55,930 bases of DNA from Sporolactobacillus sp. THM19-2 (GTDB lineage Bacteria; Bacillota; Bacilli; Bacillales; Sporolactobacillaceae): assembly GCF_004153195.1 (NCBI RefSeq), contig NZ_SEMC01000016.1, positions 1 through 55,930 of the forward strand, given 5' to 3'. Both the position numbers and the translations under genes were made by a program. Under the pieces are notes generated by a model. It did no database searches. It had not been told where the DNA came from and worked only from the letters and a program-made list of their open reading frames with translations. This document shows, piece by piece, positions 1 to 55,930 of the stretch; positions within the stretch are counted from its first letter, which is position 1, and the number at the start of each line of letters is the position of its first letter.

Positions 1-176
1 TGGAAACGACGGGATTCGTCTGCCCTGAAAACGAGAAAATGGCTGTCCGCATGTTCCATGCGGGCCAACAGGCATTCAAAATCATCGTTAAGTTGTTCGC
101 TTAGTAAAAATCTGTAAAATCCTTTGCGAAATTACCACCTAAACCATAGAAAATAAGCTGCTATGAATAATTCAGG
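1..176. repeat. Inverted terminal copy A of a boundary repeat (IS end)
   Basis: These 176 bases are repeated exactly, in reverse complement, at the last 176 bases of the window. Identity stops at base 176: the next bases differ between the two copies, so 176/177 is a true junction of the repeated element with unique DNA. The copy contains the end of a reading frame and then about 70 non-coding bases, as expected for the 3' end of an insertion sequence. The IS family is not recognised. Confidence 0.9.
3..104 (+). CDS. Partial C-terminus of a probable transposase
   Basis: An open frame enters from outside the window and ends at TAG 102-104, giving 33 residues that end in KIIVKLFA. The frame lies inside the 176-bp boundary repeat and is followed by a short non-coding tail up to the repeat edge, which is the usual layout at the 3' end of an IS. 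I do not recognise the transposase family from so short a tail. The transposase call rests on context (two identical inverted copies, one of them cutting a gene). Confidence 0.4.
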   Translation, partial: ETTGFVCPENEKMAVRMFHAGQQAFKIIVKLFA

Positions 177-1979
177 GTTTACTATAATGAAGCCCTGAAT
201 TTATATAAACAGGCATTGAAACGTGAGGGCATCGGGCAGGATCAATATCAGAAATATCAAGACTTCTTTCAGGCAATGACCACTGTCGCACTTAACAATG
301 TACGAAGTGATATATCGACTCTTGAGCAAATATCAAAGCCTGAGGTCATCACCGACACGGAGAATGGGAAAGATGGGCCGGCCCTATTAAAAAGTATCGG
401 TGACATCCAAAATGAAATAGGTAATCAAAATAATGGATTGGCGAATAATGCGAATATAACAAAGTTTGATCTTGACTTAAGTAAAATTGATGACGACGCT
501 GATTTCAGTGAAGAGTCACTGTTTATCGATACAGATCCGAATAAGAATTATAGGGAATCTGAATTAAGATCTTACCAATTACTCCTGATGAATACGAAAA
601 ACAGCCTAAGCAATCTGCTGAAAATGGTGACCACTTTCCAGCCTGTCCAGCCCGTTTATTCTGATCTGATTCAGCCTGATGATCCTGCTCTATCTGCACC
701 GGAAGATATGGAACTTACAGAACCAGAACGACCAGATTCTGTAGAATTAGGAGGTGCATTCGATCAGACCGGAAGCTGGATGGAACAGGTAACCGGGCAG
801 TTGATTTCTTCACTGTACGGATTGGATGGAATAAATAAGGAAGCTCAAACGGTTGATCAACGGGAAACAATGAACGACACGGAAAAATCAATACAGGGTC
901 AATACGATCATGCAATTAAGCAATACAATGATGCATTAGACATTCAAAAAGCGGAATTAGAAAAAGCGCAAAACGTCTTATTAAACAATATGTCCCATAT
1001 GCAGCAACAGGTTGAGAACGTAGCTAAGCCGCTTGTCCTGACTGAACCGGATCCAACATTCAAAGATGTTGACAAGGGCTTTGTACTGTCATTTAAGAGC
1101 AATACCTTTAACGAGCTGAATACGATCGAGGAAGGCATCCAGTCCATCGCTGACAGTCAGTCCGCCATTCTGAAGTCTTCACAGGACGTGCGCTCACTGG
1201 TCAATGGCGTCCAGAGCGATGCCAATCAGCTGAGCGGTAACTGGGGACAGAATGTTGAGGCAACAGCGCAGCTGGGTCATGCCATCGCCCGGACGCTCGG
1301 GAATACCGGTGAACCCGGAAATCGTAATCCGTCTGCCTATCAGCAGCTTGTCAGTCCGGTCAATCTCGCGGGCTTGCAGCCTGGCGGTCCGAACAACATC
1401 GCCGAGGCAGAGCATGATGATCCCGCAGACACAAGTACGGACGCGGCGCCGACTGAACAGCCGTTTCTGACACTGCTTGCCGTTCTGGTCGCAAGTATTC
1501 TCATCGGATACTTCAGCTACCATTACCGGAATCTGAGTCGAATCCTCAATGCTGTGATTTCATCGTTGCTGGCACTGGTTTCATCTGCCGCAATCGTCGC
1601 CTATGGCATCACGCAATACGGACTTGAGGGCAGTGGAGTCATTATGTGGAGCTTCTTTACTCTGGGACTGATCGCCGTCATTTCAGTCTGGGTCCGTGAA
1701 GCCTGGCAGATCTCCGATATGGTCGGCGTGCTGCTCATCACCGGGTTGATCGTTTACTTTACGCTGCCGCTGCTGAAAAACAGTCTGGAGCGTTTTGCCT
1801 ATCAGAATCCGGCGGCCGATGTCTACCTGTCGATTGCTTATGGAGAGGCTTCCTTTCTGTTCCTTGAAGGCATGGTGGCACTGGCTGTACTGATGATCCC
1901 GGCTCTTGCTGTGATCGGGATCAGGGAAGTCATCCATCATATAAAGGAGGAGAAGGCTCATGAAAGTGAAACACTGTAA
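177..1979 (+). pseudogene. EsaA/YueB-type type VII secretion membrane protein, 5' end lost at an IS junction
   Basis: The frame is open from the first base after the IS repeat (177) with no proper start; a TTG at 216 is probably an internal leucine codon. About 600 residues remain, whereas EsaA/YueB proteins are about 1000 residues, so the N-terminal transmembrane helix and much of the extracellular domain are missing. The first 400 residues are hydrophilic and Gln/Asn/Asp-rich. The last 170 hold about five membrane helices (near residues 417-436, 445-468, 475-492, 498-517 and 548-569 counted from the TTG). In the family, EsaA is an accessory membrane protein of the firmicute ESX/type VII secretion system, and YueB is the SPP1 phage receptor. 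The gene overlaps the essA-like gene by 20 bases, matching the yueB-yueC order. With its 5' half gone, the secretion system is probably non-functional here unless the junction is an assembly join. Confidence 0.75.
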
Positions 1980-2280
1980 AAGATGGCTGCTTGCCGGGGC
2001 CCTGCCTCTGGCCTTTATCATTGTATCCGGGTATGGCGGGGACAGTAGCAGTAAGCCGGAGCCGAACAGGTTTCAGGAAGAAAATACGACCATCAATACA
2101 GAAGAAATCCAGGCTGATCTGACCAATAATTATAAGAAAATACCTGCTCAGGTACGTCAGCTGACATTTAAGAAAACACAGCGCGATGAACAACTGCTGA
2201 ATAAACTCTTTCTGGAACCGGGAGAGCGGGAAAAGATCAACGTCGAACGCGAAACAGCCAAATTAGGCCTGTTCGAATGA
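1960..2280 (+). CDS. essA: EssA/YueC-like type VII secretion protein (short form)
   Basis: A 106-residue protein that starts at ATG 1960 inside the end of esaA, after a strong AAGGAGGAGAAGG site. It has a signal-like N-terminus (residues 1-25, KRWLLAGALPLAFIIVSG). A charged region follows whose end (NKLFLEPGERE then KLGLF) resembles the EssA/YueC family. EssA proteins normally continue into a C-terminal membrane helix; here the protein stops just after KLGLFE and a terminator follows, so it looks C-terminally short. At the signal-peptide end the sequence reads SGYGGDSSS, which resembles a lipobox with Tyr (TAT) in place of Cys. The assignment rests on gene order and weak sequence pattern. Confidence 0.55.
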   Translation: MKVKHCKRWLLAGALPLAFIIVSGYGGDSSSKPEPNRFQEENTTINTEEIQADLTNNYKKIPAQVRQLTFKKTQRDEQLLNKLFLEPGEREKINVERETAKLGLFE

Positions 2281-2302
2281 GCTGAAGAATAACGGGAATA
2301 AA

Positions 2303-2349
2303 GAAAAAAAGGATGTTCCAAAAGCTGACTTTTGGAACACCCTTTTTTT
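2303..2349. terminator. Bidirectional intrinsic terminator after essA
   Basis: A near-perfect stem with inner arms GTTCCAAAAG and CTTTTGGAAC around a CTGA loop, flanked by an A-run on the left and a T-run on the right. It can end the esaA-essA transcript and also transcription arriving from the opposite strand through the oppF remnant. Confidence 0.9.
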
Positions 2350-2415
2350 CAATATTAGAATGGAACAGAACATAAGATCAGCCGACGCCCGGGATCTGAC
2401 TGAAGGTTTCGCCTG

Positions 2416-2673
2416 TTACGGCTGATCACTTTTGCTGTAGTGGCAGGCGACCCAGTGCCCCGGTCTGATTTCACGCCATTCCGGCACTTCCCGGCATCTG
2501 TCTGTCGCGAGCGGGCACCGGGTCCGGAATTTGCAGCCGGTCGGCGGATTGACCGGACTTGGCAGTTCACCTTCGAGTACCACGCGTTTTTTTCGGCGCT
2601 CTTCTGCCGGATTGGGAACAGGAATGGCTGACAGGAGCGCCTGTGTATAAGGATGCATCGGATCCTTGTAAAT
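2416..2673 (-). pseudogene. 3' remnant of an oligopeptide ABC transporter ATPase (OppF/DppF type)
   Basis: About 85 residues match the C-terminal extension of OppF/DppF ATPases: [17 protein letters not shown], then [15 protein letters not shown] and a CKFRTRCP...C cysteine-rich segment (oligo_HPY region). The whole nucleotide-binding domain (Walker A, signature, Walker B) is absent. Upstream on this strand the sequence turns into the promoter region of the divergent panE-like gene. The fragment has no start or ribosome binding site of its own, so it is a deletion scar of a former opp/dpp operon. Confidence 0.85.
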
Positions 2674-2790
2674 CGACAAAAATCGCCAGATACTTCCTGT
2701 CTGTTTTTCAGCGTTCCATCCTCTCTTATTTTTGATAGAATAGAACTGAGACCAGCCGAACAGACAGATCAGAGTGAGGGAGAGATTGAG

Positions 2791-3744
2791 ATGAGAATAG
2801 CTGTCATTGGCGCGGGCGCTATGGGTCTGCGTTATGGTATCCTGCTGCAGGAAGCGGGAAATGAAGTGGACTTTGTCGAGCCATGGGAACCGAGTTATCA
2901 GGCAATTAAAGAGCAGGGCGGTGTTTATGTTTCGCGCGACCATCAGAATCAGCACCTTGTGCCGGTGAATATTTATCGGCCGGCAGAATATCCGAAAGAG
3001 CCGGAACTTGTCATCCTGTTCGTGAAACAGATGCAGTCGGAGGAGGCGATGGCTGCCTGCAGTCATTTTATCGGAGACCGTACATATGTCCTGACGAATC
3101 AGAATGGGATCGGGTCTGTTGATGTCATCCGTCAATATGTCCCGGATCAGCATATTATTGCCGGTATCGCACTGATTGCATCGGTGCTGGATGCCCCTGG
3201 GAAAGTAGATTTTATGGGGGCAAAAGGCGCCGGTCATACCCATCTGGCAAATGTCACTGAGAAACCGGATGCTTTTACCCGTCAGGTTGTGGAAGAATTC
3301 CGGAAGGCCGGAATGAATCCGACGCTTCACAAGAATTATCTGGGGACTCTGTGGAGTAAGCTGCTGATGAATTCCGTCATTAACACCCTCTGCACACTGA
3401 TGGATATCACGATGGGTCAGTATGTCGCCTATTCAGGAGCGGCGGGACTGACGAAGCGTCTGATTGATGAAGGGTACGACGCCGGGCTGGCCGATGGTGT
3501 ACGGTTCATGCAAAGCCGCGAAGAGATGGCGGAAATCATTTTTCACGAAAGTTCGCAGGTTAATCCGCTGCACCGGCCGTCGATGTATCAGGATATGGTG
3601 AATGGCAGGCCGACGGAAGTGGATTATATTAATGGCTATATTGTCAGGGTGGCAAAGAAACACCATCTGGAAGCGAAAAGTCATGAGCTGCTCGTGGAAC
3701 TGCTTCATCTGGCTGAACAGGTCCGGAATCTGAAACACGAATAA
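2791..3744 (+). CDS. panE: Ketopantoate reductase family protein (PanE/ApbA)
   Basis: A 317-residue NADPH-dependent reductase. In pantothenate/CoA synthesis, members reduce 2-dehydropantoate to pantoate. The N-terminal Rossmann motif GAGAMG (residues 7-12) binds NADPH. The catalytic Lys lies in [12 protein letters not shown], and the C-terminal domain has [19 protein letters not shown], the family signature with the conserved Glu and Asn. ATG 2791 is chosen because it begins the Rossmann fold and sits behind GAGGGAGA; an open frame extends further upstream without homology. It is a single-gene unit ending in a strong terminator. ApbA-family paralogues with other substrates exist, so pantoate synthesis is likely but not certain. 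Confidence 0.8.
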
Positions 3745-3798
3745 AAACCTGACGCTGCCAGAGGCTTAGTTTTTCGTAAAACTAATGGCTAAAGGATG

Positions 3799-3837
3799 AA
3801 ACCCCCGGTAACGGCTGAAGACCGCTTCCGGGGGTTT
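3799..3837. terminator. Bidirectional intrinsic terminator between convergent panE and LCP genes
   Basis: Arms AAACCCCCGG and CCGGGGGTTT enclose a shorter inner hairpin. It lies between the stop of the + strand reductase and the stop of the - strand LCP gene, so it can serve both. Confidence 0.9.
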
Positions 3838-3844
3838 CTGATGA

Positions 3845-4873
3845 TCAGTTGGTGAAGTATTTCTTTATGACTGTTTTCAATTCTGATTCATTTAAGATAA
3901 TCTGGCTGTTGTTTTTCTCCAGAACATCATCATACATGGTTGCTCCGCGCCCTTTGACCTGACGGTACTTAATCTGTTCTTCCGGATGAAAATCCCCTTT
4001 GACGCCGAGTCCGACGCTGACCATGTCTTCAGTTGACATGTTTGTTGCAATCAGGAATTTTGAAAGTGACCTTGAAAGGGCCGGAAGTTTCGTGACATTG
4101 GAAGGGTGCATGACTTTTTTCGCAATACCAATCAGTGCGGCCTGCTGGATCTTTTGCCTGCCGTAATCGGTACCGGGCAGCGAGTAGCGTTCGTGCGTCA
4201 GTTCGGCAACCATCCTGCCGTTGACCGAATGGGTGCCGGCTGTGAACGTCTTTCCCTTGTTTTCCGGATACCAGGGGTGGGTCAGGGTGACTTTAAAGGG
4301 AAGATTGATGTCGATACCCCCCAGTGTGTCGACCATATCCTGAAGACCCCAATAGTTGGTTTCTGCATAGTAGTTGATGGGAACTCCGGTCAGACGGGAG
4401 ACAGCCTTGACCGCATCAACAATTCCCTGTTGTGTGCCTTTTTTCGACTGAGATATGTACTGGACACTCGTCAGTTTGGTGTATCCGTAACCTGGCATGT
4501 ATACCCGTGTATCACGGGGGATACTCAGCATGTTGTATGTATGGTTGTTCAGGTTGGCGTGAATTAATACCATAGAATCGGTGTGGCTCGCTGTATTTCC
4601 CTTGCGCGCGTCAGAGCCGATCAGAAGGACATTGAATGTTCCCGATTTCTGCTCAGGGGCCTGCTTTTTTCCATTATCCGGTGAAACGCCGATGACATCG
4701 AGGTCTTTAAAATGGTTCACAGGTTTCAGCGTATTATATTTATAGATACCGAACGCCGTTCCGGAGACGATCAGAAGTGCGAGGATAAGCAGGGTATAGC
4801 GAAGGACCCGGTGCTTCTTCCTCGATTTTTTAATCCCTTCCCTTGTATTTTCGTTATCGGTTTTCCTGGACAA
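3845..4873 (-). CDS. LytR-CpsA-Psr (LCP) family cell-wall glycopolymer ligase
   Basis: LCP enzymes transfer undecaprenyl-linked teichoic acids or capsules to peptidoglycan outside the membrane. The protein has a basic cytoplasmic N-terminus, one membrane helix (VLRYTLLILALLIVSGTAFG) and an LCP domain. LCP residues visible are LLIGSDARKG with a following HTDSMVLI, SIPRDTRVYMPGYG, and the late RYSLPGTDYGRQKIQQ, so the conserved Asp/Arg set is present. I chose TTG 4873 (342 residues), which has GGAAAGAGGGA at good spacing. The longer ATG reading at 4969 would begin upstream of a good promoter at 4935-4963, so it is unlikely. It is monocistronic. The glycopolymer could be teichoic acid or the exopolysaccharide made at 20.8-32.6 kb; the sequence does not decide. 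Confidence 0.85.
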   Translation of the reverse strand: MSRKTDNENTREGIKKSRKKHRVLRYTLLILALLIVSGTAFGIYKYNTLKPVNHFKDLDVIGVSPDNGKKQAPEQKSGTFNVLLIGSDARKGNTASHTDSMVLIHANLNNHTYNMLSIPRDTRVYMPGYGYTKLTSVQYISQSKKGTQQGIVDAVKAVSRLTGVPINYYAETNYWGLQDMVDTLGGIDINLPFKVTLTHPWYPENKGKTFTAGTHSVNGRMVAELTHERYSLPGTDYGRQKIQQAALIGIAKKVMHPSNVTKLPALSRSLSKFLIATNMSTEDMVSVGLGVKGDFHPEEQIKYRQVKGRGATMYDDVLEKNNSQIILNESELKTVIKKYFTN

Positions 4874-4934
4874 AGAGTGATCCCTCTTTCCGTAGTGGTT
4901 TTTCGCATCGATATTTTTTCGCGGGTACAAAGTC

Positions 4935-4963
4935 ATTATAACGGTCGAGCCATCCCCAGACAA
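4935..4963 (-). promoter_or_regulatory. SigA-type promoter for the LCP gene
   Basis: On the - strand, TTGTCT (4963-4958), a 17-base spacer and a perfect TATAAT (4940-4935). It lies about 60 bases upstream of the TTG start at 4873 and inside the longest possible reading frame, which decides the start. Confidence 0.65.
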
Positions 4964-5094
4964 CATCATCCGGCAAAATGTCGATTTTCAGTAGATGATC
5001 CATGTTCTGTTTTCTTTCATAAGCCGGCTGATTGATCCGTTGCATTAATATTCAATTTTTTTGTTCCATGGTCGATTAATTGGATCCATGTCCA

Positions 5095-5103
5095 TGGTAT
5101 AAT
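5095..5103 (+). promoter_or_regulatory. Extended -10 promoter element for the zinc-ribbon gene
   Basis: TGGTATAAT is an extended -10 (TGn plus a perfect TATAAT). No convincing -35 hexamer is visible at the usual spacing. The TTG start of the downstream gene lies about 40 bases further on. Confidence 0.5.
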
Positions 5104-5144
5104 GGACCTGTTTCTAAATTTTTACAGGAAAGAAGGTTTGTGAT

Positions 5145-6752
5145 TTGTATTGTAAACATTGCGGCGCCCCGCTTCATGACGGGGCAAAGTTCTGCGGGAC
5201 GTGCGGTGCACCGGTTCCGCCGGCGGATGGGAAAGAGCAGGGGAACGACCGGGAAACCGAACCTCCTGTATCCTCTGCTCTTCATGAGGATGCGCCTGAT
5301 GCGTCTGCTGAAAAAGTCCATGAAGATCAGCACGCCTCAGAGCATGAGGAGCGTCAGATGGTTGCCGTACCTCCCCGTGACGCGGCAGTTGAATCTGCCG
5401 ATACTGTAACGGAGAGGCAGCCCGCTACCGGAAAGTCCTGGATACATAGAAAAGCCATTATGATCCCGCTGGTTTCATTGATTATCATTCTTGCCGGCCT
5501 GTACTTTATGGGAAAGTACCTGACCGATCCGGTCCGTACGGTTGATGCGTTTGAACAGGCGGTCGAGGATCAGAATATCGATAAACTGAAAGGCATGATC
5601 TATACCTATGAGGATGTTAAAATGACAGATACACAGGTTAAAGCCATGCTGGCCTGGTTTAAAAATGATCCGGATACGTATTCAGACATTGTTCAGTCAC
5701 TGGAAAACACGGCACACGCGGCGAATCACGTCAGATACGGCCATACCCCGTACTATCTGCATAAAGCCGGAAAACAATATCTCCTGTTCGATCATTATCA
5801 GATTGCAACAGAACTCATTTATCCGGAAGTGACGACGAACCTGAAAAACATGGTTATCGGGATCACAGGTGCCGGTAAGGGGAAAACGGCAGAAAAAGCA
5901 GAAAGCAATTCACCGCAGACGATTAAACTCGATGGGGTGATTCCGGGCATCTATACGTTCTACGGCCATTCAGATGCGATGGATCAGACGAAAAAAAAGA
6001 CATTGACTTCGGATGACAGGCAGGTTGATTTTTCCGGGACTTATATTTCGTTAAGCAGTAATATCCCTGTTGCCGAGCTTTATGTCAATAATAAAGATAC
6101 AGGTAAAACGGTTGCTCAGTCCGGTGAATGGGGGCCGTTCAAGAAGGATGATACACCGACTTTTTATGCCAGATATACGGCAAACGGGCATTCCATTCAA
6201 TCGGAGACGGTGTCTGTCTCCGATGAGTCTGATTATGATACCGTTACCCTGGATGAAGCCGAAAGTGACGGCATCGACCTTTATTTTGAAGATGTGGAAA
6301 ACGGTGATTTTTATACGCTCGATGGAACCGATAATCAGGCGAATATGGAGACGCTGAAAACCTACTTTGACGATTATTACAACGCCAATGCGAGTGCCGT
6401 ATCTTATGGCGAGATGGACCACTTTGCCTCCTTTTTTGAAACAGGCACTGATTTTTCCAATAGTCAGTTGAAAAGCGCTCAGAAATTCTATGACAACGGC
6501 GTCACGGAATCGATTAATTCTTATGATCTGGATAATCTCAAGAGTCAGGGTAAGGGACTTTACAGTGTTGAAGCCAATGAAAGCTGGGACGAAACCATTA
6601 CAGATGACGAGACAGGGGACAGAAAAGACATTACTTTCACACTGAAAAATACTTATCAGCTGAAAGAAACAGCTCCGGGTGAACTGAAAATCGTCGGGAT
6701 GAAAATCGAGGATCGGAAGGTTCAGACAACTTCTGAAAGTGAAGCGTACTGA
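5145..6752 (+). CDS. Zinc-ribbon, single-pass membrane protein of the TcaA/YvbJ type
   Basis: A 535-residue protein with an N-terminal zinc ribbon (C3-x2-C6 and C17-x2-C20) and an acidic linker. One membrane helix lies at about residues 103-123. A long extracellular part resembles TcaA/YvbJ proteins: a cystatin/NTF2-like first segment (VDAFEQAVEDQNIDKLKGMI), middle beta-rich repeats (VAELYVNNKDTGKTV) and a C-terminal NTF2-like domain. TcaA influences glycopeptide susceptibility in staphylococci; the molecular role of the family is unsettled. The start is TTG behind AGGAAAGAAGG. It stands alone, divergent from the LCP gene, which also acts at the cell envelope. Confidence 0.75.
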   Translation: MYCKHCGAPLHDGAKFCGTCGAPVPPADGKEQGNDRETEPPVSSALHEDAPDASAEKVHEDQHASEHEERQMVAVPPRDAAVESADTVTERQPATGKSWIHRKAIMIPLVSLIIILAGLYFMGKYLTDPVRTVDAFEQAVEDQNIDKLKGMIYTYEDVKMTDTQVKAMLAWFKNDPDTYSDIVQSLENTAHAANHVRYGHTPYYLHKAGKQYLLFDHYQIATELIYPEVTTNLKNMVIGITGAGKGKTAEKAESNSPQTIKLDGVIPGIYTFYGHSDAMDQTKKKTLTSDDRQVDFSGTYISLSSNIPVAELYVNNKDTGKTVAQSGEWGPFKKDDTPTFYARYTANGHSIQSETVSVSDESDYDTVTLDEAESDGIDLYFEDVENGDFYTLDGTDNQANMETLKTYFDDYYNANASAVSYGEMDHFASFFETGTDFSNSQLKSAQKFYDNGVTESINSYDLDNLKSQGKGLYSVEANESWDETITDDETGDRKDITFTLKNTYQLKETAPGELKIVGMKIEDRKVQTTSESEAY

Positions 6753-6793
6753 TCTCTGACGCCACAACTGAAACAGAGTTATACTTATCGTAA

Positions 6794-6834
6794 GAAGAAG
6801 CCTGTGTCCGCTAAAGCGGAGTACAGGCTTCTTC
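6794..6834 (+). terminator. Intrinsic terminator after the zinc-ribbon gene
   Basis: Arms GAAGAAGCCTGT and ACAGGCTTCTTC with an inner CCGC/GCGG pair. The stem is followed only by a weak T-rich tail. Confidence 0.75.
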
Positions 6835-6895
6835 ATTCTGTGACAGCTGTTCTGTTACACACGCCGGATGCCATCTTATTGACGAATTTTTCTGA

Positions 6896-7831
6896 TTGAA
6901 GCATGATAAGGCTATAACTCTGTTGGAGGGACCTCTGATTTTACAATTTGTTGATGTGATTCTGCCGGTCTTTATGATCTTTCTGAGCGGTTACCTGGTT
7001 CAGAAAATTTTCAGGCTGGATATTAAACCGATTTCGACGGTTGCCGTCTATCTGCTTCTGCCTTTTCTGGTATTCGACACCTTTTACACAACGCCGCTTA
7101 ATATGAGCTTTTTCTATATTGCGGTCACATCGACTCTGATTATGGTGCTGCTGATCCTGATCGGCGTCATTGTGTGCCGGCTGTTTCGTTATGAAAAAGC
7201 GGAGACAAACGCCTTTCTTCTGTCGACGATTTTTCCCAACAGCGGCAATTACGGTATCCCGATCATTCTGTTTGCTTTCGGGAAAGCCGGGGTGGCCGAT
7301 GCCCTGCCGCTGATGGTTTTTCATGCGATTCTGATGGGCGTTGTCGGGATCTATATTGCGGCAAACGGGCGGGGCGGAGCAAAGACCGCTTTACAGACGG
7401 TGCTGAAACAGCCGATGAACTATGCCATTATACCAGCTATTCTCTTGCAGGAGCTTCATATCCGGATTCCCGGTAATTTTATGGAAAGCATCCAGATGAT
7501 CAGTAATACGTCAATCCCGCTTATTATGATTATTCTCGGGATGCAGCTGGCAAATGTGGAAGTGCGGCGGATGAACTGGGGCGGGATCAGTCTGGTTACC
7601 GTCGTCCGTTTGATTGTCTCACCGCTGATTGCTTATGCGGTCTGTCTGTTTTTCCCGATCAGTACCTTACTCACAAATGTGATTATTGTCATGGCAGCGA
7701 TGCCGAGTGCGGCAAATACGACGCTTTATGCGATTCAGTTCAATGCAAAACCGCAGTTCGTCTCCAGCTGTACATTGATCACGACCCTGGCCAGTATGGT
7801 CACACTGGCAGTTTTACTAAATGTATTATAA
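6896..7831 (+). CDS. AEC (auxin efflux carrier) family transporter
   Basis: A polytopic membrane protein of about 300 residues with around ten hydrophobic helices in the two-bundle pattern of the AEC/bile-acid-sodium-symporter fold. The broken-helix motif FPNSGNYGIPI lies in the first half and MPSAANTTLYA in the second, as expected for AEC proteins, which export organic acids such as malate or malonate. The substrate cannot be read from sequence. The start is unclear: TTG 6896 has no ribosome site, whereas GGAGGG at 6925-6930 is well placed for an ATT at 6938, just before the first helix (LQFVDVILPVFMIFLSGYL). The coordinates given use the TTG. The YdcF-like gene follows after 37 bases. Confidence 0.8.
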   Translation: MKHDKAITLLEGPLILQFVDVILPVFMIFLSGYLVQKIFRLDIKPISTVAVYLLLPFLVFDTFYTTPLNMSFFYIAVTSTLIMVLLILIGVIVCRLFRYEKAETNAFLLSTIFPNSGNYGIPIILFAFGKAGVADALPLMVFHAILMGVVGIYIAANGRGGAKTALQTVLKQPMNYAIIPAILLQELHIRIPGNFMESIQMISNTSIPLIMIILGMQLANVEVRRMNWGGISLVTVVRLIVSPLIAYAVCLFFPISTLLTNVIIVMAAMPSAANTTLYAIQFNAKPQFVSSCTLITTLASMVTLAVLLNVL

Positions 7832-7868
7832 CTAAGAGAAATAAAAAGCTGAAACTGAGGAAAAGATA

Positions 7869-8609
7869 ATGGAATATGTTATAAAATTCATCTACGGTTT
7901 TATCCTGCCGCCCGGCTTATTCATCACTTTACTGTTTGTGATGGGAATCCGGCTGTTCAGGCGCAGGCGGAAACTTGCTTATCTGCTTCTGGGGCTTGGG
8001 CTGCTCCAGTATCTCGCGTTCATCCCGCTGACGGGCATTCTTCTGCTTCATCCGCTGGAGAACCGTTACGCGCAGCCGGCTCGTCCGGACGGTGACGTGA
8101 TTGTGATGCTGGGCGGCGGGGCGACGCTTGGTACGCCTGACCTGAACGGGACCGGGAATTTAGGAGGAGATGCGGCGAACAGGCTGATCACTGTCGTCCG
8201 GCTATACCGCGAAACCGGCCTGCCGGTCATCCTCTCGGGCGGGAAGGTTTACTCCGACAGCGGGACAGAAGCAGAGATCGGCAGGCGGCAGCTGATCGCG
8301 ATGGGTGTTCCGTCTCAGAAAATTATTCCCGAAAACCAAAGCATTACCACCAGAACGAATGCGGAAAACACAAAGCGGATCTTGGAGCAGCAGCAGTTTC
8401 ATCATCCGATTCTGGTGACTTCCGCTTATCATATGCCGCGGGCGGTACAGAATTTCAGTAAGCTGGATGTGACTGTTCAGCCGTACCCGACCGGTTACCT
8501 CGTCAGCAGGCAGCTGAAGATTTACCCCGGACAGTTTGTACCGGGAAGCGGCCGGGAGACCTTTGTGGCGCTGAAAGAATACGTCGGGCTGCTGGCGTCG
8601 TTATTGTAA
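7869..8609 (+). CDS. YdcF/SanA family (DUF218) membrane protein
   Basis: A 246-residue protein with two N-terminal membrane helices (about residues 8-28 and 36-60), then a DUF218 domain. Family features are DVIVMLGGG at the start of the Rossmann-like core, ILSGG, TEAE, the segment ITTRTNAENT and ILVTSAYHMPRA. DUF218 proteins such as YdcF and SanA are linked to envelope integrity, and some bind S-adenosylmethionine; enzymatic activity is unproven. It probably shares a transcript with the AEC gene just upstream. Confidence 0.8.
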   Translation: MEYVIKFIYGFILPPGLFITLLFVMGIRLFRRRRKLAYLLLGLGLLQYLAFIPLTGILLLHPLENRYAQPARPDGDVIVMLGGGATLGTPDLNGTGNLGGDAANRLITVVRLYRETGLPVILSGGKVYSDSGTEAEIGRRQLIAMGVPSQKIIPENQSITTRTNAENTKRILEQQQFHHPILVTSAYHMPRAVQNFSKLDVTVQPYPTGYLVSRQLKIYPGQFVPGSGRETFVALKEYVGLLASLL

Positions 8610-8720
8610 GCAGTTGGAAAGTTGGAGAGCGGCTGAAGCCGGGCACGGCATTACTAAATTTGAAAAAATGGGACCGGCACAGTGGTCGATAACGATTAAG
8701 AAAAAATAAAAACACTCAGT

Positions 8721-8754
8721 AAAAGCTCCAGATCATCATCGTCTGGAGCTTTTT
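8721..8754. terminator. Intrinsic terminator between convergent ydcF-like and esterase genes
   Basis: Arms AAAGCTCCAGA and TCTGGAGCTTT around a nine-base loop, with a T-run on the + side and A-runs on the left that serve the - strand esterase gene. Confidence 0.9.
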
Positions 8755-8775
8755 CACGTCGCCTTTGAATCACAG

Positions 8776-9537
8776 TCACTCTGTTATCTTTTTTTCAATA
8801 TGATCCAGGACCCTCTGGATCAGTTCATCCCAGTATCTCCATTCGTGTCCGACATCAGGCTTTTCATCATACGTATGCGGCAGGGTTGATTCATCGAGCT
8901 TTGCTTTAAATTTCAGATTGTCCTGATACATAAAATCGGCGGTTCCACAATACTGGTGGATGACCGGTTTCGGTCCGGAGGTGCCGGCGACTTTATCGAC
9001 GAGGCTAAAAAGGTCATTGATTGAGTGCTCCCACTTTTCCGGGTCGCCGAAAACGGTCCTGAAATCGTGCATCATCTCAGGCTTCCGGTCCAGCATCCCC
9101 CTGACGTCCACGGCGCCCGACATGGAGAAGATCTCTGAGAACTTTTCAGGTTCGTTCAACCCCCATTTCAGTACACCGTATCCCCCCATCGATAATCCGG
9201 CGGCGAATGTCCGGCTGCGCACGCTTTCGACAGGGAACCAGCCCTTTATTTTTTTCGGAAGTTCTTTCGTCAGATACGTCCAGTAATGGTTACCGAAAGC
9301 CATATCTGTATAGAAACTGCGATGCACGTCAGGCATGATAATAAGAAACGGGCGGTTTTCTGCATAGCGCAACACGGATGAATGCATCAGCCAGGTACTG
9401 GAGTCATCTGAGAGTCCGTGCAATAGATAAAGCACGGCCAGTGGATGATCTTTCTGCAACTTATCCGGAATGATGATGTTCACCGTTGTGTCGAGCTGAA
9501 GCGTTTCCGAATAGAATCGGGTCGTCATAAGTGCCAT
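8776..9537 (-). CDS. Esterase-D / tributyrin-esterase-like alpha/beta hydrolase
   Basis: A 253-residue soluble carboxylesterase of the esterase family PF00756, like lactic acid bacterial EstA. It has the oxyanion segment YLLHGLSDD, the nucleophile elbow GLSMGGYG (catalytic Ser), a likely acid in the GTADFMYQ segment and a catalytic His in DVGHEWRYW. Members hydrolyse short acyl esters or S-formylglutathione; which substrate applies here is unknown. ATG 9537 has GGAGGG at proper distance. A good promoter lies at 9595-9623, and a cre-like site lies further upstream at 9736-9749 beside a TnpB element. Confidence 0.8.
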   Translation of the reverse strand: MALMTTRFYSETLQLDTTVNIIIPDKLQKDHPLAVLYLLHGLSDDSSTWLMHSSVLRYAENRPFLIIMPDVHRSFYTDMAFGNHYWTYLTKELPKKIKGWFPVESVRSRTFAAGLSMGGYGVLKWGLNEPEKFSEIFSMSGAVDVRGMLDRKPEMMHDFRTVFGDPEKWEHSINDLFSLVDKVAGTSGPKPVIHQYCGTADFMYQDNLKFKAKLDESTLPHTYDEKPDVGHEWRYWDELIQRVLDHIEKKITE

Positions 9538-9594
9538 ATGTATCCCTCCACTCAAACTGAAACAGGGTCCATCTGCTTCTTCTTACTATATTTT

Positions 9595-9623
9595 ACTATA
9601 TTGTAAGATACCCGCACGATCAA
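9595..9623 (-). promoter_or_regulatory. SigA-type promoter for the esterase gene
   Basis: On the - strand, TTGATC (9623-9618), a 17-base spacer and TATAGT (9600-9595), about 58 bases before the ATG. Confidence 0.6.
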
Positions 9624-9735
9624 TAACAAATGAATACGAAAGCAACAGAAGGGCTTGTATACAAAAATTTTGAAAGGCAATCCATTCATTCGGTATTTTT
9701 CAAAAGGCTGTGAAAAACGTCGTCTTAATTAGTGA

Positions 9736-9749
9736 TGTAAGCGCTATTA
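9736..9749 (-). promoter_or_regulatory. cre-like (CcpA) site overlapping a second -10 box
   Basis: TGTAAGCGCTATTA read on the + strand; on the - strand, TAATAGCGCTTACA fits the cre consensus TGWNANCGNTTWCA with one mismatch. It overlaps a perfect - strand TATAAT (9751-9746). The nearest - strand gene is the esterase about 200 bases downstream. The end of the TnpB element lies about 20 bases upstream of this -10, roughly where the -35 should be. Confidence 0.5.
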
Positions 9750-9772
9750 TAATAAGAATCGAAGTTAGAGGA

Positions 9773-10010
9773 TCAATGACCCTCGACTGAAGTCGAAGGC
9801 TTGCAACTGCCTCAGTGGTACAAACGTCATGCAACAGAGGCATGCTCCCACTCTTTTTGTGAGCGTGATCGCTCACCGGCGTCGCATCATCAAGCTTGGG
9901 GTTTTCACCAAAGCCTGTCCCAGCCCGCTGGGATCGGATGATTGACAGCACCCGTTTTGCTGGCAGGTTTACCCGCCAACCATTAGTCTTTTTCAAAATG
10001 CGGAGCAGCG
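9773..10010 (-). ncRNA. Probable omega-RNA (reRNA) at the TnpB element right end
   Basis: In IS605-type elements the guide RNA scaffold overlaps the end of tnpB and runs to the right end, and the bases just outside form the guide. Here the 200-base region after the tnpB stop is non-coding and rich in short stems (for example GTGAGCGATCACGCTCAC and the final TTCGACTTCAGTCGA hairpin). The scaffold would end near 9773. The guide would be the flank from 9772 downward, which covers the -35 to -10 region of the cre-linked promoter. The boundaries are estimates. Confidence 0.55.
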
Positions 10011-11227
10011 ACTCCACTGACGTATTGTGTCCCGAGTAACTGAATGTTCATCGCGCCAATGCGATCGTCATTACTGCGGGTGCCACAGTTTTCGCAAACG
10101 TACTCGTGCGTTTCGTGGCGACGATGATCTTTATTAATCTTTCCGCATTTGGGACATCGCTGGCTCGTATAATGAGCATCCACTTTAATGACTTCACTTT
10201 GGTTTAAACGGGCCTTATAGGTTAAAAACTGTTCCAGTTGATAGAATGCCCACGACACCTGTTCGTAGCGACGATCTTTGGACACCTTTTCGGTCGCAAA
10301 ACGTACGCCGGTTAAGTCTTCCAGTGTAAACAAGGTATTTGCTCCGTAATGGGCGACGAGTGCCTTTGAAATCTGATGGTTGATGTCTGCCATCCAACGT
10401 TTTTCTCGCTGTCCGATCTTTCGGAGTCGGCGTTTCGCTGAGTATGTGCCTTTAGCCTGAAGCTGCCCCCTAAGTTTTTTATACTTGCTGCGCGTGTGCA
10501 TGATTTCTTTACCGTTGATAAAGAGCGTTTTTCCCTTTTCATCGTAACCGGTAACAAGAAAACGGAGGCCCCGGTCAAGACCTGCCACGTGCTTGACGTT
10601 TTGCGTCTCAAAGTCGGGTACTTCTTTGGTTGCTCCGATATGCAGGAAAAATTTTCCCCGCCTTTGAACAAGTTTAGCTGTGCCAAGCTTCCAGTCCTGG
10701 TTAAGGTACTGTTTAAATCCTTTCGTACTATATGAGACCTTGATGCGTTTGCCCATGGTGTTTAGAGACAGCGTGCCGTCCGAGAGGAAACTGTAATCCC
10801 GGTTAAAAACCAGATCGGCTTGCGGACGGGCAAACTGGATGGGTTTCCACAAATGGTCCAGGGTTTTGCAGGTAAACACAGGGATGGGGTGCCCTTTTGT
10901 ATCCAGCAAGGGGTTCCCATTGGTATTTAATTTCCAGCCGTTTTGCACACGCTCATGGGAAAGCTGCGTGCGAACCGAGCGATAGCGGGCTAACACAGTC
11001 AGCAGGACGGACTGAGCTGCCTGGGATTTGAGTGCATAATCGCGACGCAGTTTATTGTAAAGCCGGTCGTGCAGTTGTACCTGATTCAGCCTAAAGTGAT
11101 GATCAAAATAATAATGAGAGACCTCGTTACAGGCGTTGCGATAGATCATCATTAATGTTTTAAGCCTTTCTGCCTGGTCGCTTGTTACTTTGAGTTTCAG
11201 TTTTAAACTAAGCCCGATATTCACCAT
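9983..11227 (-). CDS. tnpB: TnpB, RNA-guided nuclease of an IS605-type element
   Basis: About 414 residues. The N-terminal helix-turn-helix/wedge region (SLKLKLKVTSDQAERLK) is followed by a split RuvC nuclease: first Asp in GLDRGLRFL, Glu in TLEDLTG, and last Asp in NDDRIGAMNI. Between the last two lies a zinc ribbon CPKCG...CENCG. All three catalytic acids are visible, so it should be an active nuclease rather than a dead TnpB-derived repressor. GAGGTG overlaps the start region; ATG 11227 or the next GTG are both possible. TnpB cuts donor sites guided by omega-RNA and helps retain the element. Confidence 0.9.
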   Translation of the reverse strand: MVNIGLSLKLKLKVTSDQAERLKTLMMIYRNACNEVSHYYFDHHFRLNQVQLHDRLYNKLRRDYALKSQAAQSVLLTVLARYRSVRTQLSHERVQNGWKLNTNGNPLLDTKGHPIPVFTCKTLDHLWKPIQFARPQADLVFNRDYSFLSDGTLSLNTMGKRIKVSYSTKGFKQYLNQDWKLGTAKLVQRRGKFFLHIGATKEVPDFETQNVKHVAGLDRGLRFLVTGYDEKGKTLFINGKEIMHTRSKYKKLRGQLQAKGTYSAKRRLRKIGQREKRWMADINHQISKALVAHYGANTLFTLEDLTGVRFATEKVSKDRRYEQVSWAFYQLEQFLTYKARLNQSEVIKVDAHYTSQRCPKCGKINKDHRRHETHEYVCENCGTRSNDDRIGAMNIQLLGTQYVSGVAAPHFEKD

Positions 11228-11332
11228 GATCACCTCTTTTCTATCACTCTATTATAGACCTGCTTAATAGAAATATTAACCATTTGAGGGTTTATTTGTA
11301 AGACAAGCAGTAGACTTTTTTTATGTAAAAAC

Positions 11333-11394
11333 AACTTGCTGAAACGTCAATTCCTTTCGGTTATTAATAACCGAGTTTCTTTGACTGGCAAGTT
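11333..11394. repeat. Extended palindrome at the left end of the TnpB element
   Basis: Outer arms AACTTGC and GCAAGTT, secondary GAAAC/GTTTC pairing and a perfect 16-base core CGGTTATTAATAACCG. It sits where the left-end hairpin of an IS605-type element is expected, about 100 bases before tnpB. No gene lies between it and the DUF1861 promoter at 11538. Confidence 0.6.
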
Positions 11395-11537
11395 TTATGA
11401 AAAAAAAGAAAAGGCAGGCGCTTATCTATGAGTGTGTCTTAGTTAGGATTAGAGAAAAAAGTTATTATTGTGACAGGTGGTGCGGATGGTACCGGGCGGA
11501 GATGGATAGTCACGTGAAAAAATGCTGAGTCTATTTC

Positions 11538-11565
11538 TTGACATCCATCTCAACAGGTTTATACT
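11538..11565 (+). promoter_or_regulatory. SigA-type promoter for the DUF1861 gene
   Basis: Perfect TTGACA (11538-11543), 16-base spacer, TATACT (11560-11565). The gene starts about 50 bases downstream. Confidence 0.65.
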
Positions 11566-11613
11566 TCTGTCTCTTAGAGGGATACAATTACAATAAACTC
11601 GGGAGGACCGTGG

Positions 11614-12537
11614 ATGATTCAGGGAACAGAATGCAGGACGCTGTTGGAGAAGTATTACAAAGAGAGAAAACCTGCCCGCTTTGTTGAGAAACTGAGGTTT
11701 TCCGGTGTTGGAAATAAGGATGTCTATAATATTACGGCTCCATTTCATGATGAAGGGAAGATGATCATCGCCGGGCGGGTGGAGTCCAGAGACTCTGAGG
11801 TGTCCGTCACCACCTTTTTTGAAAAAAAGGATGGGGTCTGGCGTCTGATGAAGGATATGCCGGCTTTTCCACTGCAGGATCCGTTTATGACGCGTATTGA
11901 CGGCCTGCTTGTGCTCGGCGGTGTCCACGTTTACAGAAAAGACAGTGGCGAGACGACCTGGCGTACGGAACTTTATAAGGGGAAGACAGTGAAGACACTT
12001 GAACCGTTCTTTAATGGTCCGGAGGGCATGAAGGACCTGCGGCTTGCACAGATGCCTGACGGAATCATTCTTGTCCTCACCCGGCCGCAGGGTGAAAAAG
12101 GCGGCCGGGGGAAGATCGGCTTTTTTCTAATTCCGGGCCTGAATGATCTGACGGTGAAAATGATTGAGGACGCACCGATGCTCGAAGGCCATTTTGCCGA
12201 AGGAGAATGGGGCGGAGCCAATGATATTCATCCGCTGAAAAATGGCCATGCCGGCATACTCGGGCATGTGGCCTGTTTTGATGAAAAAGGCGACAGACAT
12301 TATTACCCGATGGTCTTTACCCTTGATCCGCAGACCGGCAATTATACGCCGGTTGAAATCATTGCGACGAGGGCTGACTTTATCGATGGACCGGCCAAGC
12401 GACCTGACCTTAAAGATATCGTCTTCAGCGGGGGCGGAATTCGTGGAAATTCTCAGTTTGTTCTGTATGCAGGAACAAGTGATACGGAAGCGCAGCGCAT
12501 GGTGATTGAGGATCCTTTTGAAAAATACGACAAGTAA
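11614..12537 (+). CDS. DUF1861 family protein (predicted beta-propeller, sugar-active fold)
   Basis: A 307-residue soluble protein without signal peptide. The repeated beta-strand layout and segments such as DVYNITAPF, DPFMTRIDGLLVLGGV and WGGANDIHPLKNGHAGILGHVACF match the DUF1861 family, which resembles five-bladed propellers of GH43/GH130-like glycosidases and phosphorylases. The start ATG 11614 has GGAGGA six bases upstream. It stands alone with its own promoter. Catalytic activity is not established for the family as far as I know. Confidence 0.65.
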   Translation: MIQGTECRTLLEKYYKERKPARFVEKLRFSGVGNKDVYNITAPFHDEGKMIIAGRVESRDSEVSVTTFFEKKDGVWRLMKDMPAFPLQDPFMTRIDGLLVLGGVHVYRKDSGETTWRTELYKGKTVKTLEPFFNGPEGMKDLRLAQMPDGIILVLTRPQGEKGGRGKIGFFLIPGLNDLTVKMIEDAPMLEGHFAEGEWGGANDIHPLKNGHAGILGHVACFDEKGDRHYYPMVFTLDPQTGNYTPVEIIATRADFIDGPAKRPDLKDIVFSGGGIRGNSQFVLYAGTSDTEAQRMVIEDPFEKYDK

Positions 12538-12668
12538 GCGGCTTCACCCTTATCGAAGGTATACGAAAAATCCGCTGATCACGCTAAAAAGATCATGCCG
12601 CCGCGCCCGGTCCGTCGCCCGCCGCTCGGAACGTGATATCGATGAGATGCTGTGGATTCTGATCTTTA

Positions 12669-12691
12669 CCCGGGGCCTGCCCCCGGGCTTT
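12669..12691 (+). terminator. Intrinsic terminator downstream of the DUF1861 gene
   Basis: Arms CCCGGGG and CCCCGGG around CCTGC, followed by CTTTTCT. It lies 130 bases after the stop; no supported gene lies between. Confidence 0.7.
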
Positions 12692-12740
12692 TCTATGGGA
12701 TCAGAAGGTCAGTCCTCAGGCGTGATGCGATAGCACGCTC

Positions 12741-13379
12741 TTAAGTTTCATGGTTTTTCGGAACAACAAACAGTCCGCGCTCCGACCATTCCGCGCCGAA
12801 AATATCATTCCTGCTGATGTTTTTTTCCTTCAGCAGGTCTGTGAGCCACTGCTCATCCTTATCGATAAATTTCAGGTTATCGGTGATCACCTGGCCATTC
12901 GAAATCACTACGACAGGCAAATCAGCCCCGTCGCTTTTAATCACAGTCAGTTGTCCGCTTGGTTCAAGCTGGGCATACTTCAGATCACGCAGGGAAAAAA
13001 TACCGCGCATACGCAGCATCGTTGTAAAGTCAGAGATATCCAGATTGGTCTGGTTGAAATTTTTCACAATAAACTTTCTGTTAACCACCAGCGGGATGAC
13101 CTCACCGGCAACGATCCGGCGCACATCCAGATTTCTCATCTTCAGAAAACGGGCGACGGTCATCATCGCGCTCCACAGAAGAATCACAATGAGAAACTGT
13201 GGGATCCGGATATCGGGATTGTAGATAATACCACCGATGATCGCTCCCAGAACCAGGTTTCCGATCAAATCAACCGGTGACATCTGAGAAAGCTGCGTTT
13301 TGCCTGTTACATTCAAAAAGATAAGCAGACAGATAAAACCAATCAGCAACTTCAGTCCGATTTCTAAAATATCTTGCAT
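12741..13379 (-). CDS. DUF421 family (YetF-like) membrane protein
   Basis: A 212-residue protein with three N-terminal membrane helices (about residues 7-25, 37-55 and 60-78), then two small cytoplasmic DUF421 domains. Family marks are GKTQLSQMSPVDLIGNLVLGA in the helix region and TMLRMRGIFSLRDLKYAQLEPSGQL in the soluble part. In Bacillus, YetF/YrbG-type proteins are linked to spores or stress; the biochemical role is unknown. The start ATG 13379 has a weak GGCGGT site. It is divergent from the hydroxyacid dehydrogenase. Confidence 0.85.
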   Translation of the reverse strand: MQDILEIGLKLLIGFICLLIFLNVTGKTQLSQMSPVDLIGNLVLGAIIGGIIYNPDIRIPQFLIVILLWSAMMTVARFLKMRNLDVRRIVAGEVIPLVVNRKFIVKNFNQTNLDISDFTTMLRMRGIFSLRDLKYAQLEPSGQLTVIKSDGADLPVVVISNGQVITDNLKFIDKDEQWLTDLLKEKNISRNDIFGAEWSERGLFVVPKNHET

Positions 13380-13523
13380 GCTCTACCGCCTTATACTAAG
13401 AGAGACTTTGAAAACAGGATGTCTCACCTCTCCTGAAAAAATACCCCTTACCAGGAAAAGGGAGGAAGATCTTCCGGCAACAGATCTGTTTCGCATCCGC
13501 ATGAATACGCGCAGCCGTTTATG

Positions 13524-13552
13524 GTGACTCCTGTAGAAGGATGTTATATAAT
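13524..13552 (+). promoter_or_regulatory. Promoter of the hydroxyacid dehydrogenase-dipeptidase operon
   Basis: GTGACT (13524-13529), 17-base spacer, perfect TATAAT (13547-13552). The GTG start is at 13601. Confidence 0.55.
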
Positions 13553-13600
13553 TTTTGAAGAACATAGGACAGCCCGCTGAAGAAGGAAGGTGACCTGCAG

Positions 13601-14566
13601 GTGAAAATCCTGTTTTGTGTAGGCAAATCGTATTACTCGATCCATCAGAATATGGTACGTCAGCTGGAGGCAGCCGGGGCAGATGTCTGCTGCCTGATGT
13701 ACGATGAGGCACAGGATAAGCAGAAGATCATTCATGCGATTCATGATGCTGAAATTTATATCACAGCCGTCTCTCCCGCGGACCGGGAAGTCATCGATGC
13801 GGCACCGCAGTTAAAATATATCCTGAAGACAGGGACAGGGCTGGATAATGTGGCTATCGAGTATGCGACGGAAAAGGGGATTTGCGTCAGCAACGCTCCG
13901 GGAGAGAATGCCATTTCAGTTGCCGAGCTGGCGATCGGGCTGATGATTTCCATTTCGAGGATGATCCCGCAGCTGGACCGGCGGACGAAGGATGGCCACT
14001 GGAATCACAGCAATGGATTTGAATGTTATGGGAAAACGCTCGGGATTATCGGATTCGGTGCTATCGGACAGAGAATCGCGCGGATGGCGTCGGCTTTCAG
14101 CATGAAGCTGATGACCTATGGGGTTCATAAGGACTTTGATCAAGCGGCGGAAATCGGCGCTACCTTCGTCGATCTGGATCACCTCCTTGCAGAATCCGAT
14201 TATATTGTGATCAGTACATCTCTGAAAAAAACAAATTTTCATATGATTGATGCAGGGGCACTGGAAAAAATGAAGCAGACTGCCTTCCTGATCAATGTTT
14301 CACGCGGGGCGCTGATCGATGAACCGGCCCTTCTGGATGCCCTGAAAAAAAAGAAGATTGCCGGGGCGGCACTCGATGTTTTTGAATCGGAGCCGCCGGT
14401 GCCCCCTCTTCCGCACCTCGAGAATCTGATCGCGACGCCTCATATCGGCGGAACAACCCAGGAAAGTATCTGGCGTGTCGCTCAGGTAACGATTGAAAAT
14501 GTACGCCGGTTTATCCGCCATGAATCGCCGACCCATGTTGTGAATCGAGTGGACACGTTCAAATAA
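13601..14566 (+). CDS. D-isomer-specific 2-hydroxyacid dehydrogenase (SerA-like)
   Basis: A 321-residue NAD-dependent oxidoreductase of the phosphoglycerate/lactate/glycerate dehydrogenase superfamily. It has the nucleotide motif GIIGFGAIGQRIA (about residues 147-159), the catalytic Arg in INVSRGALIDE, Glu in DVFESEPP and His in ATPHIGGTTQES. There is no C-terminal ACT domain, so it is the short form. The substrate could be 3-phosphoglycerate, glycerate or another 2-ketoacid. The start is GTG 13601 behind GAAGGAAGGTGA. An M19 dipeptidase follows 18 bases later, so the two are probably co-transcribed. Confidence 0.8.
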   Translation: MKILFCVGKSYYSIHQNMVRQLEAAGADVCCLMYDEAQDKQKIIHAIHDAEIYITAVSPADREVIDAAPQLKYILKTGTGLDNVAIEYATEKGICVSNAPGENAISVAELAIGLMISISRMIPQLDRRTKDGHWNHSNGFECYGKTLGIIGFGAIGQRIARMASAFSMKLMTYGVHKDFDQAAEIGATFVDLDHLLAESDYIVISTSLKKTNFHMIDAGALEKMKQTAFLINVSRGALIDEPALLDALKKKKIAGAALDVFESEPPVPPLPHLENLIATPHIGGTTQESIWRVAQVTIENVRRFIRHESPTHVVNRVDTFK

Positions 14567-14584
14567 TAATTGGGAGGTACTTTA

Positions 14585-15625
14585 ATGACCGAAACCCTTG
14601 AGGAGCACGTAAAACGCCTGCAACATCAATTCATCACAGTGGACGCTCATTTTGATCTGTTAATGGAAGTCGATCTTCGGCGAAAGCTGGGCTACAGAAA
14701 GGTGATTGAGACGGAGTTTCTCCCGGGGATCAGAGCCGGCGGTGTTGATGTACTGGTCTGCTCCCTGTTCATATCCAGCCAGTATCTTCCTGAAATGGGG
14801 CTGAAGAAAGCGCTCGATCAGGTGAGCGCGCTGTACTCGGAAATGAAGGAATCGCCGGATAAACTGCAGCTGTGCACAACCTTTAACGAAATCGTTACTG
14901 CCCGGGCGGCGGGAAAACTGGCTATTCTTCTATCGTTTGAAGGCGTAGACCCGCTGACCAATGATCTCGATCTGCTGCAGATTTTCTACAGGCTGGGGGT
15001 GCGTTTTGTCGGACTGACCTGGAGCCGGCGCAATGAAGCAGCAGACGGCTGCCATTTCGCCGATGTTGACGAGGGACAGCAGGGCGGCCTGACTGAATTC
15101 GGTGTCCGCCTGATCGAGCAGGCCCAGAACATGTCTATGATTCTCGATGTCAGCCATCTGAACGATGCGGGATTCGCGGATGTGCTCAGTCGCGCTAAGA
15201 CGCCCGTCATCGCTTCACATTCCAATGCCAGGCGGATAGCTTCATCAAAACGTAATCTGACAGATCAGCAGATCCGCGCACTGGCCGAGACAGGCGGAGT
15301 CATTGGAATGAACGGCTGTAATATGTTTGTTTCTGACAAATATGAAGAAGGCGATGTCGCCCATTTAATCAATCACTTGGATTACATGGTTCAACTGGTC
15401 GGTGCCGAGCATGTGGGTATCGGTCTGGATATCTGTCATTCGATGACGGATATCCCGCTGAAACCTGCCGGACATACCGGACCGGACAACTTTGACATTA
15501 TCCGCAGCCACAGAGATTTTCCTCTTATTATTGAAGAACTGATTAAAAGGGGTTATCCGGACAATCAGATCGGTATGATCCTTGGCGGGAACTTTATGAA
15601 TCTGTACAAAAAAGTATTGAAATGA
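14585..15625 (+). CDS. M19 family membrane dipeptidase
   Basis: A 346-residue zinc dipeptidase like renal dipeptidase, cutting short dipeptides and in some members L-D dipeptides. First metal ligands lie in TVDAHFDLLMEV (H-x-D), a bridging Glu in LSFEGVDPL, and later ligands in DVSHLN and ASHSNARRI; GIGLDICH ends the barrel. There is no signal peptide, so it is cytoplasmic. ATG 14585 follows GGGAGGT at good spacing. It forms an operon with the D-hydroxyacid dehydrogenase, suggesting joint handling of peptide- or depsipeptide-derived acids; that link is inference. Confidence 0.85.
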   Translation: MTETLEEHVKRLQHQFITVDAHFDLLMEVDLRRKLGYRKVIETEFLPGIRAGGVDVLVCSLFISSQYLPEMGLKKALDQVSALYSEMKESPDKLQLCTTFNEIVTARAAGKLAILLSFEGVDPLTNDLDLLQIFYRLGVRFVGLTWSRRNEAADGCHFADVDEGQQGGLTEFGVRLIEQAQNMSMILDVSHLNDAGFADVLSRAKTPVIASHSNARRIASSKRNLTDQQIRALAETGGVIGMNGCNMFVSDKYEEGDVAHLINHLDYMVQLVGAEHVGIGLDICHSMTDIPLKPAGHTGPDNFDIIRSHRDFPLIIEELIKRGYPDNQIGMILGGNFMNLYKKVLK

Positions 15626-15658
15626 AAGAGTTTGAGGATTTTATGCATGATGATAGAG

Positions 15659-15695
15659 ACCCGGCAGGTGATTCTTATGTCAGCCTGCCGGGTTT
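15659..15695 (+). terminator. Intrinsic terminator after the M19 dipeptidase
   Basis: Arms ACCCGGCAGG and CCTGCCGGGT around a 15-base loop, then a short T-run. Confidence 0.85.
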
Positions 15696-15848
15696 AATCA
15701 TTCAAGGGAGCCTGTTTGTCATTATGGAAGGAAGGTCGTGTTACAGTAAACAATGATCTGACAATTACAGAAAAGGCTACTTCAAACGCAGATACAATAG
15801 TGACAACTCTTTCATCATAGTAATCGTCAGATACCACTGTCTTTTCCT

Positions 15849-16091
15849 TCATTCTTTTTCTCTATTCTTTTCATCAATTTGAAAATAACAGGTGAAAAAA
15901 ACAATGAGAATAATTAATGTCGCCCAGGGATCAGGTACGTTGATAATACTATGGGAAGTTCCGTTATACCCTGCAAAAAAGATAGTCATTATGACTAATG
16001 TTAAATATCCATACTTCAAATATGGATTTCTAAAAAGTGGAGCGGAGGAAATAAAGGCCAAAAGCAACATAAGAAAAACAAAATAGTACAC
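15849..16091 (-). CDS. Small hydrophobic membrane protein, unknown
   Basis: About 80 residues with three likely membrane helices: YYFVFLMLLLAFISS, YGYLTLVIMTIFFAGY and ATLIILIVFFTCYF, and a charged tail (DEKNREKE). GTG 16091 is preferred because GAAGGAG lies about eight bases upstream; in-frame codons further up have no site. No family is recognised. It is isolated, and its promoter is not clear in the AT-rich upstream stretch. Confidence 0.5.
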   Translation of the reverse strand: MYYFVFLMLLLAFISSAPLFRNPYLKYGYLTLVIMTIFFAGYNGTSHSIINVPDPWATLIILIVFFTCYFQIDEKNREKE

Positions 16092-16466
16092 GAATAAACA
16101 CTCCTTCACTCAAGTTTCATTTTCCCCCTGAGTGGTAATTTTCTTCCGTTTATCATATTATCATGTTATCATAAAAGACAAAAAAATCACTTTTTGAGGT
16201 GCGTGTCAGGCTTTCCTCGAGAACTTGGACGAGAAAAAATGGAATCTTCTGAGGATTCAAATCCGTAGCCAGTGCGCCGTGCATCATCTCAGAAAATACC
16301 ATGTGACGCTGAGCGAAGCTGGATACCTGGAGGTTTACCTCTATTCTTGTGACTGCATTCCTGACCATTTTATGGTTTAAATAACTTAACCATCCATATT
16401 TAAATTTTATCATAATCGAATAGTGACAGAATTCATAAGATGAATCCAGGGGAAAGAGGAATTGTA
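16092..16466. other. AT-rich intergenic region upstream of gabT
   Basis: About 375 bases without a convincing gene. An 86-codon frame on the - strand (16153-16413) lacks a ribosome site and homology. The stretch at 16140-16175 has repeated TTATCAT words. No riboswitch or cre site is recognised. Confidence 0.4.
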
Positions 16467-17756
16467 ATGGGAAAAAAGAGCTTATATGAGCGTGCCTGTC
16501 AGGTTATGCCGCCGGTTGCGACGGGACGGGCAACGAAACTTGAAATTGTTAAGGGTCGCGGAGCTTATTTGTGGGATACAAATGGGAAGAAATATCTGGA
16601 TTTTGCGAGCGGTGTCGGTGTCGTGAATATGGGGCACAATCATCCCTATGTCATGGAAAAGGCACACCAGCAAATGGAGAACCTGGTACACGCCGGTCAT
16701 AATGTAGTCTTTTATCCCTCCTATGTTGAACTGGCTGAGCGATTAAGTGCCGCTCTTGATCATGAGTATAAGGTCTACTTTTCAAACAGTGGTGCCGAAG
16801 CCGTTGAAGGTGCTTTAAAACTGGCCAAGTGGACGACCGGACGACCAGGTATTATTTCGTTTAAACGCAGCTTTCATGGTCGAACAGCCGGGGCAATGAC
16901 TGTTACGGCTTCCAGTTCAGCCTATCGGAGAGAATATGAAGCCCTGATGCCGAGCGTCTATTATGCGGAATACCCCTATTGTTTCAGAAGCGGTCTTTCG
17001 GAAGAAGAGGAAACGAAGAGATGTATTCGATCCATTAAAGAGATTTTCCAGTATCTGATTGCTCCGGAAAAGGTTGCGGCTATGATCATGGAACCACAGC
17101 AGGGTGAAGGAGGATATATTGTACCGCCAGAAGCATTTGTTAAGCAAGTACGACAGATCTGCACGGAACACGGGATTAAACTGATTTTTGATGAAATTCA
17201 GTCCGGATTCGGTCGAACGGGAGAACTGTTCGCCTGGCAGCATTTTCATGTAAAGCCGGACATCATGTGTGTGGCAAAAGGGATAGCCAATGGGTTCCCA
17301 CTCAGTGCCGTGATCGGGAAGAATGAACTGATGGATCAATGGACGGCCGGAGCACACGGGGGGACGTTTGGAGGTAATCCAATTGCCTGTGCGGCAGGCA
17401 TTGCTGTTCTTGATCTGCTTCAGGGCGGCCTGCTTGAACAGGTTAAGGAAACAGGAAAATATTTTAAACAGAAATTAGTGGATCTCTCCGCGAAATTCCC
17501 CGTCATCAAAGATGTCCGCGGTATGGGACTGATGATTGGTTTAGAATGCGGGACTGAAGACGGAAAACCGGACAGCCGGACCGTCAGCCGGTTAAGAGAA
17601 CGGGCATTAAAAAAAGGTCTGATTTTACTTAGCTGTGGTGTTGATCATAATGTGATCCGGTTTATCCCTCCCCTGATCATAACCCGAGAAGAAGTCGACA
17701 GAGCGGTCTCTATATTGGAAGAATCATTGGCAGAATGCCTGGCTTCAAAGGTCTGA
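16467..17756 (+). CDS. gabT: Class III aminotransferase, probable 4-aminobutyrate transaminase
   Basis: A 429-residue PLP enzyme. Visible marks are GVGVVNMGHNHPYV near the N-terminus, YFSNSGAEAVEGALKLAK, the substrate-binding FHGRTAGAMT, DEIQSGFGRTG with the PLP-ring Asp, and CVAKGIANGFPLS with the Schiff-base Lys. GABA transaminases move the amino group of GABA to 2-oxoglutarate, giving succinate semialdehyde, which the dehydrogenase 129 bases downstream would oxidise. ATG 16467 has AGAGGA six bases upstream. The coding sequence is visibly more A-rich than its neighbours, hinting at separate ancestry. Ornithine or another omega-amino acid is an alternative substrate. Confidence 0.75.
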   Translation: MGKKSLYERACQVMPPVATGRATKLEIVKGRGAYLWDTNGKKYLDFASGVGVVNMGHNHPYVMEKAHQQMENLVHAGHNVVFYPSYVELAERLSAALDHEYKVYFSNSGAEAVEGALKLAKWTTGRPGIISFKRSFHGRTAGAMTVTASSSAYRREYEALMPSVYYAEYPYCFRSGLSEEEETKRCIRSIKEIFQYLIAPEKVAAMIMEPQQGEGGYIVPPEAFVKQVRQICTEHGIKLIFDEIQSGFGRTGELFAWQHFHVKPDIMCVAKGIANGFPLSAVIGKNELMDQWTAGAHGGTFGGNPIACAAGIAVLDLLQGGLLEQVKETGKYFKQKLVDLSAKFPVIKDVRGMGLMIGLECGTEDGKPDSRTVSRLRERALKKGLILLSCGVDHNVIRFIPPLIITREEVDRAVSILEESLAECLASKV

Positions 17757-17885
17757 ATGCTGCACAGCCGGGCCGGCAAAATAATGGCAATCATCGGATT
17801 ATTCGTTCATAATAAAAAGAGAGATAAGTGTTCTGCACCACATAAACTGACGTGACTGTGATCATAAAATGGATGAGGTGTTATG

Positions 17886-19346
17886 ATGAGCAGTACTTTA
17901 ATAATCAAAGATGCACCTGATCAGCTTTTTATCGGGGGCAAATGGATTGACGCGGAAAGCGGCGAAACAGATGAAGTGATTAATCCGGCAACCGGTGAGG
18001 TCGTTGCACATGTGGCCCGTGGCGGTGCGGCCGATACGAAAAAGGCGATAGCGGCAGCTTCTGACGCTTTTGTCACCTGGTCGGAGACGCCTCCTGATGA
18101 ACGGGCGAAAACCATGCGGCGCATGGCAGATCTGATTGTAGAGCGGGCAGACCGGCTGGCCCGGATTATGACGATTGAACAGGGGAAACCCGTCGCCCAG
18201 GCTAAAGGTGAAATTCTTGCCGGGGCTGAAAGTGTACGCTGGTATGCTGAGGAACTGCGGCGCATTTATGGCGAAACAATCCCCGGGCCGGACGGGCATC
18301 TGCTGCTTGTCCAGAAAGAGCCGCTTGGCGTTGTCGGTGCAATCACACCCTGGAACTTCCCATCGTCAATGATTACACGGAAAATATCTCCCGCCATTGC
18401 TGCCGGAAACACCGTCGTACTCAAACCCTCCCCGGAGACACCGCTGTCGGCAACGGCGCTGGCAGCTATATTCCAGGAAGCGGGCCTGCCGGACGGGGTC
18501 GTTAATCTGGTCATGGGTGATGCCCCGGCGATTGGAAAGGTTCTGACAGAAAGTCCGATCGTACGAAAAATAGCGTTCACCGGTTCAACAGCTGTTGGAA
18601 AGCGACTCTTTGGCCAGTCGGCGGATACGGTAAAGAAGGTTGCGCTGGAACTGGGCGGTCACGCGCCTTTCATTGTTTTTGATGACGCGCCGCTTGAGCA
18701 GACGGTCCAGGATCTTGTCGCAGCCAAATTCAGAAATAACGGGCAGGTCTGCACATCGCCAAATCGGATTTTTGTGCATGAATCGATTCTGAAGCCCTTT
18801 ACTGAACAGCTGGTAGCTGCGGTGAAACAGGTGAAAGTCGGCAACGGGCTGGATGAAGGTGTCGATGCCGGTCCGCTGATTCGTGAGGACGCCCTTGTGA
18901 AGATCGATCGCCAGCTTGCTGACGCGACGGCAAAGGGAGCAAAGATTGCGACAGGCGGTGGACGGCTGACAGGCGGCGATTATGCCAGAGGCTATTTTTA
19001 CGCGCCGACGGTTCTGACCGGAGTAACAAATAAAATGAAGATTTTCTATGAGGAAACATTCGGACCGGTGCTGCCGATTATCGCTTTCTCCGACACGGAT
19101 CAGGTGATCGCCATGGCGAACGACACAGTCTATGGACTCGCCAGTTATTTCTATACAAAGGATCTGGCGCGGATCGCCAAAGTGAGCCGCAGCCTTCAAT
19201 ACGGTATGGTTGGCGTCAACAGTCCTCGGGTAGCGTTCCCGCAGGCTCCTTTCGGCGGGGTCAAACAATCCGGAATCGGCCGGGAAAACGGGCATCAGGG
19301 CATCGATGATTATGTCACGATCAAGTTTGTCAATCTGAAATATTAA
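17886..19346 (+). CDS. gabD: NAD(P)-dependent succinate-semialdehyde dehydrogenase
   Basis: A 486-residue aldehyde dehydrogenase: ITPWNFPSSM cofactor segment, FTGSTAVGK, catalytic Glu in LELGGHAPF, catalytic Cys in NNGQVCTSPN, and the C-terminal PFGGVKQSG. The order and length fit GabD, which oxidises succinate semialdehyde to succinate as the second step of the GABA shunt. Of two adjacent ATGs, the second (17886) has better spacing from GAGGTG. The gabT gene lies directly upstream and a strong terminator directly downstream. Confidence 0.8.
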   Translation: MSSTLIIKDAPDQLFIGGKWIDAESGETDEVINPATGEVVAHVARGGAADTKKAIAAASDAFVTWSETPPDERAKTMRRMADLIVERADRLARIMTIEQGKPVAQAKGEILAGAESVRWYAEELRRIYGETIPGPDGHLLLVQKEPLGVVGAITPWNFPSSMITRKISPAIAAGNTVVLKPSPETPLSATALAAIFQEAGLPDGVVNLVMGDAPAIGKVLTESPIVRKIAFTGSTAVGKRLFGQSADTVKKVALELGGHAPFIVFDDAPLEQTVQDLVAAKFRNNGQVCTSPNRIFVHESILKPFTEQLVAAVKQVKVGNGLDEGVDAGPLIREDALVKIDRQLADATAKGAKIATGGGRLTGGDYARGYFYAPTVLTGVTNKMKIFYEETFGPVLPIIAFSDTDQVIAMANDTVYGLASYFYTKDLARIAKVSRSLQYGMVGVNSPRVAFPQAPFGGVKQSGIGRENGHQGIDDYVTIKFVNLKY

Positions 19347-19360
19347 GCTTTACAGTAAAA

Positions 19361-19388
19361 AAGAGCCGGGGATGCCCCCGGCTCTTTT
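19361..19388 (+). terminator. Intrinsic terminator after gabD
   Basis: Arms AAGAGCCGGGG and CCCCGGCTCTT with a tiny loop and T-run. It separates gabD from the convergent DUF1906 gene. Confidence 0.9.
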
Positions 19389-19452
19389 GTTGCAGTATCC
19401 GAAAAAAGGCTCCGGTCCAAGCCCTCAAAATAGAAGATCGCCAAATTTTTCT

Positions 19453-20280
19453 TCAAAAAAGAACATGCCATGTGACCGGGCCGACAATGCCATCGGCGAC
19501 AAGGCCGTGCCGACGCTGATAGGCGAGTACGGCCTGTTCTGTTTTCGGACCGAAAATCCCGTCTGGTACAGCACCCACCGCGTTTTGAATACGGACCACG
19601 TCCCGCCCTCTGCTGCCACGCCGGATCAGGTGGCCGGGATAGGGGACAACAGCGGCCGGGGAGACGGCCGGAGGGTTCACGGCGCTTTTGGCCGGCCCCC
19701 AGACTGCTGACGGGTTGCGGACCCGGTCAAGATCGACAGAAATACCGGCCAGCATCCGGCTATTCTGATACTGATAAATGTCGGCGTGGCGCGACTCACG
19801 ACCAAAAGACCAGGCATAAGTCTGATAATAAAAATCGGCCAGTCCCTTGCTGCGCAGGTCCTCAATCACGCGAAACGATCCGTAAACGCCGATTCTGTAT
19901 TTCTGACTGCGGGACCGGATCGCCAGAAAGTAGGCACGAATCACGCCGAGGTCATCCGGAGCGGCATTGTAATCCACTGTAAAAAAGATTGGTGAGGCAT
20001 CCGGCTGGCCAATCTGCCCCGCATACCGGGTCGCTTTTTCTGCATCCTTTTTCCCCTGTTCTTCCGTAAAATAGGCACGCCGTGTTGGACGGGTTTCCCA
20101 GATGCTGAATATTCTGCAGCCGGCCCTCTGTATGGCCTCTGCTTCACCGCGGGTGATCGTTTTCCATGATTCTGCAGGGCCGATATATCTGCCGACCGCA
20201 TCCACCCCCTGACTTTTCAGACGTCGAGCGGATTGCTCTGTAAGTTTTGTTGCACAGTCTATGCCGGACATCACATCCAT
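19453..20280 (-). CDS. DUF1906 glycoside-hydrolase-like protein with peptidoglycan-binding domain
   Basis: A 275-residue protein. Residues about 4-200 form a DUF1906 (Rv2525c-like, GH25-like TIM barrel) domain: GIDCATKLT, GVDAVGRYIG, FSIWET, FFTVDYNA, IGVYGSFRVIE and the late DIYQYQNSRMLAGISVDLDRV. After a Pro/Ala/Val linker, residues about 210-272 are a PG_binding_1 domain (LRRGSRGRDVVRIQNAVG-like core and DGIFGPKTEQAVLAYQR). It probably acts on cell wall or spore cortex. There is no signal peptide, so release would need lysis, a mother-cell location or another export route. The ATG at 20280 follows AGAAGGAGG. Confidence 0.8.
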   Translation of the reverse strand: MDVMSGIDCATKLTEQSARRLKSQGVDAVGRYIGPAESWKTITRGEAEAIQRAGCRIFSIWETRPTRRAYFTEEQGKKDAEKATRYAGQIGQPDASPIFFTVDYNAAPDDLGVIRAYFLAIRSRSQKYRIGVYGSFRVIEDLRSKGLADFYYQTYAWSFGRESRHADIYQYQNSRMLAGISVDLDRVRNPSAVWGPAKSAVNPPAVSPAAVVPYPGHLIRRGSRGRDVVRIQNAVGAVPDGIFGPKTEQAVLAYQRRHGLVADGIVGPVTWHVLF

Positions 20281-20356
20281 CAGCCTCCTTCTGTTTTCAT
20301 TCAATAAATAGGCTGCTGCCCCCAAAAATGGTGAAAAGGCCTGTGATTAGCAGCCG

Positions 20357-20400
20357 GGCCGCTGTGGCATATTAATAAGAGAAATGACCACAGGGAGGCC
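20357..20400 (+). promoter_or_regulatory. Stem overlapping the ribosome site of the 20406 gene
   Basis: CTGTGG (20362-20367) can pair with CCACAG (20388-20393), with an outer GGCC/GGCC pair (20357-20360 and 20397-20400). The GGGAGG ribosome site lies between these 3' arms, so the hairpin could hinder translation. Confidence 0.35.
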
Positions 20401-20405
20401 TGCAG

Positions 20406-20690
20406 ATGTTCCGCTACGCCTTATTTATTGAATACGACGGCTCACCGTCGTCTCCTGTTGACATTGCGCTTCCCGAAGAAGTCATTGAAGCAACGGCGAT
20501 CACTCATGCCGTATCGGTTTACGCGCTGCGCCATAATTTTGAACTGGTCAGGTACGTTGAACTGCCGGAAAATACGGCACGGGCTTTTTTCCGGGAGCGC
20601 AGGCGCATTGGAACCCCACGGGAGATCATCTGTCACTTTCATCTGATATCCGGCGGAGAGGAAGAGCTGCAGCCGGAACGGAAAGAATAA
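20406..20690 (+). CDS. Small conserved protein, paralogue of the 39667 gene, unknown function
   Basis: A 94-residue soluble protein without helix or signal features. It shares a pattern with the product at 39667-39927: an N-terminal Y-x4-E-[YF]-DG segment, PV-[DE]-I, P-EE, a later EL...RA-[FY]-FR and then EII near the end. The ribosome site is GGGAGG. The last residues are acidic (GGEEELQPERKE). It is alone between the divergent DUF1906 gene and ugd. Confidence 0.65.
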   Translation: MFRYALFIEYDGSPSSPVDIALPEEVIEATAITHAVSVYALRHNFELVRYVELPENTARAFFRERRRIGTPREIICHFHLISGGEEELQPERKE

Positions 20691-20817
20691 AAATTAACAG
20701 GAATCATAATCTGATTTAACAGTAGCTTAATGCAGGCGGGTTATGATAAATGTTGATTTTTCAGGTCGTACAGACCCTGTAACGGGGGACAGAATCAGGA
20801 GAATGTGAGGAGATAAG

Positions 20818-22140
20818 ATGAAACTCGCAGTCATAGGAACAGGCTATGTCGGACTGGTGACAGGAGTAGCCCTGTCAGAAATCGGTCATACGGTGACCTG
20901 CATCGACGTCGATCCGGTAAAAATTGAAAAACTCAGAAACGGTGTTCCGACGATTTATGAACCCGGACTCGAAGAACTGATGCGCAGAAACATGGACGCG
21001 GGACGGCTGTTATTTACTTCCCGGCACCGTGAAGGACTGAGCGGGGCTGAAGTGATCTATATTGCGGTGGGGACACCTCAGCGTCTGGACGGATCAGCCA
21101 ATCTGGACTATATCCGGAGAGCTGCCTCAGATATCGCAGATCACATCGAGAGACATGTGATCGTTGTGATTAAAAGTACCGTACCGGTGGGCACGAACAG
21201 ACGGGTCAGGGCTCTGATCAACAGCCGGACGAAGGGGGGCGTTCAGGTCGATATCGCTTCCAATCCTGAATTTCTCCGTGAAGGTTCGGCTGTCAGTGAT
21301 ACATTCCGGGGCGACCGGATTGTAATTGGAACTGAGAATCGTGAGACGGCCGACACTCTGGAGAAAATCAACAGGCCATTTGGCATTCCGATCATTAAGA
21401 CGGATATTGCCAGCAGCGAAATGATTAAATATGCATCAAACGCCTTTCTTGCGACCAAGATCAGTTTTATCAATGAGATTGCCAATATCTGTGACAGGCT
21501 CGGTGCTAATGTTGAAGAAGTGGCAAAAGGGATGGGAATGGATCATCGGATCGGTCCGGATTTTCTCAGAGCGGGGATCGGATACGGCGGATCCTGTTTC
21601 CCTAAAGACACCAGCGCGCTCGTTCAGATCGCGGGGAACCATCACCATGAGTTTAATCTGCTTCAATCCGTGATTGAGGTGAATAATCATCAGCAGATCC
21701 TGCTGATTGAAAAACTGCTGGCACGCTTTACATCTCTTGAAGGGAAAAAGATCGCCGTGCTTGGTCTCGCCTTCAAGCCCCATACAGACGATCTGCGTGA
21801 ATCGCCGGCTCTGGTCCTTATTCCGAAACTGGCTGCGCTGGGGGCAGACATTGCCGCGTATGATCCGATTGCAGCGGACCAGGCCAGAAAGCTTCTTGGA
21901 GACAACGGTATCCTCTATACCCATCAGCTCCGTGACGCCCTTTCCGGGGCCGACTGTGCCGTGATCGTGACCGACTGGCCGGATATTAAGAAGATGGAGG
22001 CGGCCACGTACACCAGGCTGATGAAGCGGGCAATTGTCTTTGACGGCCGGAATTGTTACCGTCTCGACGCCATGAGAAAATCGAATGTAGAATATTACTC
22101 CATCGGCCGGCCGGCACACATTCCGGAACTGATCAGCTGA
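20818..22140 (+). CDS. ugd: UDP-glucose 6-dehydrogenase
   Basis: A 440-residue enzyme that oxidises UDP-glucose to UDP-glucuronate with two NAD+. The N-terminal motif GTGYVGLVTG binds NAD; VGTPQ, STVPVGT and NPEFLREGSA follow. The catalytic Cys is in GYGGSCFPKD, and the C-terminal domain has LGLAFKPHTDDLRESPA. The start follows GTGAGGAGAT. It is the first gene of the exopolysaccharide cluster and implies a glucuronate-containing (acidic) polymer. It resembles TuaD/YwqF of Bacillus. Confidence 0.9.
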   Translation: MKLAVIGTGYVGLVTGVALSEIGHTVTCIDVDPVKIEKLRNGVPTIYEPGLEELMRRNMDAGRLLFTSRHREGLSGAEVIYIAVGTPQRLDGSANLDYIRRAASDIADHIERHVIVVIKSTVPVGTNRRVRALINSRTKGGVQVDIASNPEFLREGSAVSDTFRGDRIVIGTENRETADTLEKINRPFGIPIIKTDIASSEMIKYASNAFLATKISFINEIANICDRLGANVEEVAKGMGMDHRIGPDFLRAGIGYGGSCFPKDTSALVQIAGNHHHEFNLLQSVIEVNNHQQILLIEKLLARFTSLEGKKIAVLGLAFKPHTDDLRESPALVLIPKLAALGADIAAYDPIAADQARKLLGDNGILYTHQLRDALSGADCAVIVTDWPDIKKMEAATYTRLMKRAIVFDGRNCYRLDAMRKSNVEYYSIGRPAHIPELIS

Positions 22141-22206
22141 ATCACTTTATTCGTTGCGGGCTGCGGAGGAAAATTGACATGAATATCGGGACGGAGACAT
22201 ACACCT

Positions 22207-23433
22207 ATGAACATTCTGTTTGTGGTCGGCGAGTTTCCCAAACTGTCGCAGACTTTTATTCTGAATCAGATGACCGGGCTTATAGATGCCGGGCATGATG
22301 TACAGATTCTGGCCAAGAAAGCGGCGCCGGACCGGAAAGTACATCCTGACGTGATCCGGTACCGGCTTGCGCAGCGGACCTTTTACTATGGGACCGGCAG
22401 GCCGGGCGGAAAGTTTCAGAAAACGTTAGAATTTGCCGGAGGACTGGTACAGCTCACGCTGGACCGGTTCATACATAAAAAAGGGATCCATCCGAACGCC
22501 TTCAGGGATCTTTTCCGTTATCCCAACCTGATTTTGATGATCCGGGCGCTCAGGCGGATTGATCTGACGGATCGTGATGTCATTCTGGCTCATTTTGGTC
22601 CGAACGGCATCCTGGCCAGGAAATGCCTTGATCAGGGGCTGCTTCATGGCCGGCTTTTCACGGCTTTTCATGGTTATGATATGCTGCGATATCTTCAGGC
22701 AAAAGGGCAGCAGGCTTATCAGGACCTGTTCCGGTCGCAGACGACTCTGCTTCCCATCAGCCTGTTCTGGAAAGAGAGGCTGATCCGGCTGGGGGCAGAT
22801 CCTTCGCGGACCATCGTGCACCACATGGGCATTGATCCGGATAAATTTTCCTTCTGTCCTGCGCAGCCGGCATCGCCCGTCCATATCGTATCTGCTGCCC
22901 GTTTTGTTGAGAAAAAGGGGCTTTCATTCGCCATCAGAGCCGTCGCCGGGCTGATTGAACGTGGATATGATGTCCGATACCGGATAGCCGGAGATGGTCC
23001 GCTGCACGCGCAGCTGCAGCAGCAGATTGCAGATCTGGGTCTTGAAGATCACGTCTTCCTTGCCGGCTGGAAGACGCAGGATGAGTGGATTGACATGATG
23101 CGGGAAGCACAGATGGTTCTTGCACCCAGCATAACGGCGGACGACGGAGATATGGAAGGCATCCCGGTTCAGCTGATGGAAGCGATGGCGATGGGGAAAA
23201 TAGTTGTATCCACCCTTCACAGTGGGATTCCCGAACTGATTCAAAGCGGAGTAAACGGGTATCTCGTTCCGGAGAAGGATCCGGACAGTCTGACAGAAAC
23301 GATGGCCAGTGCCCTGAAATCACCGGATTTGTGGCCGGATCTTGCCGGAAGGGCCAGGCAGACGGTTGCCGACCAGTTTCAGATCAGGCGTCAGAACAGT
23401 CAGCTCATCTGCCTGCTTTCGGGGAACCGATGA
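22207..23433 (+). CDS. GT4 family glycosyltransferase
   Basis: A 408-residue GT-B enzyme of the WcaL/AmsK-like group. The N-terminus has GEFPKLSQTFILNQM, typical of this group, and LAHFGPNG with AFHGYDM in the acceptor half. The C-terminal half has the nucleotide-sugar site VSAARFVEKKG and GDGPL. An E-x7-E-like element lies in MEGIPVQLMEAMAMGK. It probably adds one sugar of the repeat unit at the inner membrane face. The ATG at 22207 has a modest CGGAGA site. A stronger GGAGG lies before an out-of-frame ATG at 22180 that would give an overlapping 39-codon frame. Confidence 0.8.
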   Translation: MNILFVVGEFPKLSQTFILNQMTGLIDAGHDVQILAKKAAPDRKVHPDVIRYRLAQRTFYYGTGRPGGKFQKTLEFAGGLVQLTLDRFIHKKGIHPNAFRDLFRYPNLILMIRALRRIDLTDRDVILAHFGPNGILARKCLDQGLLHGRLFTAFHGYDMLRYLQAKGQQAYQDLFRSQTTLLPISLFWKERLIRLGADPSRTIVHHMGIDPDKFSFCPAQPASPVHIVSAARFVEKKGLSFAIRAVAGLIERGYDVRYRIAGDGPLHAQLQQQIADLGLEDHVFLAGWKTQDEWIDMMREAQMVLAPSITADDGDMEGIPVQLMEAMAMGKIVVSTLHSGIPELIQSGVNGYLVPEKDPDSLTETMASALKSPDLWPDLAGRARQTVADQFQIRRQNSQLICLLSGNR

Positions 23434-23460
23434 AGAAAAAAATGCCGGACGGCCGATTGC

Positions 23461-23592
23461 AGGCACCGCCGGAGGCTCAGTGATGAACAATATTTTTCTG
23501 ATTTCAGGGGGGCTGTGGTTTTTCACGCAAAGTGCCCGCTTCCCGCGGGACGGTCCGTGAGCCTCCCTGCCCGGGGCGCGTTGCCGGTGCCT
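23461..23592 (+). ncRNA. Candidate structured RNA in the exopolysaccharide operon
   Basis: The 296-base gap between the glycosyltransferase and flippase genes holds paired arms. AGGCACCG (23461-23468) pairs with CGGTGCCT (23585-23592), and GGAGGCTCA (23471-23479) with TGAGCCTCC (23558-23566). An inner CCCGC-x5-GCGGG hairpin (near 23535-23549) is also present. There is no T-run directly after it. Processive antitermination RNAs (EAR) are known inside Bacillales exopolysaccharide operons; whether this is one I cannot tell. Confidence 0.45.
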
Positions 23593-23729
23593 CGCTCTGC
23601 TTCTTACGCAGGAGTCCCGCACCTTCCGCAGTAATCCATAAAGGGCAGATTCAACAGGTCACGTGAACAGAGCCGGGCATCAGGAAAATACGGGCGGACT
23701 GCGGCACGGATAGGGGATTCAGACGATCT

Positions 23730-25148
23730 ATGGCAAAATTTATCGAAAAATTTATCGGCTTTTCTGTCGGTCCGGTGATCGGGGCGCTCATCTCCTTTGT
23801 GACCGTTCCGCTGACCACCTATTTTATTGATCCGAATGAATATGGCCGGGCCAGTATGTTTTTTCTGTTTCAGATGATTTTCGGCACCTTCTTATTTCTT
23901 GGAATGGATCAGGCCTATACCCGGGAATATCATGTCGTCGATAATAAGCTGAAATTATTTCAGAACGCGGTGATCATTCCCCTCACTCTGGCCTTCGTCG
24001 TGCTTGTTGGGACACTGGCGTTGCCACATGAAGTGTCCGGGCTGCTGTTTGGGACGCCGGAAGAACCGTTCCCTGCCATTCTTTTTGGCGTCATGCTGGT
24101 CTTTATGGTTGTTGAACGCTATATTCTGCTTTCCATCAGAATGCGTGAAAGTGCACTGGAGTATTCACTTCTGAATATTTTTGTCAAGCTGGGTATTCTC
24201 ACTTTTACCCTGCTTTTTGTCCTGTTCATTCGCCGCGATTATCTGGCCGTTGTCTATGCGACCGTACTCGGTCAGATCAGCGGCGATGTCTATCTCGTGA
24301 TCAGGTACCGGAAGCTGTTTGCTTTCCGCCGTTTCTCTCCGGATCGCCGTCTGCTTACGCGGATGCTGAAATTCGGCTTACCGGTCGTTGTGGCGACGTC
24401 GTTATCCAGCCTGCTGCATTATATGGATCGACTGGCGCTTTACGCCTGGAGCAGTTTTTACCAGATCGGGATATTTACGGCAACTTTGAAAATTGCTGCG
24501 GTGGTTTCTCTTCTGCAAACCAGTTTTACGACCTTCTGGGTCCCCACGGCCTACCGGTGGCATGAAAACGGCAAGGAGATCCGCTATTTCAGGACGGTCA
24601 GCGACACGGTGCTCCTCTTCATGTCACTGGTCATGATCGTCGTCCTCCTGTTTAAAGATCTCATAACCGTCATTCTTTCGTCTCAGTATGCGGAAGCCAG
24701 ATATATTGTTGCTTTCTTATGCCTGCCGCCCGTCATTTTCACGATCAGTGAGACCACCTGTCTGGGCATTGTTTTCTCGAGAAAAACGTATTTAAGTATC
24801 TGGGCAGGACTCATTGCGCTGATTCCCAATACGCTTCTGAATATTGTACTGGTTCCTCGTTTCGGGGCGCCTGGAGCAGCAGCTTCAACAGGCTGCGCTT
24901 ACCTTTTCTTTTTTGCCGCACGAACCTTCTTCTCGAACCGGAACGGCATCCGGATTCCGGCGTGGAAACATCATCTGGTTTTATTGATCCTGTTTGCCGG
25001 GGCCGTGATGAATGCGTTTCCCATCAAATATATTCTGCCGGTCAACCTGCTCCTGCTTGTGATCGTCCTGATTGTACAGGCAGGAACAATCAGGCAGTTA
25101 ATGCAGATATTCAAAACCAGAAAAAAGAAAGAATGGGATTTTTCATGA
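23730..25148 (+). CDS. Polysaccharide flippase (Wzx/MOP superfamily)
   Basis: A 472-residue protein with about 12-14 hydrophobic segments, an N-terminal SVGPVIGALISFVTVPLTTY helix typical of oligosaccharide flippases, and a DPNEYGRASMFF loop. It would move the undecaprenyl-linked repeat unit to the outer membrane face for polymerisation. The start ATG has only a distant AGGGG. It follows a gap with a strong stem structure and precedes a glycosyltransferase by 18 bases. Confidence 0.8.
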   Translation: MAKFIEKFIGFSVGPVIGALISFVTVPLTTYFIDPNEYGRASMFFLFQMIFGTFLFLGMDQAYTREYHVVDNKLKLFQNAVIIPLTLAFVVLVGTLALPHEVSGLLFGTPEEPFPAILFGVMLVFMVVERYILLSIRMRESALEYSLLNIFVKLGILTFTLLFVLFIRRDYLAVVYATVLGQISGDVYLVIRYRKLFAFRRFSPDRRLLTRMLKFGLPVVVATSLSSLLHYMDRLALYAWSSFYQIGIFTATLKIAAVVSLLQTSFTTFWVPTAYRWHENGKEIRYFRTVSDTVLLFMSLVMIVVLLFKDLITVILSSQYAEARYIVAFLCLPPVIFTISETTCLGIVFSRKTYLSIWAGLIALIPNTLLNIVLVPRFGAPGAAASTGCAYLFFFAARTFFSNRNGIRIPAWKHHLVLLILFAGAVMNAFPIKYILPVNLLLLVIVLIVQAGTIRQLMQIFKTRKKKEWDFS

Positions 25149-25166
25149 ACCCGGGAGGAATGACAG

Positions 25167-26285
25167 ATGCAGGTTAATTTTGGCATGCAGGAAGTGAATA
25201 ACCAAAGAATCGGTATTGGCATTTTTGCCCGTCATTTAATTACGGAACTGGTGCAATATCCTGACCTGACGTGCTCCGGACATGCCTTTCTGACCTGGCA
25301 CACCAGGCCGCAGTCCTTCTCCCGTTTTCCTTTTCCAACCAAGATTTCGCTTATCCCCGCCAGATGGATGTACAGCCCGCACAGGTCCCTGTTGCCCGTT
25401 TCCATGCGCCGGATCTGCCGGAGTTCGAGTGATATTTATCTCTATTTCAACTATAAGCTGCCGCGGGCCCGTCTTGACGGCAAAGTGATTTCAACCATTC
25501 ATGACCTGATTCCGTTAAAAACGGAAATGGAGAATCAGTCGGTCAAAGCCGATTATTTAGCTTACATTCGCGACGCCATCAGTCGATCTGATGACATTCT
25601 GACGGTTTCGGAGTGTTCAAAACGCGATATTCTCACGTATTTTCCGATTTCTGAAGAGAGAATTCATGTCATTCCCAATGGGGTTGATTTCGCCCGGTTC
25701 CACACGCCGGTTCATCCGGAAAGGCTGAAAGAGGTGAGGAAAAAATATCACTTACCGGAAAAATTCATTTTGTATTTCGGGTCCAGTCGTAAGCATAAAA
25801 ACGTGACTTCTGTTCTTAAATCCTACGCAAAGGTTCAGAAAGCAGTCAGGGACTCGGTAAAACTGGTGATCACGAACGGGAGTGAGCCGCTCAGACAGCT
25901 GGCCGGGCAGCTGGGTATTGAAAGCGACGTGCGCTTTACTGATGCTGTGGATGACCGGGATAAAGCAGCCTTTTACCAGCTGGCATCGATTAAACTGTTT
26001 ATTTCTTTATATGAAGGCTTTGGAATTCCTGTTCTGGAAGCCATGGCGGCGGGAACCCCGGTGATTGCCTCCAACGTGTCCGCTCTGCCGGAAATTTCAG
26101 GGGATGCCGCCTGGCTGGTTGATCCGCTTGATACGGATGGCATCGCTTTTGCGGTGGAAAGCGTGCTGGCCGATGATGCGTTGCGGCAGGATATGATTCA
26201 GAAAGGATTTCTGAATGCAAAAGCCTGGTCCTGGCGGCGGGCGGGTGAAAAATTACACGCCTGTCTCATGCACCTGAACGACTGA
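25167..26285 (+). CDS. GT4 family glycosyltransferase
   Basis: A 372-residue GT-B enzyme like mannosyl- or rhamnosyltransferases of O-antigen clusters. It shows [18 protein letters not shown] and [11 protein letters not shown] in the middle, [10 protein letters not shown] at the start of the donor domain, and the E-x7-E element [17 protein letters not shown]. The ribosome site is GGGAGGA. It is the last gene before a 460-base gap with a candidate leader RNA. Confidence 0.85.
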
Positions 26286-26745
26286 TTTCAATTTTCAGCA
26301 GCTTCCTCTGCCGCGTGCCGGGAATCTGAAGTATATTGCCCTGCTCTGATTGGGTATGCTGATAAGAGCATGGATCCTGTTACATGTGAATGCTTTCGAA
26401 AGAAGTAATCTCTCTTTCTGCCCGTCCCGGTACGTTTTCCCTTGTCATAAACCCTGTTTTCCCTGAAAAGGACACCACAATTTACACAAAATTTATACAA
26501 AAACCATAGTGCCTCTATATATGGTTTTTATAATACGATTAAGAAAGAAATTTTTATGGGAAAAGGATCAGAAAAACGAAGCCTCCGGCGTGCCTGCGAC
26601 TTGCCGGTCGGAAAGTTTTTCTTCATCTGTTTATGTCATTAAAACAGGAACTTATTTCCGGAGGAAGCGGAAAACCTGTCTACGGGAACAGTCTGACCGG
26701 CAGATTTTTTCCGGTGCTTTTCCGGAGTTCCGAACGGACTCTTGA
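26286..26745. other. Gene-free stretch inside the exopolysaccharide cluster
   Basis: There is no supported gene in 460 bases. It holds an AT-rich hairpin at 26499-26528 (arms AAAAACCATA and TATGGTTTTT) followed by TTATAAT, and a long paired structure at 26601-26710. The priming transferase starts right after it, so this is probably an internal promoter plus leader. Confidence 0.5.
26601..26710 (+). ncRNA. Candidate structured leader/attenuator before the priming transferase
   Basis: TTGCCGGTCGG (26601-26611) pairs over 11 positions with CTGACCGGCAG (26693-26703) and is directly followed by ATTTTTT, as in an intrinsic terminator. The 80-base interior has its own ACAGG/CCTGT stem and TTTCC/GGAA pairing. 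Two further hairpins (26710-26726 and about 26725-26741) lead up to the gene. Confidence 0.5.
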
Positions 26746-27426
26746 ATGAACAGTGGGGCGTTTTGTATGCATGCAGAGAAACAGATCAAGGCTTATGGTG
26801 GTTATTCAATGGTCGGTGCGCAGAAAGTAACCCTGCCTGAAAAGGTCAAACCTTATCTGTTCGTCAAACGCGGACTGGATATCGTTTTATCTGCAATGGG
26901 TATCGTGATCGCAGCACCTGTTGTCCTTTTATTCTCCATTCTGATTGTTCTTGAGACGCCCGGCTCTCCCTTTTATGTCCAGAAAAGGGTCGGAAAGGGC
27001 GGCAGGACATTTAATCTGGTAAAACTGCGCTCCATGCGAAAAGATGCTGAGCGCTCCGGTGCCCAGTGGGCCGCAGCTCATGATCCCCGGGTCACAAAGG
27101 TCGGGAAATTCATTCGTCAAACGCGGATCGATGAGTTACCTCAGCTGCTGACGGTACTGAAAGGGGACATGTCACTGATTGGACCGCGTCCTGAACGACC
27201 GTTCTTCACGGAAAAGTTTGACCGGGAAATCCCCGGTTTTAAAAATCGTCTGCTTGTGAAACCGGGTTTGACCGGGCTTGCCCAGGTAAATGGTGGATAT
27301 GATCTGACGCCGCAGGAAAAACTGGTTTTTGATCTTGAATATGTCAGTCATCTGTCTTTCACTCTGGAATGGCAAATCATGCTGAAAACCGTCAGGGTGC
27401 TGCTGACAGGTGAAGGGGCAAGGTAA
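26746..27426 (+). CDS. Priming sugar-phosphate transferase (undecaprenyl-phosphate sugar transferase)
   Basis: A 226-residue bacterial sugar transferase (PF02397). One membrane helix lies at about residues 50-70 (LDIVLSAMGIVIAAPVVLLF). Family marks follow: SPFYVQKRVGKGGRTF, KLRSMRKDAE, RQTRIDELPQLLTVLKGDMS and LIGPRPE, and the late PGLTGLAQVNG. It loads the first sugar-1-phosphate onto undecaprenyl phosphate. It is the short, single-helix form of monotopic transferases. The N-terminus is uncertain: ATG 26746 lacks a near ribosome site, and ATG 26767 has GTGGGGCG. Confidence 0.85.
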   Translation: MNSGAFCMHAEKQIKAYGGYSMVGAQKVTLPEKVKPYLFVKRGLDIVLSAMGIVIAAPVVLLFSILIVLETPGSPFYVQKRVGKGGRTFNLVKLRSMRKDAERSGAQWAAAHDPRVTKVGKFIRQTRIDELPQLLTVLKGDMSLIGPRPERPFFTEKFDREIPGFKNRLLVKPGLTGLAQVNGGYDLTPQEKLVFDLEYVSHLSFTLEWQIMLKTVRVLLTGEGAR

Positions 27427-27457
27427 CAGCCCATCTCAGAAATTGGAGGAATGCTGT

Positions 27458-28393
27458 ATGAAAAAAGCGATCGTAACAGGCGGGGCCGGTTTTATCGGAT
27501 CACATGTCGTTGAAGAACTGCTTCGACAGAACATGCATGTCGCGGTTATGGATAACTTTTCCACCGGCCATCACAGGAATATTGCCGGGCTGCCGATTGA
27601 TTTATATATCTGTGATATTGCTGATCCGTCGGTCATCAATCTGATTCAATCCAACAAGCCTGATTTCATTGTCCATCTCGCTGCCCAGGTCAGTGTCCGT
27701 CAGTCGGTGGAAGACCCGCTGTTTGATGAACGGACCAATGTTTCCGGGTCGCTGAATATCCTGAATGCGGCCCGGCTGGCGAAAGTAAAAAAGGTCGTTT
27801 TTTCTTCCTCAGCGGCCGTTTACGGCAATCCGACATTTCTGCCGGTCACAACGGATCATCCGACTCAGCCGGAGTCCCCGTACGGTCTGACCAAGCTGAC
27901 GGTTGAGCACTATCTGGACATGTTCCGGAAGTTCTATGGCCTGCCTTACGGGATCCTCAGGTTCAGTAATGTGTACGGACCGAGACAGGACGCGGCGGGT
28001 GAAGGCGGTGTCGTGTCCATTTTTGCTGATCGAATCAGGAAAGGCACGCCGCCGATGATTTATGGCGATGGTGGGCAGACCCGGGATTTCATTTACGTCC
28101 GGGATGTCGCAAAAGCGGTTGCCTGTGCCCTGAAAGTCGATCAGAGTTTTATTGCCAATGTCTCCTCCGGTACATCCGTTTCAATCAATCAGCTTTTCCA
28201 GATGATGAAAGAGGCGGCCAAGTCCGATATCGGTGTCTATTATGGCCCTGAACGTCAGGGGGATATCCGGGACAGTACCCTTTCAAATGAAGAGACGAAA
28301 TCCTTGCTCAAGTGGGCGCCCTCCTGGGATCTTCGAAAGGGCCTGCGCGAGACGGCAGGCAGCATGCGGAAAGCGAAGAACGCAGTGCTCTGA
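27458..28393 (+). CDS. NAD-dependent nucleotide-sugar epimerase (GalE-like)
   Basis: A 311-residue extended SDR. TGGAGFIGSH (residues 7-16) binds NAD, HLAAQVSVR follows, SSSAAVYG has the catalytic Ser/Thr region, and YGLTKLTVE supplies the Y-x3-K pair; RFSNVYGPRQ is typical of UDP-glucose/UDP-GlcNAc 4-epimerases. It supplies a galactose- or uronic-type precursor for the polymer. ATG 27458 with GGAGGA upstream is chosen over the longer reading, which overlaps the previous gene and lacks homology. Confidence 0.85.
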   Translation: MKKAIVTGGAGFIGSHVVEELLRQNMHVAVMDNFSTGHHRNIAGLPIDLYICDIADPSVINLIQSNKPDFIVHLAAQVSVRQSVEDPLFDERTNVSGSLNILNAARLAKVKKVVFSSSAAVYGNPTFLPVTTDHPTQPESPYGLTKLTVEHYLDMFRKFYGLPYGILRFSNVYGPRQDAAGEGGVVSIFADRIRKGTPPMIYGDGGQTRDFIYVRDVAKAVACALKVDQSFIANVSSGTSVSINQLFQMMKEAAKSDIGVYYGPERQGDIRDSTLSNEETKSLLKWAPSWDLRKGLRETAGSMRKAKNAVL

Positions 28394-28437
28394 AGCGAGA
28401 AGTTTCATATATATAGATAAAAACAGGGGATTACATG

Positions 28438-29907
28438 ATGAATCACATCAATCGGATGGCGGCGGGAACAGCCGGACTGCTGGCGATTCTGCTTGCCGGT
28501 CTGGTTGCGGCACTGCTTGTCGATTCCGCGCCGAAACAACTGTTTTTTCTTATCCTGTGGACATGGGCGCTGATTGCAGCGTGCCTTCTGATCAGAAAAA
28601 CAGTCGGAGGAGAGGACCTTTTGACAGGCGCGATGTATGTGTTCCTCGCGGCAACCTTTCTGAATCAGTCACTGCTGAGCCTGCCCGCAGGCTTTTTCAC
28701 TTTATTTATATACCGGATCATGATGCTCGTCTGTCTGATGATTCTTTTTGCACTCGCTCTCAGACGGCGTGGTCTTGCGAACCTGTGGCAGGACGTCGAA
28801 GTGAAAGGCATCCTGTACTTTTTTCTGTTCTGGATGGCTTACGGGGCGGTGTCACTTCTCTGGGCGCGTTCGGTGATCGACGGCATCAGGTATCTGTTTC
28901 TCATCGATACCGGAATCGCATTCGTTTTTCTTTCGGTTTTCGCCTTCCAAAGCATGCGCCGGCTGAGCGCTGTATTCAGGATCTGGATGGTGATGAGCGG
29001 ATGCCTGATTCTGATCGGCCTGATCAATCATTTCGCAAAGATCCAGCTGCCGACCTCCACGCTTTATGGCGGACCGGCGTACAAGCTGGGTTATCCGACA
29101 GCCGTTTTCACCAATCAGAACGATTTCGCAACGCTGCTTGCCATCTCAGTCTTTTTTTATCTTGCCTGTGCGAGAAATGTGAAAAACAGAGGGATCAGAG
29201 GTTTAGCAGCCGGTGCAGCCGTTTTGTCCGTCTATTCTATCTGGCTGACGGATTCGCGTGCCAGCCTGCTTGCCGTGACAGCAGGGATGGCGTTCTACGT
29301 CTTTTTACTCCTGCCGCAGAAGCTGAAGAAAATCGGCGTGACGGCAGGTCTCCTGCTGCTGGCCGCAGGTCTGGGCTATGCCACGCTCCATGACGGACTG
29401 CCGGGTCACCTGGCGATGGAGGAACCGCAGGATCTGGTGAACGCTGCCCCCTCATCGAACAGAGTGCGGATGGATCTGCTGCGCAGTACAGTCAGTTATC
29501 TGGCTGATTCCTGGGGCTTCGGGGTCGGTGCCGGCAATCTGCCCGTCTATCTGGAATATCAGCCGCGCTACCCGACCGGTCAGATTTATGAAGTCCATAA
29601 CTGGCTCGCAGAGATTGCCGGAAATTTCGGCATTTTCATAGCTGCCGGTTATCTGGCGGTGTACGCCGCGCTCTTTTTTGGACTGTACCGGAACAGCAGG
29701 GGACTTTCAGGCGCCGAACCGCGCATGCTGGCTGAAGGCGCCATGACGGCGATGATCGCCTTTCTGATTTCGAACATCAGTCCGAGTTCCGTCAGCAATC
29801 TGTATTTTCACTGGACCTTTCTCGGATTTATCGTCGCCCTTGTTTCTGTACTTCAAAAGAAGCGATTTTCTGAAAAAAAGATCAGAGGACAGGAGGGTTG
29901 CCTGTGA
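28438..29907 (+). CDS. O-antigen ligase/polymerase family protein (Wzy-like)
   Basis: About 489 residues with some 11-12 membrane helices and a large external loop (residues about 325-390), the layout of Wzy polymerases and WaaL ligases. The segment TNQNDFATLLA and the later VHNWLAEIAGNFG match the Wzy_C (PF04932) core. It probably polymerises flipped repeat units outside the membrane. Two adjacent ATGs occur at 28435 and 28438 after AGGGGAT. It overlaps the next gene by four bases (GTGA). Confidence 0.8.
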   Translation: MNHINRMAAGTAGLLAILLAGLVAALLVDSAPKQLFFLILWTWALIAACLLIRKTVGGEDLLTGAMYVFLAATFLNQSLLSLPAGFFTLFIYRIMMLVCLMILFALALRRRGLANLWQDVEVKGILYFFLFWMAYGAVSLLWARSVIDGIRYLFLIDTGIAFVFLSVFAFQSMRRLSAVFRIWMVMSGCLILIGLINHFAKIQLPTSTLYGGPAYKLGYPTAVFTNQNDFATLLAISVFFYLACARNVKNRGIRGLAAGAAVLSVYSIWLTDSRASLLAVTAGMAFYVFLLLPQKLKKIGVTAGLLLLAAGLGYATLHDGLPGHLAMEEPQDLVNAAPSSNRVRMDLLRSTVSYLADSWGFGVGAGNLPVYLEYQPRYPTGQIYEVHNWLAEIAGNFGIFIAAGYLAVYAALFFGLYRNSRGLSGAEPRMLAEGAMTAMIAFLISNISPSSVSNLYFHWTFLGFIVALVSVLQKKRFSEKKIRGQEGCL

Positions 29908-30578
29908 TTTCTCATAGTGTTGCGCGACTGCGTCAATATCTGTGGCTCGCACTCAGTGTTCCCATTCTCTTCGGATTGATCGGCTGGTTCGTACCGACAG
30001 GCGCGGCACCGGCAAGTTATAAAGCTGCCGTAACGTTTATCCTCGGCAGCCATCATAACCGGGTACTCAATGAACAGGAACCGGTCACGGTGCTTCTGAC
30101 GAATGCGCCGTTTTATCAGGAACAGATGCCCGATCTGTGGGAGAAAGAACAGAATGGCCTGCTCAGCCGTCTGCATGTAGCGACGCTCAGTGCCGGCCGG
30201 ATGCAGCTGACGTACACCGGGACTTCAGCAGCAGAAGCAGCGAATACGGCCAACCGGATTGCTGAAGCTTTTATCCGGCTTGATCAGAAGGAATATAACA
30301 AAAAAACGGCCGTGATTGATCAGAGTATCCAGGCCGTCAGCCGGACGGACAATGTGGCCGCAACAGCTGTTGACCGTGAACGTTTCCTTTATAAGCTGAA
30401 AACCGATCGGCTCGCTCTTCGGCCGGCAGAATTACTGGAGCCGGCCGCAGCTGCCTCAGGAAGTATCGGCAGCCCCTTTACACCAAAGAAACGTGCGGTA
30501 CTCGGCGTGATGATTGGTCTGACCTTAGTGATTCTCTGGGCGGTGTTCCCGGAATTTGTCCGGGAGAGAAAATCCTGA
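29904..30578 (+). CDS. Wzz-like chain-length / polysaccharide co-polymerase protein
   Basis: A 224-residue protein with one helix at each end (residues about 13-30 and 197-214) and a periplasm-side coiled segment between, the Wzz/CapA layout. It has TAAEAANTANRIAEAF-like helices and SPFTPKKRAVLGVMIG before the second helix. There is no C-terminal kinase domain and none is encoded nearby. The start is GTG 29904, seven bases after AGGAGG and overlapping the stop of the polymerase gene, so the two are translationally coupled. Confidence 0.65.
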   Translation: MISHSVARLRQYLWLALSVPILFGLIGWFVPTGAAPASYKAAVTFILGSHHNRVLNEQEPVTVLLTNAPFYQEQMPDLWEKEQNGLLSRLHVATLSAGRMQLTYTGTSAAEAANTANRIAEAFIRLDQKEYNKKTAVIDQSIQAVSRTDNVAATAVDRERFLYKLKTDRLALRPAELLEPAAAASGSIGSPFTPKKRAVLGVMIGLTLVILWAVFPEFVRERKS

Positions 30579-30605
30579 TCGGAAGTTCAGTGAGGAGGTC
30601 CCGTT

Positions 30606-31370
30606 ATGGTACAGATGGATCCGGAGGTATCGGTGATCACCCCGGCCTGGAATGCGGAAAAGACGATTGAAGAGGTAATCAGTTCCGTAAGAGCTCAGAC
30701 CTTTGCAAACTGGGAAATGGTGATCGTCGATGATGGCTCTTCAGATGGTACACAGGAAAAACTTGTGGCGGCGATGCTTGCCGATGAACGGATCCATCCC
30801 GTCTTTCTCAGTGAAAACAGCGGGGCTGCCGCTGCGCGCAACAAGGCTTTATATCTGGCACGCGGACGTTATGTTGCGTTTCTGGACAGTGATGATCGCT
30901 GGAAGCCAGATAAACTGGCGAAACAGCTTGCTTTCATGAAAAAACATCAGTATGCCTTTACCTTCACGGGCTATGAATATATGGATGCATCAGGCCGGCC
31001 ACTGAACAAAATCATTCATGCCCCGCAGCGCGTCACGTATCATGATCTGCTGAAAAATACCATCGTCGGCTGCCTGACTGTGATGATTGACCGCAATCAG
31101 ACCGGCAGATTTCAGATGCCTGATCTGCGTTCCCGTCAGGATCTGGCCACATGGCTGAAGCTGCTGAAGCAAGGGTTTACAGCCTATGGTCTGGATGAGA
31201 ACCTGTCGGCGTATCGTGTGGGCAGCCGAAACGCCCTGTCAGGGAATAAATGGAAGGCGGCAAAAAAGACCTGGTTTGTGTTTCGCCGGGTGGAGGGTCT
31301 GCCGCTTCCTGAGGCCTGCTGGTATTTCTGCCATTATGCGGCAAACGCGGCTATCAAACGCTTTTCATAA
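30606..31370 (+). CDS. GT2 family glycosyltransferase
   Basis: A 254-residue GT-A enzyme: VSVITPAWNAEKTI, IVDDGSSDGT, GAAAARNKAL and the metal-binding FLDSDDRW. A late basic segment has RSRQDLATWLKLL, as in TuaG-like transferases. The ribosome site is GAGGAGG. It adds a sugar to the lipid-linked unit in the cytoplasm. Confidence 0.85.
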   Translation: MVQMDPEVSVITPAWNAEKTIEEVISSVRAQTFANWEMVIVDDGSSDGTQEKLVAAMLADERIHPVFLSENSGAAAARNKALYLARGRYVAFLDSDDRWKPDKLAKQLAFMKKHQYAFTFTGYEYMDASGRPLNKIIHAPQRVTYHDLLKNTIVGCLTVMIDRNQTGRFQMPDLRSRQDLATWLKLLKQGFTAYGLDENLSAYRVGSRNALSGNKWKAAKKTWFVFRRVEGLPLPEACWYFCHYAANAAIKRFS

Positions 31371-31377
31371 CAGGGGG

Positions 31378-32550
31378 ATGATCCGGCTGAAACATGTACA
31401 TATTATTGTCGCAACAGGCGTATGGGCTCAGGACGGACTCCGGTACCGCCGCCATCGTCTCGCCGGCTTTTTACAGAAGCAGCAGGAAACAGAGAAGGTG
31501 ATCTGGCTCTGCCCGACGCCGGACCGGACCTTATCCGGCTTCACCGGGCTGCCTGGTGGCATTCTTCAGTTTGCTGTACCGGACCCTTTTCCTCAGAAGG
31601 CATTCCGTTTCTGTCGTTTTCTGTCGTTTTATTATAAAAAGAAGCTTTCAGCACTTCATGCGATGCTTGAGCGTTTCAGAGGGCATGCACACGTCTTTCT
31701 GTGGTTTACGTGCCCGCTCTTCCCTGAAGTAATGAATCTGTATGCATGGGATAAGGTGATCTATGACTGCAGTGATTTCTGGGCGGCGCCGATCAGCGGC
31801 AAGATGTCGCTGCCCTACCGGCTCAGGAGTATTCTGATTTCCCATGCTGAGAGAAAAATTATCAGTCGGGCAGATCTCATTTTCTGCACCTCTGATTATC
31901 TGAGAAATCAGGTGACGCAGCGGGTGCAGCCGGATAAATGCACACGCGTACGGACATATGAGAATGGCGTCGACTACAGCCTGTTCACTCAATCTTCCGT
32001 CGCGGCGGGCCATGTCCTTCCGGAGCATTTCACGGGGCCTGTACTCGGCTATATCGGCGGCATCAAACCAAAACTGGATTTTCGTCTGATTCAGGACGCG
32101 GCGCGAAAAAGGCGGGACTGGCTCTTCCTTTTTGTCGGACCGGATGGAACAGGAGAAGACCCGGCATTCCGTGAGCTGCTTCAGGAAAAAAATGTCATCT
32201 GGACCGGAAGCGTGTCCCCTGCTGAAGTACCGAAATACATGAAGCTGGTTGATGTCGGGATCATGCCCTATAAACTGTCTCCGTATAATGCGGCTGTTTT
32301 TCCATTGAAACTGTTTGAATTTCTCGCTGCCGGGAAACCGGCTGTCGGCATCAATCTGCCGTCAACCGCCGCTTATGCAGCAGACTCGGTGTATGCCGAG
32401 ATCGACCGTTCCGATACCGATACCTTTATTCATGTATGTGAAGAAATGTTGCGGGGAAAAGATGATCCTGACCTGAAGGCAAGAAGAACACGCCTCGCGA
32501 AGAGCAGGGACTGGGACGCGATTTTTCAGAAGATGGCCAATCAGCTCTGA
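31378..32550 (+). CDS. Glycosyltransferase (GT-B, GT4-like)
   Basis: A 390-residue protein with a GT-B layout: acceptor half with VIYDCSDFWA and ADLIFCTSDYLRNQV, donor half starting at GPVLGYIGGIKPKLDF. A GIMPYKLSPYNAAVFPLKLFEFLAAGKP region replaces the usual E-x7-E. This pattern is common in teichuronic/exopolysaccharide clusters (TuaH-like). AGGGGG directly abuts ATG 31378, so the exact start is uncertain. It is the last gene of the cluster; a gene-free, repeat-rich 960 bases follow. Confidence 0.75.
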   Translation: MIRLKHVHIIVATGVWAQDGLRYRRHRLAGFLQKQQETEKVIWLCPTPDRTLSGFTGLPGGILQFAVPDPFPQKAFRFCRFLSFYYKKKLSALHAMLERFRGHAHVFLWFTCPLFPEVMNLYAWDKVIYDCSDFWAAPISGKMSLPYRLRSILISHAERKIISRADLIFCTSDYLRNQVTQRVQPDKCTRVRTYENGVDYSLFTQSSVAAGHVLPEHFTGPVLGYIGGIKPKLDFRLIQDAARKRRDWLFLFVGPDGTGEDPAFRELLQEKNVIWTGSVSPAEVPKYMKLVDVGIMPYKLSPYNAAVFPLKLFEFLAAGKPAVGINLPSTAAYAADSVYAEIDRSDTDTFIHVCEEMLRGKDDPDLKARRTRLAKSRDWDAIFQKMANQL

Positions 32551-32690
32551 AGGCACGCCCGGAAGAGGCGCCCGGCAGTTCATTGCAATGAGTTGTGAAG
32601 TTAATTTCTTCCAAAACAGAGGGGAAGTCGCAGGGTCAAAACATATGAAAAATACAGTGGGACGATGATCTCTATGAGTTTAATGTATCA

Positions 32691-32807
32691 GTCCGAATCC
32701 GTGAAAAGTTGGTCCAAATTCAAGAAAAGTTGATCCGAATCCCTGAAAAGTTGGTCCAAACCCGAAAAAAGTCGGACCAAATCACAGAAAAGTCGGTCCA
32801 AACTCGG
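32691..32807. repeat. 21-bp tandem repeat, five full copies plus a half copy
   Basis: Units start at 32703, 32724, 32745, 32766 and 32787, after a half unit at 32691. The consensus is GAAAAGTTGGTCCAAA plus five variable bases. The period is seven codons; in one frame it reads EKLVQIQ-like heptads, but that frame has no start codon or ribosome site. Confidence 0.9.
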
Positions 32808-32942
32808 GGATGATAAGGAAAACCTGAAGGCGTATGGTCAAAATCTGAGACGATTTACAACAATATGAAAAATACAGAGGGGGGGTTCCCGGGATCCGCT
32901 CTTATCGACTGGGGGGGCAGGTTAAGCGCATGATCAGATGAA

Positions 32943-33130
32943 TAGACGGAAAAATTCCGCTTACTTAAGTCATTCAATTTAAAAACAGCTAAAATAGACG
33001 GAGAGATTCCGTCTATTGACCCAGAAAACGGGAAAATGGAGCTTTTTGCCTGGCCTAATCGGAAAACTTCCACTTATCTGCCCCTCGAAATGCGTGCCGT
33101 TCTGCCTCTGACCGGAAAATTTCCGCTTAT
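32943..33130. repeat. Four dispersed near-palindromes of the CGGAAAATTTCCG type
   Basis: Copies lie near 32943 (GACGGAAAAATTCCGCTTA), 32996 (GACGGAGAGATTCCGTCTA), 33058 (ATCGGAAAACTTCCACTTA) and 33111 (ACCGGAAAATTTCCGCTTA). They are spaced 53-62 bases apart; each is roughly palindromic and ends in a CTTA-like tail. Confidence 0.75.
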
Positions 33131-33356
33131 TTTACTTTTTGCTCTCAGGACAAAACATCTGATGACAAGTAAGTGAGAAGAAAACCCTCGCGAGGTGGGA
33201 GATGGCCTGCGGGGCTTTGAAAGGGAGCGCAAAACGCAGAAGAAGAGTCGCCCGGCCAGGAAGGCAGCCCTTTGACCATCTGGAAAAGTTGCGCTGCTTA
33301 GATTGGCATGATGAAAAAAATCAACATTGCAAAAAGTTCGAGTGTATTTTTTTATA

Positions 33357-33384
33357 TTGACTTACCCCCTGTTCTGTATATAAT
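33357..33384 (+). promoter_or_regulatory. SigA-type promoter of the polyamine cluster
   Basis: TTGACT (33357-33362), 16-base spacer, perfect TATAAT (33379-33384). It gives a leader of about 135 bases before speD. Confidence 0.7.
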
Positions 33385-33526
33385 TAATATTGATTTTTGT
33401 CTCTTATTAGATAATCTCTTCATTTAACCCTCCCGACGATGTTCCTGTCACTTGAATGGATCCCCGTTTTTTTCTGCCTGGTATCCTTTAATTACCTGAA
33501 TATAGAGAAAGGCTGTGAGGACAGGG

Positions 33527-34330
33527 TTGGAAAATAAGCTGAAGCTGTATGGCTTTAACAACCTCACAAAGGCACTGAGCTTCAACATTTATGATGTTTG
33601 CTATGCAAAGAGCGAGCGTGAGCAGAGAGACTACATTTCTTATATCGATGAGCAGTATAATTCGGAACGCCTGACGAAGATTCTCTGCAAAGTCACAGAG
33701 ATGATCGGTGCCCATGTTCTTAATATCAGCAAACAGGACTATGATCCGCAGGGCGCAAGTGTGACGGTGCTGATCGCGGAGCAGGAGTTTCCGACGGACA
33801 AAATCGATCCCTCCTGTAATCTCGGCCGGATCGGTGACGCGCGGGATACGATCGTCGGGCATCTCGATAAAAGCCACGTGACGGTGCACACCTATCCGGA
33901 ATTCCACCCGGGGAATGCGATTGCTACCTTCCGGGTGGATATTGACGTGGCAACCTGTGGTGAGATCACACCGCTTAATACGCTGAATTACCTGATCGGC
34001 AGCTTCGATTCCGATATCATTACGGCCGATTACCGGGTTCGCGGATTCACGCGCGATGTGGATGGAAAGAAGCTGTTCATGGATCACCGGATGACTTCAA
34101 TTCAGGATTATATTGATGAAACGACTTTGGAAAAATATGATGCTACGGATATCAATGTTTATCAGGCGAATCTGTTTCATACCAAAATGCTGATTAAGGA
34201 ACTGGATCTGCAGAATTATCTGTTTAACCGGGATGTACTGGAAATTCCTCCGAAAGAGCGGCTGAAAATCAGCAGCAGTTTACGCAGGGAAATGATCGAA
34301 ATCTTCAGTGGTGCCAATATATTTGGCTGA
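33527..34330 (+). CDS. speD: S-adenosylmethionine decarboxylase proenzyme (long, E. coli type)
   Basis: A protein of about 267 residues that decarboxylates SAM to supply the aminopropyl donor for spermidine. The self-cleavage site is visible as DKSHVTVHTYPE, where the Ser becomes the pyruvoyl cofactor. The N-terminus (KLKLYGFNNLTKALSFNIYD) closely follows the E. coli enzyme. It is the long class, about twice the length of the B. subtilis SpeD (126 residues), which is unexpected in a Bacillus-like host. TTG 33527 is six bases after GAGG and matches the family N-terminus; GTG 33515 is an alternative. It is the first gene of the cluster. Confidence 0.9.
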   Translation: MENKLKLYGFNNLTKALSFNIYDVCYAKSEREQRDYISYIDEQYNSERLTKILCKVTEMIGAHVLNISKQDYDPQGASVTVLIAEQEFPTDKIDPSCNLGRIGDARDTIVGHLDKSHVTVHTYPEFHPGNAIATFRVDIDVATCGEITPLNTLNYLIGSFDSDIITADYRVRGFTRDVDGKKLFMDHRMTSIQDYIDETTLEKYDATDINVYQANLFHTKMLIKELDLQNYLFNRDVLEIPPKERLKISSSLRREMIEIFSGANIFG

Positions 34331-34396
34331 TTGTAAAAAATAGGACAGCCTGCCGGTCACCCGGACAGGCTTTAAAACGGAGAATGATGAAATAAA

Positions 34397-35845
34397 ATGA
34401 ACCAGCTGTCACAAAAACGGGCGCCTGTACTTGAAGCGCTGAACCGTTTTAAGGCCATGCGGGTTGTTCCGTTCGATGTACCCGGGCACAAGAGAGGGCG
34501 GGGAAACAGGGAACTGGCTGATTTTCTCGGCGACCGCTGCCTGTCGGTTGATGTCAATTCCATGAAGCCGCTCGACAACCTCTGCCATCCGGTTTCGGTC
34601 ATCAGGGATGCGGAAGACCTCGCGGCTGAGGCATTCGGGGCGGAACACGCGTTTTTTATGGTGAACGGGACCACCTCAGCTGTCCAGAGCATGGTGATGA
34701 GTGTCTGCAAGCGCGGAGAAAAAATCATTATGCCGCGTAATGTGCACCGGAGCGCAATCAATGCCCTGATTCTGAGCGGTGCGGTGCCTGTCTATGTCAA
34801 TCCCGGTATGAACCGTGATCTGGGGATCTCTCTGGGCATGTCTCTTGACGATGTCAGGCAGGCTGTGATCGAAAATCCGGATGCGAAAGCGGTCCTTGTC
34901 AACAATCCGACCTATTATGGCATCTGTTCCAATCTGAAGGCGATCACGGATCTGGCGCATGAATATGGCATGCGTGTTCTCGTTGATGAAGCGCACGGCA
35001 CGCACTTCTACTTTGGTGAACAGATGCCGGTGACCGCGATGGCCGCCGGTGCTGACATGGCTGCTGTCAGTATGCACAAGTCGGGCGGGTCGCTGACGCA
35101 GAGCTCGCTTTTGCTGACGAGTCATGGGATGAGTGAAGGGTATGTCCGCCAAATCATTAACCTGACGCAGACGACCAGCGGTTCCTATCTGTTGATCTCT
35201 TCGCTGGACATTTCCCGACGTAATCTCGCTCTGAACGGCCGGCGGATTTTCAGCAGAGTCAGCACGATGGCGGAATATGCCCGGTCTGAGATCAACAGGA
35301 TCGGCGGTTATTACGCCTTCTCAGGCGAGCTCATCAACAGGGATACCATTTATGATTTTGACCGGACGAAGCTGTCGATACACACCCTGGAGCTTGGTCT
35401 GGCAGGGATTGAGGTCTACGATACGCTGCGTGATGAATACGATATCCAGATTGAATTCGGTGATATTGGGAATATTCTGGCTTATCTGTCGATCGGTGAC
35501 CGGATTCTGGATATCGAACGGCTTGTCTCGGCATTATCTGAAATCCGGAGGCAATATGCCGGAGATAAAACGGGCATGCTCAGCCAGGAATATATCCGTC
35601 CGCAGGTTGTGGCTGCGCCGCAGGAAGCGTTTTATGCGGAAAGTGAATCGGTTGCGCTCAATGAAAGCAGCGGCAGGATCTGCGGTGAATTCGTCATGTG
35701 CTATCCGCCCGGTATCCCGATTCTTGCTCCCGGCGAACGCATCACAGCCGATATATTAACGTATATCCGCTATGCGAAGGAAAGAGGCTGCTTTCTGACG
35801 GGTACCCGGGACAGCAGGGTCAATCGCCTGCAGGTGATCAAGTGA
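34397..35845 (+). CDS. speA: Orn/Lys/Arg decarboxylase, probable arginine decarboxylase
   Basis: A 482-residue fold-type I PLP decarboxylase of the short SpeA/YaaO type. It has PFDVPGHKRGRG near the N-terminus, VNGTTSAVQSMV, LVDEAHGTHFYF with the PLP Asp, and SMHKSGGSLTQSS with the Schiff-base Lys; the C-terminal domain ends in YPPGIPILAPGE. In B. subtilis, SpeA makes agmatine from arginine; lysine or ornithine cannot be excluded. A small stem (AGCCTGCCGG...CCGGACAGGCT) lies in the 66-base gap after speD and may attenuate. No agmatinase gene is in the window. Confidence 0.8.
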   Translation: MNQLSQKRAPVLEALNRFKAMRVVPFDVPGHKRGRGNRELADFLGDRCLSVDVNSMKPLDNLCHPVSVIRDAEDLAAEAFGAEHAFFMVNGTTSAVQSMVMSVCKRGEKIIMPRNVHRSAINALILSGAVPVYVNPGMNRDLGISLGMSLDDVRQAVIENPDAKAVLVNNPTYYGICSNLKAITDLAHEYGMRVLVDEAHGTHFYFGEQMPVTAMAAGADMAAVSMHKSGGSLTQSSLLLTSHGMSEGYVRQIINLTQTTSGSYLLISSLDISRRNLALNGRRIFSRVSTMAEYARSEINRIGGYYAFSGELINRDTIYDFDRTKLSIHTLELGLAGIEVYDTLRDEYDIQIEFGDIGNILAYLSIGDRILDIERLVSALSEIRRQYAGDKTGMLSQEYIRPQVVAAPQEAFYAESESVALNESSGRICGEFVMCYPPGIPILAPGERITADILTYIRYAKERGCFLTGTRDSRVNRLQVIK

Positions 35846-36038
35846 AACGTCAATCAGTGGGCGCACCGGACGAGCCCGCGCAGGCGTTGCGACAGGACGC
35901 CCTCGTTTTTAACCTGCCCTGATTGCTCGTTGAACCCATCGAACGGCTGCGGGCAGTGATCTCCCCAGACATGTTCGTGTACCCTCATGCCCCTGAGGTG
36001 GTAATGCCCGTTCATGCGGGAAAAAGGAGGCGAAGGAT
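35846..36038 (+). other. 193-base gap with paired segments between speA and speE
   Basis: It contains CTGCCC (35914-35919) complementary to GGGCAG (35951-35956) with an inner CGTT/AACG pair, plus CCTCATGCCCCTGAGG and GCCCGTTCATGCGGG hairpins just before the speE ribosome site. No coding frame is supported. It may tune speE expression; no named RNA class is recognised. Confidence 0.3.
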
Positions 36039-36890
36039 TTGGAATTATGGTTTACGGAGAAACATACGAAGCATGTGAAGTTTTCGATTCAGGTAGACAA
36101 ACAGATCTATTCCGGACGGAGTGAGTTTCAGCGGATCGACCTCTTTGATTCACCTGAATTCGGCCGGTTTCTGACCCTCGACGGCTACATGATGCTGACG
36201 GAGAAAGACGAATTTATCTATCACGAGATGATCATTCATGTCCCGATGGCTGTGCATCCTCAAGCAAAGCGTGTGCTCGTCATTGGAGGCGGAGACGGCG
36301 GTGCTATCCGGGAACTGGTGCGTTATCCGGGCATTGAACAGATTGATCTCGTGGAAATTGACCGGCAGGTGGTCGAAGTCTGTAAAAAATTCTTGCCGCA
36401 AACCGCCGGGGGTCTGGACGACCCCCGGGTGTCGATCCATTATGAGGACGGCCTGAAATTTGTTCGGACAAAAGATCAGGCATATGATTTAATTGTTGTA
36501 GATTCAACAGACCCGTTCGGCCCGGGTGAGGGGCTTTTTACCAAAGAGTTTTATGGCAATTGTTATAAAGCCCTTCGCGCAGACGGGCTGATGGTCAATC
36601 AGCAGGAAAGCCCCTTTTATCCTGTAGATGCCGTGGCGATGCAACGGGCGCACAAGCGGATTGTTGCCTCGTTCCCGGTCAGCCGCGTCTATCAGGCGCA
36701 TATTCCCACTTATCCGTCGGGACACTGGCTGTTCGGATTCGCATCGAAAAAGGATCATCCGACAAAGGATTTTGATCCGGAAGCGTGGCTGAAACTCGGC
36801 CTCAGGACGCGATACTACAATCCGGACATTCATATCGGTGCCTTTGCCCTGCCGAACTATGTGAAGGATCTCTTGGAAGAAGTTGAGTAA
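36039..36890 (+). CDS. speE: Spermidine synthase (aminopropyltransferase)
   Basis: A 283-residue enzyme that transfers the aminopropyl group of decarboxylated SAM to an amine, normally putrescine. It has FLTLDGYMMLTEKDEFIYHE, the cofactor motif VIGGGDGG, the carboxylate VEIDRQVVE, and the DSTDPFGPGEGLF gate region. The length and order match B. subtilis SpeE. It starts at TTG 36039 after GGAGGCGAAGGA. The amine acceptor may be putrescine or agmatine given the missing agmatinase. It is followed after 25 bases by the dehydrogenase gene. Confidence 0.9.
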   Translation: MELWFTEKHTKHVKFSIQVDKQIYSGRSEFQRIDLFDSPEFGRFLTLDGYMMLTEKDEFIYHEMIIHVPMAVHPQAKRVLVIGGGDGGAIRELVRYPGIEQIDLVEIDRQVVEVCKKFLPQTAGGLDDPRVSIHYEDGLKFVRTKDQAYDLIVVDSTDPFGPGEGLFTKEFYGNCYKALRADGLMVNQQESPFYPVDAVAMQRAHKRIVASFPVSRVYQAHIPTYPSGHWLFGFASKKDHPTKDFDPEAWLKLGLRTRYYNPDIHIGAFALPNYVKDLLEEVE

Positions 36891-36915
36891 GGACATTTAA
36901 GGAGGCGTTCATCAA

Positions 36916-38115
36916 ATGGGAAAAGCGTTAATTATCGGAGCAGGCGGTGTCGCTGGTGTTGTGGTACACAAATGCTGCCAGAATCCGGCTGTTTTTGAAG
37001 AAATCTGCATTGCAAGCCGTACCGTATCCAAATGCGAGGCTTTAAAAAAGAAACTGGACGGAGGGCGGACAAAGATTCAGACGGCACAGGTCGACGCGAA
37101 TCACGTTCCGGAACTGGTGGCACTGATTAAGAAGTTTCAGCCTGATATCGTGATTAACGTGGCCCTTCCGTATCAGGATCTGACCATTATGGACGCCTGC
37201 CTTGAGACCGGAGTGGACTATGTCGACACAGCCAATTATGAACCGGAGGATACGGCGAAGTTTGAATATAAATGGCAGTGGGCGTACCGGGACAGATTTA
37301 AGGAGGCCGGGATTACGGCTCTTCTCGGAAGCGGGTTCGACCCGGGCGTCACCGGTGTTTTTTCGGCCTACGCGCAGAAGCACTATTTTGATGAGATCCA
37401 TCAGATTGATATACTTGATGCCAATGCAGGCGACCATGGCTATCCGTTCGCAACCAATTTCAACCCGGAGATCAATATCCGTGAAGTGACGGCAAAAGGC
37501 AGCTATTTTGAAAAAGGCCGATTCATCGAAACGGAACCGATGTCGTTCAAAAAAGTCTATGATTTCCCGCAGATCGGACCGAAAGATATCTACCTGCTGC
37601 ATCATGAAGAGATGGAGTCCCTCGCACTCCATATCAAAGGGATTAAGAAGATCAGATTCTGGATGACTTTCTCGCAGAGTTATCTGAACCATCTTCAGGT
37701 CCTGCAGGATGTCGGCATGACCTCGATTGAACCCATCAACTTCGAAGGAAAACAGATTGTCCCTCTGCAGTTTTTGAAGGCGGTTCTTCCGGATCCGGCT
37801 TCCCTTGGCCCGCGGACCAAAGGGAAAACGAATATCGGCTGCATCTTCCAGGGGACAAAAGAGGGCAGACCGGTCAGGTACTATGTGTACAACGTCTGTG
37901 ATCACGAGGCGTGCTATAAAGAAGTCGGCTCGCAGGCCATCTCCTATACAACCGGTGTGCCGGCGATGATCGGAGCCTCGATGATCCTGACCGGCAAGTG
38001 GAAAAAGCCGGGTGTTTACAACATTGAAGAATTTGATCCCGATCCGTTCATGGACGCACTGAATCAGTTCGGACTGCCGTGGCAGGAGAGCTTTTCGCCG
38101 GAACTGATTGACTGA
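36916..38115 (+). CDS. Carboxy(nor)spermidine dehydrogenase, saccharopine-dehydrogenase family
   Basis: A 399-residue NAD(P)H-dependent reductase. GAGGVAGVV near the N-terminus binds the nucleotide; NVALPYQDLTIMDACLETG, YVDTANYE, GSGFDPGVTGVFSAYA and the late TTGVPAMIGASMIL follow the family of Lys1-like carboxynorspermidine synthases. It condenses aspartate semialdehyde with a diamine (putrescine gives carboxyspermidine). The partner decarboxylase is encoded 11 bases downstream. The ribosome site AAGGAGG lies before ATG 36916. Confidence 0.85.
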   Translation: MGKALIIGAGGVAGVVVHKCCQNPAVFEEICIASRTVSKCEALKKKLDGGRTKIQTAQVDANHVPELVALIKKFQPDIVINVALPYQDLTIMDACLETGVDYVDTANYEPEDTAKFEYKWQWAYRDRFKEAGITALLGSGFDPGVTGVFSAYAQKHYFDEIHQIDILDANAGDHGYPFATNFNPEINIREVTAKGSYFEKGRFIETEPMSFKKVYDFPQIGPKDIYLLHHEEMESLALHIKGIKKIRFWMTFSQSYLNHLQVLQDVGMTSIEPINFEGKQIVPLQFLKAVLPDPASLGPRTKGKTNIGCIFQGTKEGRPVRYYVYNVCDHEACYKEVGSQAISYTTGVPAMIGASMILTGKWKKPGVYNIEEFDPDPFMDALNQFGLPWQESFSPELID

Positions 38116-38126
38116 GGGGGCAGCTG

Positions 38127-39263
38127 ATGGCTATTGATTTCAGGCAGGCCCCTTCGCCCTGCTATATCGTTGATGAAGGGCTGCTCATTAAAAATCTGGA
38201 AATCCTGTATGCTGTTGAACGTCAGACTGGCTGTAAGATCCTGCTGGCACAGAAGGCGTTTTCGATGTTTTCTCTTTATCCGCTGATCGGCAGATATCTG
38301 AGCGGCGTCGCCTCAAGTTCCCTGCATGAAGCGCGGCTCGGGCGTGAGGAAATGGATAAAGAGGTGCATGTTTACTCACCTGCTTACAGGGAAAGTGAAT
38401 TTGATGAGATCCTGCACGTCGCCGATCATCTTGTTTTTAATTCCTTCAGCCAGTGGCGCCGGTTTCGCGACCGGGTGAAACAATCCGGGCAGCCTGTTTC
38501 CTGCGGGATCCGGGTGAATCCGGAATACTCAGAAGTCGCCGCCGGTTTGTATAATCCGTGTGCGCCGTGTTCCCGGATGGGAGTCACACTGAAAAACTTT
38601 GAACCTGATGCGCTTGAGGGCCTTGAAGGCCTGCATTTTCACACCCTGTGTGAACAAAATTCAGATGCTCTGGAGCATACACTTTCCGCTGTGGATGAAA
38701 AGTTCGGCAGGTACCTGAAGCAGATGAAGTGGATCAACTTTGGCGGCGGACACCACATCACGCGTCCGGATTATGATCTGAGCCGGCTGAGGCGCTGCAT
38801 CAGCTTCATGCAGGATAAGTATGATCTTCAGGTTTATCTGGAACCGGGTGAGGCGGTTGCGCTGAATGCGGGGTATCTCGTTGGAACTGTGCTGGATGTG
38901 ATGCATAACGGCATGGATCTGGCTATACTGGATCTGTCAGCCACCTGCCATATGCCGGATGTGCTGGAGATGCCGTATCGCCCGGTGTTGATTGGAGGGG
39001 GGAAGCCTGGCGAAAAGTCGTTTACGTACCGCCTGGGTGGTCCGACCTGCCTTGCAGGAGACGTCATCGGTGATTATTCATTTGATCACCGGCTCCACCC
39101 GGGAGATCGCCTGGTGTTCTGCGATATGGCCATATATTCCATGGTCAAGAACAATACGTTCAACGGCGTCGGTCTCCCGTCTATTGCTGTATTTAATGAA
39201 ACAGACGGACTGCGTATCGTGAAATCTTTCAGTTATAAAGATTTCAAATCACGGCTGTCCTGA
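38127..39263 (+). CDS. nspC: Carboxy(nor)spermidine decarboxylase
   Basis: A 378-residue fold-type III PLP decarboxylase. The Schiff-base Lys is in LLAQKAFSMF, followed by ASSSLHEA, GIRVNPEYSEV, FHTLCEQN, a PLP-phosphate FGGGHHIT, and the YLEPGEAV, CHMPDVLEMPYRP and GPTCLAGDVIGDY segments that set NspC apart from LysA. It removes the carboxyl group from carboxyspermidine or carboxynorspermidine. It overlaps no gene, lies 11 bases after the dehydrogenase, and ends the five-gene unit before a strong terminator. Confidence 0.9.
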   Translation: MAIDFRQAPSPCYIVDEGLLIKNLEILYAVERQTGCKILLAQKAFSMFSLYPLIGRYLSGVASSSLHEARLGREEMDKEVHVYSPAYRESEFDEILHVADHLVFNSFSQWRRFRDRVKQSGQPVSCGIRVNPEYSEVAAGLYNPCAPCSRMGVTLKNFEPDALEGLEGLHFHTLCEQNSDALEHTLSAVDEKFGRYLKQMKWINFGGGHHITRPDYDLSRLRRCISFMQDKYDLQVYLEPGEAVALNAGYLVGTVLDVMHNGMDLAILDLSATCHMPDVLEMPYRPVLIGGGKPGEKSFTYRLGGPTCLAGDVIGDYSFDHRLHPGDRLVFCDMAIYSMVKNNTFNGVGLPSIAVFNETDGLRIVKSFSYKDFKSRLS

Positions 39264-39293
39264 AAAAAGCCTGCCAATCGGCAGGCTTTTTCT
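39263..39293 (+). terminator. Intrinsic terminator of the polyamine cluster
   Basis: AAAAAGCCTGCC and GGCAGGCTTTTT around AATC, directly after the nspC stop. Confidence 0.95.
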
Positions 39294-39394
39294 TTAAAAT
39301 ATGAAAAATCTGACGATAATTGCAGGATTTTGAAAGAGGAAAAAAGAAAAGAGAATATAAGAAATTTGAGCGGACACAGTGACTGCGCCTTTTC

Positions 39395-39424
39395 TTATCA
39401 GACGCTTACAATCTGTTCTATAAT
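39395..39424 (+). promoter_or_regulatory. Promoter upstream of the structured region at 39.45 kb
   Basis: TTATCA (39395-39400), 18-base spacer, perfect TATAAT (39419-39424). Transcription would start near 39431. Confidence 0.45.
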
Positions 39425-39450
39425 TTAAATAAAGTAAAGCAAAAACTAAA

Positions 39451-39568
39451 GGAGATGTGGAAAATCCACGTGGTGGCGCACGCAGGGCTGTCCCCAATAA
39501 ACGTGTCTATTAAAAATGTTTTTTCACAGGACGACCCTCCTGCGCTACACGAATAAAGGACGATCTCC
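39451..39568 (+). ncRNA. Candidate rod-like structured RNA or 5' leader
   Basis: GGAGAT (39451-39456) pairs with ATCTCC (39563-39568) and encloses an asymmetric bubble with a local GTGGA-aaa-TCCAC hairpin. Then a long arm follows: CGTG with CACG, TGGCGCA (39474-39480) with TGCGCTA (39541-39547), AGGG with CCCT, and GTCC with GGAC. No coding frame or terminator T-run belongs to it. It lies 20 bases after a promoter and 100 bases before the small gene at 39667. It matches no riboswitch I recognise. Confidence 0.5.
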
Positions 39569-39666
39569 ATCCGGTAATCGCTGCTGAAAACCCTTAAGCC
39601 ACTGGCACCTGACGAATACATGACTGACCGGAGAACTGCTTATACTGAAACATAAGGAGGGATTCC

Positions 39667-39927
39667 ATGAACAAATACGGATTTTATGCTGAATTCGATG
39701 GAAAGCAGTCGTTACCTGTTGAAATCAGCCGGCCTGAGGAAACCATGATTTCAGAGACCATGCTGTCATCAATCAAGGCTTTTGCGCGTAAAAAAGGGAC
39801 GGAAGTGATCGGCGTGGATGAACTGAAAGACGGTGCCATGCGTGCTTATTTCCGCAAAAAAAAGTGGTTTCACAAAAATCCCGAAATCATTTATTATGTC
39901 AGTGAAATCACTGACCGTGATTCCTGA
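39667..39927 (+). CDS. Small conserved protein, paralogue of the 20406 gene
   Basis: An 86-residue basic/charged soluble protein. The shared pattern with the 20406 product is Y-x4-EFDG, LPVEI, PEE, later DEL...RAYFRKKK and PEII. It lacks the acidic C-terminal tail of its paralogue. The ribosome site AAGGAGGG is strong. The family is not recognised. The candidate structured RNA upstream could be its leader. Confidence 0.7.
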   Translation: MNKYGFYAEFDGKQSLPVEISRPEETMISETMLSSIKAFARKKGTEVIGVDELKDGAMRAYFRKKKWFHKNPEIIYYVSEITDRDS

Positions 39928-39931
39928 AGTC

Positions 39932-39975
39932 TGAACGCGAAGCAGAACCTGACCGCCTGCCTGCGTTCATTTTTC
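39932..39975 (+). terminator. Probable terminator after the 39667 gene
   Basis: TGAACGC and GCGTTCA arms with inner GCAG pairing and a T-run (TTTTTCTT). It sits directly before the stop of the convergent amidohydrolase. Confidence 0.6.
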
Positions 39976-39976
39976 T

Positions 39977-41131
39977 TTATGACTTCAACCTGCGCAGCAG
40001 ATGGCCAGCCAGTTCTGTAAAAAAACGGGCAGCGGGCAGAACAGCCTGTTCGTCAACGATCAGGTCGGGATGATGCAGATCGGAATTTCCTGAAACGCCC
40101 ATGAAAAAGAAGCTGCCGGGGATCTTTTTCTGATATTCGGCAAAATCTTCACCAATGAGGGTCAGCGGGGGTTCAACCACGTTTAACCCGCAAGCCGCAG
40201 CCGTATCAGTGGCTATTCCGGATAACAGCGGATCATTCACCACAGGCGGGCCGAGTCTTATATACCGGACATGCGCTTCTGTACCCAGTGCGAGCGCCGT
40301 GTGTCTGGCAACCCGTTTCATCTTTTGTTCGATATTTTCCCGTACTTCTTCGCTGAACGTGCGTACCGTTCCTTCGAGCTGCGCCCGGTCAGGCATCACG
40401 TTCCATGTATTTCCGGCCTCCAGCCGGGTGACACTGATCAGCGCCTGATTCAGAGGGGATGTATTCCGGCTGATAATCGTCTGCAGGGCGCTGACCATCT
40501 GCGAAGCCGCAACAATAGTATCACTCCCCTTTTCAGGCGTGGCGCCATGCGTACCGATACCTGTGATATCGATGATAAACCGGTCGACAGCGGCCATCAG
40601 CGGACCGGAACGGATGCCGATGGTACCCGTCGGTAAAGACGGCATAATGTGCATGCCGCAGATGGACTGCACATCATCAAGCAGACCGGTTTTCAACACC
40701 TCAATGGCCCCATTGCCCTTCTCCTCGGCCGGCTGAAAGATGATTTTGACGGTCCCCGAAAGATCCTCCTCACGTTCCTTCAGTAAACGGGCAGCACCCA
40801 GCATCGTTGCCATATGCACATCATGCCCGCATGCATGCATTTTTCCCGGATGAACTGAGGCAAACGGCAACCCGGTCTGTTCTGTTATCGGGAGCGCGTC
40901 AATATCCGAACGCAGGGCAATCGTCGGACCCGGTTTCTGCCCGCCGATGACGGCCAGAGCGCCGGTTTTCAAAGGGAATGCAGCCGTTCGAATGGAAAAC
41001 TGATCCAGCCATTTGCTGATCCGGGCGGTTGTCTTATATTCCTCAAAAGCGAGTTCAGGCTCACGGTGCAGTTGTCTGCGGCAGCTGATCAGCCATTTTT
41101 CCACTTCGGCATCTGATCTTTTTGGAGCCAT
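39977..41131 (-). CDS. M20 family amidohydrolase (N-acyl amino acid / hippurate hydrolase type)
   Basis: A 384-residue metallohydrolase of the M20D group: RRQLHREPELAFEEY, the metal ligand segment ALRSDIDALPI, MHACGHDVHMA, FQPAEEKGNG, a dimerisation domain with THGATPEKG, and a last ligand in HHPD. Members remove acyl groups from amino acids or hydrolyse hippurate, indole conjugates or N-acetyl-diaminopimelate. The substrate is not decided here. ATG 41131 follows GAGAGGA. It is monocistronic. Confidence 0.85.
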   Translation of the reverse strand: MAPKRSDAEVEKWLISCRRQLHREPELAFEEYKTTARISKWLDQFSIRTAAFPLKTGALAVIGGQKPGPTIALRSDIDALPITEQTGLPFASVHPGKMHACGHDVHMATMLGAARLLKEREEDLSGTVKIIFQPAEEKGNGAIEVLKTGLLDDVQSICGMHIMPSLPTGTIGIRSGPLMAAVDRFIIDITGIGTHGATPEKGSDTIVAASQMVSALQTIISRNTSPLNQALISVTRLEAGNTWNVMPDRAQLEGTVRTFSEEVRENIEQKMKRVARHTALALGTEAHVRYIRLGPPVVNDPLLSGIATDTAAACGLNVVEPPLTLIGEDFAEYQKKIPGSFFFMGVSGNSDLHHPDLIVDEQAVLPAARFFTELAGHLLRRLKS

Positions 41132-41288
41132 ATGTTTTTCCTCTCTTCCCTGATCCGAAAATTCTGAAGTTAAAGCAAGAATACATGATTTTCACGGTAT
41201 CGGCAACTGGTACCTTTTTCATTCAGAGTTCATATTTTACGAAAAAACGGGCATCATAACACAGCTGATGAAATGGGAGGATGCCGTT

Positions 41289-42344
41289 TTGAGAAAGCTG
41301 CGAATCAAATCGATCATGCCTGTTATCTGTTTGTGCCTCCTCACCTCAGCGTCTGTTGCTTCGAAGCTGGATGCCGGCGCTACCCTGGAAACGATCATGC
41401 TGCAGGGCACCGCTGACCCCGGTGCCCTGCTGTTCAGAAAGTCTGACTGGCTGATCAGTCAGCTGGAGCCGGTGCAGCGAAAAGTATCCCATCCTCTGTT
41501 TCAAGAGGCCCCCCATGTCGATTTTACTTTCGGCGTTCTGCCCGACACGCAGTATTACAGTCAGTCCTTTCCCAAAACGTTTAAAAAAATGAACCAGTGG
41601 TTTGTCGCTAACCGGGCATCGCTGAATCTAAAATATATTTTTCATCTCGGCGATATCGTCAATAACTTCAACCGGAGTTATCAGTGGAAGAGAGCCGATC
41701 AGGCGATGAAGATCCTGGATGATGCAAAATTACCTTATGGCGTTGTGACAGGGAATCATGACGTTGGAGATCAGGCCGGACACTACAGCATGTACGGCCA
41801 ATATTTCGGCGAAGAGCGCTTTCGCTGGAACCCGTGGTATGGCGGCTCGTATAAAGATAATCGCGGACACTTCGATCTGATTGATGTAAAAGGTGAGAAG
41901 TTTATCATGCTTGGTATCGGCTGGGGCATCGGCGGGGAAGAAGTTGGCTGGATGAATCAGATATTAAAAATCTATAAAGATCGGACCGCTATTCTTTATG
42001 TGCATGATTACCTGGGAAATAACGGGAGAAGAGCCGGACCCGGTTCGATGCTGTTTGAGCGCATTGTACGTCCGAATGCCAATGTGAAAGTGGTTCTCAA
42101 CGGGCACAGATTCGGAGCAGCCAGACGCGTGGATCAACTTGATGATGATTTCGATGGAAACCCGGACCGGAAAGTCCTGCAGATTCTCTCCGACTATCAG
42201 TCGATTAAGGGAGGTCAGGGTTATATCCGTCTGCTGGGGTTTGATCTGATCCATCACCGGATCTATGTGCGGACGTATTCACCGGAAACCGGTCGCCACT
42301 ATGTATTTAAAAAGAACGTCGATAACTTCAGCGTCGGATACTGA
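41289..42344 (+). CDS. Secreted calcineurin-like metallophosphoesterase, variant motifs
   Basis: A 351-residue protein with a signal peptide (about residues 1-24, SIMPVICLCLLTSASVAS). Metallophosphoesterase marks are LPDTQYYS, FHLGDIVNN, VVTGNHDVGD, ILYVHDYLG and VLNGHRFGA. The usual D-x-H is D-x-Q and the final G-H-x-H is GHRF, so two typical metal/catalytic His residues are replaced; this occurs in the DTQ-type group of extracellular phosphoesterases. TTG 41289 is preferred, as it begins the signal peptide and follows GGGAGG by eight bases. Confidence 0.75.
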   Translation: MRKLRIKSIMPVICLCLLTSASVASKLDAGATLETIMLQGTADPGALLFRKSDWLISQLEPVQRKVSHPLFQEAPHVDFTFGVLPDTQYYSQSFPKTFKKMNQWFVANRASLNLKYIFHLGDIVNNFNRSYQWKRADQAMKILDDAKLPYGVVTGNHDVGDQAGHYSMYGQYFGEERFRWNPWYGGSYKDNRGHFDLIDVKGEKFIMLGIGWGIGGEEVGWMNQILKIYKDRTAILYVHDYLGNNGRRAGPGSMLFERIVRPNANVKVVLNGHRFGAARRVDQLDDDFDGNPDRKVLQILSDYQSIKGGQGYIRLLGFDLIHHRIYVRTYSPETGRHYVFKKNVDNFSVGY

Positions 42345-42399
42345 AGAAAGAAATGGTTAAACCATAGTAGCAGCCCCCCTTTCGAAGCAGGTTCTGAAT

Positions 42400-43659
42400 T
42401 CAGGATTGATGAACCAGCTTTTTCTGATTTGAAAGTTGCTTCCGGGCCATCAGTGCAAGCAGTCCGACCAGAATCAGGCCGATTGCGCTGAGAGCGGCTG
42501 CGACAAAGTAGGCGGGAATAAACGATCCGGCCGTCTCGCTGAAGTAGGCTGCGATTCGAGGCCCAACGAAGGCACCGCCGGCATATCCGAGAAAAACGAT
42601 CGCATAGTTGATCTCGAGATACTTTAATCCAAACAGCTGACCGGTCAGCGGCGGGAAAAGGACCAGTACTCCCCCGAAGGAAAAACCGAGCAGGACGATG
42701 CAGACGACAAAAACCGCTAAGGTATCGGCGAATGCGATCAAAAGAAGCGCGCTGATGGTGATCAGAAGATCGAAAACCAGTGAACCGAATGCGCCCATCT
42801 TCTCGAACAGAACGCCAAAGCTCAGACGACCGATAAAGTTTGACAAGGTACTGACACTGACAATGATCGCGCCAAGAGAGGCGGTCAGCCCGATCTGCTG
42901 CTGGGCGATGACCGATACGGAGCTGACCAGCATGGTTCCTGCCGTACTGGCGACAATCATAGTAACGAGCAATAGATAAAACAGCGGCGAGGACACCATG
43001 ACTTTCCAGTTGATATTGATTTTCTTCGGTTTTGTCTGTGATGATGATTTTGAAGGGCGAAAGCCGGGTGGCCGGTATCCCTCAGGGGCACTGTCCAGTT
43101 TCCAGGCGACGGCCCACGCCAGAATCAGGAAGGAAACGCCAAAGATGCGAAAGGCATTCAGCACACCGAAGAGCTCGATCACCTTCGCCGCGACCGGTGA
43201 AAACAGAAACGGGCCGATCGCTGCACTGGACAGGAGCAGACCGGATATCCTTCCTGATTGTTCGGGGAACCACTTCAGTGCGGTGACAAGCGACGGGTTA
43301 TAGAGAATACCGGAACCGGCACCGGCGACAATGCCGAATGTGATATAGAACGCCGGAATCGATGAGGCAAAGGATGTAAGGAACCATCCGGCTGCAATGG
43401 TGAAACCGCCAACGTACATCATTTTCTTTGTTCCATGTTTATGCATATACATGCCGGCAAATATGGCGGTGACGGCCTGTATCAGCGTATAAATGGAATA
43501 AGCAAGGTTAAAGCTGCCAAGAGACCATCCTCTCAGCTGAGTCAGCGGTTCAGAAAAAACACTGTACATCGCAATAGATGAAATAATCAGAATCAGAACC
43601 CATGCAGAAGAAAAAACCGACCATCGGTGATGAGCCAGTTTTGCGGGATCATCAGTCAT
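42400..43659 (-). CDS. MFS transporter, OFA (oxalate/formate antiporter) type
   Basis: A 419-residue protein with 12 predicted helices. Family features are the N-terminal LRGWSLGSFNLAYSIYTL region, GMYMHKHGTKKMMYVGG in the loop 2-3 signature, and the GAGSGILYNPSLVTALKWFPE segment typical of OFA members, which exchange carboxylates such as oxalate, formate or lactate. ATG 43659 has CAGGAGG upstream; the longer reading includes the promoter/operator. A perfect cre box sits between the -10 and the gene, so expression should fall under good sugar supply. Confidence 0.85.
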   Translation of the reverse strand: MTDDPAKLAHHRWSVFSSAWVLILIISSIAMYSVFSEPLTQLRGWSLGSFNLAYSIYTLIQAVTAIFAGMYMHKHGTKKMMYVGGFTIAAGWFLTSFASSIPAFYITFGIVAGAGSGILYNPSLVTALKWFPEQSGRISGLLLSSAAIGPFLFSPVAAKVIELFGVLNAFRIFGVSFLILAWAVAWKLDSAPEGYRPPGFRPSKSSSQTKPKKININWKVMVSSPLFYLLLVTMIVASTAGTMLVSSVSVIAQQQIGLTASLGAIIVSVSTLSNFIGRLSFGVLFEKMGAFGSLVFDLLITISALLLIAFADTLAVFVVCIVLLGFSFGGVLVLFPPLTGQLFGLKYLEINYAIVFLGYAGGAFVGPRIAAYFSETAGSFIPAYFVAAALSAIGLILVGLLALMARKQLSNQKKLVHQS

Positions 43660-43679
43660 TTGCAGGACCTCCTGTGATA

Positions 43680-43693
43680 TGTAAGCGCTATCA
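43680..43693 (-). promoter_or_regulatory. cre (CcpA) box upstream of the MFS gene, with -10 at 43705-43710
   Basis: TGTAAGCGCTATCA matches TGWAANCGNTNWCA at every position. It lies just downstream of a - strand TATAAT (43710-43705), so bound CcpA would block transcription. A CTGAAA 16 bases upstream of the -10 may be the -35. Confidence 0.8.
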
Positions 43694-43929
43694 TTACAGA
43701 CCTTATTATATAACAGGTTTTGCACTTTTCAGCGCGCGAAATGCGACAATCATGTGATATGTGCCGGCGGATCACCGTTGCAGGAGTATCCGATAGCTGA
43801 AAGGTCGCATTCATGCGAAAAGCCTGATGGAAAACGAAAACAGGCGGTATCCCGCCATGGTGCCGGGAACAGCGATACGTATGCTGGTATACCCGATACG
43901 CGATGTCATGGAAGAGTCAGAAAAAAGGT

Positions 43930-43958
43930 TTGACAAAAGGCCCGGTTTTTGTTAATCT
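43930..43958 (+). promoter_or_regulatory. Promoter of tRNA-Ala
   Basis: Perfect TTGACA (43930-43935), 17-base spacer, TAATCT (43953-43958), 25 bases before the tRNA. Confidence 0.7.
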
Positions 43959-43982
43959 TTTTCTTGTCTTGAGCAAGGTTTT

Positions 43983-44055
43983 GGGGCATTAGCTCAGCTG
44001 GGAGAGTGCTTCGCTGGCAGCGAAGAGGTCAGGAGTTCGAGCCTCCTATGCTCCA
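43983..44055 (+). tRNA. tRNA-Ala (anticodon GGC)
   Basis: 73 bases that fold as a full cloverleaf. The acceptor GGGGCAT pairs with ATGCTCC and includes the G3:U70 pair that marks alanine. The D-arm has AGCTCAGCTGGGAGAG; the anticodon stem CTTCG/CGAAG carries loop CTGGCAG with GGC as anticodon; the T-loop is GTTCGAGCC. CCA is not encoded. It reads GCC codons. Confidence 0.97.
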
Positions 44056-44610
44056 TAAAGCCCGTTGCAGTGGGATTTTTAAGCATACAACAGGGCAAAA
44101 ATGCACAGCGTTCACTGACAGACCTGGTTTTGACCAGTTTTGAACCTCTGAGGGTGAGTTTTCAAAAACTTACTCTTGGAGGTTTTTTCGTAACGCACGG
44201 AAGACATCCTGTCATTTATTGAAACGCAAAAACCGGTTGTGGCGAAAGACTGAGCCATACCGCTGCCTATACTTTCGAGCTGATCACTGAAATATGCTGT
44301 AGGCGCTTTAATTTCATCACCCCATACATTGATATTCTCTGACAAATTTGTGAACGATCAGCCCTGAAATTGGCTCAGAGCCCGGGTTCATGGGGATAAT
44401 ACAGGGCGTTCGTAACCGCTATTGTTCAGATGTTTCTGACTGTAAGCGATTGAATAATCACGCTGAGTCCTTTAGACTTGATTATAGGGCAGCGACATGC
44501 GCCCTGTTATCGCATGTGAATGATTTCTCCAGGAACAGATGAATGTCTTCCTGATTGAACCTGTTCATGAATTTGTCGCTTCTGTTCGATAAGCGGCGAA
44601 GAAAAGGGTA
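44056..44610. other. Gap between tRNA-Ala and the P-type ATPase
   Basis: About 555 bases with a strong terminator (44143-44188) and no clear gene. A 77-codon frame on the - strand (44112-44345) has a TTG start without ribosome site and may be a remnant. AGGGC and GCCCT near 44487-44507 can pair. No riboswitch is recognised before the ATPase. Confidence 0.4.
44143..44188 (+). terminator. Long intrinsic terminator downstream of tRNA-Ala
   Basis: AACCTC...GAGGTT outer arms and a G:U-rich inner stem (AGGGTGAGTTT with AAACTTACTCTT), followed by TTTTTT. It lies 88 bases after the tRNA. Confidence 0.85.
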
Positions 44611-47346
44611 ATGCTAAAGGAAACAGAAATGCAGTCGCTGCGTAGAAACGGTTTTCCGGAGGATGGAGTTGAAGAGATAATGTGGTTTACCAAACCAGCG
44701 AAAGATGCCTTCAGAGAATTTGAGGTTGGGCCGGACCGCGGGCTCTCGGCTGAGGAAGCGAAGGCAAGACTGGAAAAGCACGGGGAAAATAAGCTGAAGG
44801 GCAAGAAAAAGAAAAGCATCATTGCTTTGTTTTTTGCTCAGCTGAAGGATATGCTGATTTACGTCCTGCTTGGGGCGGCAGTGATCACACTGCTCATCGG
44901 AGAGTACACCGATGCGGTTATCATCCTGCTTGTTGTGGTATTAAATGCCGTGATCGGCGTTTTTCAGGAATTTAAAGCCGAAAAGGCGATAGAAGCGCTT
45001 CAGAAAATGACAACGCCGCGCGCGCTTGTACGCCGTGACGGAGAAGTAAAGGAAATCGACTCCCGTACCCTTGTGCCGGGCGATATCGTTGTTCTGGATG
45101 CCGGGCGGTACGTACCTGCCGACCTCAGGCTGACAGAAAGCGTCAATCTGCAGATTGAAGAGTCGGCACTGACCGGTGAGTCGGTGCCGACTGAGAAGAG
45201 GGCGTCCGACCTGCACGAGGACGCGAAAACACCGCTTGGCGACCAGTCGAATATGGCGTTTATGTCCACGTTGACCACTTATGGACGTGGTGAAGGGGTG
45301 GTTGTCGCAACCGGTATGAATACGGAGATCGGCAAGATCGCCAAGGTTCTTGATGAAGATCATGAAGAACTGACACCACTTCAGAAAAGACTTGCCGGAC
45401 TGGGGAAAATGCTCGGGTATCTTGCCATCGCAATCTGTGCCTTGATGTTTGTGATTGCCCTGATTCAGAAGCGCGACCTTTTTGAGATGTTCCTGACTGC
45501 GATCAGCCTCGCCGTAGCCGCCATCCCGGAAGGACTTCCGGCCATCGTTGCGATTGTGCTTGCCCTGGGCGTAACCCGCATGTCGCGGATCCACGCGATT
45601 GTCAAACGGCTGCCAGCTGTTGAAACGCTTGGTTCGGTGAACATTATCTGTTCGGATAAAACCGGGACGCTGACGCAGAACAAAATGACGGTCGTGCATA
45701 CGTACACGTATCGCCATTTTGAAGATGTGCCGAAGGAAGGTGCAAAGACCGCCGGGTCCCAAGATCTGAAGGACATGATCAAATCCTTTGTCCTCTGCTC
45801 CGACGCGACTTATGAGGATGGGGAGAGCACGGGCGACCCCACGGAGGTAGCCCTTGTTGTGCTGGGTCAGAAATATCATCTGGCGAAAAAGGATCTGGAG
45901 GGATCCTTTGCACGTGTCGCTGAAAAACCTTTTGACTCCGACAGAAAACTGATGTCTACGCTGAATAAAGAGGGCTCCGGGTATCGTGTCCATACAAAAG
46001 GGGCAATCGATAATATTCTGAAAATCGCCACCCGTGCCCTTGTGGATGGACAGGTTGTGCCATTAACGGACGAGATCAGGGCCAATTATCTGAAGGCCGC
46101 TGAAGAAATGTCCGACCAGGCACTGCGTGTTTTAGGTGCCGCGTATAAAGATACGGACCGGGTACTGGAGCCGGATGAAATGGAAAATGATCTGATCGTT
46201 ACCGGGCTTGTCGGTATGATCGATCCACCGCGACTTGAAGTTAAAGACTCCATCAGCAAGGCAAAACGCGCGGGCATCACACCGGTCATGATCACGGGTG
46301 ACCACCAGCATACAGCGGCGGCGATCGCAACGCAGCTGGGGATTGCCACCTCACTCGATCAGACGATTTCCGGAAGTGAAATTGACGCCATGCCGGCTCA
46401 GGAATTCAGAGACAATATTAATCGGTATCGCGTGTTCGCCCGGGTGTCCCCTGAGCATAAGGTAAAAATAGTCAATGCCTTTCAGTCACACGGTAACATT
46501 GTTTCGATGACCGGTGACGGGGTTAATGATGCGCCGTCACTGAAAACCGCAGATATCGGCGTCGCCATGGGGATTACAGGCACCGATGTGTCCAAGGGCG
46601 CGAGCGATATGATTCTGACCGATGATAACTTTACGACGATCGTTGCAGCGATTGAGGAAGGCCGGAATATATATAACAACATTAAAAAATCGGTGATCTT
46701 CCTTTTGTCCTGTAATCTCGGGGAAATCATCTCGATCTTTGCTTCGGTGCTCTTCTTCTGGCCGGTGCCGCTTCTTCCGACTCAGATTCTCTGGATTAAC
46801 CTGATTACCGATACCTTCCCGGCCATTGCCCTCGGTGTCGATCCCGGGGATAAACATATCATGAATAATAAGCCGCGGGATCCCAAAGAAGGATTCTTTG
46901 CTCACGGGGCGGCTTTCCACGCTGTTCTGGGCGGAACACTGATCGGTGTCCTGACCTTACTTGCCTTTTATTTCGGCCTGAACGAATACGGCTTTAATAT
47001 GGGTTCGGATAACATTCCCGGACATGTGCTGGACTATGCGGAAACAATGGCCTTCGTTGTTCTGGCGGTTTCGCAGCTCTTTTACTCACTTGCCATGCGG
47101 AATTCCAGAAAATCTATATTCCAGATCGGCCTGTTTTCCAATAAATATCTGATCGGTGCCATCCTGCTTGGGATGCTGCTGCAGTTTGTTGTCATTTCAA
47201 TTCCTGTTCTCGCCGGCGCCTTCCATGTTCAGATGCTGTCGCTTAGAGACTGGCTGATCGTCATCCTCTTTGCTCTGGTCCCGCTGGTTGTCAACGAATG
47301 CATCAAGATCGGTCTGAGAATGCGGAGCCATTCTAACGAGGCGTAA
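44611..47346 (+). CDS. Calcium-type P-type ATPase (P2A, SERCA/YloB-like)
   Basis: A 911-residue cation pump. The cytoplasmic N-terminus has GLSAEEAKARLEKHGENKL; the actuator domain has SALTGESVPTEK; helix 4 has the Ca2+ site VAAIPEGLPAIV; phosphorylation at Asp in CSDKTGTLTQNKM; nucleotide domain with a KGAIDNIL segment; hinge MITGDHQHTAAAIA and TGDGVNDAPSLKTADIG. The C-terminal helices include NLITDTFPAIALGVDP. It exports Ca2+ (or Mn2+) with ATP. Start options are ATG 44611, 44629 (AAAGGA upstream) and 44680; homology begins near the last, so the first 23 residues are doubtful. It stands alone. Confidence 0.9.
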   Translation: MLKETEMQSLRRNGFPEDGVEEIMWFTKPAKDAFREFEVGPDRGLSAEEAKARLEKHGENKLKGKKKKSIIALFFAQLKDMLIYVLLGAAVITLLIGEYTDAVIILLVVVLNAVIGVFQEFKAEKAIEALQKMTTPRALVRRDGEVKEIDSRTLVPGDIVVLDAGRYVPADLRLTESVNLQIEESALTGESVPTEKRASDLHEDAKTPLGDQSNMAFMSTLTTYGRGEGVVVATGMNTEIGKIAKVLDEDHEELTPLQKRLAGLGKMLGYLAIAICALMFVIALIQKRDLFEMFLTAISLAVAAIPEGLPAIVAIVLALGVTRMSRIHAIVKRLPAVETLGSVNIICSDKTGTLTQNKMTVVHTYTYRHFEDVPKEGAKTAGSQDLKDMIKSFVLCSDATYEDGESTGDPTEVALVVLGQKYHLAKKDLEGSFARVAEKPFDSDRKLMSTLNKEGSGYRVHTKGAIDNILKIATRALVDGQVVPLTDEIRANYLKAAEEMSDQALRVLGAAYKDTDRVLEPDEMENDLIVTGLVGMIDPPRLEVKDSISKAKRAGITPVMITGDHQHTAAAIATQLGIATSLDQTISGSEIDAMPAQEFRDNINRYRVFARVSPEHKVKIVNAFQSHGNIVSMTGDGVNDAPSLKTADIGVAMGITGTDVSKGASDMILTDDNFTTIVAAIEEGRNIYNNIKKSVIFLLSCNLGEIISIFASVLFFWPVPLLPTQILWINLITDTFPAIALGVDPGDKHIMNNKPRDPKEGFFAHGAAFHAVLGGTLIGVLTLLAFYFGLNEYGFNMGSDNIPGHVLDYAETMAFVVLAVSQLFYSLAMRNSRKSIFQIGLFSNKYLIGAILLGMLLQFVVISIPVLAGAFHVQMLSLRDWLIVILFALVPLVVNECIKIGLRMRSHSNEA

Positions 47347-47364
47347 CTATTTTACAAAAAAAGG

Positions 47365-47411
47365 AAGAGGATCATGAAACACCGGACAGGTGGGTCATGA
47401 TCCTCTTTTTT
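47365..47411. terminator. Bidirectional terminator between ATPase and ridA
   Basis: AAGAGGATCATGA and TCATGATCCTCTT around an ACACCGGACAGG-type loop, with A- and T-runs outside. Confidence 0.95.
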
Positions 47412-47425
47412 TGACCGAATCGTGA

Positions 47426-47809
47426 TTATTCGCGATAAGCTGTGCAGGAGATTTCCAGCTTCGCGCCCTTTGGCAGTGCAGCTACCTGGACAGCGGACCT
47501 GGCGGGCAGAACGCCGCCTTCAAAGTATTTTCCGTAAACGTCATTAACCGTATTGAAATCGTTGATGTTGGTCAGAAAGACGGTGGCGGAGACGACATGT
47601 GAAAAGTCCAGCCCGGCTTCTTTTAATATCGCGCCGATATTTTGAAAAATCCGGCCGGTCTGACGTTCAAGGCCTCCTTCAACGAGCTTCCCGCTTTCCG
47701 GATCCAGTGGAATCTGTCCGGAGACAAAGACGAAGTCACCGGCGGATACAGCCTGCGAGTAAGGACCAACAGCCTGAGGTGCCTGATTTGTTGCAATACG
47801 TGTTTTCAT
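47426..47809 (-). CDS. ridA: RidA family reactive intermediate deaminase
   Basis: A 127-residue trimeric enamine/imine deaminase (YabJ/YjgF). Visible marks are GPYSQAV near the N-terminus, FVSGQIPLDP, the catalytic Arg in LPARSAVQVAALPKGAKLEIS and Glu near the C-terminus. It removes 2-aminoacrylate formed by PLP dehydratases and so protects PLP enzymes. ATG 47809 follows GGGAGGGATG; the three codons before it lack support. Confidence 0.93.
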   Translation of the reverse strand: MKTRIATNQAPQAVGPYSQAVSAGDFVFVSGQIPLDPESGKLVEGGLERQTGRIFQNIGAILKEAGLDFSHVVSATVFLTNINDFNTVNDVYGKYFEGGVLPARSAVQVAALPKGAKLEISCTAYRE

Positions 47810-47952
47810 AACGATCATCCCTCCCCGTGGGCGGCGCCAGTTGACGCCGCCCCTCTTATCTATCTATTGTACACGATTTTCATTTTTCAGAAAGAACAGA
47901 CTCACCATTTTTTTCTCTCTTGTCTACTTATTAGACACAGGAGGTGATAAGC

Positions 47953-48171
47953 ATGGCAAACAGCGCAATTACTCAGTCTGCCTTTGTCCTGACTTTTGAT
48001 GGCGGGCTGGACGAAGAGGACAAACCGGTTGTCCTGACCAAGGTATTCCGGAATATTAAGCCGGCCGCGTCAGCCGACGCACTTCTGGCCATCGCCGGCA
48101 AGCTGGCTCCGCTGCAGCAGCATCCGTTCGTCTCTGTTGAGCGCGATGACACATCGGAAATCACGGCCTGA
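47953..48171 (+). CDS. DUF1659 family small protein
   Basis: A 72-residue protein, LTFDGGLDEEDKPVVLTKVFRN-type core followed by IKPAASADALLAIAGKLAPLQ, fitting DUF1659. It begins at ATG 47953 behind a perfect AGGAGGTGAT. The role is unknown; DUF1659, DUF2922 and YvrJ genes are commonly neighbours in Bacilli, as here. A TGTCTA/TAGACA inverted pair lies just upstream (47920s-47930s). Confidence 0.8.
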   Translation: MANSAITQSAFVLTFDGGLDEEDKPVVLTKVFRNIKPAASADALLAIAGKLAPLQQHPFVSVERDDTSEITA

Positions 48172-48213
48172 TCCCGCCCATCAGGCTATCCTTAAAGAAA
48201 GGAGAGAGGCGAA

Positions 48214-48429
48214 ATGAAGAGACTGAATCTGGTGTTTTTGAATACGGCAGGCAAGAGCGTCACTCTGTCACTTAATGATCCTGTCGAACCCGCTGATCCG
48301 GTTGCCGTTCGAAGTGCCATGGATGAAATTATCGCTCAAAATGTCTTTGAATCAACCGGCGGAGAACTGACTCAGGTCAAATCCGCACGTATTTCGGAAA
48401 ACAACACCACACCGATCGAGATAGCCTGA
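48214..48429 (+). CDS. DUF2922 family small protein
   Basis: A 71-residue protein: LVFLNTAGKSVTLSLNDP, then the helix VRSAMDEIIAQNVFE and a final TQVKSARISENNT strand, the DUF2922 layout. The ribosome site AAAGGAGAG is strong. It lies 42 bases after the DUF1659 gene, and a terminator follows. Confidence 0.85.
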   Translation: MKRLNLVFLNTAGKSVTLSLNDPVEPADPVAVRSAMDEIIAQNVFESTGGELTQVKSARISENNTTPIEIA

Positions 48430-48443
48430 GTTCCATCAGGCAG

Positions 48444-48484
48444 AGCCGGAGGGAAAATCTGATCATTCCCTTCGGCTTTTTTTA
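48444..48484 (+). terminator. Terminator between the DUF2922 and yvrJ genes
   Basis: AGCCGGAGGGAA and TTCCCTTCGGCT arms around a ten-base loop, then a T-run. It lies only 22 bases before yvrJ, so yvrJ may depend on readthrough. Confidence 0.85.
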
Positions 48485-48506
48485 TAAAATGAAAGGAGGA
48501 ACTCTC

Positions 48507-48686
48507 ATGGACGTATGGCTCCCGATGATCAGGGATGTGGGTTTCCCGGCAGTTGTCACTTTTTTCCTGTTACATCGAATCGAAGGGAAACTGGACGAAC
48601 TGATTCAATCCGTCAAAGCACTTCCTCTGCTGCAGGCAGCCGCCCGAACAGAGGGGTCTGAATCTCAGCAGATCCATATGAAATAA
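48507..48686 (+). CDS. yvrJ: YvrJ family small membrane protein
   Basis: A 59-residue protein with one membrane helix (VGFPAVVTFFLLHRIEGKLD) and a short soluble tail, the YvrJ pattern. ATG 48507 follows GGAGGAACT. It completes the DUF1659-DUF2922-YvrJ set. In B. subtilis, yvrJ lies near genes for the alternative sigma factor SigO; a link to secretion or envelope is suggested but not proven. Confidence 0.85.
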   Translation: MDVWLPMIRDVGFPAVVTFFLLHRIEGKLDELIQSVKALPLLQAAARTEGSESQQIHMK

Positions 48687-48693
48687 TGATCCA

Positions 48694-48724
48694 GGCACCC
48701 GGTTCACCGGGTGCTTTTTCTTTA
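48694..48724 (+). terminator. Intrinsic terminator after yvrJ
   Basis: GCACCCGG and CCGGGTGC around TTCA with a T-run. Confidence 0.93.
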
Positions 48725-48944
48725 TACATTGCCTCCGGTGAACGGGTTGGTTGTTTTTCGCTGTACCCGCAGGATTTCGCTTCTTCCGCACAAGCCATAA
48801 AAGGCAAAGGCGACGGTTCCGGCAGCGCCGTCGATTTTCTAATCGGTGTTTTTTTCTTCAAAAAATGGTTTTTTTGAAATAAATTTTTAACTGCCAGTGT
48901 AACCATGATACACTAAAAGTACAGTATCATGAGGAGTGACAGCA

Positions 48945-49946
48945 ATGAGGGAACTGCGGAATATGATGGCGGTTTCCGTTATCCTGTTTATCGGCGTGCT
49001 GCTGACAGCCTCCGGGTCTGCTCAAAATCATCCGGTTGTGAAGCATATTCCTGCTGATCACTATGAAACCCGTGAAATTGTCATAAATCCGGTCGAGACC
49101 GGGGAACACGTAAGAAACCGGGAGGAGACCATCAGAATTTATGCAGCCTCAAAGCGTCAAACCAAAACCATGAGGGTTCAGACCGGAAGGCGTCAGCCGG
49201 CAAAGAAAGAACAGCAGCAGCCATCGGAAACATTCAATAAAAAGGGGACAGTGAACAAAGTGGCGACGAAGTCGAAAAAAGAGAGCAAACCTGCAGCAAC
49301 CGGGGATGCCCCATCCAAACCTCAGGCACCGGCCGCCCCGCCAGGCACGCCGGCACCGAAGCCCGCTCAGCCGCCTGTTGCTGAAACCAGGCTTTCCGGC
49401 CGGACGGGACAGATTCTGACCGTTGTGGCTTCCGGCAGCCGGGCGCATATTGAATTTTGGGAGAAAAAAGGTCAGTCCTGGGTCCGGAGCCTGTCGACAG
49501 ACGGACATGTCGGGACGAACGGGATCGGCCCGACACGTGAGGGTATGAGCAGGACGCCGTATGGTGCTTATCCGCTCGGCTTTGCCTTCGGGACGGAAAA
49601 TCCGGGGACGTCGCTGCCCTTCAGAAAGATCACCCCTCAGTCCTGGTGGGTAGAAGACAGCAAAGATCCGCAGTACAACACCTGGCAGGAGGGGGCTCAT
49701 TTTCATGCGCCAAGCGAACATCTTGCCGACTATCCGCTGCAGTATCGTTACGCGGTGGTAATCAATTATAATACGGCACGAAAGCCCTTTGCGGGTTCAG
49801 GCTTCTTTGTTCATGTCGATAATGGCCGTCCGACAGCCGGATGTGTTTCACTCCCGGAAGGCGAAATGAAGAAGCTGCTGCAGATCCTCCATCCGGGTGC
49901 CTATATCATCAACGTGAACGGGGAAGAAGAGATCAGGCGTTTTTAG
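48945..49946 (+). CDS. L,D-transpeptidase (YkuD domain), membrane-anchored or secreted
   Basis: A 333-residue protein. A helix/signal segment lies at residues 5-24 (MMAVSVILFIGVLLTASGSA), followed by a basic, Pro/Ala/Lys-rich linker up to about residue 145. The C-terminal catalytic domain ends in HVDNGRPTAGCVSLPE, with the active-site His, Gly and Cys. L,D-transpeptidases make 3-3 peptidoglycan cross-links or attach proteins. The domain has the SGRTGQILTVVASGS start seen in secreted YkuD proteins. ATG 48945 follows GAGGAG by eight bases. The stop codon directly abuts a cre-like site of the mtl operon. Confidence 0.85.
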   Translation: MRELRNMMAVSVILFIGVLLTASGSAQNHPVVKHIPADHYETREIVINPVETGEHVRNREETIRIYAASKRQTKTMRVQTGRRQPAKKEQQQPSETFNKKGTVNKVATKSKKESKPAATGDAPSKPQAPAAPPGTPAPKPAQPPVAETRLSGRTGQILTVVASGSRAHIEFWEKKGQSWVRSLSTDGHVGTNGIGPTREGMSRTPYGAYPLGFAFGTENPGTSLPFRKITPQSWWVEDSKDPQYNTWQEGAHFHAPSEHLADYPLQYRYAVVINYNTARKPFAGSGFFVHVDNGRPTAGCVSLPEGEMKKLLQILHPGAYIINVNGEEEIRRF

Positions 49947-49960
49947 TCAAAACGCTTTCA
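49947..49960 (+). promoter_or_regulatory. Upstream cre-like site of the mtl operon
   Basis: TCAAAACGCTTTCA fits the cre consensus TGWAANCGNTNWCA with one mismatch (second base). It lies just before the MtlR operator. Confidence 0.5.
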
Positions 49961-49964
49961 AAGT

Positions 49965-49987
49965 TTTGTCATCCGTACTGTGACAAA
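49965..49987 (+). promoter_or_regulatory. Probable MtlR operator
   Basis: A perfect inverted pair TTTGTCA...TGACAAA; the right half TGTGACAA matches the known MtlR half-site TGTGNCAA and the left half TTGTCATC is close. It sits directly upstream of the -35 of the mtl promoter, the expected place for an activator. Confidence 0.7.
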
Positions 49988-50004
49988 GTTAACTTTAGTT
50001 TCTC

Positions 50005-50034
50005 TTGTTATCCAGTTATCCTGACTCCTATAAT
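50005..50034 (+). promoter_or_regulatory. mtl operon promoter
   Basis: TTGTTA (50005-50010), 18-base spacer, perfect TATAAT (50029-50034). The long spacer and weak -35 suit an activator-dependent promoter. Confidence 0.65.
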
Positions 50035-50050
50035 AAAGACAGAGAGAAAA

Positions 50051-50087
50051 AGGTTACAAGTGCTTACTTATGTAAGCGCTTATAACC
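50051..50087 (+). promoter_or_regulatory. Large palindromic operator with cre core in the mtl leader
   Basis: A 17-position stem: AGGTTACAAGTGCTTAC against GTAAGCGCTTATAACCT, loop TTAT, with two imperfect pairs. Its right arm contains TGTAAGCGCTTATA (50071-50084), a cre box with one mismatch. It lies about 17 bases after the -10, where CcpA binding would block transcription, and could also fold in mRNA. Confidence 0.7.
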
Positions 50088-50146
50088 TGCAAATCTTCTT
50101 CAGTAGAAGAATGGAGAGATTTATATTTATCAGGAGGTTGGAAAAT

Positions 50147-52054
50147 ATGTCCGAAGGTAAAGGCATCAAAGTTAAAATTCAGAAATTCGGAAACTTCCTC
50201 AGTTCGATGATTTTACCGAACATGGCCGCATTTATCGCGTGGGGGCTGGCTACAGCTCTGTTCATCCCTACAGGCTGGTGGCCGAATGAGGAACTGGCTA
50301 AACTGGTTGGTCCGATGGTTACTTATTTGCTCCCGATTTTGATCGGATATACAGGCGGGAAAGTGGTCTACGATCATCGCGGAGGCGTTGTCGGAGCAAT
50401 CGCTACTGCCGGTGTGATTATCGGATCTGATATTCCTATGTTCCTCGGTGCCATGATTATGGGACCGCTTGGCGGTTATCTGATCAAGAAATTTGATAAA
50501 TCAATTGAAGGAAAAGTTAAAGCAGGATTTGAGATGCTGGTGGACAATTTCTCAGCCGGTATTCTTGGCGGATTGCTTGCCGTTATTGCTTTTCTCGGTA
50601 TCGGACCTGTAGTTAATACAGTCAGCAATGCGCTTGCATCCGGTGTGGGCTGGCTGATCTCAGCAGGATTGCTGCCGCTGGCCAGTCTGTTCATCGAACC
50701 CGGCAAAGTGCTCTTCCTGAATAACGCGATAAACCATGGTGTTCTGACTCCGATCGGGGTTGAGCAGGTCAGACAGACCGGTCAGTCCGTTCTGTTCCTT
50801 CTCGAAGCGAACCCGGGTCCTGGTATGGGCGTCCTGCTTGCTTACTGCTTTTTTGGGAAAGGTAATGCGAAAAAGACAGCACCCGGAGCCGCAATCATTC
50901 ATTTCTTCGGTGGGATTCATGAAATCTATTTTCCTTATATTCTGATGAAACCGCTTCTTTTCTTTGCGACGATCCTTGGCGGAATCAGCGGGGTGTTCAC
51001 TCTGACGATGCTGCATGGTGGACTTGTCGGACCGGCTTCTCCGGGGAGTTTCATTGCCATGCTGATCGCGACACCGCATTCACTTGGCACGTTTACAGCC
51101 AATATTCTTGATGTCGCCGTTTCTATGACGATCTCCTTCCTGATCGCTACTCCGATTCTGAAGCGGGATAAGAGTGCGAATGGTGATCTTGATGAAGCAA
51201 CACGCAAGATGGAAAGCATGAAAGGTAAGAAGAGCAACGTCTCAGGGATGCTTGGTGATGATCAGCCACTTAATCCGGAAAAAGTAGAGAAAATTGTTTT
51301 TGCCTGCGACGCCGGCATGGGCTCCAGTGCCATGGGGGCATCACTTCTGCGTAAGAAAGTCAGGGCTGCAGGATTGAATATCACAGTCACCAATTCGGCT
51401 GTCAGCTCCATTCCAAAGGATGCACAGATTGTCGTGACACAGTCTGAACTGACGCCACGTGCGAAAGGCAATGCGCCTCAGGCTTATCACGTATCGGTTG
51501 ATAATTTTCTGGAAAGCCCGGCTTATGATCGGTTGATTGAGAAGCTGAAAGACAGCAGCAAAGAACAGACGGCACCGTTAAAAGAAGAAGAAGAGGATAA
51601 CGTTTTTGCGGATGAACGGATACTGAAAAAAGAGAACATCTTCCTGAATAAATCGTTCTCCACTAAAGAAGATGCCATCCGGTTTGCCGGCCAGGCACTT
51701 GTCGATGGCGGCTATGTTCATCCTTCCTATGTAGACGGCATGATTGAGCGTGACAAGGATATGTCGACATACATGGGCAATGAAATCGCTATTCCGCATG
51801 GTACGGAGGGCACAAAGAAAGAAGTGATCCAATCAGGTATCGTTATTGTCCAGGTTCCTGATGGCGTCAGCTTTGACGGAAACATCGTCCGGATGATCTT
51901 TGGTATCGCAGGTAAGAATAACGGCCATCTGGCCATTCTATCAAAGATTGCGGTTGCCTGTGCAGACATTGAAAATGTGAGGAAAATGGTAAAAGCGGGA
52001 TCTGCAGATGCTCTTCTGTCGATTATTAATGATACGATAAAGGAAAGCAGCTGA
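50147..52054 (+). CDS. mtlA: PTS mannitol permease, fused EIICBA
   Basis: A 635-residue protein that takes up and phosphorylates mannitol. The EIIC domain (residues about 10-340) has FLSSMILPNMAAFIAWGL and the conserved GGIHEIYFPYILM loop. The EIIB phosphocysteine lies in VFACDAGMGSSAMGAS (near residue 390). After an acidic linker (LKEEEEDNVFADERIL), a C-terminal EIIA domain carries the His in NEIAIPHGT. B. subtilis has EIIA as a separate MtlF; here it is fused as in E. coli MtlA, and no mtlF is needed. ATG 50147 with CAGGAGG upstream is chosen; longer readings run into the operator. It is the first gene of mtlA-mtlR-mtlD. Confidence 0.95.
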   Translation: MSEGKGIKVKIQKFGNFLSSMILPNMAAFIAWGLATALFIPTGWWPNEELAKLVGPMVTYLLPILIGYTGGKVVYDHRGGVVGAIATAGVIIGSDIPMFLGAMIMGPLGGYLIKKFDKSIEGKVKAGFEMLVDNFSAGILGGLLAVIAFLGIGPVVNTVSNALASGVGWLISAGLLPLASLFIEPGKVLFLNNAINHGVLTPIGVEQVRQTGQSVLFLLEANPGPGMGVLLAYCFFGKGNAKKTAPGAAIIHFFGGIHEIYFPYILMKPLLFFATILGGISGVFTLTMLHGGLVGPASPGSFIAMLIATPHSLGTFTANILDVAVSMTISFLIATPILKRDKSANGDLDEATRKMESMKGKKSNVSGMLGDDQPLNPEKVEKIVFACDAGMGSSAMGASLLRKKVRAAGLNITVTNSAVSSIPKDAQIVVTQSELTPRAKGNAPQAYHVSVDNFLESPAYDRLIEKLKDSSKEQTAPLKEEEEDNVFADERILKKENIFLNKSFSTKEDAIRFAGQALVDGGYVHPSYVDGMIERDKDMSTYMGNEIAIPHGTEGTKKEVIQSGIVIVQVPDGVSFDGNIVRMIFGIAGKNNGHLAILSKIAVACADIENVRKMVKAGSADALLSIINDTIKESS

Positions 52055-52130
52055 TCCCGACGTATCATCAAAGTTAAGTCACACATTTTTATCGATGATC
52101 GCCACTGCTGAGAAGGAATGGGTTGATTCG

Positions 52131-54221
52131 ATGTACATGACGAGCAGAGAAAAAACGATCATCGAACTGCTGATCAAAACAGGAGGAAGGCACACGCCGA
52201 TGTCCATGGCGAACTATCTTCAGGTCAGTGTACGAACCATTGACCGGGAACTGAAAAAGATAGAAAAAATGGTCAGTCGCTTTGGCCTGAAGCTGGAGCG
52301 GACGGGCAATGACAGCGTGGAAATTAAAGGACCGGATCAGGCCGTTTTCAAACTGGCTCAGGCCCTGTCGGAAGTTGAACCTCTGGATCTGTCTGTGAAA
52401 GAGCGGAAACTGCTTTTGCTGCTCCAGCTGATGCAGGCCCGTGAACCGGTCAAAACGAGCGCCCTGGCTCTGGATCTGAATATATCGGTCACGACACTGA
52501 TGTCTTATCTGGATCAGCTGACCGACTGGCTCAAAGATTTTGATGTGGCCATTGTGCGCAAACGGGGCGTCGGCGTCACCCTGTCCGGATATGAACGATC
52601 GAAGAGGCGGGCACTGGGCAACTTCTTTCTGCTTTATTTTAATGAAGAACTGATTAGATCCATTTTCAGTCTGGATCATTTCGATGCCGCATCAGACAGG
52701 CGAATCCTGCATTATTTCAAATCCCGTTATTTGCATGACATTGACCAGGTCATCCGGGATCATATGTCGTCTATGCCGGCTGAGCTGGCCGACAGTGATT
52801 ATGTGGGATTCATGATTCAGGTTTGTATCACGGTGCAGAGGTTTCAGGATGGCTTTTCGTTGACTGCTGAGGAGGATAAAGGCGGGGCGGCGTCCCATCT
52901 GTTTATCGACACCCTGTGCGATGTGCTGGCAACGCGTCTCGGCGTCACCTTGCCGGCTGCAGAGAGGAATTATCTTGACGATATACTGAAAGGTTCAAGG
53001 CTGCAGCATGCTGATTCCGTTTACTATGATCAGGCCATCACCGGCAGGGAAATAAAAGAACTGATTCAGCATGTATCCAAAGCGATGCAGGTTGATCTGA
53101 CCGGAGATTTCTCCCTGTTCCAGGGACTGATGGCCCACCTCGAACCCTCACTGTTCCGGATCAGAAAAAATATCCCGTCAGCAAATCCGCTGACCCGGCA
53201 AGTGAAACATCAGTTTCCCGGCCTGTTCAAGGTAACGGCCGATTGTCTGAAACGGGTATTCAGTAAAATTGATTTTCCGGATGATGAGGTGGCCTATGTC
53301 GTTCTCCATTTCGGCTCGGCACTCGAACAGAGAAAACAGACGGTACGCCTGCGTGCGCTGGTTGTCTGTCCGACCGGTATCGGGGCGTCAAAGATGCTTG
53401 CGATGAGACTGAGAAAAGAGATACAGGAACTCTCATCGGTGACGGTTTCGTCAATCAGCGATATGGAAAAGATGGATCTTAATCACTTTGATCTGATTCT
53501 TTCAACCGTGCTGCTGCCAAAGCAAAAAATTCCCTGTATTACGGTCAATCCGCTGCTCAGCCGGGAGAATATTGATGATATCAGGGCACTAGCCTCGGAG
53601 CTGATCTCACGACGAAAAGCCGTACCCCGGGCATTTACAGGCCGTGCATCGAAGGAGATCAGGCGCTACCGGGGGAAACCGGAGCGGTCACTCGGGCAAT
53701 TTCTGAACGAAATGGATAAGGCGCGAACCGGAGTGAAAGACATTCTGGACAGCTTTACTGTCGTGCCCGTAACGGACGCCGGTTCGATGGAGCAGGTGAT
53801 CCGGATCATGTCGGATCAGGCGGCACGTCTGGCTCTGACCGATCATCCGGACAGCGTCTCCGGAAAACTTCTGAAACGGGAAAAAGCAGCCGGTCTCGCC
53901 ATTCCGGATACCCGAATGGCGCTGTTCCACTGCCGTGACCGTTCAATCCGCCATATTGCCTTTCTGATCGGTCACACGGATCATCCTTTTAGATTAAGAG
54001 GAATGGATGACAGCCGGGTGGACGTAACTGAATTTCTGATTCTGCTGGCCCCGGAGCCGCTGGACGTGATCCTGCAGGAGGTCATCAGCATGATCAGTTC
54101 TTCACTCGTTGAGGATGAGGAAGGCATACTGGTCTTTTCCTCAGCGAACGCGAAAATGATTCGCGCGAAACTGGAAGATATTTTTTATAGATTTTTGAAG
54201 AATAAATTTTCAAAGGGATGA
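52131..54221 (+). CDS. mtlR: MtlR, PTS-regulated transcriptional activator of mannitol genes
   Basis: A 696-residue regulator, close to the 694 of B. subtilis MtlR. In order: N-terminal helix-turn-helix (MSMANYLQVSVRTIDREL), second DNA-binding-like domain, PRD1 (about 200-300), PRD2 (about 310-415) with MAHLEPSLFRIRK and VVLHFGSALE, EIIB-like domain with CPTGIGAS, and EIIA-like domain to the end. PRD2 histidines and the EIIB Cys are visible. At the matching PRD1 positions the residues look like Gln (MIQVCITVQR) and Ile (LDDILKGSR). ATG 52131 is chosen for the length match. The gene lies between mtlA and mtlD. Confidence 0.9.
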   Translation: MYMTSREKTIIELLIKTGGRHTPMSMANYLQVSVRTIDRELKKIEKMVSRFGLKLERTGNDSVEIKGPDQAVFKLAQALSEVEPLDLSVKERKLLLLLQLMQAREPVKTSALALDLNISVTTLMSYLDQLTDWLKDFDVAIVRKRGVGVTLSGYERSKRRALGNFFLLYFNEELIRSIFSLDHFDAASDRRILHYFKSRYLHDIDQVIRDHMSSMPAELADSDYVGFMIQVCITVQRFQDGFSLTAEEDKGGAASHLFIDTLCDVLATRLGVTLPAAERNYLDDILKGSRLQHADSVYYDQAITGREIKELIQHVSKAMQVDLTGDFSLFQGLMAHLEPSLFRIRKNIPSANPLTRQVKHQFPGLFKVTADCLKRVFSKIDFPDDEVAYVVLHFGSALEQRKQTVRLRALVVCPTGIGASKMLAMRLRKEIQELSSVTVSSISDMEKMDLNHFDLILSTVLLPKQKIPCITVNPLLSRENIDDIRALASELISRRKAVPRAFTGRASKEIRRYRGKPERSLGQFLNEMDKARTGVKDILDSFTVVPVTDAGSMEQVIRIMSDQAARLALTDHPDSVSGKLLKREKAAGLAIPDTRMALFHCRDRSIRHIAFLIGHTDHPFRLRGMDDSRVDVTEFLILLAPEPLDVILQEVISMISSSLVEDEEGILVFSSANAKMIRAKLEDIFYRFLKNKFSKG

Positions 54222-54227
54222 TCTATG

Positions 54228-55379
54228 ATGGAGAAAGTCGTACATTTTGGAGCAGGTAATATTGGCAGAGGGTTTATCGGTGCCCTGTTTGCGGAATCAG
54301 GCTATCATGTCACATTTGTTGATATTGCCGGACAGATTATTGATGCACTGAACGAAAAAGGAACATACACGGTGCGTACGGCCTCCGAGCCTCAGCAGGC
54401 AGTGACGATTACGAATGTGTCCGGGATCAACAATAAAACCGATCCTGAACAGGTTGTTTCGGCGATTCAGGACGCTGTCTATATTACAACAGCCATCGGT
54501 CCGAAGGTGCTGCCCTTCATCGCACCGCTGATTGCACGCGGCCTGAGAGAACGCCTGAAAGTGAATGACAAAAAAGTATATGTGATTGCCTGCGAGAATC
54601 AGATTAATGCGACGGATCTCTTGAAGAAAGAGGTTCTGAAAGCGCTGGACGATGAGACAAAAGAAAAGCTGGAAGGCACCGTCTATTTTCTGAATTCAGC
54701 CGTTGACCGGATTGTTCCGCTGCAGCACAATGAGGAACTGCTGGACGTCCTTGTTGAAGACTATCATGAATGGATCGTCGCGACGGATCAGCAGCTTCCG
54801 AAAGTGAAGGGCATGCAGATCGTCCCGGATCTTGCTCCTTATATTGAACGTAAACTGTTCACCGTCAATACCGGGCATGCAGTGACGGCTTATCTTGGCT
54901 ATCTTGCAGGAAAGAAAAAGATTCATGAAACGCTCCGTGATCAGAAGATTTATCAGGACGTTAAAGGAGCCATCGAAGAAACAGGTGCCTATCTGATCAA
55001 AACTTACGGCTTCAAGCCTGAAGTTCATGAACAGTATATTGAAAAAATCCTGCACCGTTTCGAAAATCCGAAACTGAATGATGATGTGACACGTGTCGGA
55101 CGTTCGCCGATTCGCAAGCTTGGCCCGGAAGACCGGCTGGTTAAACCGGCAAAAGAGGCAGAAAAACTCGGTCTGTCGTACACGTATCTGGCAAAAGCGA
55201 TGGCGGCAGCGCTTCAGTTTGATGCAGCGGGCGACAAGGAAGCTGTTGAACTGCAGAATAAGCTGAAAGCCTCTTCAGTCACGGATGTTCTGAAAGAAAT
55301 CAGCGGGCTTGAAAGTGATGATCCGATTACGCGTGAAGTGATTCACCAGTACGAACAGAGATCAGCAGTTAATAAGTAA
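54228..55379 (+). CDS. mtlD: Mannitol-1-phosphate 5-dehydrogenase
   Basis: A 383-residue NAD enzyme that oxidises mannitol-1-phosphate to fructose-6-phosphate. The N-terminal HFGAGNIGRGFIGALF binds NAD; ACENQINATD and FLNSAVDRIVP with the long-chain dehydrogenase Lys region KLFTVNTGHAVTAYLGYLAG follow. Of two adjacent ATGs (54225 and 54228) the second fits the family N-terminus; AAGGGATG precedes. It begins six bases after mtlR and ends the operon. Confidence 0.97.
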   Translation: MEKVVHFGAGNIGRGFIGALFAESGYHVTFVDIAGQIIDALNEKGTYTVRTASEPQQAVTITNVSGINNKTDPEQVVSAIQDAVYITTAIGPKVLPFIAPLIARGLRERLKVNDKKVYVIACENQINATDLLKKEVLKALDDETKEKLEGTVYFLNSAVDRIVPLQHNEELLDVLVEDYHEWIVATDQQLPKVKGMQIVPDLAPYIERKLFTVNTGHAVTAYLGYLAGKKKIHETLRDQKIYQDVKGAIEETGAYLIKTYGFKPEVHEQYIEKILHRFENPKLNDDVTRVGRSPIRKLGPEDRLVKPAKEAEKLGLSYTYLAKAMAAALQFDAAGDKEAVELQNKLKASSVTDVLKEISGLESDDPITREVIHQYEQRSAVNK

Positions 55380-55754
55380 TCCATGATTTCTTTCTTGAGA
55401 AGCGCAGTGTCTCAGTCAAAAAAATGCTTCATAAGGACAGGCCGGTGGCGGCCTGTCCTTTTCGGTTATTCAGAGATTTTTTTCTGTTCTGCGGGCCGGT
55501 ATCATCTACCCCCTTGTTGCATTCGGTCCTGTTATTGAGCATCTGAATAAAGCAGCAGGATGAAGCTGTAGCCGGCAGGAATGCGATTGCTGCCGAAAAC
55601 AGGGCGATCAGGATGGACCCAGGCGGCAGGGAAAAAGAACTCAGCCTGCCAGGTGAATGATAACCAATATTTACCTTAATGAAATGGTCAGACAGAAGTC
55701 CCACAACACTTTCAAGAGGGGGGTTAATGTTTTCGTTTTGGGATAAAATTATAG
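55380..55754. other. Gap between mtlD and the right boundary repeat
   Basis: About 375 bases. Apart from the mtl terminator I see no gene; a 91-codon frame on the - strand (55429-55704) overlaps the terminator and lacks a ribosome site. The stretch ends abruptly at the IS junction (55754/55755). Confidence 0.5.
55433..55462 (+). terminator. Intrinsic terminator of the mtl operon
   Basis: AAGGACAGGCCG and CGGCCTGTCCTT around GTGG, followed by TTTTC. Confidence 0.95.
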
Positions 55755-55930
55755 CCTGAATTATTCATAGCAGCTTATTTTCTATGGTTTAGGTGGTAAT
55801 TTCGCAAAGGATTTTACAGATTTTTACTAAGCGAACAACTTAACGATGATTTTGAATGCCTGTTGGCCCGCATGGAACATGCGGACAGCCATTTTCTCGT
55901 TTTCAGGGCAGACGAATCCCGTCGTTTCCA
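55755..55930. repeat. Inverted terminal copy B of the boundary repeat
   Basis: Exact reverse complement of bases 1-176. Identity ends at 55755 (CCTGAATTATTC inward edge). Confidence 0.9.
55827..55928 (-). CDS. Partial C-terminus of the same probable transposase (copy B)
   Basis: The same 33-codon tail and TAG stop as at bases 3-104, here reading leftward out of the far end of the window. Confidence 0.4.
   Translation of the reverse strand, partial: ETTGFVCPENEKMAVRMFHAGQQAFKIIVKLFA

Follow-up and report, generated by a model that had tools for sequence, protein, structure and literature searches.

A Sporolactobacillus polyamine operon as a probable variant of the known hybrid spermine pathway, with an unlinked aguAB pair instead of agmatinase

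Introduction

Genes for two aminopropyl-adding chemistries stand side by side in a 55,930-nucleotide stretch of DNA from Sporolactobacillus sp. THM19-2 (contig NZ_SEMC01000016.1; the whole stretch is referred to as the window). Which polyamine would they make, and is the first aminopropyl group placed on putrescine or on agmatine? An earlier note on this DNA had taken the combination of the two routes to be unusual. It is in fact common in clusters of the Bacillota, and a hybrid aspartate-semialdehyde/decarboxy-SAM spermine pathway has already been demonstrated (Clostridium leptum, Deferribacter desulfuricans; Li et al. 2025, PMC11999265). The 2025 work left partly open whether agmatine or putrescine is the starting point for spermidine in two-chemistry bacteria. 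A literature search, judged by title, found no Sporolactobacillus polyamine profile or paper on the subject.

Results

Five complete genes were found on one strand of the window, confirming the one-directional row described in the earlier note. speD (33515..34330, +) has a GTG start, with an in-frame TTG at 33527 as the alternative to the GTG at 33515, and encodes a 271-aa S-adenosylmethionine decarboxylase of the long E. coli class. It is followed by speA (34397..35845, +; 482 aa), encoding a short (ancestral) aspartate-aminotransferase-fold decarboxylase, presumed to be an arginine decarboxylase, and by speE (36039..36890, +; TTG start, 283 aa), whose product is an aminopropyltransferase and predicted spermine/spermidine synthase. 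The last two genes encode a carboxyspermidine (or carboxyaminopropylagmatine) dehydrogenase (CASDH; 36916..38115, +; 399 aa) and an nspC-type carboxyspermidine decarboxylase (CASDC; 38127..39263, +; 378 aa). A survey of the five-gene order, as the note had proposed, found it intact in all 14 Sporolactobacillus genomes searched; as the order is kept throughout these genomes, the row is not a product of chance.

The five genes are likely to share a single transcript. The best promoter candidate of the region is a sigma-70-type site at 33357..33384 (+; TTGACT, 16 nt, TATAAT; 11 of 12 consensus positions); promoter-like sites in 32500-40500 were not clearly above shuffles (12 found, 8.3 expected, sd 2.7). 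CASDC is followed by an intrinsic terminator (39264..39291, +; -19.4 kcal/mol, z -5.6), the stem of which runs into a T tract. Contrary to the proposal of a terminator only at the end, two further structures were found inside the row. One is a strong hairpin with a poor T run between speD and speA (34347..34371, +; -17.1 kcal/mol, z -3.2), a possible attenuator. The other is a weak terminator-like site detected by pattern scan in the 193-nt speA-speE gap (35883..35911, +), whose fold is not more stable than that of shuffled sequence (z -0.15). For the leader and the gaps an RNA regulator was also considered and rejected, as no Rfam family reached its gathering score within 32600-39700.

SpeD scored 423.5 bits against TIGR03331, the model of the E. 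coli class (curated cut-off 255.8), so its assignment to the long class holds. It also matches PF02675 and is the only protein in the genome to do so. A long-class SpeD is what clusters with CASDH and speE usually carry; wherever SpeD was seen beside such clusters, it was 67-94% identical to that of the window. SpeA matched PF01276 (E 6e-72) and was 61-84% identical to SpeA of clusters with CASDH. Its K228, which by motif we take to be the PLP lysine, was found in 43 of 44 aligned rows, with a gap in the 44th. SpeA would presumably supply agmatine from arginine. Ornithine decarboxylase activity, which would make agmatine chemistry needless, is disfavoured because the two Bacilli enzymes tested in PMC8503589 proved to be arginine decarboxylases; in addition, all 57 genomes compared below combine this SpeA type with either agmatinase or aguAB.

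CASDH carries Sacchrp_dh domains and matched the Bacteroides fragilis CASDH structure 8deb with an E value of 3.6e-170. The proposed catalytic residues (H230, E231, E232 and E190) are kept in 57 of 57 aligned rows and agree with the structural definition of CASDH by a His-Glu-Glu triad (B. fragilis 228-230) and a deep Glu 188 (PMC10413350). Against NF043000, a model of carboxynorspermidine synthase, the protein scored 420.5 bits, under the cut-off of 800. CASDC scored 502.6 bits against TIGR01047 (cut-off 409).

SpeE exceeded the cut-offs of both NF002010 (396 bits, cut-off 260) and TIGR00417. Its D86, G88 and E106 match the published spermine-synthase pattern; residues of this type are also present in the Thermotoga maritima spermidine synthase (alignment to 1inl, which we take to be that enzyme), an observation that speaks against reading spermine synthesis from the motif. 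A 2024 study ties these SpeE positions to spermine synthases, and on these positions it is plausible that the SpeE of the window makes spermine. Of the earlier suggestion that two systems together yield a longer polyamine, the presence of both systems in intact form was thus confirmed, while the longer product is plausible from the fit of SpeE to spermine synthases.

The absence of agmatinase, for which the earlier note had advised a genome-wide search, was confirmed: TIGR01230 gave no match in the window's genome at E 1e-3, and none above cut-off in any of the 14 Sporolactobacillus genomes. A pathway in this organism therefore cannot end with agmatinase. The further suggestion that agmatine is thereby left as the substrate was weakened, since the genome encodes aguA and aguB away from the operon (G000:C66; overlap 4 nt), and agmatine is not the sole possible substrate. 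AguB scored 472.1 bits against TIGR03381 (N-carbamoylputrescine amidase; cut-off 410.25). AguA reached 359 bits against TIGR03380 (agmatine deiminase), under the cut-off of 381.8, but is likely to work as an agmatine deiminase because it aligns over its full length with the plant agmatine deiminase 1vkp, and this alignment takes in the GHIDN and GGN-HC stretches. From these matches, the pair should convert agmatine to putrescine. No genes of a catabolic agmatine operon were recognised around aguAB when the neighbouring frames were judged by eye. A weak or uncertain arginase-family match occurs in each of the 14 genus genomes, one of which (G011) has a stronger ureohydrolase that is still under the agmatinase cut-off.

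We compared 57 genomes with a speA-speE-CASDH cluster, in 53 of which speD was seen (PF02675 search). All 57 have either agmatinase (31) or aguAB (26) and never both, so the guanidine-removing step is always kept; one aguB among them is split into two pieces. The exchange between speB and aguAB took place at least five times. Among the best 80 CASDH loci, 43 also have speE, and 29 of these 43 also have speB in the cluster, between speE and CASDH in every case except L059, which has CASDH-CASDC first. Clusters of the speD-speA-speE-speB-CASDH-CASDC form in Bacillota (Sporosarcina, Acetobacterium, Faecalispora, Herbinix and others) share genes, order and strand with the window and have a CASDH 75-85% identical to that of the window, but hold speB before CASDH, where the window has none. 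The operon would be a variant of the known hybrid that lacks an agmatinase gene and has the aguA-aguB pair, encoded elsewhere, in its place. A gene-sized speB remnant was rejected: the speE-CASDH gap (25 nt in the window, 25-297 nt across the genus) is too short for a gene of about 850 nt.

At the residues proposed for CASDH catalysis, speB and aguAB genomes do not differ, and the sequences therefore give no sign of a change of substrate to putrescine. None of 401 CASDH columns separated the two groups, and the same was true of SpeE and SpeA columns. The best candidate for a residue switch, position 355, is M in 27/31 speB rows, 3/12 non-genus aguAB rows and 0/14 Sporolactobacillus rows; it was not established (5 independent pairs, median p 0.5, where fewer than 6 pairs cannot reach 0.05). 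Plasmid and phage records gave no lead on a spread of this operon: among 72,556 plasmid records, 130 carried CASDH relatives, 7 of them at 60-80% identity and the other 123 at less, and among 50,697 phage records 3 had a SpeE match, none of which reached 60%.

Discussion

CASDH/CASDC and AdoMetDC/aminopropyltransferase are encoded in one genome here, as in the hybrid dcAdoMet/ASA type. On balance it is probable, if narrowly, that the operon is a hybrid of the 2025 kind operating without agmatinase; we infer every substrate, the way in which the flow runs and the formation of spermine. SpeA would convert arginine to agmatine, which the unlinked AguA and AguB would take through N-carbamoylputrescine to putrescine. 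CASDH would then couple putrescine with aspartate semialdehyde, and CASDC would decarboxylate the product to spermidine. SpeE, using decarboxylated SAM made by SpeD, would add a second aminopropyl group to give spermine, spermidine synthesis by SpeE being perhaps a side or backup activity.

As in the hybrid of PMC11999265, CASDH/CASDC, SpeD and an aminopropyltransferase occur in one genome and an arginine decarboxylase would feed them, in C. leptum one of the same fold. That hybrid was proposed to run from agmatine to aminopropylagmatine, whereas the window's genome lacks agmatinase and has aguAB; nowhere in its main text does the paper use the word deiminase. Two precedents support putrescine followed by CASDH. 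In Bacteroides thetaiotaomicron, PMC10135574 places agmatine iminohydrolase and the AguB-type NCPAH ahead of CASDH/CASDC; arginine decarboxylase is shared with the window too, but the pathway described there is without SpeD/SpeE and spermidine is the sole polyamine accumulated. In Streptococcus pneumoniae, which shares arginine decarboxylase, SpeE and CASDH/CASDC but has no speD annotated in PMC7990898, spermidine is said there to arise from putrescine through CASDH/CASDC. Even in B. thetaiotaomicron this may be an incomplete account, since deletion of ncpah led, according to PMC10135574, to two unidentified compounds and trace spermidine. C. leptum is the assayed two-system relative nearest in kind to the window, and its CASDH/CASDC gave about 150-fold more aminopropylagmatine than the Agrobacterium tumefaciens pair (PMC11999265); this output and the arginase-family matches in all 14 genus genomes run against the putrescine route.

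It is rather unlikely that the two branches are redundant, SpeE giving only spermidine (or aminopropylagmatine) and one branch serving as a backup or responding to SAM supply. The aminopropyltransferase of Sporomusa ovata, whose genome has both systems, gave spermidine with spermine undetectable by LC-MS (PMC11999265), and SpeE is the sole PF01564 match in the window's genome; however, four of five aminopropyltransferases tested from hybrid genomes formed spermine (PMC11999265), and the SpeE of the window has the residues of the published spermine-synthase pattern.

We consider it unlikely that CASDH/CASDC (and SpeE) act on agmatine instead, with N1-aminopropylagmatine passing through N-carbamoylspermidine to spermidine; AguA and AguB would here replace SpeB in its aminopropylagmatinase role. 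The repeated speB-aguAB exchanges in the same cluster with no separating CASDH, SpeE or SpeA column are consistent with this, as are the aguAB genes directly upstream of speD within the Anaerosporobacter faecicola cluster (L062), the preference of the C. leptum enzymes for agmatine (PMC11999265) and the two compounds accumulating in B. thetaiotaomicron without NCPAH. On the other hand, a literature search found no AguA or AguB activity on aminopropylagmatine, and the formation of plain putrescine by aguAB is an established reaction that calls for no new activity. For aguAB-type hybrid operons in general, it appears quite unlikely that the first aminopropyl group goes onto agmatine and that AguA/AguB act on N1-aminopropylagmatine via N-carbamoylspermidine, a name that a full-text literature search found in no paper. 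If true, it would add another path by which aminopropylagmatine becomes spermidine, and it would explain how aguAB and speB could repeatedly replace each other without visible change in CASDH. The agmatinase/aguAB split within one cluster is a natural experiment, as the same CASDH/CASDC/SpeE set must serve two guanidine-removing systems, and pairs such as Sporolactobacillus and Sporosarcina would bear both on the substrate of these enzymes and on whether AguA/AguB are broader than thought.

That aminopropylagmatine is an end product, or is hydrolysed by a 265-aa arginase-fold protein of the window's genome, is very unlikely. This protein retains the D-H-H-T-D and S-I-D-K-D motifs and has similarly weak counterparts across the genus, but its sequence diverges strongly, with a partial PF00491 match (E 3e-9) and none to any NCBIfam model, and it would not explain why aguAB tracks the loss of speB; proteins of its type do not track that loss, because similar weak matches occur in relatives with full-length ureohydrolases. 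Finally, decay or off-pathway use of one branch, to which the sub-cut-off NF043000 score of CASDH might point, can be dismissed: that model describes carboxynorspermidine synthase, all five frames are open in the window, their order is kept in 14/14 genomes, and the catalytic residues proposed for CASDH are conserved in 57/57 rows.

The five genes and their transcription

The genome of Sporolactobacillus sp. THM19-2 (3.0 Mb, 70 contigs) carries speD, speA, speE and the genes for carboxyspermidine dehydrogenase (CASDH) and decarboxylase (CASDC) as five complete genes on the plus strand of contig C13, which is the window (33515-39263). SpeD (TIGR03331), SpeE (NF002010 and TIGR00417) and CASDC (TIGR01047) scored above the curated cut-offs. 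SpeA was identified via Pfam OKR_DC_1, and CASDH by its saccharopine-dehydrogenase domains and by matches to solved CASDH structures (B. fragilis 8deb, E 3.6e-170). CASDH matched the carboxynorspermidine synthase model NF043000 below the model cut-off, so this model gives no support to a norspermidine role.

We found the best promoter candidate at 33357-33384 (plus strand), and fold analysis revealed a strong terminator 3' of CASDC. The latter was missing from the pattern-scan output, presumably because its stem absorbs the T tract. The earlier note had placed a terminator only at the end of the operon; this is too strong a statement, since the speD-speA gap contains a hairpin (z -3.2) and the 193-nt speA-speE gap a weak terminator-like site. 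Terminator-like sites in the region numbered 8 against 7.7 expected. Within the genus (14 genomes), the spacing between speD and speA ranges over 13-189 nt and that between speA and speE over 2-193 nt, with the window at the upper end of the latter range. An Rfam search of 32600-39700 gave no family at gathering score. Judged from sequence, the genes from speD to CASDC are likely to form one transcript.

Behind them, on the opposite strand, lies an M20-family amidohydrolase gene (39977-41131, minus strand; TIGR01891 over cut-off). A second SpeA-like gene of this genome (2139-4258 of locus L032, contig C8) immediately precedes a gene that, judged by eye, is thymidylate-kinase-like, which is where yaaO sits in B. 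subtilis (PMC8503589).

Conservation of gene order

The survey suggested in the earlier note found the same order, speD-speA-speE-CASDH-CASDC, in all 14 Sporolactobacillus genomes searched. Named CASDH loci were fetched from genome contigs for the best 80 of 583 confirmed candidates. Among these 80, 29 held speE, speB (agmatinase) and CASDH, 14 held speE and CASDH without speB, 35 showed no aminopropyltransferase beside CASDH at the search sensitivity applied, and two were truncated at the end of a contig (L054, and L061, which begins within speE). Of the speE-CASDH loci, 24 of the 29 with speB and 12 of the 14 lacking it showed speD. The typical full order in the best 80 was speD-speA-speE-speB-CASDH-CASDC, with CASDH-CASDC coming first in L059 and in the truncated L054, and with wider gaps in some clusters (e.g. 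L058 and L130). G031, a genome of the same taxonomic order as the window's, has all six genes in the typical order, and genome G046 has this order minus speD. The window's gene order is thus that of a common Bacillota cluster minus speB. The presence of both systems in one genome is already published, with adjacent systems in C. leptum (PMC10413350) and firmicute clusters of speA, speB, speD, speE and casdh (PMC8503589) in print.

CASDH-CASDC stand alone at loci L036 and L039-L043, from other genomes of the same family and order. The L036 and L043 genomes carry other SpeA-type and agmatinase-level genes elsewhere, with an additional, separate SpeE in the L043 genome. In Sporolactobacillus the speD-speA-speE part may be an acquisition, or may have replaced an older set. 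In G017, a genome of the same family (75% complete, 10% contamination), the CASDH match (C1:3537614-3538813) is broken into four fragments, one of which contains a stop codon, reflecting either an assembly error or decay. The CASDH-CASDC pair in a metagenome bin titled Methylococcaceae (L103) is Bacillota-like (78% identity) and may be a contaminant. Enterococcus sulfureus (L121) has speA-speE-speB-CASDH-CASDC, with a SpeE 48% identical to the window's; a genome search found no speD, so the speE of this genome stands without its partner, much as in pneumococcus.

Agmatinase is missing and aguAB is present

A comparison of 58 relatives showed only weak arginase-family matches (best E 2e-5 to 1e-9) in 13 of the 14 Sporolactobacillus genomes. 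The other one, G011, has an additional protein at E 3.8e-47, under the agmatinase cut-off (120.6 vs 174.3 bits). An agmatine-deiminase homologue (PF04371) was found in all 14, compared with 7 of the 44 other genomes. On contig C66 of the window's genome, aguA (agmatine deiminase) overlaps aguB (N-carbamoylputrescine amidase) by 4 nt. AguB scored above its curated cut-off; AguA scored slightly below its own, and its alignment with plant agmatine deiminase covers the length of the protein. As a general phenomenon, the use of either SpeB or AguA/AguB is already known (PMC10407285).

Against TIGR03380, AguA proteins were of a high grade (~530-570 bits, nine clostridial genomes) or a low one (~280-384 bits; Sporolactobacillus, C. 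beijerinckii (L064), L080 and L129). Both grades occur in Sporobacter termitidis (L092), where each of the two genes lies near an aguB. Contig C14 of the window's genome encodes a 265-aa arginase-fold protein with metal-ligand-like motifs (L031:3130-3927, minus strand), which had no match in NCBIfam. Beside it (L031 4651-5082, 5163-5840, 5962-6987) are genes for a DUF3842 protein, a CobW/HypB/UreG-type GTPase and a CbiM-type metal transporter; our guess is a nickel-dependent hydrolase.

Agmatinase and aguAB divide the hybrid genomes

We compared 57 genomes with a speA-speE-CASDH cluster: 14 Sporolactobacillus, G031, G046 and 41 named ones (the 43 loci, 29 + 14, minus two Sporolactobacillus loci counted already). 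Agmatinase (TIGR01230) was over cut-off in 31. AguB (TIGR03381) was over cut-off in 25, a 26th (G058) having the gene in two pieces on two contigs, and AguA was matched (TIGR03380, E 1e-3) in 26, 10 of these over cut-off. The agmatinase set (31) and the aguAB set (26) did not overlap and together made up all 57 genomes, 16 of which have completeness figures, many of the remainder being metagenome bins. The in-cluster speB difference between the two classes is a product of locus choice; the genome-wide absence of aguAB from one class and of agmatinase from the other was not selected for.

speD (PF02675) was found in 52 of the 57 and as a contig-end piece in a 53rd (L122). The search found none in L057, L121, L125 and L129, which therefore count as hybrids only in a broad sense. 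The speD matches of G046 and L072 fall outside their clusters and belong to a different, short-frame kind.

The exclusion does not hold universally. Six of the seven PF04371-bearing relatives outside the genus (G014, G019, G020, G024, G029, G051) additionally encode a PF00491 protein at full strength, either an agmatinase or another ureohydrolase. None of the six is a hybrid by the measure used: G019 and G024 have CASDH at 80% identity without a PF01564 protein, and the other four gave no CASDH-like match above 31%.

History of the swap

A maximum-likelihood tree was built from concatenated CASDH and SpeE proteins, with SpeA added where available. The class label changes at least six times on this tree, five of the changes being forced by well-supported branches; these counts do not separate gain from loss. 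A single origin of the aguAB group was rejected (AU p 2e-10). Sporolactobacillus forms one clade (support 100/100). The window's CASDH and SpeE matched their best speB-type relatives at 85% and 77%, vs 83% and 71% for the best aguAB-type ones outside the genus. Neither the aguAB variant of the hybrid operon nor a repeated speB/aguAB swap within it was found in the literature searched, mostly short of full text. The word 'deiminase' is absent from the main text of PMC11999265, so the aguAB type is seemingly untreated there.

Of the active-site positions that PMC10413350 discusses for the CASDH of B. fragilis, five hold an identical residue in all 57 rows. B. fragilis Ser144 is Thr here. At a sixth position, T346, a residue packing against the nicotinamide, 4 of the 31 speB rows have Ala. 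No column separated the groups in CASDH (401), SpeE (289) or SpeA (504; 44 rows, 13 of the 14 Sporolactobacillus rows being partial and left out). The cluster from a record titled Paenibacillus bovis DE0126 (L052) grouped with Sporosarcina (100/100); either the record may be mislabelled or the cluster may have been transferred.

Proposed pathway

Given aguAB, putrescine would be the straightforward precursor. Arginine would be converted through agmatine and N-carbamoylputrescine to putrescine via aguAB, and putrescine through carboxyspermidine to spermidine, to which SpeD/SpeE would then attach a second aminopropyl group. An arginine-to-spermidine route through N-carbamoylputrescine and putrescine has been described for B. 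thetaiotaomicron (PMC10135574). Four of five aminopropyltransferases from genomes with both systems gave spermine by LC-MS, that of Sporomusa ovata giving spermidine only (PMC11999265). The pattern published for spermine synthases (PMC11107197) is matched by the window's SpeE and by every one of the 57 cluster rows; T. maritima spermidine synthase carries the same residues, so the motif alone is not decisive.

Alternatively, AguA/AguB could act on aminopropylagmatine, large amounts of which are made from agmatine by the CASDH/CASDC pairs of C. leptum and D. desulfuricans, both from genomes with both systems (PMC11999265). This would account equally well for the constancy of CASDH across the swap and requires a new enzyme activity; the word 'carbamoylspermidine' was absent from the literature searched by full text. 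Deletion of ncpah, encoding the AguB-type enzyme of B. thetaiotaomicron, gave two compounds reported without identification (PMC10135574); they are worth comparing with AguA/AguB action on aminopropylagmatine, a link that is our own.
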